From Hericium rajendrae (lineage: Eukaryota > Basidiomycota > Agaricomycetes > Russulales > Hericiaceae): a stretch of 64,000 nucleotides of DNA. The notes below the pieces were generated by a model. It was not told the origin of the DNA and ran no database searches. It saw nothing but the letters and a program-made list of their open reading frames with translations. Shown here one piece after another: positions 1-64,000 of this stretch (positions are counted from its first letter, which is position 1; every line of letters begins with the position of its first letter). The stretch is taken from contig CM065892.1 in the NCBI GenBank assembly GCA_033439255.1, forward strand, positions 744,001 through 808,000. Direction: 5' to 3'. The translations under genes were made by a program, and so were the position numbers.

Positions 1-1009
1 GTCCCTCTCATCCCAATGGAAGGATCAGAAGGTGAGCCTGCATTCAGCAGAACGAACGAATAATGCGTACGCCATAAACACCGCCTTGCCATGCTCCGCG
101 TATACCTGGTTGTTTTCATGCTTGAGCGAAAGGTCATGACAAAACTTCGCGACACCGAGCTTCTCCCTGTTTAACATGAACCGACAAGCCCTGCACCATC
201 CTTTGAAGTTAGGCTGTGCATAACCACATATGCTGGAAGCGACCGCCGCCCGAGTGAGCGTGTACACCTGAGTTGAATTAACAGTCACCTACAGAAACTT
301 CCTACCACGCCGCATTGTGGGCAGGTTAGATCTTGCCTGGGAAGTAGCGCTGCTGACTCCAGCGGGTCAAAAACGATCCCGGTTCCATCGGCCCAGCTCC
401 TCTGGTGCTCTGTCGACGGCGTGAAAGAAAGAGGATCGCCAAGTACCTCCTGGAGATCCATCCTCTAAGCATGGCGCCGAGCCTCGAAAATCTGACTTAC
501 GAGCACATCAAAGAATACCTCCGGCCGCAACTCAGCCAAAGCGCAAAGGACGGGCAGGTGCATACAGTCCTCGGCATACCAGCTTCCACCGGGTCCTAAG
601 TCAGAGGCCTTCAAAGCGCAGAGAGCGTCTTACAACGGATTCAGCATGTACGCGTGCCACACCATCAGCACATCCAGCGGCGGCACATGCTGCGCGACCC
701 AGACCGCAGCGTCGCAGTCCACCAGCGTCTTCGGCCACCGCTCGAACCTAGCACCGCAATACGCCTCAGCATTGCGTTCCAACACCGGAAGATTGAGAAC
801 AGAACACTCAACCGTTCTACTGCCAGCCCGACGAACCACGTCCACCGCTGGGCGCCGTCTATTTGCTGCATGAGATCCAGAAGCCCGGGCACGTCACCCG
901 CCTCGACAGTCTGCCGTAGTTTATAAAGCGCATGGAGGAAGCGGAGGTGGAGTTTCAGTTGATGCACGTCTACCAGCAGGCTGTGGATCGAGCGGTTGCC
1001 GATGCGCAT
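1..1009 (-). CDS. GRDP-like (DUF1399) glycine-rich-domain protein, partial
   Basis: The gene reads leftward and runs off the window. Exons I can place are 813-1009, 634-747, 501-582, 293-449 and one from roughly 260 down to the left edge; the last two boundaries are less certain. The first junction joins an apparent frame change into AVERFERW through a 65-nt GT-AG intron, so no frameshift is needed. Visible family hallmarks are LKLHLRFLHALYKLR, the PPLDVLMVWHAYMLNP motif continuing after a 51-nt intron into WYAEDC, a Cys pair in LTCPQCG, and GYAQPNFKGWCRAC followed by REKLGVAKFCHD. Fungal and plant members of this family are soluble proteins of poorly known role; plant GRDPs are linked to stress and development. 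The start at 1009 is the first ATG of the readable exon, and an additional upstream exon is possible because homologues usually have a longer N-terminus. Confidence 0.8.
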
Positions 1010-1487
1010 TTGAAACAGTCCAGCTGCTCTGTACGCGTGGAATGATGTCTCCCGCGAAGCGCTGGGAAGAGGAAGAGTAGTTGTGCGACATAGGCCTATT
1101 GCTTATATTTAGGATTTCTGACAGGACGCGCCCATGCCGGCATGCACAAAGCGATGTGAGGCAACGCATCTGCTATGATATAGATGCATGACAACGGAAC
1201 CTAGGAGAGAGACCGGTGACGTGCTACGCTAGGACTCGGGTCCTAGCCATCAATAAGAACGTAAGTGATCATTGGGCAGTGCTCCATACCTTATTATATT
1301 CGAGAGCTGTCAAGACTTCTGAGGCGCTGTGGTGGGCGACGTCTGCAGGGGACCAGTGCAGCCTAATTCTGCTCACGACAGCCGCTTCCTGCAGTCCACG
1401 TGAAGAGTGCTTACAGCAGAGCAACCTTATGGTTACCCTCCCGAGTTAATTACTGGACAGCTATGTCAAGTCATGATGGCGAACGAG
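1010..1487. other. intergenic, 478 bp
   Basis: This lies between the GRDP-like gene start and the 3' end of the TMEM135-like gene. Both neighbours are transcribed leftward, so it should hold the GRDP promoter and any missing first exon. I see only short, unconvincing open frames and no RNA gene. Confidence 0.5.
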
Positions 1488-3828
1488 TCAATTAGGTCCA
1501 ATAAACTGGTACAATATCCGTCTAACAAATCCAGACAGATGCTGTGGATCATTCTGCAGAAAGAACACAATTAGTATCGCCAAACACAGCATATCAAAAG
1601 TCCATACCTGATACGTGCTCTGCGCAAGACCAAGTCCATCATCAGCACAAATTGTATCGGACAACAAAGTCGCTCCTTACCATGACCATGCCCATCCCAA
1701 TCGCAGTCAACTTTCACAGAAGACCATTAGTCACATGCTATGAATACTCAACAGGCACGCACCATCGCCTCTCCAAATTCTCCGGTACGAAAGACAAGGC
1801 CCTTTCCTCGAGCCATGATCCACGCGCTCTCGAGACCCTTCGGCAGCACGTACATAGCCAACTCACCGCGTCTCCGCTTTGCTTCCACGAAGAGGGACAG
1901 CCCGGACAGCAGGCCGCCCATCCAGAAGGACGTTTTGGAGATGAGGAAGTTGATGAGCCATTGCGGCGGCTTAACAAAGGACGACGACTCGCGCAGCGCC
2001 TTGAAGAGCTCATGGAGGTAGTGCTTGAAGCAGAAGAATGCTGTGCCAGGCAGACATGAACATATGGAACGGCATTCTCCTGTGATGTTACACGTACATT
2101 GGTAGATGACCACAAATGTAGCCAGGAATGCAGAGCTCCTTGACGTGCCCAAAAAAGCGCGCAGCAGCATCCGCGCGGGCTCTTTTGCGAAATCTTTCCG
2201 CTTGAACAGGAGCATGGGTATCAGATGCAGGGCACCATATACGGGCACCATCCATTTGAAGACAGATAAAAAGCGCAGTGGAGGCACGGCCAGACATGAG
2301 TCCTCTGCGGGATGAACTGCTGCGCAAGGGCCATAGTGGCTGGGCCAGATAGGCTGGGGAGCAGACGCAAGTGCTTCGTGCATTAGCAGCTCAGTGGCAT
2401 TCCCCGGTGCAATGTCCTGGACAATGAACAGTGTCGGTCAAACTTGACTTATATTTCAAGGATTTATCGAGCTCACATCTCGTCTGAGAAGGTTCGTAAT
2501 GTCTGAGAGCTTGAATTGCCCTGTGCGAACGAGATCTCTATTCATATTAACGGCTTCCACGGGGATCTTGCCTGCTTTATTGATCCTGACAACGGTTGAG
2601 GCCACGAGAAGAAAACGGGCAGACGTATGGAATATACTTACCAAGTGCTGTACGATCTTGGAAGGGTATCTGGTCGCAAGAGGAATCCATACATGATCTG
2701 GCCACACCTGAATGGAGCATGAGAATGGACGTCGGAGGAATGCTGGAGTACCTGGAAGATACGTACATAAGAGAGAAAACAATCACATCACCGTGAGGGA
2801 TGCGGAAGCCGTGTTTGACTGAGAAAGCATTGTAGGAGCCTTGAAGCCCACTGGAAAGCCAGGTCAATTAAGACTCAGACGCATATATCTCGGCGTCGCA
2901 CGTACCGAACAAATAGTTGCTGTGCAATGGTCGTTCGTCTGGACTTCTTCTCGAACAGGATCGCAAGACCGCCTGCTATGGAGCCCGCCACGATGGCATG
3001 CCACCGCCTGGTCTTCTTGCGGACCCAAACCTGGTGTACTTGCGCAGTTACAGAAAGCCGCGCATTGCGTCTTGCGGTGGGAGAGATTTGAGATCGTATA
3101 GGTGTGATTTCAGAACTTGAGGGCTCAGAATCCGATACAGCAGAGTCATTGCTGGTAAATTGGTACCTCGATCCGAACAATTGACGAGCTCGGACATCAA
3201 ATGGCACGTGTGGCGGAAAGAGGATGGGAAACGCGTTCAGAAGTATTCGATAGAGCGCGACAAAGGAACCTTGTGGAACAGGTCAGAGTCCCTCTTATAT
3301 CAGAAATGACGACAAGGCACATACCGAGCATGGCACCGGCACGAAATGAGTCCTCGCCCAGGAGAGCATGTTGGATTATGGCAATTCGGGCCTTTCTGAG
3401 TGCAGTGCCAAGACCAATACAACATGAATTTCAGTCGTGACGCGCAGAGATAAGAGCTCACCTCGACGCGCCCTTCAGCCGAACAGATGAAAGGACGAGG
3501 TTTACGCCCGAACGAATAGCGAATGCAATAGCTGCAGCTCCTGCCGATGTCAATGATGAATTTCAGCACCATCAATGGGGAAAATTATCGATCGAAATGA
3601 CGTACTGGCGCCCCCTCGTGTACCGTGCTCTATGCACTCCCACAAGTCGTGTATCTCTACTGCGGGCTCTCCACGGTTTCTCCAGACCATCTTGCGCGCC
3701 TCGCGCAGATGCTCTTCATAATTGGCTAGGACGACTAAGTTCTCGAACGATGCGATGGCGCGCCGCGGCGCTAGTGGGAGATATGTATATGAGGGCTTGC
3801 GGCCGAGTGGGGGAGGGTCGGGATTCAT
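1488..3828 (-). CDS. TMEM135: TMEM135-like membrane protein (Tim17/22/23-related)
   Basis: This multi-exon gene reads leftward from ATG 3828 to a stop at 1488-1490. The N-terminus contains ANYEEHLREARKMVWRNRGEP and DLWECIEHG; next come HALLGEDSFRAGAMLG and SFVALYRILLNAFP. A hydrophobic Tim17-like segment follows (RRWHAIVAGSIAGGLAILFE), then a Cys/His motif CAAVHPAEDSCL. A long membrane part comes next (VFKWMVPVYGALHLIP; FWMGGLLSGLSLFVEAKRRR; ELAMYVLPKGLESAW). The tail is assembled from very short exons: 1681-1710, a 12-nt exon 1608-1619 (STYQ), and 1488-1553 ending RRILYQFIGPN. Animal TMEM135 proteins act at peroxisomes and mitochondria in lipid and cholesterol handling and organelle dynamics; a similar organelle-membrane role here is inference. 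The fungal layout carries a Tim17-like segment on both sides of the Cys motif. Confidence 0.85.
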
Positions 3829-4644
3829 GACGGCGAAGGAATCCTAAACGGACATGGAGGTGGGGGAGAAGAGAAAGACGAGAGACGCGTGTCGGACACG
3901 CTGAAGCCGAGGTCTGACAGGCAGCAACAGCAGCATAATCACAGGCCCCAGCTGCAACTGATGCTCATCGTTACTCTGGGGCGGCGACCCCACTCCACTT
4001 TGGTAACATCCTCAATCGTTTATCACGCGCATTTATAATATAAATTATATTTCGTTCCCCAACAACTCGACGCAGAAACGATCGAGGTCATGCACTCGCC
4101 TCAATTGGGCGCGGGGCATCAAGTCCAGCCAAGTCCACTGAGCAAATCGAGACTTATGATAGGCCAACAGTACTACAATGGTACACTCAGCAAATCTGGT
4201 CGTACTACAGTCTATCACACGCGTCACGTAACAAAAAGCGCGATGAAGGACTGGTAGAGTCGAGCTAGTTGCATACATGAGAAAGAGGTCTCGAACAAGA
4301 CCAGAACTGTGCGGTGGTAATTCGGCGGAGTTTGGCGTGAGGACCCACAAGCAACGGACGTGGGACCCATTCACACACGTTACAAGTCATTTTGGCAATT
4401 TTTATTGGCTGTAGATACTTTCGGATAACAGCAATCGCTACAGTGAATGTGGGGGGTGGAGGGAGGTCCTGTTCGATGAGCAGTAGTCAGCACAGGCAAG
4501 AAAGACACGATTTTGTGACCGGAGAAAATCATAATAGTGTATAATGATTCCGGATAGACTGTTATCCTCAAAGAGCATCTCGGATGAGGGAGTCTGTTTT
4601 ATAATCCTACGACGGACCACACGGACCAGGAAATGCGCTCACCT
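3829..4644. other. intergenic, 816 bp
   Basis: This is bounded by the TMEM135-like start (promoter side near 3830) and the eS12 3' end. It contains only short incoherent ORFs on the minus strand. A GTGAGC directly after the eS12 stop region suggests its 3' UTR may be spliced. Nothing else is recognised. Confidence 0.5.
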
Positions 4645-5149
4645 TTAACGGCTCTTGAAATAGTCGTCGAGGACGTGGCGGCCCTCCGACTCGGCGCCGT
4701 ACTCCTTGACCACGACGCAGGAGCAGCCGACGACCTTGCGCGGGTTGCCCTCGCGGTCGATCTTGCAGAGACCGGCCCAGGTGCCGAGGACCTTGGCGTC
4801 TCCGACCTTGATCAGGGGGATCTTGTGCGTCGCGCACAGGGCCTCAATCAGCTTGATGTATTCCGCCTCCGTGCAGGTCTCGACGAGCACGCAGAGGTGA
4901 GCCTGGCGCCTGTCCAAGGCCTTCGCGCACTCGCGCAGGCCACGGGCAAGGCCGTCGTGGACCAAAGAGGTCTTCAGAACTTGCTGTACATTGTATTCGT
5001 GGGCATTAGCACGACGTGAAGGACTTGAATACCAAGCTGCGCACCTGAAGAGCATCCTCGACGGAAAGCTTTCCTTTGGGGGCCTCAGAGACCTCAGCCT
5101 CGACCTCCACGGCTTCTTCGACCTTGATTTCATCTCCAGCGTCAGACAT
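4645..5149 (-). CDS. RPS12: 40S ribosomal protein S12 (eS12)
   Basis: Two coding exons, 5045-5149 and 4645-4983, separated by a 61-nt intron, encode 147 residues, close to the usual 130-150 for eS12. The acidic N-terminus ([16 protein letters not shown]) leads into SVEDALQ, then [56 protein letters not shown] and [11 protein letters not shown] plus [13 protein letters not shown], all characteristic of the family. The protein is part of the small-subunit beak region. The ATG at 5149 lies one base after TAG, and a GTGAGT near 5206 suggests an intron in the 5' UTR ending right before the start codon, common in fungal ribosomal protein genes. It shares a 322-bp divergent promoter with SKI8. Confidence 0.95.
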
Positions 5150-5471
5150 CCTACGGTTCAAAACGACATGATCAGTAATTCGACACGACATTCATGTTCT
5201 CATACTCACTTTTATTTGTGGATTAGTGAGACTAAAGGCTACAGATGATGTCTTCGTCCGCTCTCGTTGATGTGAGGGAAAAAATAAGGTTCTACGCGGC
5301 AAGCTTCAAGTAGCGGCGTTGAGGCTCCGACCGGAGATTGCCAGAGCGGGGAACGGGCGCCTAGTCGCGCTGCATAGAACGCGTCTTCAGCGCTTCGGCT
5401 TCAGTACCTGTAGATATCCTCGCGTTTTCTGGTCTTCACTGCTGTATTTTGTCCGGGTTTGAGGTACTGAG
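5150..5471. promoter_or_regulatory. divergent promoter of RPS12 and SKI8
   Basis: The 322 bp separate the start codons of the leftward eS12 gene and the rightward SKI8 gene, so both must be driven from here. The eS12 side includes the probable 5'-UTR intron (about 5151-5207). No recognisable ORF is present. Confidence 0.55.
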
Positions 5472-6848
5472 ATGGTGCGTATTAGCTTCGCGTCTAGCGG
5501 TGTTACTCACATTCAGAACAGAGTTTGGCATTCCTACACGCGCTTGACTGCCAAGAACGTACGTACCTTCTGCCTCTCCGTCCTGAACTCAGCCCATTTG
5601 AAGTAAAGCGCACAGCGATGCAATCTGGGACATCGCATGGACGGGAACGGACACCACGATATCCGTCTCCGCAGAGGGCCACATCAAACAGTTCGACTCT
5701 ACCTCCGGCCAGGTACTCCGCGCTCTGCCTCCGCACCCGCTCGGCCTCGTGTCGCTGTCTGTCGACCCAACCGGCAAGCTTGCGCTGTTCAATGGCATTG
5801 AGGGCTTGACGCGCCTATGGGACCTCGAGACCGGCGAGATTGTCGGAAAGCACGAAAGCTATGTGCGTAGTGGGTCAGGAGCCACGGAACCTTGTAAGTT
5901 CCCGATCCGATGACTTTAAATTGTTACGGAGTCCATGCGGCGCCATTCTTCCGACATCAAACGCGCATATAGTATTCTGACGCATGGATGTAGCCTGGTC
6001 TGTGTCCCTCCACCCAAACGGCACCACATATGCGTCCACCGGCGGCTCAGGAAACGTGACGATCCATTCTGCTGAGCCGGGCACATTCGGCCAGACTCTA
6101 GCAACACTACCTAGCGGCCGGAATAAGTTCGGCTTGTACTGCAAGCATGTGCGTTGACCCTCTTCAGCGCATGCGACCCACCTTTCCGAATGACATAGTC
6201 GATGCAGTATGCTGACCAGTTGCGTGCGGATCATAGAGCCCAGACGGCCAAAGCGTAGCGCTATCCACGGAAACAGGCCAGATTTACATTTTCGACCTCA
6301 ACACCAACGCGCTCTCGGCGACATATACATCCCACGCCATGGCCGTCCGCTCTCTCGCCTGGTCGCACGACTCCCAAGTACGTCTTTTTTTTCATCCCCG
6401 TCCGGTCTGCTCGACGGCGAGCGCTCACCGCGCAGTAGCTTCTGATATCCGCATCCGAAGACAAGCGCCTCGTCCTGCACGACGTGCGCACCTCCGCGTC
6501 CGGCAAGCCCGGCTCCGGCGCCGTCGCCTCGCTGAGCGGCCACACGTCCTGGGTCCTGAGCGCCGACATATCGCCCGACGGGCGCCTCGCGCTCTCCGGG
6601 TAAGCCCCTCCGTACGATTCGAATCGTGCACGAGTGCAATCTGAGCGCATACATGCAGGTCTGCGGACAAGACGATCAAAGTGTGGGATTTGGCGGCGCG
6701 CGCGGCTGTGTCGACTATTCAGGACACGGGCGAGGTCTGGAGTGTCGCGTGGCGGCCGCAGGCGTCGGCGAGTGGCTCTGCGGGTGCGTTTGTGAGTGGA
6801 GGGGAGGATGGTGTTGTGCGGTGGTGGAGGGCCGCTGGGAGCGGTTGA
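5472..6848 (+). CDS. SKI8: WD40 protein SKI8 (WDR61/Rec14 homologue)
   Basis: This plus-strand gene has about seven exons. A minimal first exon (only the ATG, 5472-5474) appears to splice to 5522 to give an N-terminus of MSLAFLHALDCQ. WD-type repeats follow: HSDAIWDIAWTG..ISVSAEGHIKQFDSTSG, LGLVSLSVDPTGKLALFNG..RLWDLETGE, WSVSLHPNGTTYASTGGSG, SPDGQSVALSTETGQIYIFDL, LLISASEDKRLVLHDVR, HTSWVLSADISPDGRLALSG and KTIKVWDL, ending EDGVVRWWRAAGSG. This is a complete propeller of the SKI8 type. SKI8 is the scaffold of the Ski complex feeding the cytoplasmic exosome and, in several fungi, has a separate role in meiotic double-strand breaks. The assignment to SKI8 rather than another small WD40 protein rests on overall similarity and length. 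The ATG-only first exon is inferred from phase. Confidence 0.85.
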
Positions 6849-6956
6849 TTCTTGTTACGTTAAGCGTTAGTCGGACAGCAACTCGAATAGCTTGCGAGGG
6901 AATTTTTTGCATGGGCGCAAGGTAGAAGGCGTTTGTATTCGGGGGCAGGATGCAAA
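6849..6956. other. short 3' flank of SKI8
   Basis: Noncoding sequence between the SKI8 stop and the left arm of the inverted repeat. No feature seen. Confidence 0.4.
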
Positions 6957-7095
6957 GGTATATCCCATTAGACTCGTAACCTGTCCTTGTATGAGACATA
7001 GAAAGGCGGGCAATCTGTCGATACAAGGACTGGTAGATCTGGGTTTGAATCACTAGGACGCGCGTCGTGCCGGATTAGGATGACTTCACGTGATG
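6957..7095 (+). repeat. inverted repeat, left arm
   Basis: This arm, read on the plus strand, matches the minus strand of 8174-8308. Shared blocks in order are ATTAGAC, AGACATAGAAAGGCG, GCAATCTGTCG, GATCTGGGTTTGAAT, ACTAGGACGCGCG and GGATGACTTCACGTGATG. Spacing is nearly the same, with a few small indels. It includes the palindrome TCACGTGA. The arms point toward each other and end at an ATG. See the finding on this pair. Confidence 0.75.
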
Positions 7096-7518
7096 GAAAA
7101 AACGGTGTGACCACGTCGCGTCCTCGCGTCAACAGCCTATTCCTACTATATCTCGTCTCCCACTCACTCTATATTGCATTATAATACTCTACAGTCAATA
7201 TATGGTTAACGGATCATCTCGCGTAGTGCCGCACATAGATAGTACTATATCAAATATGTACCATTTCTATTCCAATTACAGTACATAGAATCCAGAAGAC
7301 CTCTGCATAGCGTGTCGCGCTATCATGCTGAGTATATCAGATTCAGATGCGAGCGCCAAGATCAGCCCAGTTGCACAGGGTATCAGTAATGTAACAAGCA
7401 CTGAATGCACCACTTCCGATGTATGCGTACTGACTTTCGCCGCAACACACACCACAGCATGTCAGCACTGCAGTCCACAAACAGGCAGCAGTGTCCAGTC
7501 GGGCCCCACGGCGACTGG
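7096..7518. other. sequence between repeat arm and decayed gene
   Basis: AT-rich stretch (ATATATAG, TATATGG) with no convincing ORF in the part nearest the left arm. A degenerate continuation of the neighbouring gene in another frame may occupy 7383-7518, but I cannot support it. Confidence 0.35.
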
Positions 7519-8176
7519 CTACCAGAAGCGCACCTCATCAGCTGGGGATCCCTTTGACACATCACGACGTTCAACGTCAGACTCGAGAACTGGAATCGTG
7601 CGTGAGCAGCGAAGCGCGCGACGAAAGGCAAAACACGTACGCCATTTCCAGTGTGAACACGTCCGCACGCTCGGCAATGAACATGTCAGTTGCCTGCCCA
7701 ATGTATTCCTGCTCCCACTTTAGCATCATATCCCGGCTCGTCGCCACGCTCTTCCAGTGCGTGGCCCTGTTCAACACAGCGCGCAGCCCGTCGAGCCACT
7801 CGCGCTTCCCATTCGTCAGCACGTACACGCGGTTGAGCCCCTTGCCTGTGGGTGAGTTGTGCACCATCATGACCTCCACCACGGTCTCATCGATTTTGGG
7901 AAAGCCGTGCTTGAGCACCTCCGCATGCCCCGCCAGCATCAGGTTGTCGTCTTCGCTGGGCAGCGGTGGCTCGAAGCGGTCGACGAACTCGGGCATCTCG
8001 TTGAAACCCTGGAAGCACGAATGGTAGCCCGCGAGCAGGCTGCAGTGCTCCTCTAAGTCACTGCGATGAATGTACAGTGCGAGCAGCGCGTGCAGGCGGT
8101 AAGTTGCACAGTATACAGGGAGGACAAGATCTTGAGACGCGTCGCGTCGAACATAGTACAGTAGGTCGCCGCGCAT
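7519..8176 (-). pseudogene. decayed O-fucosyltransferase-like gene
   Basis: A 200-residue minus-strand frame from ATG 8176 contains ALYIHRSDLEEHC, GYHSCFQGFNEMPEF, VYVLTNGKREWLDGL, WKSVATSRDMML and EQEYIGQATDMFIAERADVF. These match the layout I know for fungal GDP-fucose protein O-fucosyltransferase-like proteins (HIRRGDF.EHC early; WL..L..L; QA.DM.IAERA.VFIGNGFSSLTSN near the end). The expected next motif is present but out of frame: ACTGGAAATGG (GNG) is shifted by two bases, FSSLTLNVVM follows an in-phase acceptor, and the usual C-terminal end (DEVRFW, stop at 7519) is in yet another frame. Compared with full-length relatives the N-terminal half is missing. Either unusual splicing or, more likely, a 5'-truncated pseudogene. 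The ATG coincides with the inner end of the right inverted-repeat arm. Confidence 0.55.
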
Positions 8177-8308
8177 CACGTGAAGTCATCCGAAAAAGGA
8201 TATGGCGCGCGTCCTAGTAATTCAAACCCAGATCGACCGGTCTGTCTACGACAGATTGCTCGCCTTTCTATGTCTAGACAGACGGTCACCGGTCTAATAT
8301 CCCATACC
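8174..8308 (-). repeat. inverted repeat, right arm
   Basis: On the minus strand this matches 6957-7095 on the plus strand. The inner end is the ATG at 8174-8176 of the O-fucosyltransferase-like frame, so the arm occupies the place of that gene's promoter. It contains TCACGTGA next to the ATG. Confidence 0.75.
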
Positions 8309-8485
8309 TCACGGAGAGTATTGGATAGGAAGGACAACTGACCACACCCGGATATATGCATATCGATTCTGATCGATTCAACATCGGATTGCCTGGCGAC
8401 TGTACGACGGTGAAGATGATGTTACAATTGTTAATGGTTTACTGCTACAACCGCTGTGCAATGCAAAGTTCGAAGGCCCATCCCA

Positions 8486-9087
8486 TCAGACCCCGGACGT
8501 GCTCGGGCCACCCCTGTTGTCCAACATGCTCCCTCTTGACATGTTCATCGTTCCCCACTTTTCTGGGGGAACCCCCTCGCCCGCCTCGAGCTTGCCGTGC
8601 TCAAGGATGTGTTTGACCACCTCATCGTCCCTGTGAGTGCCAAAGATGGCGTCCAGCTCTTGTTTCGACGGCCGACCCAGGATACCTTGTGGTCCCTGAT
8701 CGGATCGTAGCATCTCGAAAGCTAGGTGACGGCGTGTGAGATACGGGATCATGGACATATCAGAAGGAGGAAATGCACAATCTACGACCTCGATTAATGG
8801 TATTGTTCTGTTCGGCCTATGGTCAGTACGAACGCCTCATATAGTGCGATGTGCATTTACGTGTCTGCGAGACGAGGCTGTCAGGATGAGCCACACATGA
8901 AACCAGGGATAATAACTCACCGCCCTCTTTCCACTTGTGATACTGTGGACGAACGCCCCGTGAGTAACGATATGTGCATGCGATAGGTATGAAGGACAAC
9001 CACCTCGGGACCGTTGACGATGACGAGGAAGACAAGGGTCGCGTTGGGATCGGGCTTGAAGATGACCTTGTGAAGCTGCTTGCCCAT
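8486..9087 (-). CDS. RTC3: RTC3/SBDS-domain protein (YHR087W-like)
   Basis: Start ATG at 9087 (MGKQLHKVIFKPDPNATL, then VFLVIVNGPEV). Short exons follow: YHKWKEGG, then TIPLIEVVD joined through a 57-nt GT-AG intron to SFEMLRSDQGPQGILGRPSK, then QELDAIFGT and DEVVKHILEHGK. This is the SBDS/SDO1 N-terminal (FYSH) fold, present alone in the yeast protein Rtc3, a small protein implicated in RNA metabolism and telomere-capping genetics. Without the intron, a stretch read straight through would insert foreign residues into the conserved VVDSF motif, so the intron is well supported. The region after HGK is less conserved and ends at a stop at 8486-8488. The protein is about 130 residues. Confidence 0.85.
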
Positions 9088-9545
9088 GGTTGGAGATGCG
9101 AGATGTGCGGGAATAGAGGGCGATTGTTGTGCAATGAGCGATGAGTATGAGGCTGAATGAAGACAAAGCCGGATGCTCGTGTGCGTATTTGAAGCAACCA
9201 GACCGTGACGTCATGGCCTTTGTGCCCCGTACCGGCAAAGCCCAGAGTGCGTCATCGAGACTCGACACCATTCCCATGCTGGACTCGGAGATGACTTGGG
9301 AGACGTCGCTTCCTATCCCGAGCGTTCAATGACTCCAATCGACATGATCAGTGCTGAGTGGAGTCGAAAGAATAGCTTAAGTATGCCAGCTCAAATATGG
9401 CACTCTAAAATCGCAATACATGCTATATGCGTCGAGGGCAGTCACATCGCGATCCCGCCTCACGTCGGCGTGTCGCAATTTGGGGGTGCGAGCTCGGTTC
9501 TGGTATAGTATGGACACCATGGATGAAATGCATCATAACGGAGGG
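9088..9545. other. intergenic, 458 bp
   Basis: This is bounded by the RTC3 start and the MLH3 stop, both transcribed leftward, so it holds the RTC3 promoter and the MLH3 3' UTR. Short open frames here have no recognisable motifs. Confidence 0.45.
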
Positions 9546-12500
9546 TCACTGTCGTGTAAAGTGTTCCCAATCAACCTTGCATCCTCTGCATCTGCGAGCA
9601 CCCTCGAAAGCAGTATTGGCAAGTGGCGCGAGTGATGGTCTGCCAAGCGTAGATGCTCAGAAGACGAACAGAATGCAAGGAAACACCCCCACCTTCCGTG
9701 GGCACACTGAAACGGCAATGCCGTCTCTGACAACTGACGGATGAGCCTCTCGCACTGGTCTAGGCCCAGTGTGTCGTTGAACATGATCGCGCCTAGATTA
9801 CGGTGATCAGACCCAGCCCGTCAAGGCAAAGAAAAAAGTGTTTTGCTCACCTCGGCAGGCTCTGGAGTTGACGAGGTCAAGTAGCTCTCGTGGGCACCAA
9901 CGTAGGGCCTTCTGCCACCAAAAAGGATCGTCTTGCTCGTTACTCATGGAAGCGGAGGCTAGGCCAGGCAGATTATCACTCTCGAAGCTGGCGATGAAAC
10001 TCTTGAGGAGCTCAGCGAGCTCGTTTCCCATGAGGATCTGTACCATCATCAATATACATACATGGACGTGTCTGGTTCAGAGACGTACCTTTTCCTTGAC
10101 GACCATGGGCACGCTTTTCACGAATGCTTGCGCATACATGCCGTCGGAGGAGCCTCCAGGATCATGGGATGCTGCTTCTGCTGGACTCAGAAACTCAAAC
10201 CCCCATCTCTTCAAGACCGAAGTGAGGTCCATATCTGCGCGCAGCATCTCCACCTCCTTCCGCGTGAGCAAGACAGGTTTCGGAGGGTTGAGCTCCGCGC
10301 GATGCGCATCCTCGAGCGACGGATCCAGGAAGCCCAAACACAGCTCCTTCAGAAACCGCTCGACACGGACGCGTTCAGACGCTGCGTGCTGATCGATCAG
10401 CACAAGCGCGCGACGCCTCGACGTTGGGCGCATGTCGGACGCGCAATGCCCATTTGACTCGGATTCCGAGTCTGGGGGCTCATCACCAGGCTCGTCTATA
10501 GTGCAGACGATAAATTTCCGATCCAGCTGGCCGATTACTTTGGCGCGCCGTAGATCCTCGCGTCTAAAACGTCCAACCAGGTTTTCTTCGTGGCTTGTGG
10601 ACGCACACGCGTCGAAAAACCGGCTTCGTTCGCCTCGGCGGGAGGCCTGGGTTGGCCCGGCTTCCGCTGTGGGGACTTCACGGGGGGGATTCAGCGGTAC
10701 TGAAGGTATCGTGCGCTCTGTGGGCGTATACGTCTGGTTCACCTGCTCGATTGAAATTTGTGAGTGTTTCCCCGTGTGCAAGTCCATTGCATACCTTCAA
10801 GGCATCGAGAATCCACTGTGGTGTCGTTTCTTCGTTGATCAGGGTATCAGGGTCCTTTGACATCTTTGACCATGTCGTATTCACCAATGTTCGTCGGCCA
10901 ATAGGCTTGGCGCTGGGCCTGCGCTCTTCTTGCGAGTTGCCGTCCTCCTTGCCTGGGGCTGAGCCCCGGCGATAAGAGTTCCCGGTGCGAGGGTCGACGA
11001 CATAGATAGTTCGGGTATCTGGATCTGTCCATATGATCTGGGATCCCTCTTCCGGGATACCGACTTTTTCGCTGTTCTGCATACATACTTCAGTGATGCA
11101 TATCAAGCAAAAGAGATACAACAGACCTGGCGAATATATAAAGGTGCTGAAGCGGGTCGAGGCGTAGAAAAATCAGGCAAGACATGGTCTTGTCCGGGTA
11201 TATGCGTTGCTGTAGGATATGATCCGTGTCGTCTGAACGGAGAATGTGCCTCACCCAGTCTTCTCTTTTTCCGGGGAGATGGTGAATTTGCTTCGACGTG
11301 CTTTGGCACTTTAGTCAGGAACCCATGGCGCACAAGGAAAGACCGCACAGTACGGTCCACGAAGGATGAGACAGTATCATTGCTCTGAACAGTCAATCGA
11401 TAAGTTGGTCATAGGGTGCTGTGGGAAAGTGGACGTACCAGAAACCAAACCGCAGTCTTTCCGGGCTCAAGACAATTATCGAGTAATTGGGGAGGTACGA
11501 TGAGATCAAGGACATAGACAGGCTTGCGTTCCGTCTTGCGTGGAGATCGGCGTTGGGCTGCAATATGTCGAGATCTCCTGAGCACTAGGAAATAATGAGA
11601 CGCACTTACAAGACCGAGGCTGCGAGGTTTCGCCTTCTTCGTCGAACGCCTTCGATGATACCAGTGAGTGGATAGGTGGGGGTAATGCTTCTGAACTCAC
11701 ATGTTTGCCAAACGTGCTGGCGGCAAAGTTGCTATCGATGATATCATGGAGATGACACGGCGCTAAGGGATGGTGGTTGACGTCTGGTTGAACGCCCTTA
11801 ACAGACATGGCATTTTGAGAAGAGAATAGACGCACATAGATATTGATATAGCTGCAGGAGGAATAATATAGGTGAATTCGAGACATATAGCCATGTATAA
11901 TCCCTACCTTAGAATGAGCACCTTCGAGACTTATGAAGCCGCATAACCTCAACTCATCCTCAGGGATGTCGATTTCCTCAACACGCTGAGCTGCGACTCA
12001 ACAATCTGGTGTCTGAATGACCCCACATCGACTTACCTGGGCTAAAGCGCGTCCATGTATGTGGTGGAAGGAAGATAGAATCGAAGGCGTCTTCGTCACT
12101 TTCATTAGCCGAGACCATGGGCATCTCAGACATACGTACTTTCGGAACAGTCATCAGTCGTCCCTTGTCGAGCCCAGCTTGTCTAGATTTATGCACGTCT
12201 TCGAGGGAGAAGGATACGTGCGGAAACACCAGGGTGTATATCTCAATCTCTCTTTTGATGAGATCCATGGTTCTTCCCGGTGAAGGGTGCGAGCGTCGGC
12301 GGATAGGAAGCTGTCACACATAGCGTACGTGAGCCAGCGGCGTAAAGGTGTCACCGCGTAGGCGTACGTTGTAAAACACGTCGCGAAGGCATACAGTTGT
12401 CCCTGCGGTCTCCCTGCGCCATCGCACAGCCGGGCCTTCATAGAGCTTTTGTCCGTTCTACAGGGCTGTCTATTTCTGACATGCACAATATTCAGGCGAA

Positions 12501-13024
12501 GACGCTACCTTGAGGATGATGGCCCAGCTTTCCTTTGATCTAGTGGTGCGTGTTGATATCTCGATGCACGAGACGTCAGCAGCTGAAGCCAAAGCTGCGT
12601 CGCGAATGAATATCTTCGGATGCGCACGATCAGTGCACAGGCGGCCTTACCTTCCCCTCGAAATCCGAAAGTCGAGACAGAATCCAGTGATGCAGAATTA
12701 TAGACCTTCGATGAATCTGAAGAAGGTTCGTCACATGGTAATTTCCCGTTGATCTAGATGGGAGGGCGTACTGTACCGTCCTGCCTCGGATCCCTTCGCC
12801 AGTGCGGACAAGCCTTGCTTCGTCATCCCAGCACCGTTGTCTTTCACCCAGCATTCCCATAGTTCACAGTCCACTCCAATGTCGATATGAGATGCACCAG
12901 CATCCAGGGAGTTTTGTAATAGCTCGGAGACGACCTGTGGAAGCGAGGTCAGAATTTGGCTGGACCGTAGTCTCGTGCGTATTGGCTCTGGTAGCTGTTC
13001 AATCGCTGGGGTAGAGGGAGCCAT
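9546..13024 (-). CDS. MLH3: DNA mismatch repair / meiotic endonuclease MLH3
   Basis: This long minus-strand gene has roughly ten exons. The N-terminal GHKL ATPase is clear: LPQVVSELLQNSLDAGASHI supplies the Glu and Asn of motif I, and DNGAGM is motif II. A second N-terminal piece reads IYTLVFPHVSFSLEDVHKS. After a variable linker (KKRRLG and Ser/Pro-rich sequence) comes the endonuclease part: LIDQHAASERVRVERFLKEL gives the metal-binding DQHA(X)2E(X)4E motif, ACRG plus IMFNDTLGLDQCERLIRQL the ACR motif, and FQCAHGR, completed by an intron as HGRPSLAPL, the HGRP motif. The C-terminus has CRGCKVDWEHF and a stop at 9546-9548. These features point to MutL-gamma-type MLH3 rather than PMS1. It partners MLH1 in crossover resolution and in mismatch repair. 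All catalytic motifs look intact. Confidence 0.88.
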
Positions 13025-13128
13025 AGTACACTAGATGTCTTAGGTGTCAGCATCTACGTTGTGTTCATGGTTTGCAAGATGGTAAGGTCAAGGAGGTGAC
13101 TGTCAGTGCAAAGTACGAGCGCTGTCCG

Positions 13129-13134
13129 ACGCGT
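13129..13134. promoter_or_regulatory. MCB-type box ACGCGT upstream of MLH3
   Basis: Palindromic ACGCGT lies 105 bp upstream of the MLH3 start codon in the promoter shared with NUP42. In yeasts this hexamer binds MBF and marks G1/S genes. Presence is directly seen; function is inference. Confidence 0.35.
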
Positions 13135-13312
13135 TCCCCAACAGGCAACGTCGCGTCGGGACCGCGCCACAAGCGCCCATCGCCGCGTTCAATCTGGAAC
13201 TCAGTCCAAAGCTCCTTTACTCACAACCACCACTGGGCTCTACTACACAATCACATCCAGAGTGTAAACAATCTGGGCGCTCTTGTATTACATCTTTTCA
13301 TGATTATCGGTG

Positions 13313-15145
13313 ATGGTGGGTTTGTTAGACTGAATGTATTGTTATCTTACTAACCTGCGGCTCTACAGGTTGTATGTCAGTTCTTTTTGCGAGGGACCTG
13401 CAGATTCGGAGACCAATGCCGAAATGAGCACCCACAGAACAGAGGATCTGCCTTTGGGAGTGAGTATCCATCTATCTAGGGTTGTTATAGTCATTAACCT
13501 GTTTCCAGATTCATCCTGGAGCCCAGGCGGCGCTCAGAAAGCTCTCCTGTTCAGGTAAGTTTCTGCCATGCGCCGTTTTGCTTTATATCCCGGATCTCAC
13601 AGCGATCGATTGCTAGTTTGGATACCATGAACAAAGATTTCGATCCGAAGGTAGACAAACCTCTATGGCCATTGTCCACATATGGTCCTGCGAAGCATGA
13701 ACCCAATCTTCTTGCCAATCTCGACGAATCATTTGAAGAGCTTCACTTCAAAGCTTTCACAGCTATGAAGTCTGGGACAACGAGTGAATACGTGCGTTCA
13801 TCGCCCCCTCAGTCGCGCTGACGGTAGTACTGAGTATTCATACATATAGGTCAAATACGAGCAAGAGAAAACAGTTGCCGCTGACCAAGTATACAACAAC
13901 GTTCGTGCCAACATGAAAGACGCATTTGAAACAGCCAAGAAGCAGACAACCGTCGGCGGCACACAGGCACCTCCTGATACCTCCAGTCCGTCTGCCTTTG
14001 GCGCCAGTAGGACAACATCCGCCTTTGGAGGAGGCGCGTTTGGCGGCACTGGTCCAGCACCCACACAGCCTTCCGCATTCGGCGCCAGCACTGCACCGTC
14101 TGCCTTTGGCCCCGCCAAATCTGCAAGCCCAGCATTTGGTCAGCCAGCCTTTGGCCAGTCAGGATTTGCCCAACCCGCGCAGCCAAAGTCGGCCTTCGGC
14201 CAACCCGCGCAGCCAAAGTCAGCCTTCGGCCAACCTGCGCAACCAACGTCTGCCTTCGGGCAGCCAGCCGCCACCTCCGCGTTCGGACAGCCAGCGCCAG
14301 CGACATCTGCGTTCGGCCGACCCGCCCCAAGTACGTCAGCCTTTGGCCAGCCCGCCCGGCCCACGTCGGCTTTCGGCCAGCCCTCGCAACCCATATCAGC
14401 CTTTGGCCAGCCCTCCCAGCCCACCTCGGTGTTTGGCCAACCATCGCAACCCGCCTTTGGCCAGTCAGCCTTTGGAAAACCACCAAGCGCCTTTGGCACC
14501 GGCGCCCCTGCTCCTGCTGCTGGTGGCGGCGGCGGCGGCGCCTTCGCAGCCTTCGCAGGCAAACCATCTACACTCAGCGCTTTCGGCGCGAGCACTACAG
14601 GAGGACCAGCATTTGGCGCGGCCGCTCCCAGCGGCACAACTGTGACGGCACTAGGTACACCATCGCCGTTCGCCGGTGGCGGCGAGCGGCCGCTCGCACC
14701 CTTTGGTGCTACGCCCGCACCCTTTGGCGCTATGCCCAGCCAGCCCGCCGCCCCTACGTCGGTGTTCGGGCAGCCCCGCGCATTCGGCACCCCGCCCCCA
14801 CAGCAGCCGCTCTCCGCATTCGGCGCCCCCACCCCCGCCCCCGCACAGCCCGCCTTCGGTGCACCTGCGCCCGCCCCCATATCTGCGTTCGCCCCCGCGC
14901 AGCCGGCGTTCGCGCAGCCCCAGCAGCCCCCACCCGCGTTCGGGGCGCCCGCGGGCGCGCCGGCCGGGATGCCCACCTTTGCGGCCGCACCGTCGACGTA
15001 CCGGCCCGGGCTCGACAAGTACGACGCGCTGCTGCCGCCGAACTACAAGGACCTGCTGCCGCCGAACGTGCGCGCGGCGTTCGAGGCGGAGAAGTTCGAG
15101 TGGGGGAACGTGCCCGAGTGGATTCCGCCCGTAGAGATGCGGTGA
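13313..15145 (+). CDS. NUP42: nucleoporin NUP42/NLP1-like, CCCH finger plus FG repeats
   Basis: The ATG at 13313-13315 splices through a 55-nt intron with a clean TTACTAAC branch site to VVCQFFLRGTCRFG, DQCRNEHPQN, a single CCCH zinc finger (C-x7-C-x5-C-x3-H). Then comes SLDTMNKDFDP, VDKPLWPLSTYGPAKHEP and NLDESFEELHFKAF, the conserved middle part, and a coiled-coil-like KYEQEKTVAADQVYNNVR. From about 13990 to 14990 the protein is a run of SAFGQPA-type FG repeats, including several near-identical copies at 14160-14470. The C-terminus TYRPGLDKYDALLP and NYKDLLP plus FEWGNVPEWIPP is the conserved tail of this family. NUP42 sits on the cytoplasmic face of the pore and assists GLE1/DBP5 in mRNA export. 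Repeat copy number could be affected by assembly. Confidence 0.9.
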
Positions 15146-15249
15146 GGCAGGCGGCAGCGCGGATATTGGATATTCTATTTTATTACATCTTATCATTGTA
15201 CAATAGGCTGAGCTCGTAGTGGCTTCACATGTGTATCTATACCCTGCAG

Positions 15250-17587
15250 TTAATCTTTCTGGTCCTCGATGTCGATGACTTCGGGCTCGGGCTCGTGTTC
15301 CTCCTCGGCGTCCTCCTGCGGGAGTATTAAGTTCAAGACAACCGCGACGATACCCGAGACCAGAACTATGCAGACAAAAACGCATCAGAAGCTGCATTAC
15401 CTGGAACAAGCAGCGTCGGTACGTACACGGTGTGCTCAGCACGATGGTGATCGAGTCGAACAGGCCCTGCAGACCGCTGTTCGCCTGGACACCATCGAAC
15501 AGGTGCGTGAAGACAGTCGGCTGCAGCAGGTCGCCGATGCCGAACGAGAGCGCCGCGGCGAGGACGAAGCGGTCGCGCCGCGTGTACTGCGTGAACGCGA
15601 GGACGCGCAGGCCGGAGACGGCCACTGACGCGAAGAGGAACGTCGTCACGCCGCCGAGGACCGGGTTCGGTACTGGCGTGGGGTGAGCAAAGCAAGTGCA
15701 GACCAGACAAGGGGGGACGTACTGGCGAGGAAGACGCCGGAGATTTTGCCGAGGACGCCGAAGAGGATGAGGAAGGCGCAGCACCAGCGGCCCGCGTTGC
15801 GGTTTGCGCACCGCGTGATTGCAATGACGCCGTTGTTCTGGTGCCAGTTGAGCCAGTGCGTTTCAGAGGCCGATGTAGACCAGGCTCAGCTCACCTGCGC
15901 GAAGATGGACAGCGGCGTGACCGTGAACAGGGCAGAAAAGAAACCACCGATGCCGTCGCTCTGCCACTCAACAGTGAGAGACTGAGTTTCAGACGAAGGG
16001 AGGGAGCTCACCAGCACACCGCCTTGTATCCGCGATTCGAACTCCTCGCCCTCCACTTCGACTCGGGATACTTCAGCCGAGGCCGTGATATCGCCCATCG
16101 CCTCCATCGCCAACGATACTGGCAAGCTATTAGACTTTCGCAGCGGCTCACGAAAGCAGCACTCACTGTAGACAGCAAGCATAGGCAGTACCGCCGGCCC
16201 GTACACACCGATCTTGAACCTATGCACCCTACAACCGACCGCGTTATTCCTCCACTCTCGAGTACGCACGCGACGCGACGCACCACAAGAACGTGATCGC
16301 AGGCGCATCGCGGATGCTGCTCCCGTCGATATACCCCGCGGGGCCCGCGACGATGCAGCCGACCGCGAGCCCGACGATAATGGAGACGTTCTTCAGGAAC
16401 GGCGAGCCGAAGAGCTCCGTGAGCAGGATCGAGACGAACGAGAGGAAGCCGAGGCCGATGAACTCGGGGGAGCCCCATCTGTACGCGTCGCGTGCTCAGG
16501 CGCGTCTGGTGCAGCGCGTGTGGGAGGGGGACGTACGGTAGCGGCCGGGGCGCCGATATATCGGGGCAGAGCGCGAAGAAGCCGGCGGCGGGGCGGGACA
16601 TGCAGTCGTTCGAGCCGCCGCCCCAGTCGGGGATACCAGAGCTCCCGATGAGCGAGGCGCCGATCATGAGGATCACCGTGCCTTCGCCGCGTCAGTTCCA
16701 AGACGCGAGCAGAGAGGGTGGGCGTACCGGTGACCATGGGCGGGAAGACGCGCTGGAGGATGCGCGGCGGGACGAAGGACATGAAGATCTCGAGGAAGCA
16801 CGCGACCATCGACGTTCCTGCGCCGTGTGCGTTAGGCGGGCTCGGCGTGCGGGCAGGGAAGGGCAGGGCGTACCGAGGACTTTGCCGTAGGCTTCTGGAC
16901 ATGGGCCGCGGGCTGTGCTTCCGTCTGCACTGGTCACCATTGGACACGACCCGTCTTTGTACATGGAGTCAAAAATCTACAACCACGGGTCAGCGGCCAC
17001 ACGCGAGCAATCAGACGAAAACGCATACAGCGTTCGCCGTGCTGAGCGTCGCGAAGCTCGTGCCGACGACGGATATCAATCCCGTCCCGAGGTAATACCC
17101 GCCAAACAGCCTGATTCGCGACATTTGCACCAGACTCAGGATCCCTAACACCACACCACTCAGCAACCTATGCGGGGTCAAAGACGGCACACGCACCACA
17201 CCCAATGAGCGACGCCGAGATCATGTACGCGGACGTCGGCCCGTCGAGGCCGAGCGCGCTCGCAAAGATGATCGGCGGCGTGATGAGCCCCGCGAGCATC
17301 GCGAGCGCGTGCTGCAGCCCGCTCGTCATCGCGAGGAAGAGCGGCAGGTCCGCGTCGAGCGCGTAGAACGGCGGCGCGCGGCTCTTGGGCCTTCCCCGCC
17401 GCGAGAAGGGCAGGCTCGGCGTGCAGAGCCAGGCGTAGTCGTAGTCGCCGAACCAGCCGTGGCGGGTGGTCGCTTTGCGGCCGAGGCGCGAGAGGCGGGT
17501 GCGGATGCCTGAGGCGGCGCGGGGCGCGAGGGACGGGGAGGGCGTAGCCTGCGGCTGCTCCTTGGTGGTTATCGATGCGTCCGACAT
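15250..17587 (-). CDS. uapA: purine (xanthine/uric acid) permease, NAT/NCS2 family
   Basis: Minus-strand, multi-exon, ATG at 17587 and stop at 15250-15252. The N-terminal cytosolic part contains GDYDYAWLCTPSLPF. Transmembrane segments then begin with LPLFLAMTSGLQHALAMLAG and LITPPIIFASALGLDG plus AYMISASLIGCG. The middle holds GASLIGSSGIPDWGGGSNDC, RPAAGFFALCPD and a pyrimidine/purine-permease-like stretch over TM8-9. The NAT signature QNNGVIAITRCANRNAG, whose QNNG and T/R are the substrate motif, lies at about 15780-15840. The tail is acidic (EDAEEEHEPEPEVIDIED). In Aspergillus, UapA/UapC take up xanthine and urate with protons at the plasma membrane. Substrate here is inferred from family. 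Three AGATAA sites upstream fit nitrogen control. Confidence 0.87.
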
Positions 17588-18052
17588 TTCAGGCTGGGCT
17601 GACGTCCTACGACCACGACTATGGAAGGGGAGAGCTTGGACACCGAGGTGCTACGTCTGCAATAAATACACCGCTCATCGGGCGGAATTGATGGAAGCGC
17701 TGGAGATAAGAAGTTCATGGATAAGGAGATAACAAGGCCTGGAGAGATTTTCATGACAGCAGCCCAGGCGCCCGATCTCCGTAAAGAAACTAGTTACCAA
17801 CCACAGGAAGCGAAGAGATAAGAGCGGCGCATCGCACGGACGCGCCTGCGACCGACGCGATAGTCCTCCATCACATGATCGTCCCAGTAGCTCACGTGAA
17901 GAGACGCGCACCTCCCTCAAACGATTCGTTGCCTTGAATTGCACCGGGGACCATATTTGCGAGGTCTAATAATCCAATACAAACAATCTGCTAAGTATAC
18001 ACGCGTATAAAAACGAAGAATCCAAGATACCAAGTCTGCGACCAGGCAGACC
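17588..18052. promoter_or_regulatory. purine permease promoter with three AGATAA sites
   Basis: 465 bp between the permease start and the RPD3 stop. AGATAA occurs at 17704, 17727 and 17816 on the plus strand, all within 235 bp of the permease ATG. HGATAR is the site of AreA/NIT2-type nitrogen GATA factors, which control purine permeases in ascomycetes. A CACGTG box lies near 17893. Function is inference. Confidence 0.4.
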
Positions 18053-20072
18053 TTACATGTCCTCATCCTCCAGCATCTCCTCATCCACCTCCATATATTC
18101 ATCCCGCGAACGCTGCCCCGGCGCGCCGCCCCGCTCCATCACATCCCGCACCGACATCCCCACATCCCCACTAAACACGATCTTCCGCGCCTCCACATCC
18201 CACCGCATGCCGCTATCGAAATACTTCCGCCGCCCCGGGCGCGTGCCATCGAGCCCGTCCCCGTCGTCGTAGTACCCAAAGTGGTTCAGCTGCGGCACGT
18301 CCTGCCACTCATTCGTGATGATGCTCATGCGCTTTTTCTGCTTCGCGCGCGCACCGCGCGAGCGCCGCCGCTTGCTCGATCCCGAGTCGTCCGAGTCGTA
18401 GCGGTACGCGTCCATGTCGTCCGACTCGGACGACGGCGGCTCCGGCGCGTCGGGCTCCTGCAGCTGATAGACGAAGCGTGCGTGTTCTGGAAGATAATGT
18501 CAGCGGTCATGCAGCGGTGTGGAGAGGAGGGAGTACGTACGCGCAAGGCGGTCGTCGAGGTCGTCGCGCGAGTCGACGGTGTCGGGCGGGGCGAGGCCGA
18601 GATGCTGCCCGACGCTTTCCCGCGGGACGTCCTGCAGGCCCACCGACGGCGCGGGCTGCAGCTCCGACAGCTGCCGCAGCGCAGTTTCCCTATGCCACAT
18701 CGTGAGCCGCGCACGCGCCACCAGACGCTGACATCACATCCCATACCTGACTTTATCCAGCGACCCGTCCTTCACGTTCTTGTCCTCCATGTTGCTCTTC
18801 GCGACCTCGAGGCGGTACCGCGGGCCGAACCACTCGAAGAACTCGTTCCACGGCAGCTTGAGGTCGATGTCGCGCTCGATGCCGAGCGCGCACGCGGTCT
18901 CGTACGCCCACGTCCGCGACGCGTTCTTGACCGTGTACCCCCCGCCGCCGACGAGGATGAACGGGATGTTGAAGCCGCGCGTGAACTGCACGCAGTGCGC
19001 GTGGCCCTGCATCGTGATGTTGAAGCAGCCGAGCTTGTCGCCCGCGAGCGAGTCCGAGCCGCACTGGTGCACGATCACCGACGGCTGGAACACCTCGATG
19101 ACGCGCGTCATGACCTGTGCCGCTTGAGCACACACGGGGCAAACGAACACGACGGACGCACCTGCTCATAGATACTCTGGAACGACTCATCGGACAGACC
19201 GTCCTTCAGCGGCACATTCACCGCATAGCCCTTGCCCTTCTCCCGCCCGCGGTCCTCCTGCGCGCCGGTCCCGGGGAAGTACTCGCCGAACTTGTGGAAG
19301 GAGCAGGTCATGACGCGGTCGGTGGTGTAGAACGCCTCCTCGACGCCGTCGCCGTGGTGGCAGTCGATGTCGATGTAGAGCACGCGCGGGTAGATGCGCA
19401 GGAGCTCGAGGACGCCGAGCACGATGTCGTTCACGTAGCAGAAGCCGGAGGCCTCGCGCTTCTTCGCGTGGTGCAGTCCACCGGCCCAGTTGATGGCGAT
19501 GTCGGCAGTGCCGGAGGTGATGCGTTTTGCGGCAGCTGTGGGGTGTGAGGGGCGGAGCGGAAGGTAGAGTAAGGTACGCACCTATGGTACCGCCCGCCGA
19601 AATGGAGCAGAACTCGAACAAGCCTTCGAAAGCTGGGTTATCGTCGCCGACGAGGACTGGAACAGTGGATTAGAGTCAAAACCGCTTGAACAAGAAGATG
19701 AACTTACAGCGAGTCCCATGGTATGTGAGCTCCTCCGCCGTCTCCGGTGTCACTCTATGCAGGAAATGGATGTACTCGTCGGTGTGGAAGGCAGCCATAG
19801 CTTCGGGTGTGGCTCGGTTGGCTCGCTGGAAAAGCATGGTTCAGTGGACCGGCTACTGTTGCAACGAAAGTACGCACCAGAATGGTCATCTTGGGCAGCA
19901 TGTCGTATGTCTGGACAAGCTCATGGGTGATCCGCATGCGGAGCGGTTTCATGGGATGGCCGAGGCCGTATGAATAGGACCCGACCTCGGCTGGAAACCG
20001 GTTAGAGGCTGCAGTGAGGAAAAACAAGGGCAACGTACGGTCATAATAGTAGGAGACGCGACGGCGAGACAT
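18053..20072 (-). CDS. RPD3: class I histone deacetylase RPD3
   Basis: Minus-strand gene of several exons. [11 protein letters not shown] at ATG 20072 is followed by [20 protein letters not shown] and the deacetylase core: [50 protein letters not shown] (metal-binding Asp/His), [33 protein letters not shown] and [17 protein letters not shown]. The C-terminal tail is acidic and contains a basic patch [17 protein letters not shown] and FGYYDDGD, as in fungal RPD3/HOS relatives; stop at 18053-18055. It removes acetyl groups from histone lysines in Sin3-type corepressor complexes in the nucleus. All catalytic motifs are present. It shares a 259-bp divergent promoter with the CDK8 gene. Confidence 0.95.
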
Positions 20073-20331
20073 GGAGGGTTGTCCTGAGTTTTATTTTTGC
20101 CCGGGACACATGCGTTGACGATGTGCTAGAAGGCGTGGATGGCAAAGCTGGTGGGAGAACTGGAAAAGCGAGGAAAGCGGGGAAGACGCCCTCCCCGTAA
20201 GCGCCCGCGAACCATATACTCGGGTTAGGGCTCTAGTACGTCGGCGCTTGCTCTGCGAGACTGCCTCCATCCTTCCCTCGTCTTCCACACAACCCTACGG
20301 ATGCAGTGACATACCTGTCTCGTCGCCTTCA
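20073..20331. promoter_or_regulatory. divergent promoter of RPD3 and CDK8
   Basis: Only 259 bp lie between the two start codons, so regulatory sites must be shared or interleaved. No ORF of note. Confidence 0.5.
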
Positions 20332-21841
20332 ATGAGCGACGACCGTTCTCTTCTCCAGCATGACCCAATGCGCCTTTATAGAGCGAAGCGCGACGGCAGC
20401 CATCGCAGCGTATCCTCCAAGTACAATATACTCGGCTTCATCTCCTCCGGCACCTACGGACGCGTCTACAAGGCACAGAGCAAGGAGGACGACAATATGC
20501 TGCATGCAATCAAGAAATTCAAGCCGGACAAGGAGGGCGATATCGTGACCTACATCGGCATCAGCCAGAGTGCCATTAGAGAAATTGCCGTGAGTCTATT
20601 CGTTCTGCGAGCGCCATTTTATCTAAAGCAGCAGCAGCTGAATAGGGAGATCTCGCATGACAATGTCGTTGCGCTCAAAGAAGTCATCTTAGAGGATAAA
20701 TCTATCTACATGGTCTTTGAATATGCAGAACATGATTTTCTTGTCGGTTGTTCTCTAACTTTTGGGAGTCCAAGCTAACCCGCTTCGCAGCAAGTTATCC
20801 ACCACTATTCCCAGACCCTCCGCCAGAACTTACCAGTGGGCGTCCTCAAATCGCTCATATACCAGCTCTTCAACGGCCTTCTATACCTGCACAATGCGCA
20901 CATCCTCCACCGCGATCTCAAGCCCGCCAACATCCTCATCACCTCCGCCGGCGTCGTGAAGATCGGCGACCTCGGCCTCGCACGCCTCACCTACCAGCCT
21001 CTGCAGCCCCTTTTCGCCGGCGATAAGGTCGTCGTCACGATTTGGTACCGCGCGCCGGAGCTGCTCATGGGCGCGAAGCACTACAACAAGGCCATCGACT
21101 GCTGGGCCGTGGGGTGCGTTATGGCCGAGCTCGCGAGCCTGCGGCCCATCTTTAAGGGTGAGGAAGCGAAGCTCGATTCGAAGAAGAACGTGCCCTTCCA
21201 GAAGGATCAGCTCATCCGCATCATAGAGGTGTTGGGCAATCCCGATGGTGAGTTGCCCTTCTCACTTTCGTGCACACGAACTTCATTTCCGCAAAGAACG
21301 AGACTGGCCGGGCATGAAGGACATGCCGGAGTACGCGAACGTCAGGCGTCTCGATCCGTAGGTCTTTTGTCTGCGCATCACGGCGTGCGCTCACGGTCCA
21401 CATCGCAGGCTCCCGAACCGCCTACAAGGCTGGTGCCACAACCGCGTGTACGGCGCAGGCATCGACCTCCTCCGCCAGCTCTTCCAGTATGACCCAGACA
21501 AGCGGCTCACCGCCAAAGAAGCGATGCTGCACAAGTGGTTCCACGAGGAGCCACGGCCCACTCACAAGTGCGTCTCCCTCATCACTTTGTTGACAGTGGA
21601 CTGACTGTGCGGCAGCGCGTTCCACCATGTGACGCAGAAGACGCACCTGCCGCCGCACCGCCGCATCACGCAGGACGAGGCACCGTCGATGGTGCCCGCC
21701 CCGAGCCAGGCGCAGGCACACGTCGCGCAGTTCTCCCAACAGCACCAGGGCAGCGCCGGGAGCTTTGCGAGCTTGAGTGCGGGTGCGGGCGCGGTGCTGG
21801 GGTCGGGGATGCATACGAGGAAGAAACAGAGGTTGGGATGA
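20332..21841 (+). CDS. SSN3: Mediator kinase CDK8 (SSN3/SRB10)
   Basis: ATG 20332. Kinase domain: [16 protein letters not shown] (glycine loop), AIKKF (Lys), [11 protein letters not shown] (the SMSACRE-type helix of CDK8), [27 protein letters not shown], then after an intron [29 protein letters not shown] (catalytic loop), IGDLGLARL (DLG instead of DFG, usual for fungal CDK8), [31 protein letters not shown], and a CDK8-typical insert [18 protein letters not shown]. The tail has [13 protein letters not shown], a Gln-rich stretch and THRKKQRLG-like basic end (HTRKKQRLG), with stop at 21839-21841. With cyclin C and MED12/MED13 it forms the kinase module that restrains RNA polymerase II. The gene is complete with short introns. 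Confidence 0.93.
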
Positions 21842-22067
21842 CTGGAGACAACGTTGTATTTGTAGATACATATATCATAAGGCCTTCAGGTTATCTTCGG
21901 GCGGCATTATGCGAAGGCTTATGAGGCATCCATTATTTCGATTTCAATGTGAGGTAGAGGTGCTACCAGGAACCGTGGGAAACCGCGCTCAGCAGTGCTC
22001 ACCAGCCAATTGACAACACTGACCCTGCCTTCATGCAATCAAGCATCGTGATCCCCTTCTTGTCGCT

Positions 22068-23681
22068 ATGCCTAACACGATGATAGCAAAATTACCGGAT
22101 AGCTTTACGTTCACCGTGGGCAAGCTAGGTGTGTGCATCGAGCTGGTTGAGAGGGTTCCGAATGCTGAAGATACGCGTACCAGATGCTGGCATGGCCGTA
22201 CGTCCTACTCGAATACGCGAATGAAGTCATTGGCATATCGTTCTGTTGTAGATTCTCCTTGGAGAACGTGCCCACCTCATCGAGTTTCCGTCCTTACTGC
22301 TACCACCGGGTGCAACCACTGGTTCTATTGTCAACATCTCCGTCACGCAGAATGTAGACGAGGAGCGCAAGCGGGACAATGGTTTCTGGCAGCTCCAGAA
22401 CGACATATTGGAAACGTACGGACAACAGGCTCCAAAAGCACCAGAAGTCAAGGTGCGTGGTTGTGAGCCCGTGCTCATTGCAGGTCCTAACTCCCTATCA
22501 TACGCGACAGCTCCGGAATGTAACGCAGACATCGGTGACACTCGAATGGCCCCCATTGGAACTCGCCACCGCCTCGCTGCGCTCGCTCGATATCTACAAG
22601 AACGGCCAGCGGCTCGCCGCGATCCCGTCGCCACTGCAGAACACCTCGACCAAGCTCTCCGGCCTCGACATCAACACCGAATACACCTTCCGCCTCGTCC
22701 TGCGCACGTCCGCCGGCGTCTTCCAGTCGAACACGCTGCGCGTGCGCACGCACACGATGACCGACACGAGCGGCATCTCCGTCTGCTTCGGCAACGTGCA
22801 GGACGCGGTGCTGCTCGAGAACGCGAAGCTCGCGCTCAACGAGATGCGCGCAAAGTGGAGCGACGCCATCCAGATCGACACGACGCACTTCGTGTGCACG
22901 ACCCCCGCCGCGACGCCCTCAGGCGCGCAGGCGACGGGCGGCATCAGCAGCGCGCCGGGCGTCGAGTACCAGCGCGCGCTGCAGCTGAGCATCCCCGTCG
23001 TCCAGCCGCACTGGATCCTCGCCTGCCACTCCGGGAAAAAGTACGTCCTCTGTCGCTACACGCATCCGCTCTGCTCACAAAGACAGAATGGTGCCGATCG
23101 CGGCGTATTACCTCGGCACGACGCCCGCCGCGCCCATCAACGCCGCGCCCTTCACGCGGCACCAGTCGATGTCGCAGGCGCCGCTCCCGCAGAGCGCGAA
23201 CGCCAACAAGGCCGCGAACCGCGCGTCGATGCCCGCGCCGTCGCGCTCGCCGACCACGCCAACGGCACGCACGTCCGGCTCCAGCGAGGCGCGCCGACGG
23301 CCCCTCGAGCCGACGCCGGAGGCGGGCCCGGACGACGAGGGCGAGGTGAGCCCGACGAGCGGGAAGCGGCGCGGGCCGCCGCGCATGCGGCATGGGACTA
23401 TGGACCGGGAGTTCAAGTTCCCGCCGCCTGCGCCGCCGCCGTACGAGGGCGGCGAGGGCGCGCATGCGGGCCAGACGCCGCCGCCGCCGCCGCCGCCGCA
23501 TGCGGATGCGGACGGCGCGGGCGCGGAGGAGGGCCTGACGGAGGTCGGCGTCGTCGCGGCGGCGAGCGTGGACGTGCCGCCGCCGCCGCTGCCGCTCGAC
23601 ACGCAGAAGAGCTCGAGCACGCTCATGCAGGACGAGGGCGAGGAGGAGGTCGGGGAGACGGAGGAGATTTCGCTGAATTAG
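22068..23681 (+). CDS. CHS5: exomer scaffold CHS5
   Basis: The start at 22068 gives FTFTVGKL, joined by introns to DAGMA and ILLGERAHLIEFPSLLLPPG, the conserved N-terminal CHS5 dimerisation segment; a downstream in-frame ATG at 22080 is an alternative. Next come NISVTQNVDEERKRDNGFW and ILETYGQQ. A fibronectin type III domain runs from VTQTSVTLEWPPLELATASL to EYTFRLVLRTSAGVFQSNTL, and a BRCT domain from GISVCFGNVQDAVLLENAKL to VVQPHWILACHSGKKMVPIA. The rest is low complexity, rich in Pro, Ala and Glu. CHS5 is the structural core of exomer, which carries chitin synthase 3 and other cargo from the trans-Golgi to the plasma membrane. Stop at 23679-23681. Confidence 0.88.
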
Positions 23682-24177
23682 GCGTGCGCGCGTGAGTCCG
23701 TCGCGGCGTCTAGTGTTGTTTCATACCCCTCCCTGTTTTGTAGATCTGGGTTCTCGGCTAGTGTGTCTACGTTATCGAACGTCTGGTGCTTCGTTCCCTT
23801 CAATTGAGTTGGTGCGACCGGGTTGGCAAGTCTTTCCCGTCTTGCGGCCGCTCAGATAGCCGCGGTTCTGTAAGTATGTGATTGCTGTCCCTTGTGGGAC
23901 CAGACACGTACCAGGCGACATCTACAGGCCTTTTCGGACCGGCAAACCAGGGCAGGCCCTGGTTCTCTGCATGATGAGCGGGAAATGCTCGGATTTTCTC
24001 TAGGCACGTGCCGATGCAAAGTGCGGGGCCCCACGCTAGCGGGTTGAGGTTGAGCAATCCATTCACCCTGCTCGCGCGAACATATATAAGCTGCCGGTTT
24101 CGAGCAGGAAACATGCAGCTCTTTTCTCCGCCCATCATCTCCTCGCGTCGAGCTTACCCGAGCCTCTTCTTCCTATC
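23682..24177. other. intergenic with GH3 promoter
   Basis: 496 bp holding the CHS5 3' UTR and the beta-glucosidase promoter. A TATA box is listed separately. No ORF of note. Confidence 0.5.
24083..24090 (+). promoter_or_regulatory. TATA box of the GH3 beta-glucosidase gene
   Basis: TATATAAG lies 95 bp upstream of the ATG at 24178, a usual position in fungal genes. Confidence 0.55.
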
Positions 24178-27100
24178 ATGCCGCCGTCCGACTTTGCGAA
24201 AGCTAACCTCGACGAGATCGTCGAACAACTAACCACCGAGGAAGCGATCCAGCTAACTGCGGGCGTCGGGTTCTGGGCTACGCATGCCGTTCCACGTCTC
24301 GGTATACCCAGTGTCAAGGTGAGTGTGCTGCTTGACCAATGAATCGCGTCGTGTGCTCGTTGGAGCGCGTTGGACGCGTCTTCTTTAACGGATAGGTTGC
24401 TAAGCGCCGGTGTCATGCTTGGTTGGGTTCTATTATACCGAGATGACCTTGGCTTCGCAAATTGATTTCCTTTAAGTACTGATCCTTCCTCTTCCTAGAC
24501 TAGCGACGGGCCCAATGGTGAGCTCATGCTCGTTCATTCCAGATGGTCACTTTCTGATCATTTATGCTAGGAATTCGAGGAAACCATTTCTTCATGGGCA
24601 CCCCTGCCAAATGCCTCCCAGTAAGCTGCTGCACGATCTCTGGACATCTGCAGCTAGAGACCGACTCTTAAACAGTCTGCGACCGCCCTCGGCGCGACGT
24701 GGGACCCCACGCTGATCGAAGAAGTCGGCCTGAAGCTGCTCGCCGCAGAAACGAAGTTGCGCGCGGCATCCATCGCGCTGGCGCCGACCTGCAACATCCA
24801 GCGCGTGAGCCCCAATGTGACCCTTATCGCATCTGCCATCTGACAATGCACCCGCGCAGAACCCGCTCGGCGGACGGGTGCGTGCGGGCTTCGCGCGCAG
24901 GAATAGCTTTTGATGCGTTTGGATGCAGAGCTTCGAGAGTTTCTCCGAGGATCCTGTCCTGTCGGGCACTATTGCTGCGGCGTACGTCAAGGGTGTGCAG
25001 AGCGGCGGCATTGGGGTCGCCATCAAGCACTTTGTGTACGTCGTCGGTGAGATGCGCGTGTTGATGCGGGCTGAACCTTAGTCTGTAGGGCGAACGACAA
25101 GGAGAATGACCGCATGGGTTATGACAGTATCATGAGCGAACGCACGCTTCGTGAGGTGTACCTCATGCCGTTCATGCTGGCTCAGAAGTACGCCCAGCCG
25201 TGGTCCGTGATGACGGCGTGAGTCAAGTTTAAGTCACTATAGAGGTTTGTCTGATGCACAGCGGATAGGTATAACCGCGTGAACGGACCCCACGCATCGG
25301 AGAACAAACATCTCCTGATCGATATTCTTCGGAAAGAATGGGGTTTCCAGGGCATGACAATGAGTGACTGGTAGGACCCATCTGACTCGTATACAGTTTC
25401 CCGACATTGAGCTGATGTTTTCCTGTGCCTGTTAGGTTTGGTATTTACAGCATTGATCACTCTCTCAATGCCGGGCTTGATCTTGAGATGCCCGGAACGA
25501 ACAAGTGGCGGACGATAGAACTCGTGAACAGAGCAATTGCTGCACGGAAGGTTACTACGAGGACGCTCAAAGAGCGTGCCAGAAAGGTCCTTGAGCTTGT
25601 GCAGAGGTGTGCGAAGGAAGCCCCTGAGGTATGCATCTTCGACTGCTTCCAGATTGCTGCCTACCAATGGGCTCCGACTACAGGTCCTTGATGGAGACGG
25701 TCTCGAGTATACCCGCGAGAGCGAAGAGGATAAAGTCCTTATGCAGAAGGTGGCTGCAGAGTCGATCGTTTTATTGAAGAACGAGGGCAGCTTGCTTCCG
25801 CTCAAGCCTCAGGCGCTGAAGAAGATTGCGATCGTTGGTGGCAACGCGAAGGCCTTCGTGCTTTCGGGCGGAGGATCTGCAGCCTTGAAGCCTTCGTACT
25901 TCATTTCTCCTTATGATGGAATCACCAACGCTCTTCCGAAGGATGTCGAAGTCACTTACAGCGAGGGGGCGAGAGGTACGGTACCCATAGCGGCACACTT
26001 GACCGCTTTCTAATATGCTTTTTCGCACCTCCAGCGGCCTTGACGCTACCACTTCTCGACTTCGACCTCGTTACCGAGAACGGAGAGCGCGGCTGGATCG
26101 GGACGTGGCACAAACACGAGCACGAAGAGAGCATGGTCGCTCTGGAGGAGCCCTTCCAGACGCGTCTGATCGACGAAACGCGTATCTTCGTCTCCCTGTC
26201 GGCGCCCGAGGGCATCACCCGCAGATGGACGATGAAGCTCCGTGGCAAGCTCCGGCCTCGTCCGTACGACGTCAAGTTCGAGTTTGGACTGGCCGTGTCC
26301 GGTCGTGCCAAGGTCTGCCGTACACATACCGGGCCATCCGATATTTCTCCTGACCTCCTGATGTGACTTTTGACAGCTCTGGGTCGACGGCAACCTCGTG
26401 ATCGATAACTGGACGAAGCAACGCCGCGGCGAAGAGTTCTTCGGAAGCGGCTCCAAGACCGAGACGGGCATTTACCAGCTGAAGGCCAACACGGCACACG
26501 ACATTTATGTCGAGTTCTGCAATGTGCGCGCGCCTGCTCCCGAGGACGGCGACAATGACGAGGCCGTGATGGACGTGAACGCTGGTGTTCGCTTGGAAGG
26601 CGCGGAGGTCGTCGATCCGGACACGGAGATGGAGAACGCTGTCCGGCTGGCCAGGGAGGCGGATGCCGTCATTGCGGTCGTCGGGCTCAATTCGGACTGG
26701 GAGTCGGAGGGCTACGACAGGACGACCTTGGCGCTGCCTGGTCGGACGGACGAGCTCGTCCGCAAAGTCGTCGCTGCAAACCCGAAGACAGTCGTGGTTA
26801 CGCAGTCTGTAAGCTTGAGTTCCTTCAGGGCTGTAACGACTCGATGCTGAAGAGGTGTATACAGGGATCCGCTATCACATTGCCTTGGGCAGACTCCGTG
26901 CCCGCCATTGTGCACGCGTGGTACTTGGGTAACGCTACTGGGGACGCTATCGCGGACGTGCTGTTCGGCAAGGTGAACCCGTCTGGCAAATTGTCATTGA
27001 CTTTTCCCAAACGTCCGGAAGACGTACCATCGTTCGGATCCTTCCACTCTGAGGACGGAAGTGTGAGTCCTCTCCTTATAGCGCATCGCTGCTACCGTGC

Positions 27101-27708
27101 TCATTGACTTGTAGGTCCGCTATGCTGAGGAGATATTTGTTGTAAGTTGTCGTTTTTAGCATCAACAAACGGCGACGGAATATATCTGATTGACGTGCAG
27201 GGATACCGGTCGTACCTTCTCAGGGGAACTGCACCTGAATTCGCCTTTGGGTAAGCAATTCTAACATCTCCATATTCTGGGTTCTCATTAGACAAACCAC
27301 AGACACGGTCTGTCTTACACCACATTCTCGTACTCGGATCTCGAGATATCAACGCCGACGATATCAAACGGAGAACTGAGCGCGGCAGCCTTCCTCACAC
27401 TGAAGAACACGGGTAACATCGCCGGGTCCGAGATCGTCCAGCTTTACGTCTCGTTCCCCAAGACCTCCGACGTCTCGCATCCTCCGTACGCCCTGAAGAC
27501 TTTCGCAAAGGTCGGCCTGAACCCCGGTCAGAGCGAGAGGGTCAAACTGCCTCTCGACAAGTATGCTGTGTCATATTGGAACGAGAGGCTGGCGAGATGG
27601 GTCGTGGAGAAGGGCATCTTCAAGGTTAAGATTGGTACGAGCAGCCAGGACCTGAAACTGGAGGGCGACCTCGTTCTCGAGAAGGGCTTCGAATGGAATG
27701 GGTTGTGA
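24178..27708 (+). CDS. intracellular GH3 beta-glucosidase with PA14 domain
   Basis: About a dozen exons. [20 protein letters not shown] has no signal peptide, so the enzyme should be cytosolic. GH3 N-terminal barrel: [80 protein letters not shown], and [13 protein letters not shown], whose Asp is the expected nucleophile. The C-terminal alpha/beta part ([24 protein letters not shown]) is interrupted by a PA14 domain ([19 protein letters not shown]), then [38 protein letters not shown], a YAEEIFVGYRSYL-type segment and a fibronectin-like end ([26 protein letters not shown]). This domain order matches fungal intracellular cellobiose-cleaving enzymes. It hydrolyses terminal beta-D-glucosyl residues of cellodextrins. 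Stop at 27706-27708. Confidence 0.92.
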
Positions 27709-27821
27709 TTCATGACGATGTAGTTCAAATAAACCCGGAGATGTGTATGTTAGAATTGTCTAGATACCAGGATACTTTTCCCGATGCGTGTAACATGAAT
27801 ATACGAATATGGATATGTTAC

Positions 27822-28407
27822 TCATTCATCGTCTTCTGGAAATAGGAAGTGTTCAGTGCCGTAGAAGGCGGCTGTCGCGGCAGAGGCACCAAAAAGCGTC
27901 CATGCGAGCGGACTTCGTGGTCGTCGTGCTGATCTGTCGAGACCAAGTGCGAATTGCTCAACGAGGAGATAACTCAAGGGCCATGCTGTAGCATCCGAAC
28001 GTTGGATTTCACCGGACACGAGAAAACAGGTTTGACGCACAAGTTGCTACGCCACTGCCATTCCTCGAGTCCCCACTCCAGAGCATGTAGCCTGCTCCGG
28101 CGAACGCGATAGAGAAGCCGACTCTCAGAATAAATGGGGGTGTGAACGTTCGTGCAGTGAGGTTCGGAGGCGCGAATGCTGATCCTAAAACTGGATAGTT
28201 GTGAGTAAATTCAACATGCAAGGCGGTGAGCACGACATACAGAGCGCGCTCAACCCAAAGGCCGGAATGCTTGAAATGGAGGGCATCCGAATTGGTCAGG
28301 AGCGTCACTACACAGAATTATTTCACTGACGAAGATTGAGTTATTCGCCTAGTTTGAGAGGCATCGACACCCGCATTGCGCTTTACTGTGCTGGCTCCTG
28401 CAGACAT
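27822..28407 (-). CDS. small multipass membrane protein of unknown function
   Basis: I do not recognise the family. The first exon MSAGASTVKRNA (ATG 28407) joins through a 63-nt intron, phase 1, to VTLLTNSDALHFKHSGLW, then VERALYVVLTALHVEF. Another exon has TARTFTPPFILRVGFSIAFA and GAGYMLWSG, and the last reads WPLSYLLVEQFALGLD, PLAWTLFGASAATAAFYG and TEHFLFPEDDE with stop at 27822. Three or four hydrophobic segments suggest an endomembrane protein of about 160 residues. Its 3' end faces the GH3 gene 114 bp away (convergent). The first and last exon joins are convincing; the internal ones are approximate. Confidence 0.55.
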
Positions 28408-29138
28408 CACAGAAGGAACAGATGGCAGAAATTTTCCTGGTTCTGAAAGGACCAGGTCTTCAAAGCAGCGTACTGCCCGATATAGTAACGACGTCTGATT
28501 GCAGTATAAGGAAATTTATCACGTGGTCGAGGTCGGAAAATTGGCTTTGACTAAGTTACGCTTAGTCATCCCATTCGACATCCACGCATACGAGTAAATT
28601 AAACCCCCCCCCCCCCCCCCCCCCGAAAAAATGACTGATACTACCAAGGTACTACAGTATGATGTATTCGAAGAGTATCAATGTGTAGAGTATAGTAATG
28701 GCTTGGGTTGTTGCCAGCTTGAAGTGAACAGGCGAGAAAGGAGCCGTCAGCGTCGAGGAACACATGGTTAACGTCGATAACGAAGCGTCGTAGTCACTAC
28801 AAATATTACCTGTAGGAAAAAGGCTAACCCAGACTATCTCACATCTTGTCCTTGACCATAAACCACCAAGGTGAACGAGAACCAGGTGGTGCCCGTAGGG
28901 CCGTGCTATCAAACAATTCTGCCAGGTCGTCGAGGATGCGAACGTACTGGTTACGTAACGGTCGACGTATTGCTCCGAGTCCTGCTGTTCCCCAGTGTAC
29001 CCCGAGGCGCGTCGCGCGCGGTACCGTACAAGTTGCACTCGCAGACGTATCTGCTGAGGAACACGGATCGGTGTTAGTTTCTTTCGTTGATCCTCCTCCA
29101 CCTTTCTTCCCCGGTCGACACTCTGCGCTTATGAACTC
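28408..29138. other. divergent intergenic region, 731 bp
   Basis: This separates the small membrane protein (minus) from VPS41 (plus) and contains both promoters plus the poly-C tract at 28604-28624. Open frames on the minus strand at 28650-29160 have no recognisable motifs and overlap the VPS41 leader. Confidence 0.45.
28604..28624 (+). repeat. poly-C homopolymer, 21 nt
   Basis: Twenty-one consecutive C residues flanked by TTAAA and GAAAAAA. The length of such tracts is often uncertain in assemblies. Confidence 0.9.
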
Positions 29139-32100
29139 ATGTCTTCCGCCGAAGATGACCACGCGAACGGCTTAGCAGCAGCTTCCCCGGACGGTGCAAA
29201 TGGCGCGCAGGGTAATGGTGGATTCACTGACAGTCCAAAGCAGATGAACGACATTCAGGATGACACGGATGATACGATCGGCTCCCAACCCGATGGTTCA
29301 CACGACGATGTATCTGTTCACAACGGAGCTGCAGCTGAGACGGAGACGGATGGGGAGGGCGATTCGGGAACGGACGATGGTATGACGCAGGATGCGGATC
29401 CTGTGGAAGAGAAGGAGGTTGAGCAAGCCGTTGATGGAGGAGATGATGTCGAGACCGACGGACCAGAAGAGGAAGAGGAAGAAGAGGAGGGTGAGGAGGA
29501 GGACGAAGACGGCGAAGAGGAGGACGAAGACGAAGAGCCTGCTCTCAAATACGAACGTCTCGGAGGCTCAGTGCAGGACTTGTTCCGTAAAGACTCCGCC
29601 TCTGCACTGGCCATTTCGAACAAGCTTTTGGTAATAACGGCCAAATTACTCATATGCGGTCTGAAGTTGACTGTGAGTTATAGGCACTCGGAACACACAA
29701 CGGAATCGTGCATATCCTCGATCTCACCGGGAAACGGATGAAATCATTCAAACCACACACCGCATCTATCACAGATATACGCTTCGACTCTACGGCTGAT
29801 TTTGTGGGGACTGCATCGCTTGACGGTAATTGTCCGGTTCACTGCCTTATGTCCTATCCTGACCATACAACAACTACCAGGACAGGTGGTTATACATTCT
29901 CTGAGCACACCAGAGAATTATGTATTCAACATGAAGCGCCCCGTTCGTACGGTGTCCCTGGAGCCTCAATTCGCTAAGAAGAGCTCTCGCGCTTTTGTAT
30001 GCGGAGGTATGGCTGGCTCACTCGTCATGCACGAGAAGGGCTGGCTGGGGCACAAGGAAACAATACTTCACAGCGGAGAAGGCCCCGTTTGGCAAGTTCG
30101 ATGGCGCGGTCGGCTTATAGCATGGGCAAACGATGTGGTATGTATATGCGGATTGATTCCCTATCCGTATGTGGCAGTAATATAGTTCGCAGGGAGTCAA
30201 AATCTACGACACTATATCGCAAACTCGAATCACCTTCATAGACCGCCAAGCGGACAGTCTACGCCCCGATCTCTTCAAGTGCACTCTCAATTGGCAGGAT
30301 GACTCGACCTTGCTCATCGCATGGGCAGATGTAATCAAGGTCGCGCGCGTTCGTGCCCGCTCGCGGAGTGCGACTTCATCGGCTACCGCAGGACAACCAC
30401 CCCTCCTGGTCGAGATTACTGCCGTCTTCCAGCTCGACTGCATGATTGCTGGTATAGTCCCTCATCCGACGCCGAAGTCATCGTCCCCGTTGCCCCTGGA
30501 CAAGCGTTCTAGCAATGGCTCCTTGAAATCCAATCTCGCCGTTCCAACATCCCTTCTTATACTCGCATATACCCCCCCGGACACGTCCTTTCTCAACGAG
30601 GCAACGGAAGATCGCAAACAGCAAAAGAGGAAGGCTGCAGAGCCTCCTGAGCTGAGGATCGTGTCTCGCGGTGGAGAAGAGCTTGCCACAGACGTGCTCA
30701 GCGTGTCTGGATATCAATCGTGGGGATGCAACGATTATGCGATTGTCGAAGTCGATCAGGATGGCGAGGGGGAATCCCGTGCATATGCAGTGCTCAGCCC
30801 CAGAGATATCGTCATCGTGCGGACTAGGGACAGAAAGGACCACATCGAGTGGCTGGTAGAGAGGAGAAGGTATGAAGAGGCACTTGACGAGATCGAGAAG
30901 ATGGAGGCAGGAGAAGTGGCTGTTGACATTGATGCGACGGCCATCGGTCAACGCTATATTGAACATCTCTTGCAGGAAGGTATGTGCTTTGGACTGGGCT
31001 CTTCATTTCGGTCAACCGACTCTGGTTCAAGGCGATTTTGTCAAGGCGGCACAATTATGCCCGAAGGTCTGCGGTCTGAATGCGAAGCGCTGGGAGGACT
31101 GGATATTCGTTTTCGCGCAGAAGCAGCAACTGCAGGTGCTTATCCCTAATTTGGATGAGATTCGCTCGCTAACTGTCTTCATTTATAATCACCATACTTA
31201 CAGGCTATCATCCCATTCATACCGATAGAATCTCCCAGACTGGATCACCTCGTCTATGAAATGATATTAGCGTATTTTTTGGCCAACGACCGACAGGTAG
31301 TTTTCTGGTCGCACCTGTGATACATGCACTGGTATTGACGGATCATTTAGGCTCTGCAAAGAACCATCAAAGAATGGCCACATGAAATCTACGATATTTC
31401 AGCCGTGATCGTCGCCATACAATCAGAATTAGACCGATCCTCGTCTTCCTCATCAACGTCCCCTTCACGAGCGACACCTGACACGGCGATTCTTATGGAA
31501 TGCCTGGCTGAGCTGTAAGGACGCTTCTTACTCATGATTTGCGTGACTGACATGCTGTACAGCTATACCATCAACCGACAACCCGGGAAAGCCCTGCCCT
31601 ATTTCCTCCGCTTGAGAAGACCGAATGTCTTTGATCTTATTCGCGAGCACAATCTCTTCGCTTCCGTGCAGGATCAGGCGCTACTGCTGGTCGAGTTCGA
31701 CCACGAACTCCTGGAAAAGCGAAAAGCCGAGGGAGAAGCCGGAGCCGTGGGGCGCGGGGCCGCAATCGCCCTTCTTGTGGATCATACATATTCTATTCCG
31801 GTCAATACAAATGTGACTCTTCTGCGGGATAGAGAATTAACCCGCCTCTATGATACAGATCGCACGGGTCGTGCAGCAGCTGCAGAGCCGGCCATTCTTC
31901 CTCTTCCAGTACCTGGATGCTCTGTTTGAGCGGGATCCTCACCTGAGTTCGAGTTTTGCAGACATGCAGGTAGGATCTCTAGGCATTGAGATCGTTCATG
32001 AGAATGCTGACTGCGCGTTTCTAGGTCAAATTGACTGCCGAGTATGCACCTCGCAGGCTTATCGACTTCCTTCGTGCCAGCCATTATTACAATCTGGAAG

Positions 32101-33095
32101 CGGTAAGTATTCCATTCCTTCTATTGCGCATGGCTTGGTTGTTGAACTTTTCTGGAGGCGTATGCCATTTGCACAGAGCGTGACTACGTGTCAGAAATGG
32201 TATTTCTCCTCGGCCGGATGGGCGATAATAAGAAGGCGTTGTACCTGATCATTGACCGCATGGGCGACGTTAGTCGGGTAGGTCGAGATCTTTCCGCATA
32301 TGTACGGGTGTTATATTAACAATTCATCCAGGCCATCGATTTCGCCAAGGAACAAAATGATGACGATTTATGGGAAGACCTGCTTAAGTATTCTGAAACA
32401 CGGCCGCGTGAGTTTAATCCACAGGAATACTTCCTTGTCTCTGGCTCAATGCTCATGGAACTGCAGCTTTCATACGCGGCCTTCTTGAGAATGTTGGCGC
32501 GGAGATCGATCCAATTCGGCTCATCCGTCGAATTAAGAATGGCCTTGAGATTCCGGGCCTGAAAGCCGCGCTCATCAAGATATTGCAGGAGTTCAACCTT
32601 CAGATATCGTTGCTGGAAGGATGTCAGGCAATTTTGCATGGAGACTGCTCAGACCTCGCGAAGCAGCTGCACCATGATCAGACGAGTGGATTTTTCCTGG
32701 CCGGTATGCGTCAACGTTGTATTTCGCTTGTTCGATTCTCATTTCTATCTCGGCGTTCGTTACCAGCGAAGACACCGTGTCCAATATGCGGCCTTCCTCT
32801 GCAAAGGTCCTCGCCCTCTGTTGTACTCCTTTTCCTGTGTCGGCACGTCGTACATGCCAGCTGCACGGACGTGGGCGACGACATCCCTCCACCTCCAGAC
32901 CCGGTTTATGCAACTGTCGGAATAGGCGATGCTTCGAGAGGCATCAGCGGCAGGATTGCGTAGTACGTGCATATCTCCCCCTATTGCCTGCGAAGTCGCC
33001 TAACATTTACTCTCCGAAGCACTGCTATGGTCCGGGCGAGACTGACGACAGGCTGTCCTGTGTGTCATAAGAGGGAGGAGGGCGAACGGACATAA
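29139..33095 (+). CDS. VPS41: HOPS subunit VPS41
   Basis: ATG 29139. A very acidic N-terminus (long Glu/Asp runs to about residue 135) leads into EEPALKYERLGGSVQDLF and a WD40 propeller: ALGTHNGIVHILDLTG, HTASITDIRFDSTADFVGTA, GQVVIHSLSTPENYVF, FVCGGMAGSLVMHEKGWLG and DVGVKIYDTISQTRITFID. The middle contains ITAVFQLDCMIAGIVPHP, then a clathrin-heavy-chain-like helical repeat region (GKALPYFLRLRRPNVFDLI, VFDLIREHNLF; FLLGRMGDNKKALYLIIDRM in the spliced frame). The C-terminus is a RING-H2-type finger: CPICGLPLQ, then LCRHVVHASC, then CPVCHKREEGERT with stop at 33093-33095. VPS41 is the effector subunit of the HOPS tether for vacuole and late endosome fusion and binds AP-3 vesicles. The gene is spread over many short introns and looks intact. 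Confidence 0.92.
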
Positions 33096-33459
33096 TTTAC
33101 TGTACTGTCTCACATGGATATATATGCATTTAGATACCCCTGCACTCTTTGTTATCGTCTGTTATCCGTCTTACGCAGCATGACTGTCCGAGCCCTTGCC
33201 AGAAGGCCTAGGGTTCCGCCATGTCATCCCTGGATCTGAAGCCGACATCCCTGCGCTCACCAAAACCAACTGTCTTGTTGTCCCTCGCAAACGAGCGTTG
33301 GATTTTTTTTAGTAATATCAAACGGTCAGGTCACCTGCAGCTAGTCTCCCAGAGGCAGAGTAGATAGGACTCAACGCTTCTTGCCTCAGGATCGTTACCT
33401 GCAGCAAGCTTCAGAGCTTAGAACTGTTCAGGCGATCATGCCTAAATTCAGCAAAAAAG
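33096..33459. other. intergenic between VPS41 and tRNA-Ser
   Basis: No ORF or RNA structure recognised. A T-rich run occurs at 33302-33310. Confidence 0.4.
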
Positions 33460-33548
33460 CGTCACCTGAGCGATTCGAACACTCGCGGGCAAAGCCCAAC
33501 CGCTTGGCTGATAGCAGGCGATCCCGTTAACCACTCCGGCAAAGTGAC
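33460..33548 (-). tRNA. tRNA-Ser(GCU) with 7-nt intron
   Basis: On the minus strand the acceptor arms GTCACTT and AGGTGAC pair, with G as discriminator base. The D arm is CCG-GAGTGGTTAA-CGG, the anticodon stem ATCGC/GCGGT, and the T arm GAGTG-TTCGAAT-CGCTC. A GGGC-TTT-GCCC variable-arm hairpin marks a class II (serine) tRNA. The anticodon loop is 14 nt instead of 7; with GCT as anticodon (33513-33515), the extra seven bases TCAGCCA lie after base 37, the canonical tRNA intron position. Total 89 nt, mature 82 before CCA. It decodes AGC/AGU. Confidence 0.92.
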
Positions 33549-33646
33549 TTGTTGTCATAAAGATTTTATTATACTATGTACATGTAGTACTATGATCTCG
33601 GCTAAAAGTCGACAGTGATGTCTCTGGGTTGTCGACATCGAACAAC

Positions 33647-34986
33647 ATGCAGAATCATGTCTGGCTTGACTGTGATCCTGTGAGCTAGCATCTGGCACAG
33701 ATCGCATTCTTGTTTTTTGATCGCGCCCTCGGATAGGGCCACGACGATGCTATAGCGATCCTGCTGGCTATTCACTTACCGAACGTCAACTTGCTCGGAG
33801 TTTCAACGGTATGTATCCAACCTGAATTGTGCATATTCCAGCACACCTAGTCCCTTTGCAGGTCCATGGTAACACAGACGCAGAGCATACCAAAAGCAAT
33901 GCGGCGCGGTGTCTATACGCGTTCGGCGCTGCTGCAGACGTAAGAGTCTACGGCGGCGCAACCAGGCCCCTCCTGCGCCCCATCAGGCATGATCCCCAGA
34001 TCCACGGTGTCGATGGCCTTGGCGGCGTGAAAGGTCTTCCCTCGGCCGAGCATCCAGACGTGCACGCACGGTTCTTACCCAAGGGTGACACCGGCAAAGT
34101 CAGGGCGATAGATGCGATCGCCTGCGCCGTGCGGGAGACATGGAAGAACGGCGCCGGGAGCAAGGTGTCTCTAGCGACTTGCGGACCGTTGACGAACGCT
34201 GCACTTTTCTTGAGCGTGTACCCTGACCTCATGGATGGTCTGGAGCAGATCGTCATGATGGGAGGTGCCATCGGGCTGGGAAATCGCTCTGCTACTGCAG
34301 GTTTGTGGACCATATTTGAAACAATGTGGAACACTAACTTCCATCACCTTCGCAGAATTTAACATTTTGTGTGACCGTGAGTGAGAAATCACTTTTTTTT
34401 ATGGGACAAAGGTGTTGAAGCCGCGCGATACAGCCGAGGCTGCTCAGATTGTCATGAACGCGAACATTCGGAAGGTCATGATACCGCTGAATGTTACCCA
34501 TCAGGCCATAGTCACGGACATCATCCACTCTCGCATTCTCGCCAATCCAGCTAATCCAGCGAAAGCCTCAAGTCATCTACGACACACGCTATCCACCCTG
34601 ATCCTGTTTTTCAAGGATGCGTACAGGACGACGTTCGGATTTAACGATGGCCCGCCCATCCACGACGCCTTGACCGTGGTGTATATATCCCAGCCCCAGC
34701 TCTTCACGTGCAAGCGGTATAGAGTAGAAGTAGAGCTACAAGGAACGCATACCTGTGGCGAGACAGTCGCCGACATTTGGGGCTACCAAAGCTGCGATGA
34801 CACATGGGGAGCAAGCGGCAAGAATTGTCTAGTCGCACTGGAGCTGAACGTGCGTATTCAATTCGCCCTCTAAAAATTCCATCCATGCTAAATTCTGTTT
34901 GCCTTGACAAGGTTCCTGCTTGTATGGATCTCTTCATCGGGTGCATTGCCGAGTGCGACAAAGTCTCCCCGCTCAACCAGAAATGA
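33647..34986 (+). CDS. URH1: inosine-uridine preferring nucleoside hydrolase
   Basis: The first exon from ATG 33647 reads MQNHVWLDCDP and splices to GHDDAIAILLAIHLP, giving the calcium-binding DCDPGHDDA signature of the IunH family. Next NVNLLGVSTVHGNTDAEHT, TSN-like NAARCLYAFG, HGVDGLGG, KVSLATCGPLTNAALFL and IVMMGGAIGLGN. After an intron EFNILCDPEAAQIVMNA and RKVMIPLNVTHQAIV, then FNDGPPIHDALTVVYI with the catalytic His. The tail has RVEVELQGTHTCGETVADIW and ends LNQK, stop at 34984-34986. The enzyme splits N-glycosidic bonds of uridine and other ribonucleosides for salvage. Two introns with acceptors inside otherwise readable frames were needed to join the conserved motifs, and both keep phase. 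Confidence 0.9.
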
Positions 34987-35119
34987 AGTGATTGTTAGAG
35001 GTAGATATCCTTATATACATAGCATCGTCCACAATAAATCATCGATCGCACAATTACACATTAATCCATGTGCCAGGACGTCCAATCCACATTGTCGATC
35101 CAAATCCATGCAGAAGCCA

Positions 35120-38100
35120 TTATGATCGTGCACCGTCGAAAAATATCTTGCTGAGCGGCCGATTCGGGCGCGCTCTCCGCTTGCCAGTCCGCATACTCCG
35201 TATAGCTTGATCCAGATCGCCTCTCCCAACGGAAAGACCTGCAGCTCGTCCTTGAGAGCTCCTCGACGATGGAGGCCGAGCCTGCGCATCATGAGCACCC
35301 TTCACAGTCTGCAAGACCATGAATTGATGCCACGCAAAGCTGTTCCCGATGATACTCACCGGTTCCGAAGGCTCCTCAGCCTCTGATTTGTCGACGGTGA
35401 TCGTTGGCGACGGAGGTGGGATCTTCGCTTCATGATCGTGCACTTCAAGAGCTGCTTTCTGTGAAACAGTCAATCAACAGCGCCCGATGACTAACAATAT
35501 CATCTACCTGCAGCGATGAAGAGAAAGACAAGATGAGAGCAAAGAAGTCTTCCGGTTTCGGTGCTTCCGGCGAGTCAGGGTCTTCGCCATAATACGCTAG
35601 CAGGGATCGTAAATCGGCATCGAGGGCCATCTGCATATTCTTGATGGCTTCAATGCTTTGACTGCTTTGCGCTGCAAATGGCTATGGTGCAACTGTCACT
35701 TTTGAGGGCGACTGAAGATAAAGCAAACTTACGGTCATCACATTCACGAAACGGTCATGGGCGGGCGTAGAGCGGTTCTCCCTCGCATATTTCACTTCCG
35801 TATTGACTTTACTGAGACCATTGATGAGCGATGTCGCGGATGCCGCCAATGTTTGAACAGAAACTAAGAGAACATGTCAGACTGCCGTGTCAAACGTGAC
35901 TCTCATTTATGTATTTACCACGTGCAGCAGCTTCCAGATGAGGGATATCCTCGATGAACGTGACAAGAGAGACGTCATTTCGGAGAAGAATCCTCGCTAG
36001 ATAATGCAAGAGAGTTGGGCAATCGGGACCACCCTTGACCGTCTTCGTTTCTCTCATCTGGTAAATCATGTGAGTGATGCGCCAAGAAAAGTAACCGCAC
36101 TCGACGCACCTTTAGCAAAGCATCTAGTCTGAACCCTTGAGCCCCGCCACGGAAGCTCGACCCATTGAGAGCGTTACCGACCGCAAGTACGGCTTGAAGG
36201 ACACGCTTGAATCTTTCAGATGTTCTCATTTCCCTAGAAGCGCTGCGGACGATATCCAGCTCCGGCCTGATTTCTTCAATGTCCAACTCCAATCGTCGAC
36301 GATATATCGTGCATTCCAATCGCTCAGAAAGTCGAGGGATAGCCATGATCTATAGAAACAGATGAAGGGATGCCTCAGGATTCAAAGGACAGAAACATAC
36401 CTGATAGAAGTACTGGTCGGCTTTGGCAAGCTTGCTCACATCGCCAAATTCCTTTAGCCTCGTGATCTCCTCAGTAGTCGGAAGTTGACGTCCGATTGCC
36501 TTGAGCGCATCCACGGATAAAGCATTATCGTCGACTTCAAGAAGTGCCGTTGCAATCTCAGAGACTTGTAACTTGATCGTTGACAACATTATGGCTTTTG
36601 AGGATCGATCCATTAAATTCCAGGTGAAGAGCGCAGATGAGACTGAACTTACCGACGTTGTTCGCTCGAGTAATGTCCAGGACTGTCGTCACAGATTGCT
36701 TCCTCGCACGTGTCTGATTTACTGGAAAAAACACTTTCGAATTATCCACAGCGAAAGCAGCTTCCAAGTCATCCATGGATATCGTAAAATCGGGAGAGAC
36801 GTCTTCCCAGACCGTGGATGCTATCGGATTTTGCAGCTTGTTCCAGAAGAAGGGTCTCAGACGTTTGGATGGGGGCGCTTTTATTGGCTTCCCGAGACGG
36901 AATGCAGATGGAGGGGGCGGAGTCGGCGGAATACCACAATCAGGTGATTGCAATGAAGGAGGGGGAGGGGGAGGAGGGGGAGGAGGGGGAGGGCTGGCAC
37001 CTACAGGCGTCGGGATCGGCGGTTGCGAAGGCGGTTGCGGAGGCGGCGGAATATGAGGAGGAAGGGCATTGGTAACAGATGCAATTGGAGGAGGTGGTGG
37101 TGGTGGGGGCGGAGGCGGAGGCGGAGGCGGAGGCGGAGGCGGAGGCGGATGCGGAGAGGGCGGTGGTGGAGGAGGGAGAGATAATGAGTCCAGAGGAACG
37201 ACGCCTTTTGTAGAGGATACAACGGAATGAGTAGAAAGGGGTGAGGCTTGAGTATCGGAAACACCTGCATTCGATCGCGAAGATACGGGCCGGAGAGGCG
37301 GCGGGGGCGGAGGTGAAACAGGTTCCGCAAGTGGCAAAGAACCAGTTGCCTTCCTTGAAGGCGGCGGCGGCGGCGGCGGTACCTTGAACTTGAAATCCTT
37401 CTCCGTAATGAACTGGGGTTTGGCAGCTAGAGCAGTCTTAAGGTCTGCAATTTCTGTGCGAAGAGTTGTGATTTCTGCATCCTTTTGCGTCCAGCTCTCT
37501 ATCGCTCTAGCCGCGATTAGCTCAGCATCTACTTCCGCTTCACGACTTTCCTCTTTCGACTGGAACCGAGAGTATACCGACTCGAGGGCGCGTTTGAGAT
37601 ACATGAGTTCTTTATCCTTCAATGCCACAGATTTCTCTGTTTCATTGAGCTAGAAATCCGAGTCAGCCGAGTCAGCAAACCTGTGAACTGTGCTCACCTT
37701 TATCTTCATGTTGGCCATCTCATCCATGATATTGTTCCATTTGACCTTGTCTCGTTCTCGTTTCGCCCGCTCCTGAGATTAAGGCAGCATGGTTGAGGAC
37801 CTCCAACGTGTAATTCGGTAATTGTTTAGGACTCACAGCGTCTCGCTGATCTGATGGGCTCTGACTCTTGAGCTTGTCCAGCTCGCTTTGCAGCTGCAGC
37901 ACTTGTTTCTCTTTCTGCACAAGTCGCTGCACTACTCCATGGAGATTCTGGCAAGGAAGTCAGGTGGATGCACCAAAAGCTGTGTCAGTCGGCAACTCAC
38001 ATCGTGCCCCGCTCTCCCATTATTCCTGCCTTGAGGTCCCGGCGATAAGGATCGCAGTGTAGTGATTTCAGCTGTCCGCTCGTCCAGTTCGTCTCTCAAA

Positions 38101-41100
38101 CGAGAATGCTGTAGAATATACGTGTTGAACATTTATTGTGATCTTGCGGCAAAGTAGACTAACCTCATCGCTGATTTCCTCAACCTGAGAGCGAAGGGCT
38201 TCAAGTTCTTGCTCAAACACAATGCGAGCGTCTGTCGGCGAGAGCGTATTCACGTCGAGATGTTGGTTGGTGATTTGTTCTGTAAATGCCAGAAAGTCGC
38301 TGACGAAGGACTGCCAGTCATTGCTGCTGAAGTAACGACCGCTCAGTATGCAAATGAGACGTTCATAGAAGGCTCGTACAGATCTCGGAGCCTGCTTATT
38401 CGCTCAATAAATTCGGCGATAATACTGATTAAATCGTCCAGAACGTGCCTGCCGTGAAAGCTTAGAGTTAGATCCAGGATGTGAAGTTGGGTCACCTACG
38501 CATCCAGGTCGAGTTGGAACAGTTGAGAGTAGGCGCTGAGAGTGCCAATGATCTTTGTGTATGCGGTATGTTGCTGGGATTGCCGAAGCAACTGCTCTAG
38601 AGCCATCTCAGCATCGGAGGCGGTACCAGCACGGCCGGTCTTCATGAGGGAAAGTACTCGCTCTCTCATATCTTCCTCATCCTCAAACTTTTCTTCCGTA
38701 TAGACGTCGAGCTGCGTGATGAGAGCATCTGGCGGTTTGATATAGCGCAATGTCTAATGCAGGATTCAGGTGATTAGAGCGTTACCCACAAACCAGAAGG
38801 CTTACCACGATGGCCTCATTCAGTCCCCGCCGACTGAACTCCTCCCGAAGCATGATACGGTCCTCCAGAGAGTCAGGACAATTCGTCAGAGCGTTAATGA
38901 GGATCATACTGCCCGTACGGGCTTCCCAACTTCCGTCAAATTCTATCCAGGGATCAGATTCTCCAGGGGCATCGATCTCGGTCTCCGGGAGTTGCAGTGA
39001 GGATATCAGCTCTTCCAACCGGAAATTTTCCTCAAAAGCAACGCGATAGTCGGACATCGCTGCCAATACAGCCTTATGGCCCATGGGATACGAGAGAAGA
39101 CATATAGCCGCGAGAAGGTCCGATACCAGACTACGCAGCTTCGCAGAACAAGCGTGCAGAGAGTAGGCAATGTGGGTCACGATCGTCGGAGACGAAAGCA
39201 CCTCGCCAAATCCAGTCTGACAAACGAGATTCAGTAGAATACACAGACGGCTCGAGGATGTCAGCGTACCTCTGTGTTTAACAAGACCCGAAAACATTTG
39301 ACCACTTCAAGCAGTACTGCAGCTTCGACGTCAGTAAGCGACTTGCGCTTGCCTCCCTTCCCTACGAGGGCGGCTAACATGTTCCCCAGGAGCTCAACGC
39401 CTTTCTCTGCATTCACAAATTCCTGTATCCACGCAAGGGCCGCAGTGGACAAGTGGACTCGCAGAGATATCAGCTGCTTCACGAGTTTCATATCTGTGGT
39501 TTTGGTTCCCCGTATGCCGTCGGCGTACGATCTTGGAGTCTTCGCGTCCTTGCCGTTCTGGCCCTTCTCTGTTAAAGATGACCTTCGTTCTCCACCCGAC
39601 GAGTTCCACCAATTCGACCAGAGGCCACCAGTAGTTTGAGGTTGAATGGGTTGGGCGTCTTCCATGGCCTTCTCCACCTGGGCTTTCAACGTGCCTTTCC
39701 TATCCCCTGTTCCAGTGCGAAACTCGCCACTAGTTCTGGTTGGCTCCGAAGACACGACCGGAGGCGCGGCGGTATTACTGGCACCCCAACCCGAGATCGA
39801 GATCCTTCTCATAAACCCAGCATCTCCCGTCAACTGTGGCGTAAGACGAGGAAGTATGGTCGAGGCGCTAGATGGGCCAAAAGTCGCAGAATAAGAGGGT
39901 TGCTGAGTATGTCCTCGAGGTTTGGTTTTGGATACTGCATGAAATTGGCGGTGTTGCTCGAGGAGGTACCGCTTACGGTCGGGCGGCATCTGATACATCT
40001 GTTGGCGTTGTGCCTCCTTCAGACCAAGCTCACTCTGATGCACGATTAGGATTTCGTCCGGGAAGCTGTTACAACAAGAAGAGACGTACCAGCATATCCG
40101 AAAACTCAGTCATGTCGACACCGTCATCGCTCTCACCTGGCTTTTGGATAGCGGCAGCGGGCTCAGGTGCAATGGAACCCGTGGTCTGTGGCACAAGAAT
40201 AGGCTCACTGACGCTCAGCCGTTCCGGCGGTGGCGTGGCATCTGCTGGTGGTGAGGTAGGCGAGGTCGGGCGCAGCCAGCCTTCAAAAAAGCTCGATATA
40301 CGTGTCTGAGATATTGACCCCTTCCAGTCGGAACTATCGCCCTTCGCGGGATTTGACACTGATGTAACCGGCCTCTGCTTCTGCGTAGCAGTTCCGTCAC
40401 CGTCATCATCTGAGCCCATTTCCTCAAGAGCTTTGATCGTTGTCTCCGATGGCTCAGCGGAAGAAGTTGAAAGCCGTCTAGAGCTCGAGCGGCGATACCA
40501 CTCATCAGGTATTGCGAACCGAAAATGACGGAGAGTTTTCGTCTGGGACTCTTCGATTACGGAAGATATTCTGGAGCTGCCGGCAAGCCTGGACGACCCT
40601 AGATGAGACGCCATATGGGCTTCTGTCTGCACAAGTCGGGGAGACGACTTACTTTCTGACTCCCCCTCAGTCCAGACCTCTTCCAGAATATAATCCAACG
40701 TGCCTCCTCCTGGAACGGGAAGGCTCCTCGTAAGACCCAGGCTCTCTATAACGTATTCAATAATATCTTGAACGGTGCTCGTCCTCGCGAAGAAGCATGT
40801 CCATTGAAACCCATCATATATTTCCGGTACGCGAAGGAAGGAGACCGTCATCGACAGAGACGGGTGCAGCGACACGAGGCGTAGGACAGGTTTATGTAGA
40901 TGTGATGTGAGCGCGAACGCCGAGAAATGGTGATTGTCGGTCGGTCTTGATGGCGAGTCCTTAATCACAGGCGCAACCTGGACAGACGGATCCAGGAGAC
41001 CTGCAGACCCGTCAACATTGGGTCAAATAACCAGGAGCATAACACACCATTTCCTAGGGCCTCCAAGTCCTCGTCCTCCCACTGCCTGCCGCTCTCCTCC

Positions 41101-41282
41101 TTCCTTATGGTTTGAAGACACCATCCCGAAGGGTCCAAGTCCCCGAGCACATCTTCAATCACTTCGTCCACCGACGTCAGAGAATCAATAGCATCCTGAA
41201 CTGTTCCGTCGGGCCTGATAGACGCGAAATGCAAAGATCCGGTAGGGAGGATTATGGGAACGATGAGGACATCGTCCGGCAT
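35120..41282 (-). CDS. BNI1: diaphanous-type formin (BNI1/SepA-like)
   Basis: A 6.2-kb minus-strand gene, ATG 41282, stop 35120-35122. The N-terminal part has two ubiquitin-like/RBD-like stretches (VQDAIDSLTSVDEVIEDVLG, TSTVQDIIEYVIESLGL) before the GTPase-binding and FH3 region: MYQMPPDRKRYLLEQHRQF, KLVKQLISLRVHLSTAALAW, VLLEVVKCFRVLLNTE, ILINALTNCPDSLEDRIMLR. A coiled-coil region (about 37700-38250) precedes an FH1 domain that is a long run of prolines (36900-37390). FH2 follows: LRPFFWNKLQNPI, SKVFFPVN, INPEA-type and QGFRLDALLK. The C-terminus LDQAIRSMRTGKRRARPN resembles an autoregulatory DAD. Formins nucleate and elongate actin cables under Rho control for polar growth and septation. 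Internal exon boundaries were not all solved. Confidence 0.88.
37108..37149 (+). repeat. GGAGGC hexanucleotide repeat in formin FH1
   Basis: About seven GGAGGC units on the plus strand encode a polyproline stretch on the minus strand within FH1. Copy number is likely to vary between strains. Confidence 0.8.
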
Positions 41283-41632
41283 GGCTTGAAATAAGGCTAG
41301 ATGTCCTCCTTCCTTGTCGTGTAATTCCTAGATTCTGTTAGTTTACAATGCGGCGAAAATGGGGGTATAAGTCATATGCGGAGGGTATCCTTGGAACATG
41401 TGGTAGATCGTGCATTTAGCGCGTTCCCTCAGGCAGAACACGGTCTGGTAGGTTATGACTAAGCCGAGGACCGCATTTCCTTTTCGATCTACGTCGCACT
41501 TTCCAGCCGGGCAGCCGCAGACATGGCATTGAAAGACAACAAAAGGTCGTACATCGAGTACAAATACAGTTTACCGGTATATGAGCAAAGCAAGACAACA
41601 AGGAAATATTTCGGAAGCAACGAGCGCCTCGA
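41283..41632. other. intergenic between formin and MCM6
   Basis: 350 bp containing the formin promoter and the MCM6 3' UTR. No ORF recognised. Confidence 0.45.
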
Positions 41633-44888
<3,256 letters not shown>

Positions 44889-45427
44889 GGTGGAGGCTGG
44901 TGGAGGTTGAGGGAACATGAGGACGCGTCGTTGCAAATCAGTCGCGACGCGAGATGGCCTGCCCTAAAGTGTGACAGTCGCGCGCGTCTCATAACCGCGT
45001 GACAGAGTCAGGAGGACTCTCCAAAGCATTCACCGTCTTGTGGGATTTACAAGATTGACGATGTCAGTCTTGCACTCAATAATGTGAAACGAACTCGCTA
45101 TACAAGGGGTGAATATTAGGTACAGTATCGTCGTACAGTATGTGCATATGGCAAGAGATAGGACCGCGCCGTGTTGATGGGTGTCCCAGATCCACTCCGT
45201 AGTCTCCGTGAGATAGCGCTAGAAAACCCAAGAATCGAAAGCTATGACGAAGAGATGTATTAGGTAGCCTCGTCGACTGATAAGAGGCGTCGCAATAAAC
45301 AAATATAAGATACGAGGGAGGCGAACAAAGCATATGCAAAGAGAGCAAATCGAAAGCGAATAGAGGGAATATGGCCTGGACCCTCCGGGTATAATGGGCG
45401 CTTCGGCCAGCGCTCAGGGGGTAAAGC
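44889..45427. other. intergenic between MCM6 and P450
   Basis: 539 bp with the MCM6 promoter at the left and the P450 3' UTR at the right. No recognised ORF. Confidence 0.45.
44923..44928. promoter_or_regulatory. MCB-type box ACGCGT upstream of MCM6
   Basis: ACGCGT sits 35 bp before the MCM6 start, with a further GCGACGCGAG nearby. In yeasts MBF binds this hexamer to drive MCM genes at G1/S. Function here is inference. Confidence 0.45.
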
Positions 45428-47444
45428 TCAGAAGTGCTTGCGAGGGTTGAAACTCAAGTGGCATGCCATCGCCGCAGGGAAAATAACCTGGTATGTCTGA
45501 CGTCAGGTATACAGCCAGTCCGATAGCAGAAAACAACGTACAAAGCTGTCTCTCATCTCCATACTCTTCTCGTTGGTTTCCGGAGGCGCGACGATATCAA
45601 AGTTGCGCGCAAGGGTAGCAATCACCACCCTGATCATGATTTGCGCGAGATTTTGGCCGCCGCACATCCGAGAACCAGTACCAAAAGGCATCATATTTTG
45701 AGCCATCTTGGCGAGTTGTTCAGCATTATCAGGTGTCTCTAGCCAGCGATCAGGAAGAAAGGTGTCCGGTGAAGGGAAGATCGAAGGGTCGCGGTGTACG
45801 GACCATCCCTGAGTAGCAACGATAGTGCCGGGAGGTACCTCGAATCCCATGAGGTCGAAAGTCTCAGGAAAACGGGACGTAGAAGCGGGGACGACGCGCT
45901 CGAGCAAGCTGGGAACAGCGCTATAGATACGAAGACCTTGAAAGAGTAGGACAATATTAGTTCGAGACAAGCTAATTACGATTGCACGATGTCATGTACC
46001 TTCTTTTACGAATGCATTAAGGTACGGCAGCTTCTGTAAAACGGTGATATCAGGTATGACTCTCTGGTCGACCATGACCGAGTCCAGCTCCTTCTGCAGA
46101 TTCCTGGAAATGTCCGGGCGGCGACTGAGTTCCCAGCAGAGATACGACAATGTTGTAGACGTCGTATCAACTCCCGCAACCCTAAACGCCCGAAAGCCGT
46201 GAGACATGAGAACATATAAAACAGTGAAGACTGACAAATGTCCCATCTGCTCGGAGATGACGTCCCGGTCAGAAATCAGCTCGTTTGAAGAGCCAATGCG
46301 ATAGCGGAGAAGACGCTGCAACATCGGAACTATTTCATATTCGTCCATCTTACCATCTGTGATCTGAGAACGTGCTTCGTGGACTCTCGCGGTGACGAAC
46401 TGGGGTCGTGGTGAAATATGAGCAAAGTTGCTCCAATGCGACGCGTGACTTGTACGCACCTCAGCCATGATTCCATCTGAATTACACAATCGGCGCCAGC
46501 GCTTGTTTGGAATGCGGCAGATAAGATTCCATGCCCAGGTAGGGACGACACTACGCTATAAAAGTAACATCCGTGTGAGTAGAGACGGGAGCTATAGCAG
46601 CCGATACTCACAAGAATGCCGCGCTTGGGAAAGTCGCCGATAGCAGTTGAGAGGGGGTCCGTCGCATCGATCGCCCACTTGCCAAGAGCACCGACGCGAT
46701 AGCCAAAGGACGTAGCAGATGTGACATCGACAAGCAGCTGGCGGAATAACTCCAGACAGTCAAAGGAAGTGCGGCCACAGATACTATCAAGTATCTATTC
46801 ACACGATCAGTACAAATCTAGCAGTGATCGATATGAAAACTCAACTCACGTCTGTCAGCTCGAGAGTGTATTGATGCATTTCTGGTTGGAACAGCGCGAG
46901 ATTGGCAGGGCTGTAATGAGGGGCGTATCCTTTCTTGCGAGCGGCATGTGGTCCATGGGCTAGAGTGGTCATCCTGGAAATTGCATCAGAATTTAGGAAG
47001 ATACGCGCGGGGATTTATGGGCCTTACGCATGGTCGTTGTTATTCCTAAAGTTCAGGTTAATCACGACGTCGACGGTAATGGAAGGGAAAAACGCACGTA
47101 AGAAGGCTCTTGTAGTAGGTACTCTTGTCGAGCTTGTTGACGATGTAGACGCTCTTGCTTGTGACGAGGTCCTTGAAGACGACCTTATTTGGACCGACGC
47201 GGACGACGGGTCCGTACTTCTCAAAGAGTCGTTGTATGGTCTTGCATTGTTGCAGACGGATGACATGTGTTGTTAGCCAAAAATTGGAGATGGCGGCGTA
47301 CCAGGGCCCAGGGATGGCGCTAAGGGGGGAGAAGATGAGTTGATATATCGCGTTGACGGCCAAGTAGAAGGCGGCGAGAGACCCAAGAATGGCGAGGAGG
47401 TGCTCGCGGACGAAGAAGACAGCTGTAGGAATCGCGGAAATCAT
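45428..47444 (-). CDS. cytochrome P450 monooxygenase
   Basis: ATG 47444 gives an N-terminal membrane anchor (FFVREHLLAILGSLAAFYLA) followed by SPLSAIPGPWYAAISNFWL and FEKYGPVVRVGPNKVVF. The I-helix is FRVAGVDTTSTTLSYLCWEL, the K-helix EGLR is completed across an intron (FVKEG / LRIYSAVP), FLPDRW is the PERF-like segment, and MMPFGTGSRMCGGQNLA is the haem signature FxxGxRxCxG with the Cys ligand. The last exon was found by splicing from RDSF into VIFPAAMACHLSFNPRKHF, stop at 45428-45430. Microsomal P450 of unknown substrate; the subfamily cannot be named from this. The neighbours are housekeeping genes, so no secondary-metabolite cluster is apparent. Confidence 0.9.
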
Positions 47445-48291
47445 GGTGCAGACCAGCGGGATAGTAAAAGACTCTGTGAGTATCAAGAAAACAAGAGGGG
47501 GGAAAAGCGCAGATGGGGGGAGAAAAGAGGATGCTCTGGTGTGCGACTATTCATCGCGACGGACCTTTATACGAGGGCTGGCGGGAATGGCTAGAGACGA
47601 GATCACGTTATGTCACGCACGAATAGCTGGAGCAAAGAATTCCCCAAATAACTCAAGTCACCTCAAATCAGGATATCACCATTCCTCACTGGGGACTTTG
47701 ACGCCCCGGATCTTCTTCGCCGTCCCGCATGCCGTTCTCTGGCTCCGTCGGCCTGGCGTTCAGGTCTTCAGTATCGCCTAACCGCTCCAGCCAAGCCAGG
47801 GCGACACGGGCCAGGCTCCTCGTGTTGCTGCCAGACAAGCTTTTCTGGGGTAGTTATCTTGCTCCAGATGGTGAGATACGCACGCGATGGGACGGAGACG
47901 GTCACAGCAGACGATGGCTTGTCCGAGAATGGACGATCGAGATGTCACAGCTATGAAAGCCTGGTTGTAGCACGTCAGAAAACACGCCCAAAACGCGAAG
48001 TTGACTGGTTCCGATGCGACCCCCATATTGATGGGCTGGACAGCTACTGTCAAACTGCCTTTGATAGGAGTCCGGCCGTTAGCCAGGCACCCTGAGCGAT
48101 CACATTCAGACCATGAAAGGACATGGTTTTTCTGCAGAAATTAGAGATACAGCTGATTTCACGAAGCAATTTCAGTAGCACTGTATAAATCTCCTACATC
48201 ATGAGGACTTCAGCATCATTCACACAAGATATATCCGCGACTCACGGATTAATGATCCTTCTCCATCCGATCCTGGTACTAGTTCGATCCT
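47445..48291. other. intergenic, 847 bp
   Basis: This lies upstream of the P450 and downstream of the 48.3-kb membrane protein gene. Short ORFs on both strands (for example 47389-47781, 47778-48053) have no motifs and no plausible splicing to each other. I see no gene. Confidence 0.45.
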
Positions 48292-48792
48292 TCACTTTGC
48301 CTTCGCTTGTACCCCATTCTTCTGCGCGACCGCTTGCTTTATCCCCAGTCCGGCCAAGAAGCACATCCTCATCGTCGCGCCGAGATAGACGAACCCCACA
48401 CTACCCCAGGCCATCGCGTTCCACGCGGGCACGTTCCAGAATATCTCCGACCCTGCCGGCGCCATTGTCGCTAGGTGCCCAAAGTCGGCAACCAGCAGGC
48501 AGAAGAGGAGGCGTCGCCATGTGGATAGCGACGACGTGGAAGAGAGCACCAGCCGCTCGTTCAGCGCGAAAAGGAGATAGAGATTCGCAAGCTGGTATAG
48601 CGTCATTCGCACTGGAACGTCTGTGGCATAGCCCTGCGCATGTGTGCCAGCGATCGTCGACGTCGATGCGACGAAGTCGTGCAGATACTCAGAAGGGCGT
48701 AGCGCGGCATAATACGCGCCTGCGAGCGCTGAGATCGGCTCGATGTAGAGAAAGAAGAGCTTGTAAGGCAAGAACGGTATTTCTGTTGTCAT
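48292..48792 (-). CDS. fungal four-helix membrane protein (DUF7704-like)
   Basis: Single exon. I chose the ATG at 48792 (MTTEIPFLPYKLFFLYIEPI) because the conserved part begins there; an in-frame ATG at 48849 would add 19 residues. Hydrophobic segments include LFFLYIEPISALAGAYYA, MTLYQLANLYLLFALN, LLFCLLVADFGHLATM and WGSVGFVYLGATMRMCFLAG. The pattern P..YK.FFLYIEPISAL.GAYYA with a LAD.GHL motif is that of a widespread uncharacterised fungal family. Function unknown. It lies in tandem with MetAP1 downstream of it on the same strand. Confidence 0.7.
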   Translation of the reverse strand: MTTEIPFLPYKLFFLYIEPISALAGAYYAALRPSEYLHDFVASTSTIAGTHAQGYATDVPVRMTLYQLANLYLLFALNERLVLSSTSSLSTWRRLLFCLLVADFGHLATMAPAGSEIFWNVPAWNAMAWGSVGFVYLGATMRMCFLAGLGIKQAVAQKNGVQAKAK

Positions 48793-48849
48793 CCTTGTCA
48801 GAGTTGCTGGGAACGTCTCAAGTTGGTGGGCGTCTCTAGGCGCCAACAA

Positions 48850-49188
48850 GACACGCCAAAATAGGAAGGTGTAAAATGTTCATGCTCAGCGGCAGTCGCT
48901 TGGCAGTCGCTGCCATTCGGCTTGATCGCCCACCATATTCCCCATTAATCCTTGAGCACGGGCACGTAATGCTCGCATATGATCAAGACTCAATGGAATA
49001 TCCGAAATCCCAGAAAGTTTATGATTTTGAGGGTCCATACCATGTGCAGTGGCGCCTGTCTTTCCGGAGATACTGAGATAAAGCGTTACGACCACTGTTA
49101 CAGTAAATTTCAGTCCAACTGTATACTTACCCCACCTCCCCTCTGTGGCCTTGACCGAAAGATATGATCTCCCGCAATTGAAAACGAA
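48850..49188. other. intergenic, 339 bp
   Basis: Between the 48.3-kb membrane protein gene and the MetAP1 stop. Only short ORFs without motifs. Confidence 0.4.
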
Positions 49189-50719
49189 TCATGCAGTTAT
49201 GACGTCGGCCCCATTCTCTGTAATGAGCACCATGTGTTCTTTCTGCGCGCTCCGAGCACAATTCTGCAAAACGTTCAAACACCAGCGAAAAAGAACACAA
49301 CTCCACGCGCACCTCGGTCGATGCCGTCCAGCCGTCCGGAAAAATCCACCCACGCGGGTTGGATCCCTGTATGAGGCACGGCTGTGGGCGTTACAGGGAA
49401 AATGCACGTGTCAATGCCGGAAAATGATCGCCGTGCCTCTCTCAGTAAAAAGTCCGACGACATGGCAATCGAGAAAAGAACGGACCTCTATCGTAAAACA
49501 GTGCCCTGGCGCCATTGTACCTGGCTCGTCATTGCCTGCGCGCGATAGCCGTTTAAAGAAAATTCAGTCAAAGTAGCGAGAGGACCTACGGTGGTGCAGA
49601 ATCCAAGGCGGGCGGTGGAATACACTGCCGATGCCGTGCCCCGAAAACTGGCTCGAGACCGAGTATCCCCTTCGTGCCGCAAGATCGTGGATGGCCTTCC
49701 CTATAGCCTTGAAAGGCGTCCCTGGCCCACACACGGCAAGCCCAGCGTCCAGCGCCTCGCTGGTCGCGCCCACCAAATCTCGACCGGCGTCGTCCTGTCC
49801 TCGGAAAGTCATGAACGATGCCCACGGGCGTGTGCCATTCATTTGAAAAACGCACCACGTCGCCGACGAGGAACGTCCTAGATGTGTCACCGTGGTAGCC
49901 ATCTACATACACGGTGATATCGATATTGATGATGTCGCCGTCCTCCAGCGCACGACTGCCACACGCATCAAATGGTGCGAAAAGCGAGCTCTATCAGACC
50001 CGCTCACCCATCAGGAATGCCGTGCACGATGACATTGTTGACACTCGTGCAGCAGGCCTTCGGATACCCCGCGTACAGAAGCGGCGAGGGGTATGCGCCG
50101 TGCGCCACGACGAAGTCGTGCACCGCGGCGTCAATCGCGTCCGTCGTCACTCCAGGCTGCAACATCAGCTATCAGCGAATAACTTCCATCCCTGGGCGTG
50201 GATGCCACCGACTTTAACTAAGGACCCCGCGAAGCCGAGCGTCCGCTTGGCCAGTGTCGCAGCGCGCCGCAGGCGGCGCTCGTCGTCCCCGCCGAGCGGT
50301 ATGCGCCCGTCGCCGGAATAGGGATCGGCACTGAACGGGCGGGTGTCCTCGCCTGGCCGCCGGTCGGCGGGCGCGAGCGACGCGACGTACGGCGGGAGCT
50401 TGATGTGGGGCGGGACAGGCCGCGACGCGATGTGCGAGACACCAAAGACGAATGGCTCCTGTGGTAAGATGACGGAATACGCCCCAAAATCGTCAGCCTC
50501 GGCCTCGGCCTCAGCTTCAGATCCTACACCCGCTTCTGAGGCGCTCCATATTGAATACTTGCGGCATCGCCTGAGCTGCTTCTGCAGAAGAAGCTGCCTC
50601 GGAGCGGAGTGGTGACGTCTGCGTGTGAGATTCGAAGAAAGATACAGGCCATGCCGAGAGCAGGAAGGGACTGATGAGGAGCGTAGCATGGAGATCGTGG
50701 TATGCAGGCGCGCAGGCAT
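49189..50719 (-). CDS. MAP1: methionine aminopeptidase type 1, probably mitochondrial
   Basis: ATG 50719. The first 50 residues are rich in Arg and Ser with no acidic residues, like a mitochondrial presequence, and there is no zinc-finger domain as in cytosolic MAP1. The M24 fold follows: [36 protein letters not shown], then [19 protein letters not shown] (two metal Asp), [26 protein letters not shown] (metal His). After small exons come [12 protein letters not shown] (metal Glu), [18 protein letters not shown] and [15 protein letters not shown] (metal Glu). The stop is at 49189-49191, reached only through four C-terminal introns. It removes the initiator methionine. All five metal ligands are present. 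Confidence 0.9.
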
Positions 50720-52304
50720 TACTAACGCAAATCAGCACAAAGTCGAGGCGAACTCTCTTGTGGTTCAGGCCATGCAAGACAGCGTATGATGCCTTACCTA
50801 GATCTGATCGTTGGGCTCGCTTTGAGATCAAATAAAGCGATAAAAGGCTTTATTAATCTGGGGAATGTGGACACGCGTCTGTTGGTGGAGGAACGAGGTG
50901 TCATATGTATGAAAGAAGATTGACTGTAAAATTTCCTTACTCTCGCTGCGCAGTCCAATCCCTGCGCCAAAAAACTTCTTGAATCAGATGAAGCTGAGTA
51001 TCGCAATGGCTGTTCGTGTCAAGAAAGGACCCCTGATTATCGGTGAGGATGTCAGATACGGTTTCCGGCGGTAGACCCCCTTGGTGGGTGGACAAGTTTT
51101 CGGCCCAAATAGGGAATTTTTCGGTGGATGAGTTCTCCGACCACAAAATCGCGCCGTCAATCAGTGGACAGCGTATCAAACCTCCAATAAAACAGAAAAT
51201 GATGAGATATATATTTATCCTGTATATACAAACATGTACGGTATCCGAACAACTTCTGAGAGGGAGCCTTAGGTGCCTTCAATAATTTCTCAACCGAAAA
51301 AACAGTCTGAACCTTGTCAGCACTCAATTTCTTCCACATGTCCTCGAAGAAACCTAGAAGCAGTTCTACAACACTGCTGTTACCGGGCTGATGATGAACT
51401 GCAGTTGTTGGGACTAGGCAAAGGAATACAAATGCGGGCAGATGGTTGAAGGTTGGAAGTCCAAGGGGCAAGCATTTCCCGTGTACAGCACGGAATTATC
51501 GGCTGGCGTCCGTGCTGCTAAACTGAATGTTCGAGGGCACTGCAATCGATGACGACGAGAATATCCAGGAATGCTTTGCGGCCTTTCCGCCTCCTTTCTC
51601 GCACATCGTCAGAGCTGTTTGGGGACATGAGATATAAACACTGATTTGGATCTTATCGCAGCGCACCTTGCCCAAGCACTGCTCCACCGAGGCCACAACA
51701 GTCTGAGACATATTGTGCGCAGGCATCAGGTGCTTAGACAATGCAACACATCAGCGTGGGCCGTGCTGGGCCGTGGGCTGTGGCAAAATGGTCAATGCGG
51801 ATGAGTGGTGGACGGTATCAGAGGTGCTTCGCCAAGGGCAGTTTGGTGGTGGACAATGTGGCTGAAATTTTGCTGTGGTGCGAGTGGACGTCCTCACAAA
51901 AGTATCCGACTTCGCGGCACCTCAGGCCTACAAAGCGGTGGACACGTATCCGACCCTCTCCCTCATTATCAGGGGTCCTGTCAAGAAACGTTGGCAGTGG
52001 CACGCGTCTCCAAGCGAGAAGTGGCCCACATGATAAATTTTCGCCGTCACGTGCACGACGCGCTCACCCCAAAGCCGAAGCTGTTCGAAGTTGGTACGTA
52101 AGGGCCGGAAAGTTCGTCATTACGACTTGGTCCATGGGACGAAATATAGAAAAGGGCGGAGGTGAAGGTTTTGAGCAGGGAAAACCTAATGATCACGATT
52201 ACTAACTAGAAAGCTATTCGTACACGCAATTATCGCAAAAAGGCATACATTAAGGATGAGGCATATATGGTAACTCCAAATAAAAATACTGTAAACCAAG
52301 CAAA
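50720..52304. other. gene-poor stretch before the copia element
   Basis: 1.6 kb without a recognisable gene. The longest frame (51741-52205 plus) is low in motif content and rich in Trp/Arg/Ser, with no homology I can name. This marks the start of the transposon-rich part of the window. Confidence 0.45.
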
Positions 52305-52679
52305 TGTTGAGATCGGGCAAACGCCTGATCGCCCAATAGCGCAGAGTGCGCGGACATGATATCTTATCGCTCTTTTAGATTAGATGCCAGGCCTGGGGCC
52401 TGAGACTCGTTACATAACGTACTATACAGTTGTGGTTCAGCCACTCGCGCCGCAGTATGTGGGCGCGAGTTTGTCGTCTGCGTGCCTCAGTGAATTCTGC
52501 TATCACTGAGGTAAGACGCTTCTCGACTTCTTTAATTAACACATTGTACTGATTCTATACTTAGAGTATTGATTGCTCGCTTTCGTATTAGGTATAATGC
52601 ACAGTGAATTCTGCTATCACTGAGAGTATTGATTGCTCGCTTTCGTATTAGCTCGTGCAACGTTCCTATAAATTTAACA
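52305..52679 (+). repeat. 5' LTR of a Ty1/copia element
   Basis: It begins TGTTGAGA and ends TTTAACA, so the ends have the TGTT...AACA inverted form usual for LTRs. It is followed directly by a primer-binding site. 375 bp. The 5' boundary is inferred; the 3' boundary is firm because of the primer site. The right LTR is not in the window. It contains the intron-like segment and tandem duplication described separately. Confidence 0.7.
52488..52651 (+). repeat. tandem 50-bp duplication, one copy with an intron-like insert
   Basis: Copy 1 is 52488-52510 plus 52565-52591, interrupted by 54 nt (52511-52564) starting GTAAGA and ending CTTAG. Copy 2 is 52602-52651, the same 50 bp without the insert. 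All 50 positions match. Confidence 0.85.
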
Positions 52680-52691
52680 GGTTATGGGCCC
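52680..52691 (+). promoter_or_regulatory. copia primer-binding site
   Basis: GGTTATGGGCCC directly follows the LTR CA end. It is complementary to the anticodon-loop region of initiator tRNA-Met and is the classic half-tRNA primer site of Drosophila copia. Confidence 0.75.
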
Positions 52692-52704
52692 TGCTGTCCA
52701 CGCC

Positions 52705-54486
52705 ATGTCACTCGGTAACAACTCGCTTAACTTCTATTCTGTGCCTAAATTGCAGAATGACGGAACGAACTGGATCACGTACAAGACCCGGCTCAGGACC
52801 GTGATTGGCGCCAAGGGCCTGATGCGACATCTCGATGGAACAGCCCAACAACCCTCTCTCCCGGCCAACCCGTCGGCCGCCGTGCAACCTAAGACTGACC
52901 CGCTGTCCGTTCTGATAGCGCCGGAGGCCTCTGGCAGTGCGAGCAAAGGGAAAGGGAAGGACGTTAAACCGAGTGAAGCGGAGCTAGACGCATTCGAGAA
53001 GGCGCTCGAGAAGCTCGAGGAGTGGGAACAGAAGCAGTACATCGTCAAGCAACAGATCTTCTTGACGATCACCGACTCGCTTCTGCTCCGCGTGCAGGCG
53101 CTCCATCATGCCCACGAGGTCTGGAACACCGTGTGCAGAGAATTCGAAGCCAAGACGATGATGGTCCAAATTGACCTCCGTTGCCGACTCCAAGACACTC
53201 GATGCGATGACAGCACCGACATCCGCACTCACTTTGATGGTCTCCTCTGTATGAAGGAGGAACTGTCTGGTATGGGGACGACGCTCCAGGACGTGGACTT
53301 TTCGGCAATCATTATGTCATCCTTGCCGAAATCTTTCGATCCGGTCCTGTCATCCATGCTCTCGGCTGCCCGTATCTCCAACAAATCCCTAGATCCTCAC
53401 ACGATCATTGCTCATATTACGGAAGAGTACGATCGACGCTCCATTCAAGCGCGATTGGAAAAGAAAGCATCCGACGGGACAGCTTTACTCACCGCTGGCG
53501 ACGTGAAGAAGAAGCGCAGCCGGAGCAATGGCAAGAAGGATGGGACAAAATGCCCGAACTGCGGCAAGGGTTATCACACCGTTGCAAACTGCTGGTCGAA
53601 GGGCGGAGGTAAAGAAGGGCAAGGGCCGGAGAGGAAAGGCGGCGGTAGCGGGAAGGAGTCCTGGGATCGAGGTTCCGCAAATATCGCGGCCGACCTGGAG
53701 ACAAATTTTGCCTTCTCAGCACTAGCCGCGGCGACTCCCCAACCCGATCTGACACGGTGTATTGACACCGGCGCCAGTCACCATTACTCTCCATTCCGAT
53801 CTGAATTTATCGACTTTCATCAGATCGCTCCGAAGCCGATCGTCGCTGCTGATCAGCATGTCTTCTTCGCGACAGGAGAAGGGAACGTAATTGTCAACTT
53901 CCCGAACGGGAAGACGTCAACCCGCATTACGCTCCAAAATGTCTTGTACACCCCGAGCATAGCATTTATGCTCGTTTCCATCAGTCGAATCGACGAGTCG
54001 CACTTCACAACGACTTTTTGTGACGGCCAATGCCAAATTCGAAGCCCAAACGGCACAATCATTGCACGAATTCCCTGTACCAACAACTTGTACAAATTCG
54101 TGTGCCCCGCCAATGCCAACGTCAAGCACGCGCTCGCGGCCATTATGCCCACAGAAGCCCACCTCACACTGTCTGCCGCCAAGCTCCATCGCCGGCTCGG
54201 ACACATGTCCATCGATGCCGCCAAATCGCTGATCCGCAAGGGCGCGATCGTCGGTATTGATCTCAAGACCCTTAACGAGGCAATGGAACTTTGCCGCGCG
54301 TGCATCCAAGCCAAGATTACCCGGATACCGTTCCCGAAGGAACGTTCTCGCCCGCGCGCGACGACCTACGGCGAATTAATATCCTCTGACCTTTTTGGCC
54401 CGGCTCAGGTTGAATCACTGGCCGGCTCCCGATACGCGATGACGCTCCTCGACGATGCGACATACGAGATCATGATCTCGTTCCTG
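52705..54486 (+). CDS. copia gag-pol, N-terminal part (gag, protease, integrase start)
   Basis: The ATG at 52684 overlaps the primer-binding site, so I take the next in-frame ATG at 52705 (MSLGNNSLNFYSVPKLQND). Gag has GTNWITYKTRLRTVIGAKGL and the usual UBN2-type helices (EVWNTVCREFEAKTMMVQID, SLPKSFDPVLSSML). A zinc knuckle CPNCGKGYHTVANC (CX2CX4HX4C) precedes the protease CIDTGASHHYSP. The integrase zinc region is LHRRLGHMSIDAAKSLI with CRACIQAK, then ELISSDLFGP holding the first catalytic Asp. The frame then enters the inserted DNA element after the codon at 54484-54486 and stops soon after. No other frame damage in this half. Confidence 0.88.
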
Positions 54487-54834
54487 CATCAGGAAAAAGT
54501 GTTTTTTGATTGATAGCCATGGTGATATTACGTTAAGCTATGGTATCAGTACCTGAGCTACAAATAGATAACCAATCAAATATGATAGCCGGTGTTCAGG
54601 TATTGATTACGATCCACTGTTACGTGCAGCAGGAAGCTCTCTACTGTAGCTTCTGTAGTGGACAGAATTGCCATGCTTTAGAGGCAGCACCACATATACA
54701 CACTTGCTAAAAATGAGTTCACAACTCCTATGTTATCACTCACAATACCATCAGATCTTCATACAGTATGCTGTAGGTCTAATTTACAAGGAGACAATTT
54801 ATCTAATTTAATCTACCACCAGTACCTGATGCCC

Positions 54835-54870
54835 GTGGAAAATGTTCTGTTGTAGCAGAACACTTCCCAC
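54835..54870. repeat. hairpin A in element 1
   Basis: The arms at 54835-54849 and 54856-54870 pair at 13 of 15 positions (core GTTCTG/CAGAAC, outer GTGG/CCAC), with loop TTGTAG. Confidence 0.75.
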
Positions 54871-54889
54871 ACAATCCTAAAAAAGATTC

Positions 54890-55640
54890 GTCGAAGCTAA
54901 AATATGTGCCGACATGGCCCACTTGCAGTGTGAGGTGCGAGGGGACCGGCATGGGACGACAGCTCAGGCAACACATGAGACGGGCAGCGTGAGGCGCAGG
55001 ATATGGGGGGTAGGCGCAGTGTGAAATGGCAGCGGGTGCGAGGCGTGGTGGTGATGCAGTGCAGCACGGGTTGGGGACGAATTTCGGGCACGGGGGACGT
55101 GGGGCACAGCGCGGAACAATGGCGCACGGGGGACGTGCAATGCGCGGGACCGAACAGCAGTATGCGCGAGGGGCGAAGGTGACGCGCGCAGCACGCGATG
55201 GACCTCGGCAAGGCGTGGGGCACGGCATGGGATGGCGATATGAGACAGGACCGCAGTGGGCAGGGCACGGAGGTGATGCGTGTGGCACGGGACGCGCAGG
55301 TGAAGCACGAGGAGCGGGGGCAGAATGGCAGCATATGCGAGACGATGGGCTGAGCCCAACCTGTTACCTCCCATGCTAGCACCATCTCCACCGCGCATCA
55401 TCACGGACGCCTGCCAACCACGCTTCCAGCTCGTGGTTGCGCGACGCTGCTTGACAGCATGACCCACTGCGACACTGCTCACGTCAGGCGACAGGCGTGC
55501 GTGAGATTCGTGGGGACGACACGCAGAGGCAGGCGGGATGGCGGAGGGCCATCTGCAAGGTGTGAAGGACGAGCGTGAGTGGCACTCGTCATATGCGTGT
55601 GCTGTGCGCGGGAGATCTGCGCACCTGAGGCAGGGGCGGG
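54890..55640. repeat. G-rich low-complexity block in element 1
   Basis: Degenerate GGCACGG / GGTGAAGCACG / GGGACGTG units on the plus strand. Long ORFs here are compositional and not genes. A similar block lies in element 2 at 62260-62640. Confidence 0.6.
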
Positions 55641-55890
55641 GACGTGCGGTGTTGCGCAATGCGTGAGCTGTGAATGGATGTGACAATGGGTGGCGGGCAT
55701 AGCGCCTTGCGAGACGTAGGAGATGCAGAGGTTCATGCGCGAGGCAGAGGCCTCTGTGCGTCTTGCTGTGCGCACGGTCCCATGGTCTACAAAAGCTATG
55801 TGAGTGAGCGCGAGAGGAAAAGTACGTACCTTGCGAGTCCCAGCACCTGGCACTACGGCCCACATATCAGCATTCAACATCAAAACCCTG

Positions 55891-55928
55891 CGTGGGACGT
55901 GTTTGGCTGTAGCCAAACGTTTCCCACG
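55891..55928. repeat. hairpin B in element 1
   Basis: Arms CGTGGGACGTGTTTGGCT and AGCCAAACGTTTCCCACG pair except around positions 8-10. Same plan as hairpins A and C with a different core. Confidence 0.75.
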
Positions 55929-56269
55929 CGCCCCCCGCATTTTTTTCCTTCAAGTCGAAACGCACGCAGGCACGGCCCGCTGCGCACCCGTGCTGTTTTA
56001 TTGCCCATATATGGTCACTAAAACGGATCAGGCCGCGCGGCTCCGTGCGCTCAACTTTGCGCGCGACTTGACTTTCCCTGCCACGTCGTCTTCCCTCCAC
56101 CCACATCTTCCTCATGGTGGTATTTTTGTTGTAAGTGTCTCTTCATCTTTTTTCGATTCTCCTTAGGCCGGGAATAAAGGTGAGTAGCTATAGTTTTTTC
56201 TGCAGCTTTATTGTACTAATGAAGAGAGTATCGCTCGTGGTGTCGAGCGATACTCTCGTTTTGTACACT

Positions 56270-57525
56270 CTGCATGGCCCCACCACCTCCTGCATGCCCA
56301 CGCCGCCTCCTGTATGCCCGCGCCGCCTCCTGTGCATCCCTACCACCTCCCGTACGCCTTCGCCGACTCCCGCACGGCCCACGTCGGCTCCCGCACACCA
56401 CGTCACCTCCCGCACACCACGTCACCTCCCGCACGCCACGCCGACTCCCGTGCACCTCCCACCGACTCGCTCGCACCACCACCGACTTACTTGCACTCCC
56501 ATCGACTCCCGCGCGCCCGTGCCAAGTCCCGAGCACCCGCGCCAAGTCGCGCGCACCCCCGCCGACTCGCTCGCACCCACGCCGACTCGCTCGCACCCAC
56601 GCCGACTCGCTTGCACCCACGCCGACTCACGCGCACACCCACCGACCTCCACACGCCCCGTCAACCTGCGCGCATCACCGCCGGCCCACGCAAGCCCCCG
56701 CCGACCCATGCGCACTGCCGCCGACTTTCGTGCGCCCCCCACCAACTCGTTCGCACCCATGCCGAGTTGCTCATGCCCCCGTCGACTCGCCTCACACGCA
56801 CCCCCACCGACTTCTGCATGCTCGCAGGGATGAATGAGTCGGCAAGAGTGTGTGGGAGGCAGTGCGGGCATGCAGGAGGCGGCAGGGGTGCGAGCGAGTC
56901 GGTGGGGGTGCGAGCGAGTCGGCGTGGGCGTGCGGGAGTTGGGAGTGGGACGCACGGGAGTTAGTGGGAGTCAGGGTGGGCATGCGAGAGGAGACATGGG
57001 CACACGGGAGTTGGCGAGAGCACGAGGGGGGTCGGGGTGGGCGGAGGTGGCAGCCGATGCCCACGCGCCACTACCGCCTCCCGCGTGCCCTCGCCAACTC
57101 CCATGCACCCATGTCGCCCCTTGCACACCCCTGTCGCCTCCCGCATGCTCTTGCCGACTCCCACCCACCTGTGCTGCCTCCCGCATGCTGCCTCCTACGC
57201 GCATGCACCGACTCGAACGCACATGCGCCGACGCCGATACCCCACATCCCCGCCGACTCGCATGCGCCCGCACCAATACCTGCATGCCCGTGCCGACTCT
57301 AACATGCCCATGCCCATGCCCACGCACCCCCGCCGACTCACGCGTGCCCTCGCCGACTCCAGCATGCCCTCGCCGACTCCGGCATGCCCCTGCCACCTCC
57401 AGCATGTCCCTGCTGATGTCCGCATGCCACCGCCGACCTCCGCATGCCCCCGCCGACCTCCGCATGCCCCTGCCGACCTCCGCATGCCTCCGCCGACTCC
57501 TACACACCCATGCTGCCTCCTGTAG
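56270..57525. repeat. C-rich tandem array with an inverted middle segment
   Basis: Degenerate units based on GCCGACTCGCTCGCACCCAC (20 bp, nearly perfect at 56562-56640) fill 56270-56825. From about 56830 to 57055 the same motif appears reverse-complemented (GTGCGAGCGAGTCGG). After 57055 the original orientation returns. Confidence 0.8.
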
Positions 57526-57529
57526 TGCG

Positions 57530-57563
57530 TGGGAACTGTTTTGCTGCAGCAAAACAGTTCCCA
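57530..57563. repeat. perfect 34-bp palindrome (hairpin C) in element 1
   Basis: Each half reads TGGGAACTGTTTTGCTG; the two halves are exact reverse complements with no spacer. Same plan as hairpins A and B. Confidence 0.95.
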
Positions 57564-57760
57564 TGAGGCATTGGATGCTGTGGATATAGAGGGGGAGATA
57601 TCATGCACAAGTACTATTAGTATACAAGATGTAACTAGCCAGAATACAAAATTTTGCATGATATATTGTTTGAGATGTGATCAGAGACTAAGTATAATGA
57701 ATTATAAGAAACTATATTATACTGAACCTCACATACTGCAGTATAACATCACAGTAGCCA

Positions 57761-57819
57761 GCATAAGCTACAGTGGCTAACATAAGCTACAGTAGCTAAC
57801 ATAAGCTATAGTAGATATA
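57761..57819 (+). repeat. 19-bp subterminal direct repeats
   Basis: Three tandem copies of CATAAGCTACAGTAGCTAA, with changes, lie 170-230 bp from the right end of element 1. More scattered CTACAGTAG/CTACTGTAG motifs follow. Confidence 0.75.
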
Positions 57820-57991
57820 CCATCTACAGACTGCTACGGATCACTACAGATGGCTACAGACAGCTACCTGTAGTTGTAATAAAGACCCACCTATCAACAG
57901 ATGCTACAGAAAATATATAATCTATTATAGCTACTGTAGACCATATTTTCTACTGTAGGCTAAAGTAGTGTGGACACTTTTTCCAGATGTG

Positions 57992-60250
57992 CGCGCAAAG
58001 AGCGAGGCTTTTGGTAAATTTCAAACCTACGAAAAGTTCATCCAAGTTCATCGCGGGGTAACGGTAATCAAGAACTTTCGTTCTGACCGCGGCGGCGAAT
58101 ACACCAGCACGGACTTCGAAGACCACCTTGCTAAGCAAGGCACTCACCACGAGAAGACAGTCCATGACTCATCCTCCCAGAACGGTGCTGCGGAAAGATT
58201 CTTCTGCACGAGCGTCACACGCGCGCTCACGATGCTTCTTGCTTCGGGCCTGCCGAAGTTCCTATGGGCGAACGCGATGCAGCACGTGGTGTGGTTGTGG
58301 AATCGCACCGGAGGGAAAGTCACCGGAGACCGAACGCCCTTCGAGCACGTCTTCGGCGATAAACCGGACCTGTCAGACTTACACAAGTGGGGTTGCCCGG
58401 TCTGGGTATGAATGGAAAATCGGCGCAAGCTCGACGCGCGCGCCGATGAGGGTCGTTTTGTGGGCTACAGCCCCGAAAGCAAAGGTGTATTAGTATATTG
58501 GCCAAAGAAACGGTCGATTACCACCGAGCGCAACGTCGTTTGGGACGACGCTGCGCTACCACCGCTCATCGACGAGCCAGCCGACCAATGGCTGCTCGAT
58601 TTCTTCGATGGCGGTGCCACCGAAGAAGTGGACATCATCGACGGAGGCGACGCCGTGCTGAGGAACTCCTCGACATCGGAACGTACGGCCCCCGATGATC
58701 CCACCCCAGCGCAAGACGCACAAGCGGCGCCCGAGGAGGGACCAAACCCTGGCAGTGCGGACGAGGCACAGCCCGATCTCGCAGCTCCCCAGGCTAGGCC
58801 TCCCGGCGCCATGCATGCCCCCAGCGTACCACTCACACCCGTACGCGACCACTCGGACCCCCTGACGGCGCCCAATGCACCACGCGCGCGCCGCACGATA
58901 GTGCCATCCCGCTATGTCCGCCTCCTCCAAGCCGGTGCCAGCAGCACAACTGGACTGCCGCGTGCTCCTCCCATGCCCAAGGGCATGCGAGTCACGCCAC
59001 GCACATTAAATTACGACGTACCTGGCAGCGAGAGCGAAGGCGACGCGGAAGCCGCATTGAGCGAGGCTCTGCGGCTCGAAGGGACGGCGACGGGGTTGAT
59101 CGAGTCAGACGAGGCGGACGGTATCCTCGTCCAGATTTCGGACGAGGGAATTGAGTGGGGAATGGCGGCGGCGAGTGTCGACGGCGAGGAGCCGCGCACC
59201 ATCAACGAGGCGAAGTTGAAGGAGGATTGGCCGATGTGGGAATCGGCCATCGAGGATGAGTTAAGGAGGCTCGATGAGATGGGAACATGGAGACTTACCG
59301 ACAAACCGCCCGGCGCCAACGTCGTCGGAAGCAAGTGGGTCTTCAAAATCAAGCGAGATGCTGCCGGGGCTATTAGCAAATACAAGGCGTGCCTCGTGGC
59401 ACAAGGCTTCTCCCAGATTCCGGGTATCGACTATATGGATACTTTTGCTCCCGTCGCTAAACTCTCGTCGATCCGCATCTTAGCCTCGCTTGCAGCCCGA
59501 TTCAACTGGGAACTTCACCAGATGGATGTAAAGAATGCATACCTCAACGGAGATCTCGAGGAGGAGATTTACATGAAGCAGCCACCAGGCTTTGCAGCCA
59601 CAGGGGCAGAGAAAAAAGTATGTGCCTTGCTTAAACCTATCTATGGGCTGAAGCAGGCCGGCCGTCGCTGGTACAAAAAGCTATGTGCCGCGTTCCTCGA
59701 CATGGGCTACATGCGTTCATCGGTCGACCACTCAGTATTCTTTCGGTATGGCGCCAACGACGAGATCGTCATCGTGGCGGTCTCTGTGGATGACCTGGCC
59801 ATAGCCACGAACTCAATCGCGGCCATGATCCAATTCAAGGACGCGCTCAAGGCACGTTTCGAGATGACCGATCTCGGGGAGCTCCATTGGCTCCTGGGCA
59901 TCGAGATCCAGCGCGACCGGGGGCGGCGGACTTTATCCATGTCCCAAAGTGCGTACATCGATACCATTATCTCGCGCTTCAATCTACAGGATGCCAAACC
60001 GCTGTCGACACCCCTCGATCCCTCGTTCCCACTCTCGAACCCGCAATCGCCCTCCACACCTCAGCAATTCGAGGACATGTGCAATGTTCTGTATCGCGAA
60101 GCGATCGGATCGCTGATGTATGCGGCACTCGGCACGCGCCCTGATGTTGCTTACTCGGTCACCACGCTCTCACAGTTCATGCAGAACCCGGGCCGCGTCC
60201 ACTGGGAGGCCGCCAAATGTGTCATGCGGTACCTCAAAGCTACACGCTGA
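57992..60250 (+). pseudogene. copia gag-pol, C-terminal part (integrase core, RT), with one stop
   Basis: The frame resumes at 57992 in phase with the first part. Integrase core: KNFRSDRGGEYTS and SSSQNGAAERFF (second Asp and the Glu). CPVWV is followed by TGA at 58409-58411; the same frame then continues ENRRKLDARADEGRFVGYSP, so this is a single nonsense mutation. Reverse transcriptase: KWVFKIKRDAAG, KACLVAQGFSQIPGIDY, TFAPVAKLSSIR, QMDVKNAYLNGDLEEEIYMK, PIYGLKQAGRRWYKKL, VIVAVSVDDLAIA (catalytic VDD) and LGELHWLLGIEI. It ends IGSLMYAALGTRPDVAY then RYLK, where copia homology stops at about 60241 and an adventitious stop follows at 60248-60250. RNase H is missing. Confidence 0.88.
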
Positions 60251-60745
60251 TACGCCTCAAGCTGTGTTCAGCAACGTCAGATCTCATCCCACCATCTCCC
60301 ATGCAGTTCCCTTTCACTCCCATCCAGCTTCCAGCTCCTCACCCACCAACCTCGCTCAGAGCGGTGATGTCCCTCATCTCAGGAGTTGTCAGCTACTGCA
60401 GGCCTCACCGAGGTTTCCTCAAGTTCGCTCCCGGTCGTCCTCAGTGGTTTTGGTGAGCCAATCAGGTTGCTGGCATTATGGTACCGGGTCTGTGTTGTAC
60501 AGGATGCCTGGATGCCACCTTTTGATGGTTTCGGACCATAGATGTACCATAGAGCAGCCGAGTCCGAGATCGCCCGAGACCACCAAGGGCGAGTTTCTTA
60601 CTTGTATGGTAGACAGAGTCCCAGCTTCGAATAGAACCCCCCCAGTGCACCTTTCCCCCTCAGAGCTCAGACCACAGAAGTCTCTCTCACTGTTGTTCTC
60701 ATCATTCTCCGGACTTTAGACAAGTCCGCCCTCTTTAGGCCAGTC
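60251..60745. other. unidentified sequence between copia break and element 2
   Basis: C/T-rich sequence with no recognised ORF. It is continuous with 63755 onward once element 2 is removed, so it is the host sequence of element 2. It may be part of another insertion that cut the copia element. Confidence 0.45.
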
Positions 60746-61127
60746 CATCAGGAAAAACCGCAAATCCATCAAACACGCTTACCGATCATCAGAAGTTTGA
60801 TGGGCACTACTGATGTCAGATTAGCGCTACTGATCTAGACTTAGTGATGTAATAGAAGAATCATGACCACTGTCATTTAGCCGTAGCTTCTGTAGCACGT
60901 AATTATGCAAGGCACATTTTGATCAAGGAATCTGTAGACGTCATCTACCTGCTGTAGCTATGGTAGACAACGTATTAACATGCATTATATCATTGACTTT
61001 AACTATTCTATGATTCTTATGTACATATACCATTAGTTAGCAACATAAATATGATATATATGATCAACTCTTATAAGTTTACTTAAGACTGTATAGAGTT
61101 GAGTGTTGCCGCATTGTATGAGCAGCA

Positions 61128-61169
61128 GGACCAAGAATGTTGCCCAAATATAGGCATGATTTGTCGTCT
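61128..61169. repeat. degenerate copy of palindrome D
   Basis: Matches 62218-62259 at 34 of 42 positions without gaps; still partly self-complementary. Confidence 0.7.
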
Positions 61170-61429
61170 TAAGCTGGCTGTACTGGAGCGCCGCGACTCA
61201 ACAAGTCGAAACATTGAAGTCCTGTCTCAAGGTATGTTCACAGTGTGTATTGATACTAATGCATATGGAATTATAGGTTCTACTACTGCCCTTGCCTCTG
61301 GGCTTTGTATCTGGGCCTTGGCTCCAAAAAAAAGGTTCTAATAGGTACGTCAAATAATCTTCTGAATCATAGCACAAATGTGTCTCTCCAGACCTCAAAC
61401 CTTTGTCGATTTGCACGATCTTGGCGTCG

Positions 61430-61970
61430 TTCGAATCGTGCTGATCGTAGCTTTCGAACGAGCCCACATGCGAGGCGTTTGGATAAGTATTAGGTGAGTT
61501 ACCTGCCTTATTCTGATAGGTACTTACTGATAGCAGGATCTTGGCATAGCGCAACGAGCAGGGCATGGATCGGCTCGTGTATAGGCTTGTTCGAACGCTA
61601 TGATTCATAGCTTTCGAACAAGCCTACATACGAGTCGATCCAACCAGCCGTTGCTCCGCAGCAAGACATTCTCTCCTCCTGGTAAGGCAAAATTCGCCTT
61701 TTAGCGAATTTGTCATATCTCGGTCAATACAGTACGTATCAACGACGTTTTAACAGTTTTGGAAAGGGCTAATCCATACCTTTCCAATAAGCCTACATAC
61801 ACGTCGATAGGACCAGGTAGCGCCACGAAACAGCAAGATCTCCTGGATGATGTGGCAAAACGTGGTTTTGCCATATCTTGGGATATATTGTACGTATCAC
61901 AGCTCTCTTAGGCTCGACTGAAAGCTCTGATTCGTAACTTTCGAACAAGCCCTCATGCGTCCATATTGGT
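61430..61970. repeat. diverged tandem repeat, about 150-175 bp period
   Basis: Units are recognised by TTTCGAACAAGCC.ACATACG (near 61452, 61612, 61785 and 61935). Two of them also share GGCAAAA...TTGCCATATCT and GTACGTATCA downstream. Confidence 0.6.
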
Positions 61971-62174
61971 GGACATTTCATCACGCAAGGGACAAACTTG
62001 TCCTATCATCCCTCCTCCTAGGCGAGTTTTTTTCACTTTCTCAAATCTCCATCATTTTCTATGATCTTAGGCTTATTTTGCTCACACAATGCAGGGCTTT
62101 CATTTTATTATATTAATCAGGTAAGTACTGGACGTGTGGTACTGCAATATTGATACCTCTGATTTCTTAGGTGT

Positions 62175-62269
62175 CACCTGGGACGTTCCCACGCCCTCGG
62201 CAGAGCGGCACAGAGCAGGACGAAGAATCATGCCCAAATTTGGGCATGATTCTTCGTCCTCCCAGGGTG
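62175..62269. repeat. palindrome D (perfect 42 bp) inside a longer stem
   Basis: 62218-62259 is an exact palindrome whose half begins GGACGAAGAATCATGCCC. Outside it CACCTGGGA (62175-62183) can pair with TCCCAGGGTG (62260-62269) with one bulge, and TGGGA-CGT-TCCCA forms a small hairpin between them. Confidence 0.9.
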
Positions 62270-62640
62270 GCAGGGCACGGTGCGGGTGAGGTGCAGTGCA
62301 GTGCAGGTGGGGAGGGAGCACACTAGGGGGGGTATGCGGCGCAGTGCATGAGCGAGGCACAGTGTGGTGTGGATGTGGCTACAGGTACGGCGCGGTAGAT
62401 GGGCATGCAGGTGAGGCACGGCATGGTGGACAGGCATGCAGGCGAGGCACAGCACAGCGGGCAGGTGCACGCATGCGTCAGATGCATGGGGTACGGGTGC
62501 GGGAGTGGGTGCAAGGTGGTGCACACAGTGGATGTGCACACATGCATGGTGCAGTGACGTGCGCATGGGTGAGGTATGGCGCAGTGGACAGGTGTGCAGG
62601 CATGGCATAGTGCAGCGGACATGCGATACTCTCAGTGTTA
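62270..62640. repeat. G-rich low-complexity block in element 2
   Basis: Degenerate GGCAGGTGAGGCACGGC-type units on the plus strand, similar to 54890-55640 in element 1. ORFs here on either strand are compositional. Confidence 0.6.
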
Positions 62641-63086
62641 GCATGAATAAATGAAAAGATTTTTTTTTACTCACCTGCCAGGTCCTCATCATGCTATAAT
62701 CATCTGCCGGCGTTTGATTCCACACGAAAGGGGGAGGGAGGGAGGAGGAGAGGAGAGAAGGAGGGGAGTTGAGGGTAGCAGCTGCAAGATGAATGTTATT
62801 GATGAACTTTGATGTGCGTCAAGTCATTCACCACCAAACATGTGCAAGTTGGAATGTTTCTAATGTAGTAAATCAAATAAAATCACGATAAATCTGAAAA
62901 AACACCAGTAGCTATATTTCATTGATTCAATTTATTTGAATCACAGAACTATATAGCTACTGTACTATAAGCTACTGGACAGCAACACGAACTTAGTGAA
63001 GTCTGTTGCCTTAGTCTCTGACACAGCACCCGGCAGCATCCGGGCCGAGTCACGGCAGCTGCATTTTGGGCTCCGCTCGCCACGTC

Positions 63087-63094
63087 TATATAAG
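63087..63094 (+). promoter_or_regulatory. TATA box of an orphan promoter in element 2
   Basis: TATATAAG is followed by a pyrimidine-rich CTCTCTTTCTTTCC stretch and an ATG near 63169, but no long coding frame follows. It looks like the promoter of a lost gene, possibly the transposase of an autonomous relative. Confidence 0.4.
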
Positions 63095-63754
63095 GCATGC
63101 ACGACGCGCAACCTCTCTTTCTTTCCAACCCCCATCATCTCTTCTGTCATTGACTCGAGCTTTGTGCATGGTGTGTCTTCCTTTTTCTTATTAGTAATCT
63201 TTATGCTTATGTCTGTTCTTACCTTACTATGGGTATGTACATTTTCGTTTATTTTTATTTTTATTTTTTGGTAAGTCTTTGCTTATAGCCTTTGATACCT
63301 CACTAACTAGCTTTTACTAGTACTTGTTAGATATAATATTGCTTTTTTTGTCATGTATTTGTATTTGCTAGTAAATAAATTTGATTGTTGTTTGTTTGAA
63401 CCCTTATGAACTGCATAAGAATTTTTTGTTGACTTAGATGTTATATTGAGTTAGTCAAATTTGAAGACCTGCAAATATAACAGGCTGCATATGTGCAATA
63501 AATCTATTGTAGCATGGATGGACTACTGTAGTTGTGGTAGCACATTATAGCATCTGTAGAAGATTGCACATTGTGGAAACTTGACTTGTCTACAGTAGCA
63601 AATCTGTACTACAGTGAACTACAGTAGACAATATCTATCTACAGTAGCTACAGAAAATAAGAAGAGTCCTACAGACACTACCACAACTACTCTGGCTACT
63701 ATAGCTACTGTAGCCAGCGGTAGTTCGCGATAGTACATACAGTTTTTCCTGATG

Positions 63755-64000
63755 TCCGCCTGCAGCGTCGTTCATCAGATTCAGTCATATCAGCCGCTTT
63801 TCAGTCCTTTTCTCTAGGATTAGTCCGTCGTATCGGAGACCCGTGTGTCTCGTCGTTCTCCTTGTCATTCTACAGCCGTTCCTCATCCTTCCCAGCCGCT
63901 TATCACCAGATCGCCTCAGACTCGCCCTTAGCGAACCGGTCGCTCCATTGTTCCTGCTGCAGTGACCCTCAGCTGCCCTCACCTCACTCCTCACTTGAGA
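63755..64000. other. host sequence of element 2, right side
   Basis: C/T-rich sequence with no recognised gene, resembling 60251-60745 in composition. It continues beyond the window. Confidence 0.4.

Follow-up and report, generated by a model that had tools for sequence, protein, structure and literature searches.

When a spliced RNA is reverse transcribed, its introns should be lost; a constitutive leader intron is thus unexpected in an LTR retroelement. How, then, could an LTR carry, side by side, an intron-like insert and a copy of the same sequence joined exactly where splicing would join it? This question is raised by the 5' LTR of a copia element from the basidiomycete Hericium rajendrae, found in a 64,000-nucleotide stretch of genomic DNA that was analyzed as a whole and is referred to below as the window. 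The genome that contains it comprises 46.8 Mb in 19 contigs. A preliminary description of this locus had proposed that a leader RNA was once spliced, reverse transcribed, and recombined with an unspliced LTR, leaving both forms adjacent to each other. The current analysis points instead to a process that probably recurs.

Layout of the LTR

The LTR consists, in this order, of a segment designated E1, a 54-nt insert that starts with GT and ends with AG, a second segment (E2), a spacer, and a contiguous copy of both segments, E1'E2' (Table 1). On direct reading, E1' is identical to E1 and E2' is identical to E2. The C residues at 52488 and 52602 match as well, which gives the 23+27 bp that had been reported to be split by 54 nt and then rejoined with all 50 bases identical; this observation was confirmed, and the 2-nt AG ambiguity at the borders is real. 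The second LTR, located ∼23 kb further on, beyond the window, has the same layout, and the two LTRs differ by one mismatch over 375 positions, at 52541. The GCAAA sequence that precedes the first LTR and trails the second one represents a 5-bp target duplication.

The pattern of a GT..AG insert followed by a downstream joined copy was scanned for on both strands of 16 window chunks, with 80 Markov-resampled chunks serving as a control. The window produced a match at the LTR site (score of 50), another one in a low-complexity minisatellite (score of 30), and no others; the scan found none in the 80 control chunks, so chance or a low-complexity repeat was rejected as the source of the LTR pattern. 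Comparison of the window with Rfam at gathering thresholds gave no match, and no related locus was found in IMG/VR. A second palindrome, CTCGCGCC..GGCGCGAG, is present in U3 (window positions 52440-52470) and has counterparts in some of the other families designated A to H.

Table 1. Coordinates, strands, and properties of the features of the copia element in the window
Feature	Position	Strand	Remarks
Target site duplication GCAAA	52300..52304	.	Second copy 3' of the 3' LTR, beyond the window
5' LTR	52305..52679	+	TGTTG...TTAACA, 375 bp; pairs with C15:819294-819669
Inverted repeat / predicted RNA hairpin	52473..52519	+	U3 end, E1, intron-1 donor
Putative exon 1 (E1)	52489..52510	+	A at 52489 is the presumed transcription start; left repeat border
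Presumed intron 1	52511..52564	+	54 nt, GTAAGA..CTGAT..CTTAG
Putative exon 2 (E2)	52565..52591	+	Read directly
Presumed intron 2	52592..52651	+	60 nt: spacer GTATAATGCAC + E1' + E2', TTAG end
Upstream ATG within presumed intron 2	52597
E1' copy	52603..52624	+	Read directly
E2' copy, also presumed 3' splice site of intron 2	52625..52651	+
Tail (LTR end)	52652..52679	+	Would directly follow E2 once both presumed introns are removed
Primer binding site (PBS) GGTTATGGGCCC	52680..52691	+	Abuts the 5' LTR
gag / Pol_BBD / pre-integrase ORF	52684..54513	+	ATG inside the PBS
RT (RVT_2) ORF	58412..60250	+	Taken as the same element, beyond an insertion

The copia element and its host genome

The element combines an RVT_2-type reverse transcriptase (RT), encoded downstream of the copia-type gag and the pre-integrase, with a TG..CA LTR pair, the 5-bp target duplication, and a PBS that abuts the LTR, all as in other members of the Ty1/copia group. 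The first ORF contains the domains PF14223, PF22936, and PF13976 and the second one the domains PF25597 and PF07727; neither of these ORFs gave a match to the integrase core itself. The PBS sequence GGTTATGGGCCC, which we take to be the complement of the anticodon region of the initiator tRNA, is also found 3' of the 5' LTRs in families I, J, and M. In the window element, the gag start codon is located within the PBS; it apparently lies further downstream in I, J, and M (L078, L079, and L080). The element is interrupted by an insertion (54514-58411) that includes a GC-rich array of ∼20-bp units in both orientations (minisatellite at 56278-57527), and similar-looking GC-rich repeats were seen at L083 and L041. 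The best named matches of the RT protein come from Hericium alpestre and Bondarzewia mesenterica. The window also contains a host MCM6-like gene with short introns, on the minus strand at about 42400-44531.

Copia LTRs in the genome

Further copia LTRs were obtained from genome searches with the LTR and with the RT protein, the latter giving 72 matches, 30 of them with loci. The scan detected the two-intron layout, i.e., the arrangement seen in the window, in 42 of the 55 LTR rows examined, among which the 18 rows L016-L033, all members of family D, do not count as independent. Reading of the sequences added to these 42 another 4 two-intron LTRs and 7 single-intron LTRs. Thus, L052, L058, and L063 show the two-intron layout despite being scan-negative: L052 is broken at its 3' end, L063 contains mismatches, and L058 has ∼1 kb of foreign DNA inserted into intron 1. 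L064 is the same DNA as L052, seen from the other side, and L037, a member of family D, has the two-intron layout with AT instead of GT as the intron-1 donor. The J-type LTR at L082 has kept intron 1 and E2, and its second copy is degraded. At L059, the LTR lies outside the stretch that was read, and J-like LTRs are found further off; no LTR lies in the flanks of L039, L041, L043, and L049. L057, L061, L062, L065, L066, L067, and L068 make up a separate, single-intron clade (see below). No intact intronless LTR was found among the rows read, which on the RT side represent the 30 of 72 matches with loci. Members with different borders or without the tandem copy, which the preliminary description had named as potential evidence against its proposal, were looked for among the 55 rows, and the failures of the scan are explained on reading, L059 aside.

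Families I, J, and K, whose RTs are 38 to 46% identical to that of the window element, have the same arrangement of E1 and E2, with sequences that are unlike those in the window except for the AG..CTGAG ends. In family D, a near-identical upstream flank is common to 15 of the 17 loci with an anchor (L030 and L031 share another one), and, judging from this common flank, the D copies look like passengers in a larger repeat. In the upstream flank of L013, the start of a K-type LTR (CTCAGTTCC..GAGCTGAGG) abuts the family C LTR, which suggests that an older copia LTR was hit by an insertion close to its donor site. The one RVT_1-type element scanned, L083 (9 kb, with its first LTR partly included), contained no match; the single match at that locus fell into a GC-rich tandem repeat outside the element.

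Presumed splice signals

A repeat search that did not require GT or AG recovered 11 LTRs, in all of which GT follows E1 and AG is found at the E2 junction, given the 2-nt AG ambiguity. Further comparisons were made with 18 exemplars, which had been selected for showing the layout and include related families that are not independent; 16 of them came from a scan that required intron 1 to have GT and AG, and, in families D, F, and H, E2 was trimmed by hand to its last AG. Intron 1 is 54 to 64 nt long in 17 of the 18. CTNAY, the fungal branch consensus, is found within the last 40 nt of this intron in every exemplar; 1,000 shuffles gave 7.0 exemplars on average and 14 at most, and U3 contains the motif in 5 exemplars. 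The putative intron 1 has GT..AG ends, a branch-like motif, and a host-like length, the single host intron compared being that of the MCM6 gene (43969-44027 on the minus strand, 59 nt, with CTGAC and TAG).

The two bases after the first E2 are GT in all 18 exemplars (with E2 trimmed by hand in D, F, and H). In copy 2, GT follows E2' in family F and also in the family I 5' LTR, where this GT belongs to the PBS. Because of the GT after the first E2, the spacer together with E1' and E2' reads as a second intron, whose acceptor would be the end of E2'. This presumed intron 2 measures 55 to 71 nt in 16 exemplars and includes a relaxed branch-like motif in 15 of the 18. The doubly spliced product, E1-E2-tail, would be identical to E1'E2'-tail. 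E2' forms the end of the LTR in family I, where splicing at this end would keep GGTTATGGGCCC intact. In all five exemplars that were read into the PBS (A to E), the first ATG of the spliced leader would be the one in the PBS. Of 16 exemplars, 12 have ATG triplets within intron 1 or the spacer, versus a single case in an exon or tail (the tail of H), counts that are not normalized for length. The presumed second intron that encloses the spliced copy, the left border as a likely start site, the PBS, and the single-intron clade all go beyond the preliminary description.

Proposed mechanism

Judging from the sequences, the arrangement is probably maintained by recurrent strand transfer of a spliced leader: each LTR would specify a leader with two introns that are regained, and E1'E2' would be rewritten. 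The leader would have the structure E1-intron 1-E2-intron 2-tail-PBS, with E1'E2' forming the end of intron 2. Pol II would initiate at the first A of E1, and the 5' leader would then lose both introns to become E1-E2-tail-PBS, with the 3' LTR part of this RNA remaining unspliced; this mechanism requires retention of intron 1 in the RNA of the 3' LTR. The strong-stop DNA primed at the PBS, tail-E2-E1, could be expected to pair with the contiguous E1'E2' near the 3' end of the RNA, in which case the R region would be the spliced E1E2. Subsequent extension would copy the spacer, E2, intron 1, E1, and U3, so that new LTRs would regain both introns and the spliced E1E2 would overwrite E1'E2'. The poly(A) site is conjectured to lie within intron 2. 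A likely purpose of such a cycle would be to keep a promoter-proximal intron through an RNA-based life cycle and to remove the upstream ATGs.

Presumed start site and predicted hairpin

The left border of the repeat has CTC before the AG in all 18 exemplars; together with the TATATA of family J, this makes it a fitting place for a start site. A perfect TATATA is located 31 to 34 nt upstream of E1 in 3 of 3 J exemplars, which have it before E1 and not before E1'; it is not found in the window element. One-mismatch forms precede E1 in families B, E, and G and, J excepted, are missing in the others; such a hexamer also precedes E1' in I (at -45) and in K_L058 (at -20).

The left border also lies within an inverted repeat. 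For the window LTR, the predicted minimum free energy of the resulting hairpin is -21.8 kcal/mol with the U3 arm and -6.3 kcal/mol without it. The local fold averages -21.4 kcal/mol (z of -2.9) with the U3 arm present and -6.3 kcal/mol (z of -0.2) from E1 on; around copy 2, it averages -10.9 kcal/mol (z of -0.6). Since this hairpin needs the U3 arm, it would be possible only in RNA that includes U3, i.e., in the transcript of the 3' LTR. In all 18 two-intron exemplars, CTCAG..CTGAG arms allow E1 by itself to fold into a hairpin. The U3 hairpin, by covering the donor, might keep intron 1 in the RNA of the 3' LTR, a tentative suggestion on which the evidence is mixed. In a covariation comparison of this stem, 260 of 396 cells were paired versus 131 to 154 after sliding, yet extra pair types numbered 26 versus 17 to 25, which is not decisive evidence. 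An arm-shuffle control fell at or below the real value in no more than 5 of 100 cases only for A2, B, C, and G, and, according to the partition function, only 9 of the 18 exemplars have a less accessible donor in the 3' context, which leaves a simple lock unsupported.

These data bear on the alternative that transcription starts from E1' and involves no splicing, the E1-insert-E2 part being a regulatory duplicate that gene conversion or template switching keeps alike. In that case, R-U5 would consist of just E1'E2'-tail; most families indeed lack a good TATA before E1, and conversion between tandem repeats is common. Such a scheme leaves unexplained why dissimilar families have GT after both E1 and E2 and AG both 5' of E2 and as the last bases of E2', and why CTNAY is found in 18 of 18 exemplars versus 7.0 in shuffles. 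Nor does it explain why TATATA stands before E1 rather than E1' in all three J exemplars or why the ATGs fall into intron 1 or the spacer (12 of 16 exemplars, without length normalization) versus one in an exon or tail (H). A start at E1' thus appears rather unlikely.

Similarity of the copies within LTRs

Copies 1 and 2 of the same LTR differ on average by 1.17 edits, with no differences at all in 12 of the 18 exemplars, whereas copy 1 differs between families by a mean of 18.6 edits (range, 1 to 26). Among the 10 related exemplars of families A to H, 0 of 100,000 random pairings were as close as the real ones. F and F2 are one base apart, and they differ identically in both copies. With the pair having changed in step across divergent families, the process looks recurrent. 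Recurrent transfer of a spliced leader would account at once for the likeness within LTRs, the divergence between families, the borders, and the absence of intronless LTRs from the copies read.

The copies differ in 6 of the 18 exemplars (D, 2; G, 4; H, 5; I2, 3; J2, 1; and K_L063, 6 differences). The RT genes of G, H, and I2 contain stop codons, and those of J2 and K_L063 have open frames; the differences in the latter two must be later mutations, or else the rewriting is not obligatory. The six differences in K_L063 count against rewriting in every cycle unless they were acquired after insertion. Several D copies carry a common variant of E1 or E1' that is missing from the other copy; these one-sided variants fit passengers and would be contrary to the proposal if D moves by itself.

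K_L063, with its open RT frame and six differences, is what would be expected if splicing is real and the copies are equalized occasionally, at the DNA level or by template switching, and not at every strand transfer, and on sequence data alone these routes would look the same. Occasional equalization is nevertheless an improbable substitute for transfer of the leader, given that the homologous tract spans the distance from the presumed 5' end of the RNA to the presumed intron-2 donor, as predicted for transfer from a capped spliced RNA. A single ancestral event of splicing and reverse transcription with plain vertical inheritance thereafter, essentially the relic envisioned in the preliminary description, would produce the exact splice-like border found in the window. 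After such an event, the copies should have diverged at least as much as the families did, and 1.17 edits within LTRs versus 18.6 between families would need later conversion; this version is very unlikely, and the one-off relic was rejected. The other part of the earlier proposal, a leader that was spliced and reverse transcribed so that both forms came to be adjacent, gains support from the splice-site signals, the borders, and the additional families. No support emerged for the suggested role in RNA packaging. Selection on the sequence itself, e.g., through a protein or RNA that binds both copies, could invoke the E1 hairpin arms found in 18 of 18 two-intron exemplars and is hardly credible, because the E1 loop and E2 vary by family and still match within an LTR, a fixed motif would keep the families alike, and no such E1/E2 motif shared across families has been seen so far.

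The fullest version of the preferred reading, leader strand transfer, would combine a start-site-dependent U3 hairpin, a poly(A) site in intron 2, and obligatory rewriting of the exons in each generation into a solution of the intron-loss problem. As a joint claim, this falls somewhat short of an even chance.

The single-intron clade

LTRs of the single-intron clade consist of E1 (AGTTGC..CTGCAG), a putative 53-nt intron that ends in a copy of E1, and then TCTCTAATC; the L061 query gave 44 matches. E1 and E1' are identical in six of the seven copies that came from RT matches and differ by one base in L068. Two further LTRs, L080 and L081, have identical copies and copies one base apart, respectively. 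Both layouts follow a common rule, the final intron of the leader terminating with a duplicate of the joined exons. The hairpin is absent in this clade (z of -0.5 to 0 in six copies), in which the sole acceptor is at the end of the R copy.

Comparison with known systems

In contrast to the R-mediated minus-strand transfer of Ty1/copia elements, the R region here appears to be the spliced two-exon leader, a contiguous copy of which is held inside the second intron. In the retroviruses HTLV-1 and foamy viruses, the major splice donor is in R and the acceptor in the body, and their full-length genomes are unspliced. The copia LTRs are similar to these in having a splice donor inside the LTR; unlike them, they seemingly contain complete introns, which would leave the 5' leader and yet be regained. 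Penelope-like elements have a different RT and a different route, with no LTR strand transfer. The similarity to the latter, according to the available part of PMC3846280, is that they are retroelements that keep spliceosomal introns.

Fungal transposon RNAs are known to meet the spliceosome: the accessible text of PMC7175516 presents the cryptic intron of the fission yeast Tf2 and the RNAi against poorly spliced transposon transcripts in Cryptococcus as silencing routes, whereas neither an LTR-internal intron nor its regeneration is described there. LTR-internal introns are likewise not described in the accessible parts of PMC12810828 and PMC10817607. In Tf1 and the fungal GalEa elements, too, a hairpin is conserved close to where reverse transcription starts; as described in the available text of PMC5445492, those hairpins are at the PBS, whereas the one predicted here spans U3, E1, and the intron-1 donor. 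Words that start with “intron” or “splic” do not occur in its main text. An engineered vector named LTR1, which matches the phrase “intron in the LTR” in the accessible part of PMC5542766, was set aside as not relevant. Among the open-access matches listed, there was no precedent for retrotransposon LTR introns or for intron-restoring strand transfer; an older report may exist.

Implications

Introns have been reported to be important for gene expression in Cryptococcus (PMC3744415), Ganoderma (PMC7017817), and Armillaria (PMC4935854), in each case according to the part of the paper that is available. Elements that live in such intron-dependent basidiomycetes would benefit from a leader intron able to survive reverse transcription. 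The arrangement described here suggests how elements that are copied via spliced RNA may recover their introns. If this is correct, introns would be usable for expression and still be inherited, since R itself seems to be the spliced product. The proposal predicts split reads across the leader introns and directional rewriting of the exons in new insertions, and it provides a search rule for other fungal genomes, namely, a final leader intron whose 3' end duplicates the joined exons. It would also bear on the need of basidiomycete genes for introns and on how LTRs may come to use their poly(A) site at the 3' end only.
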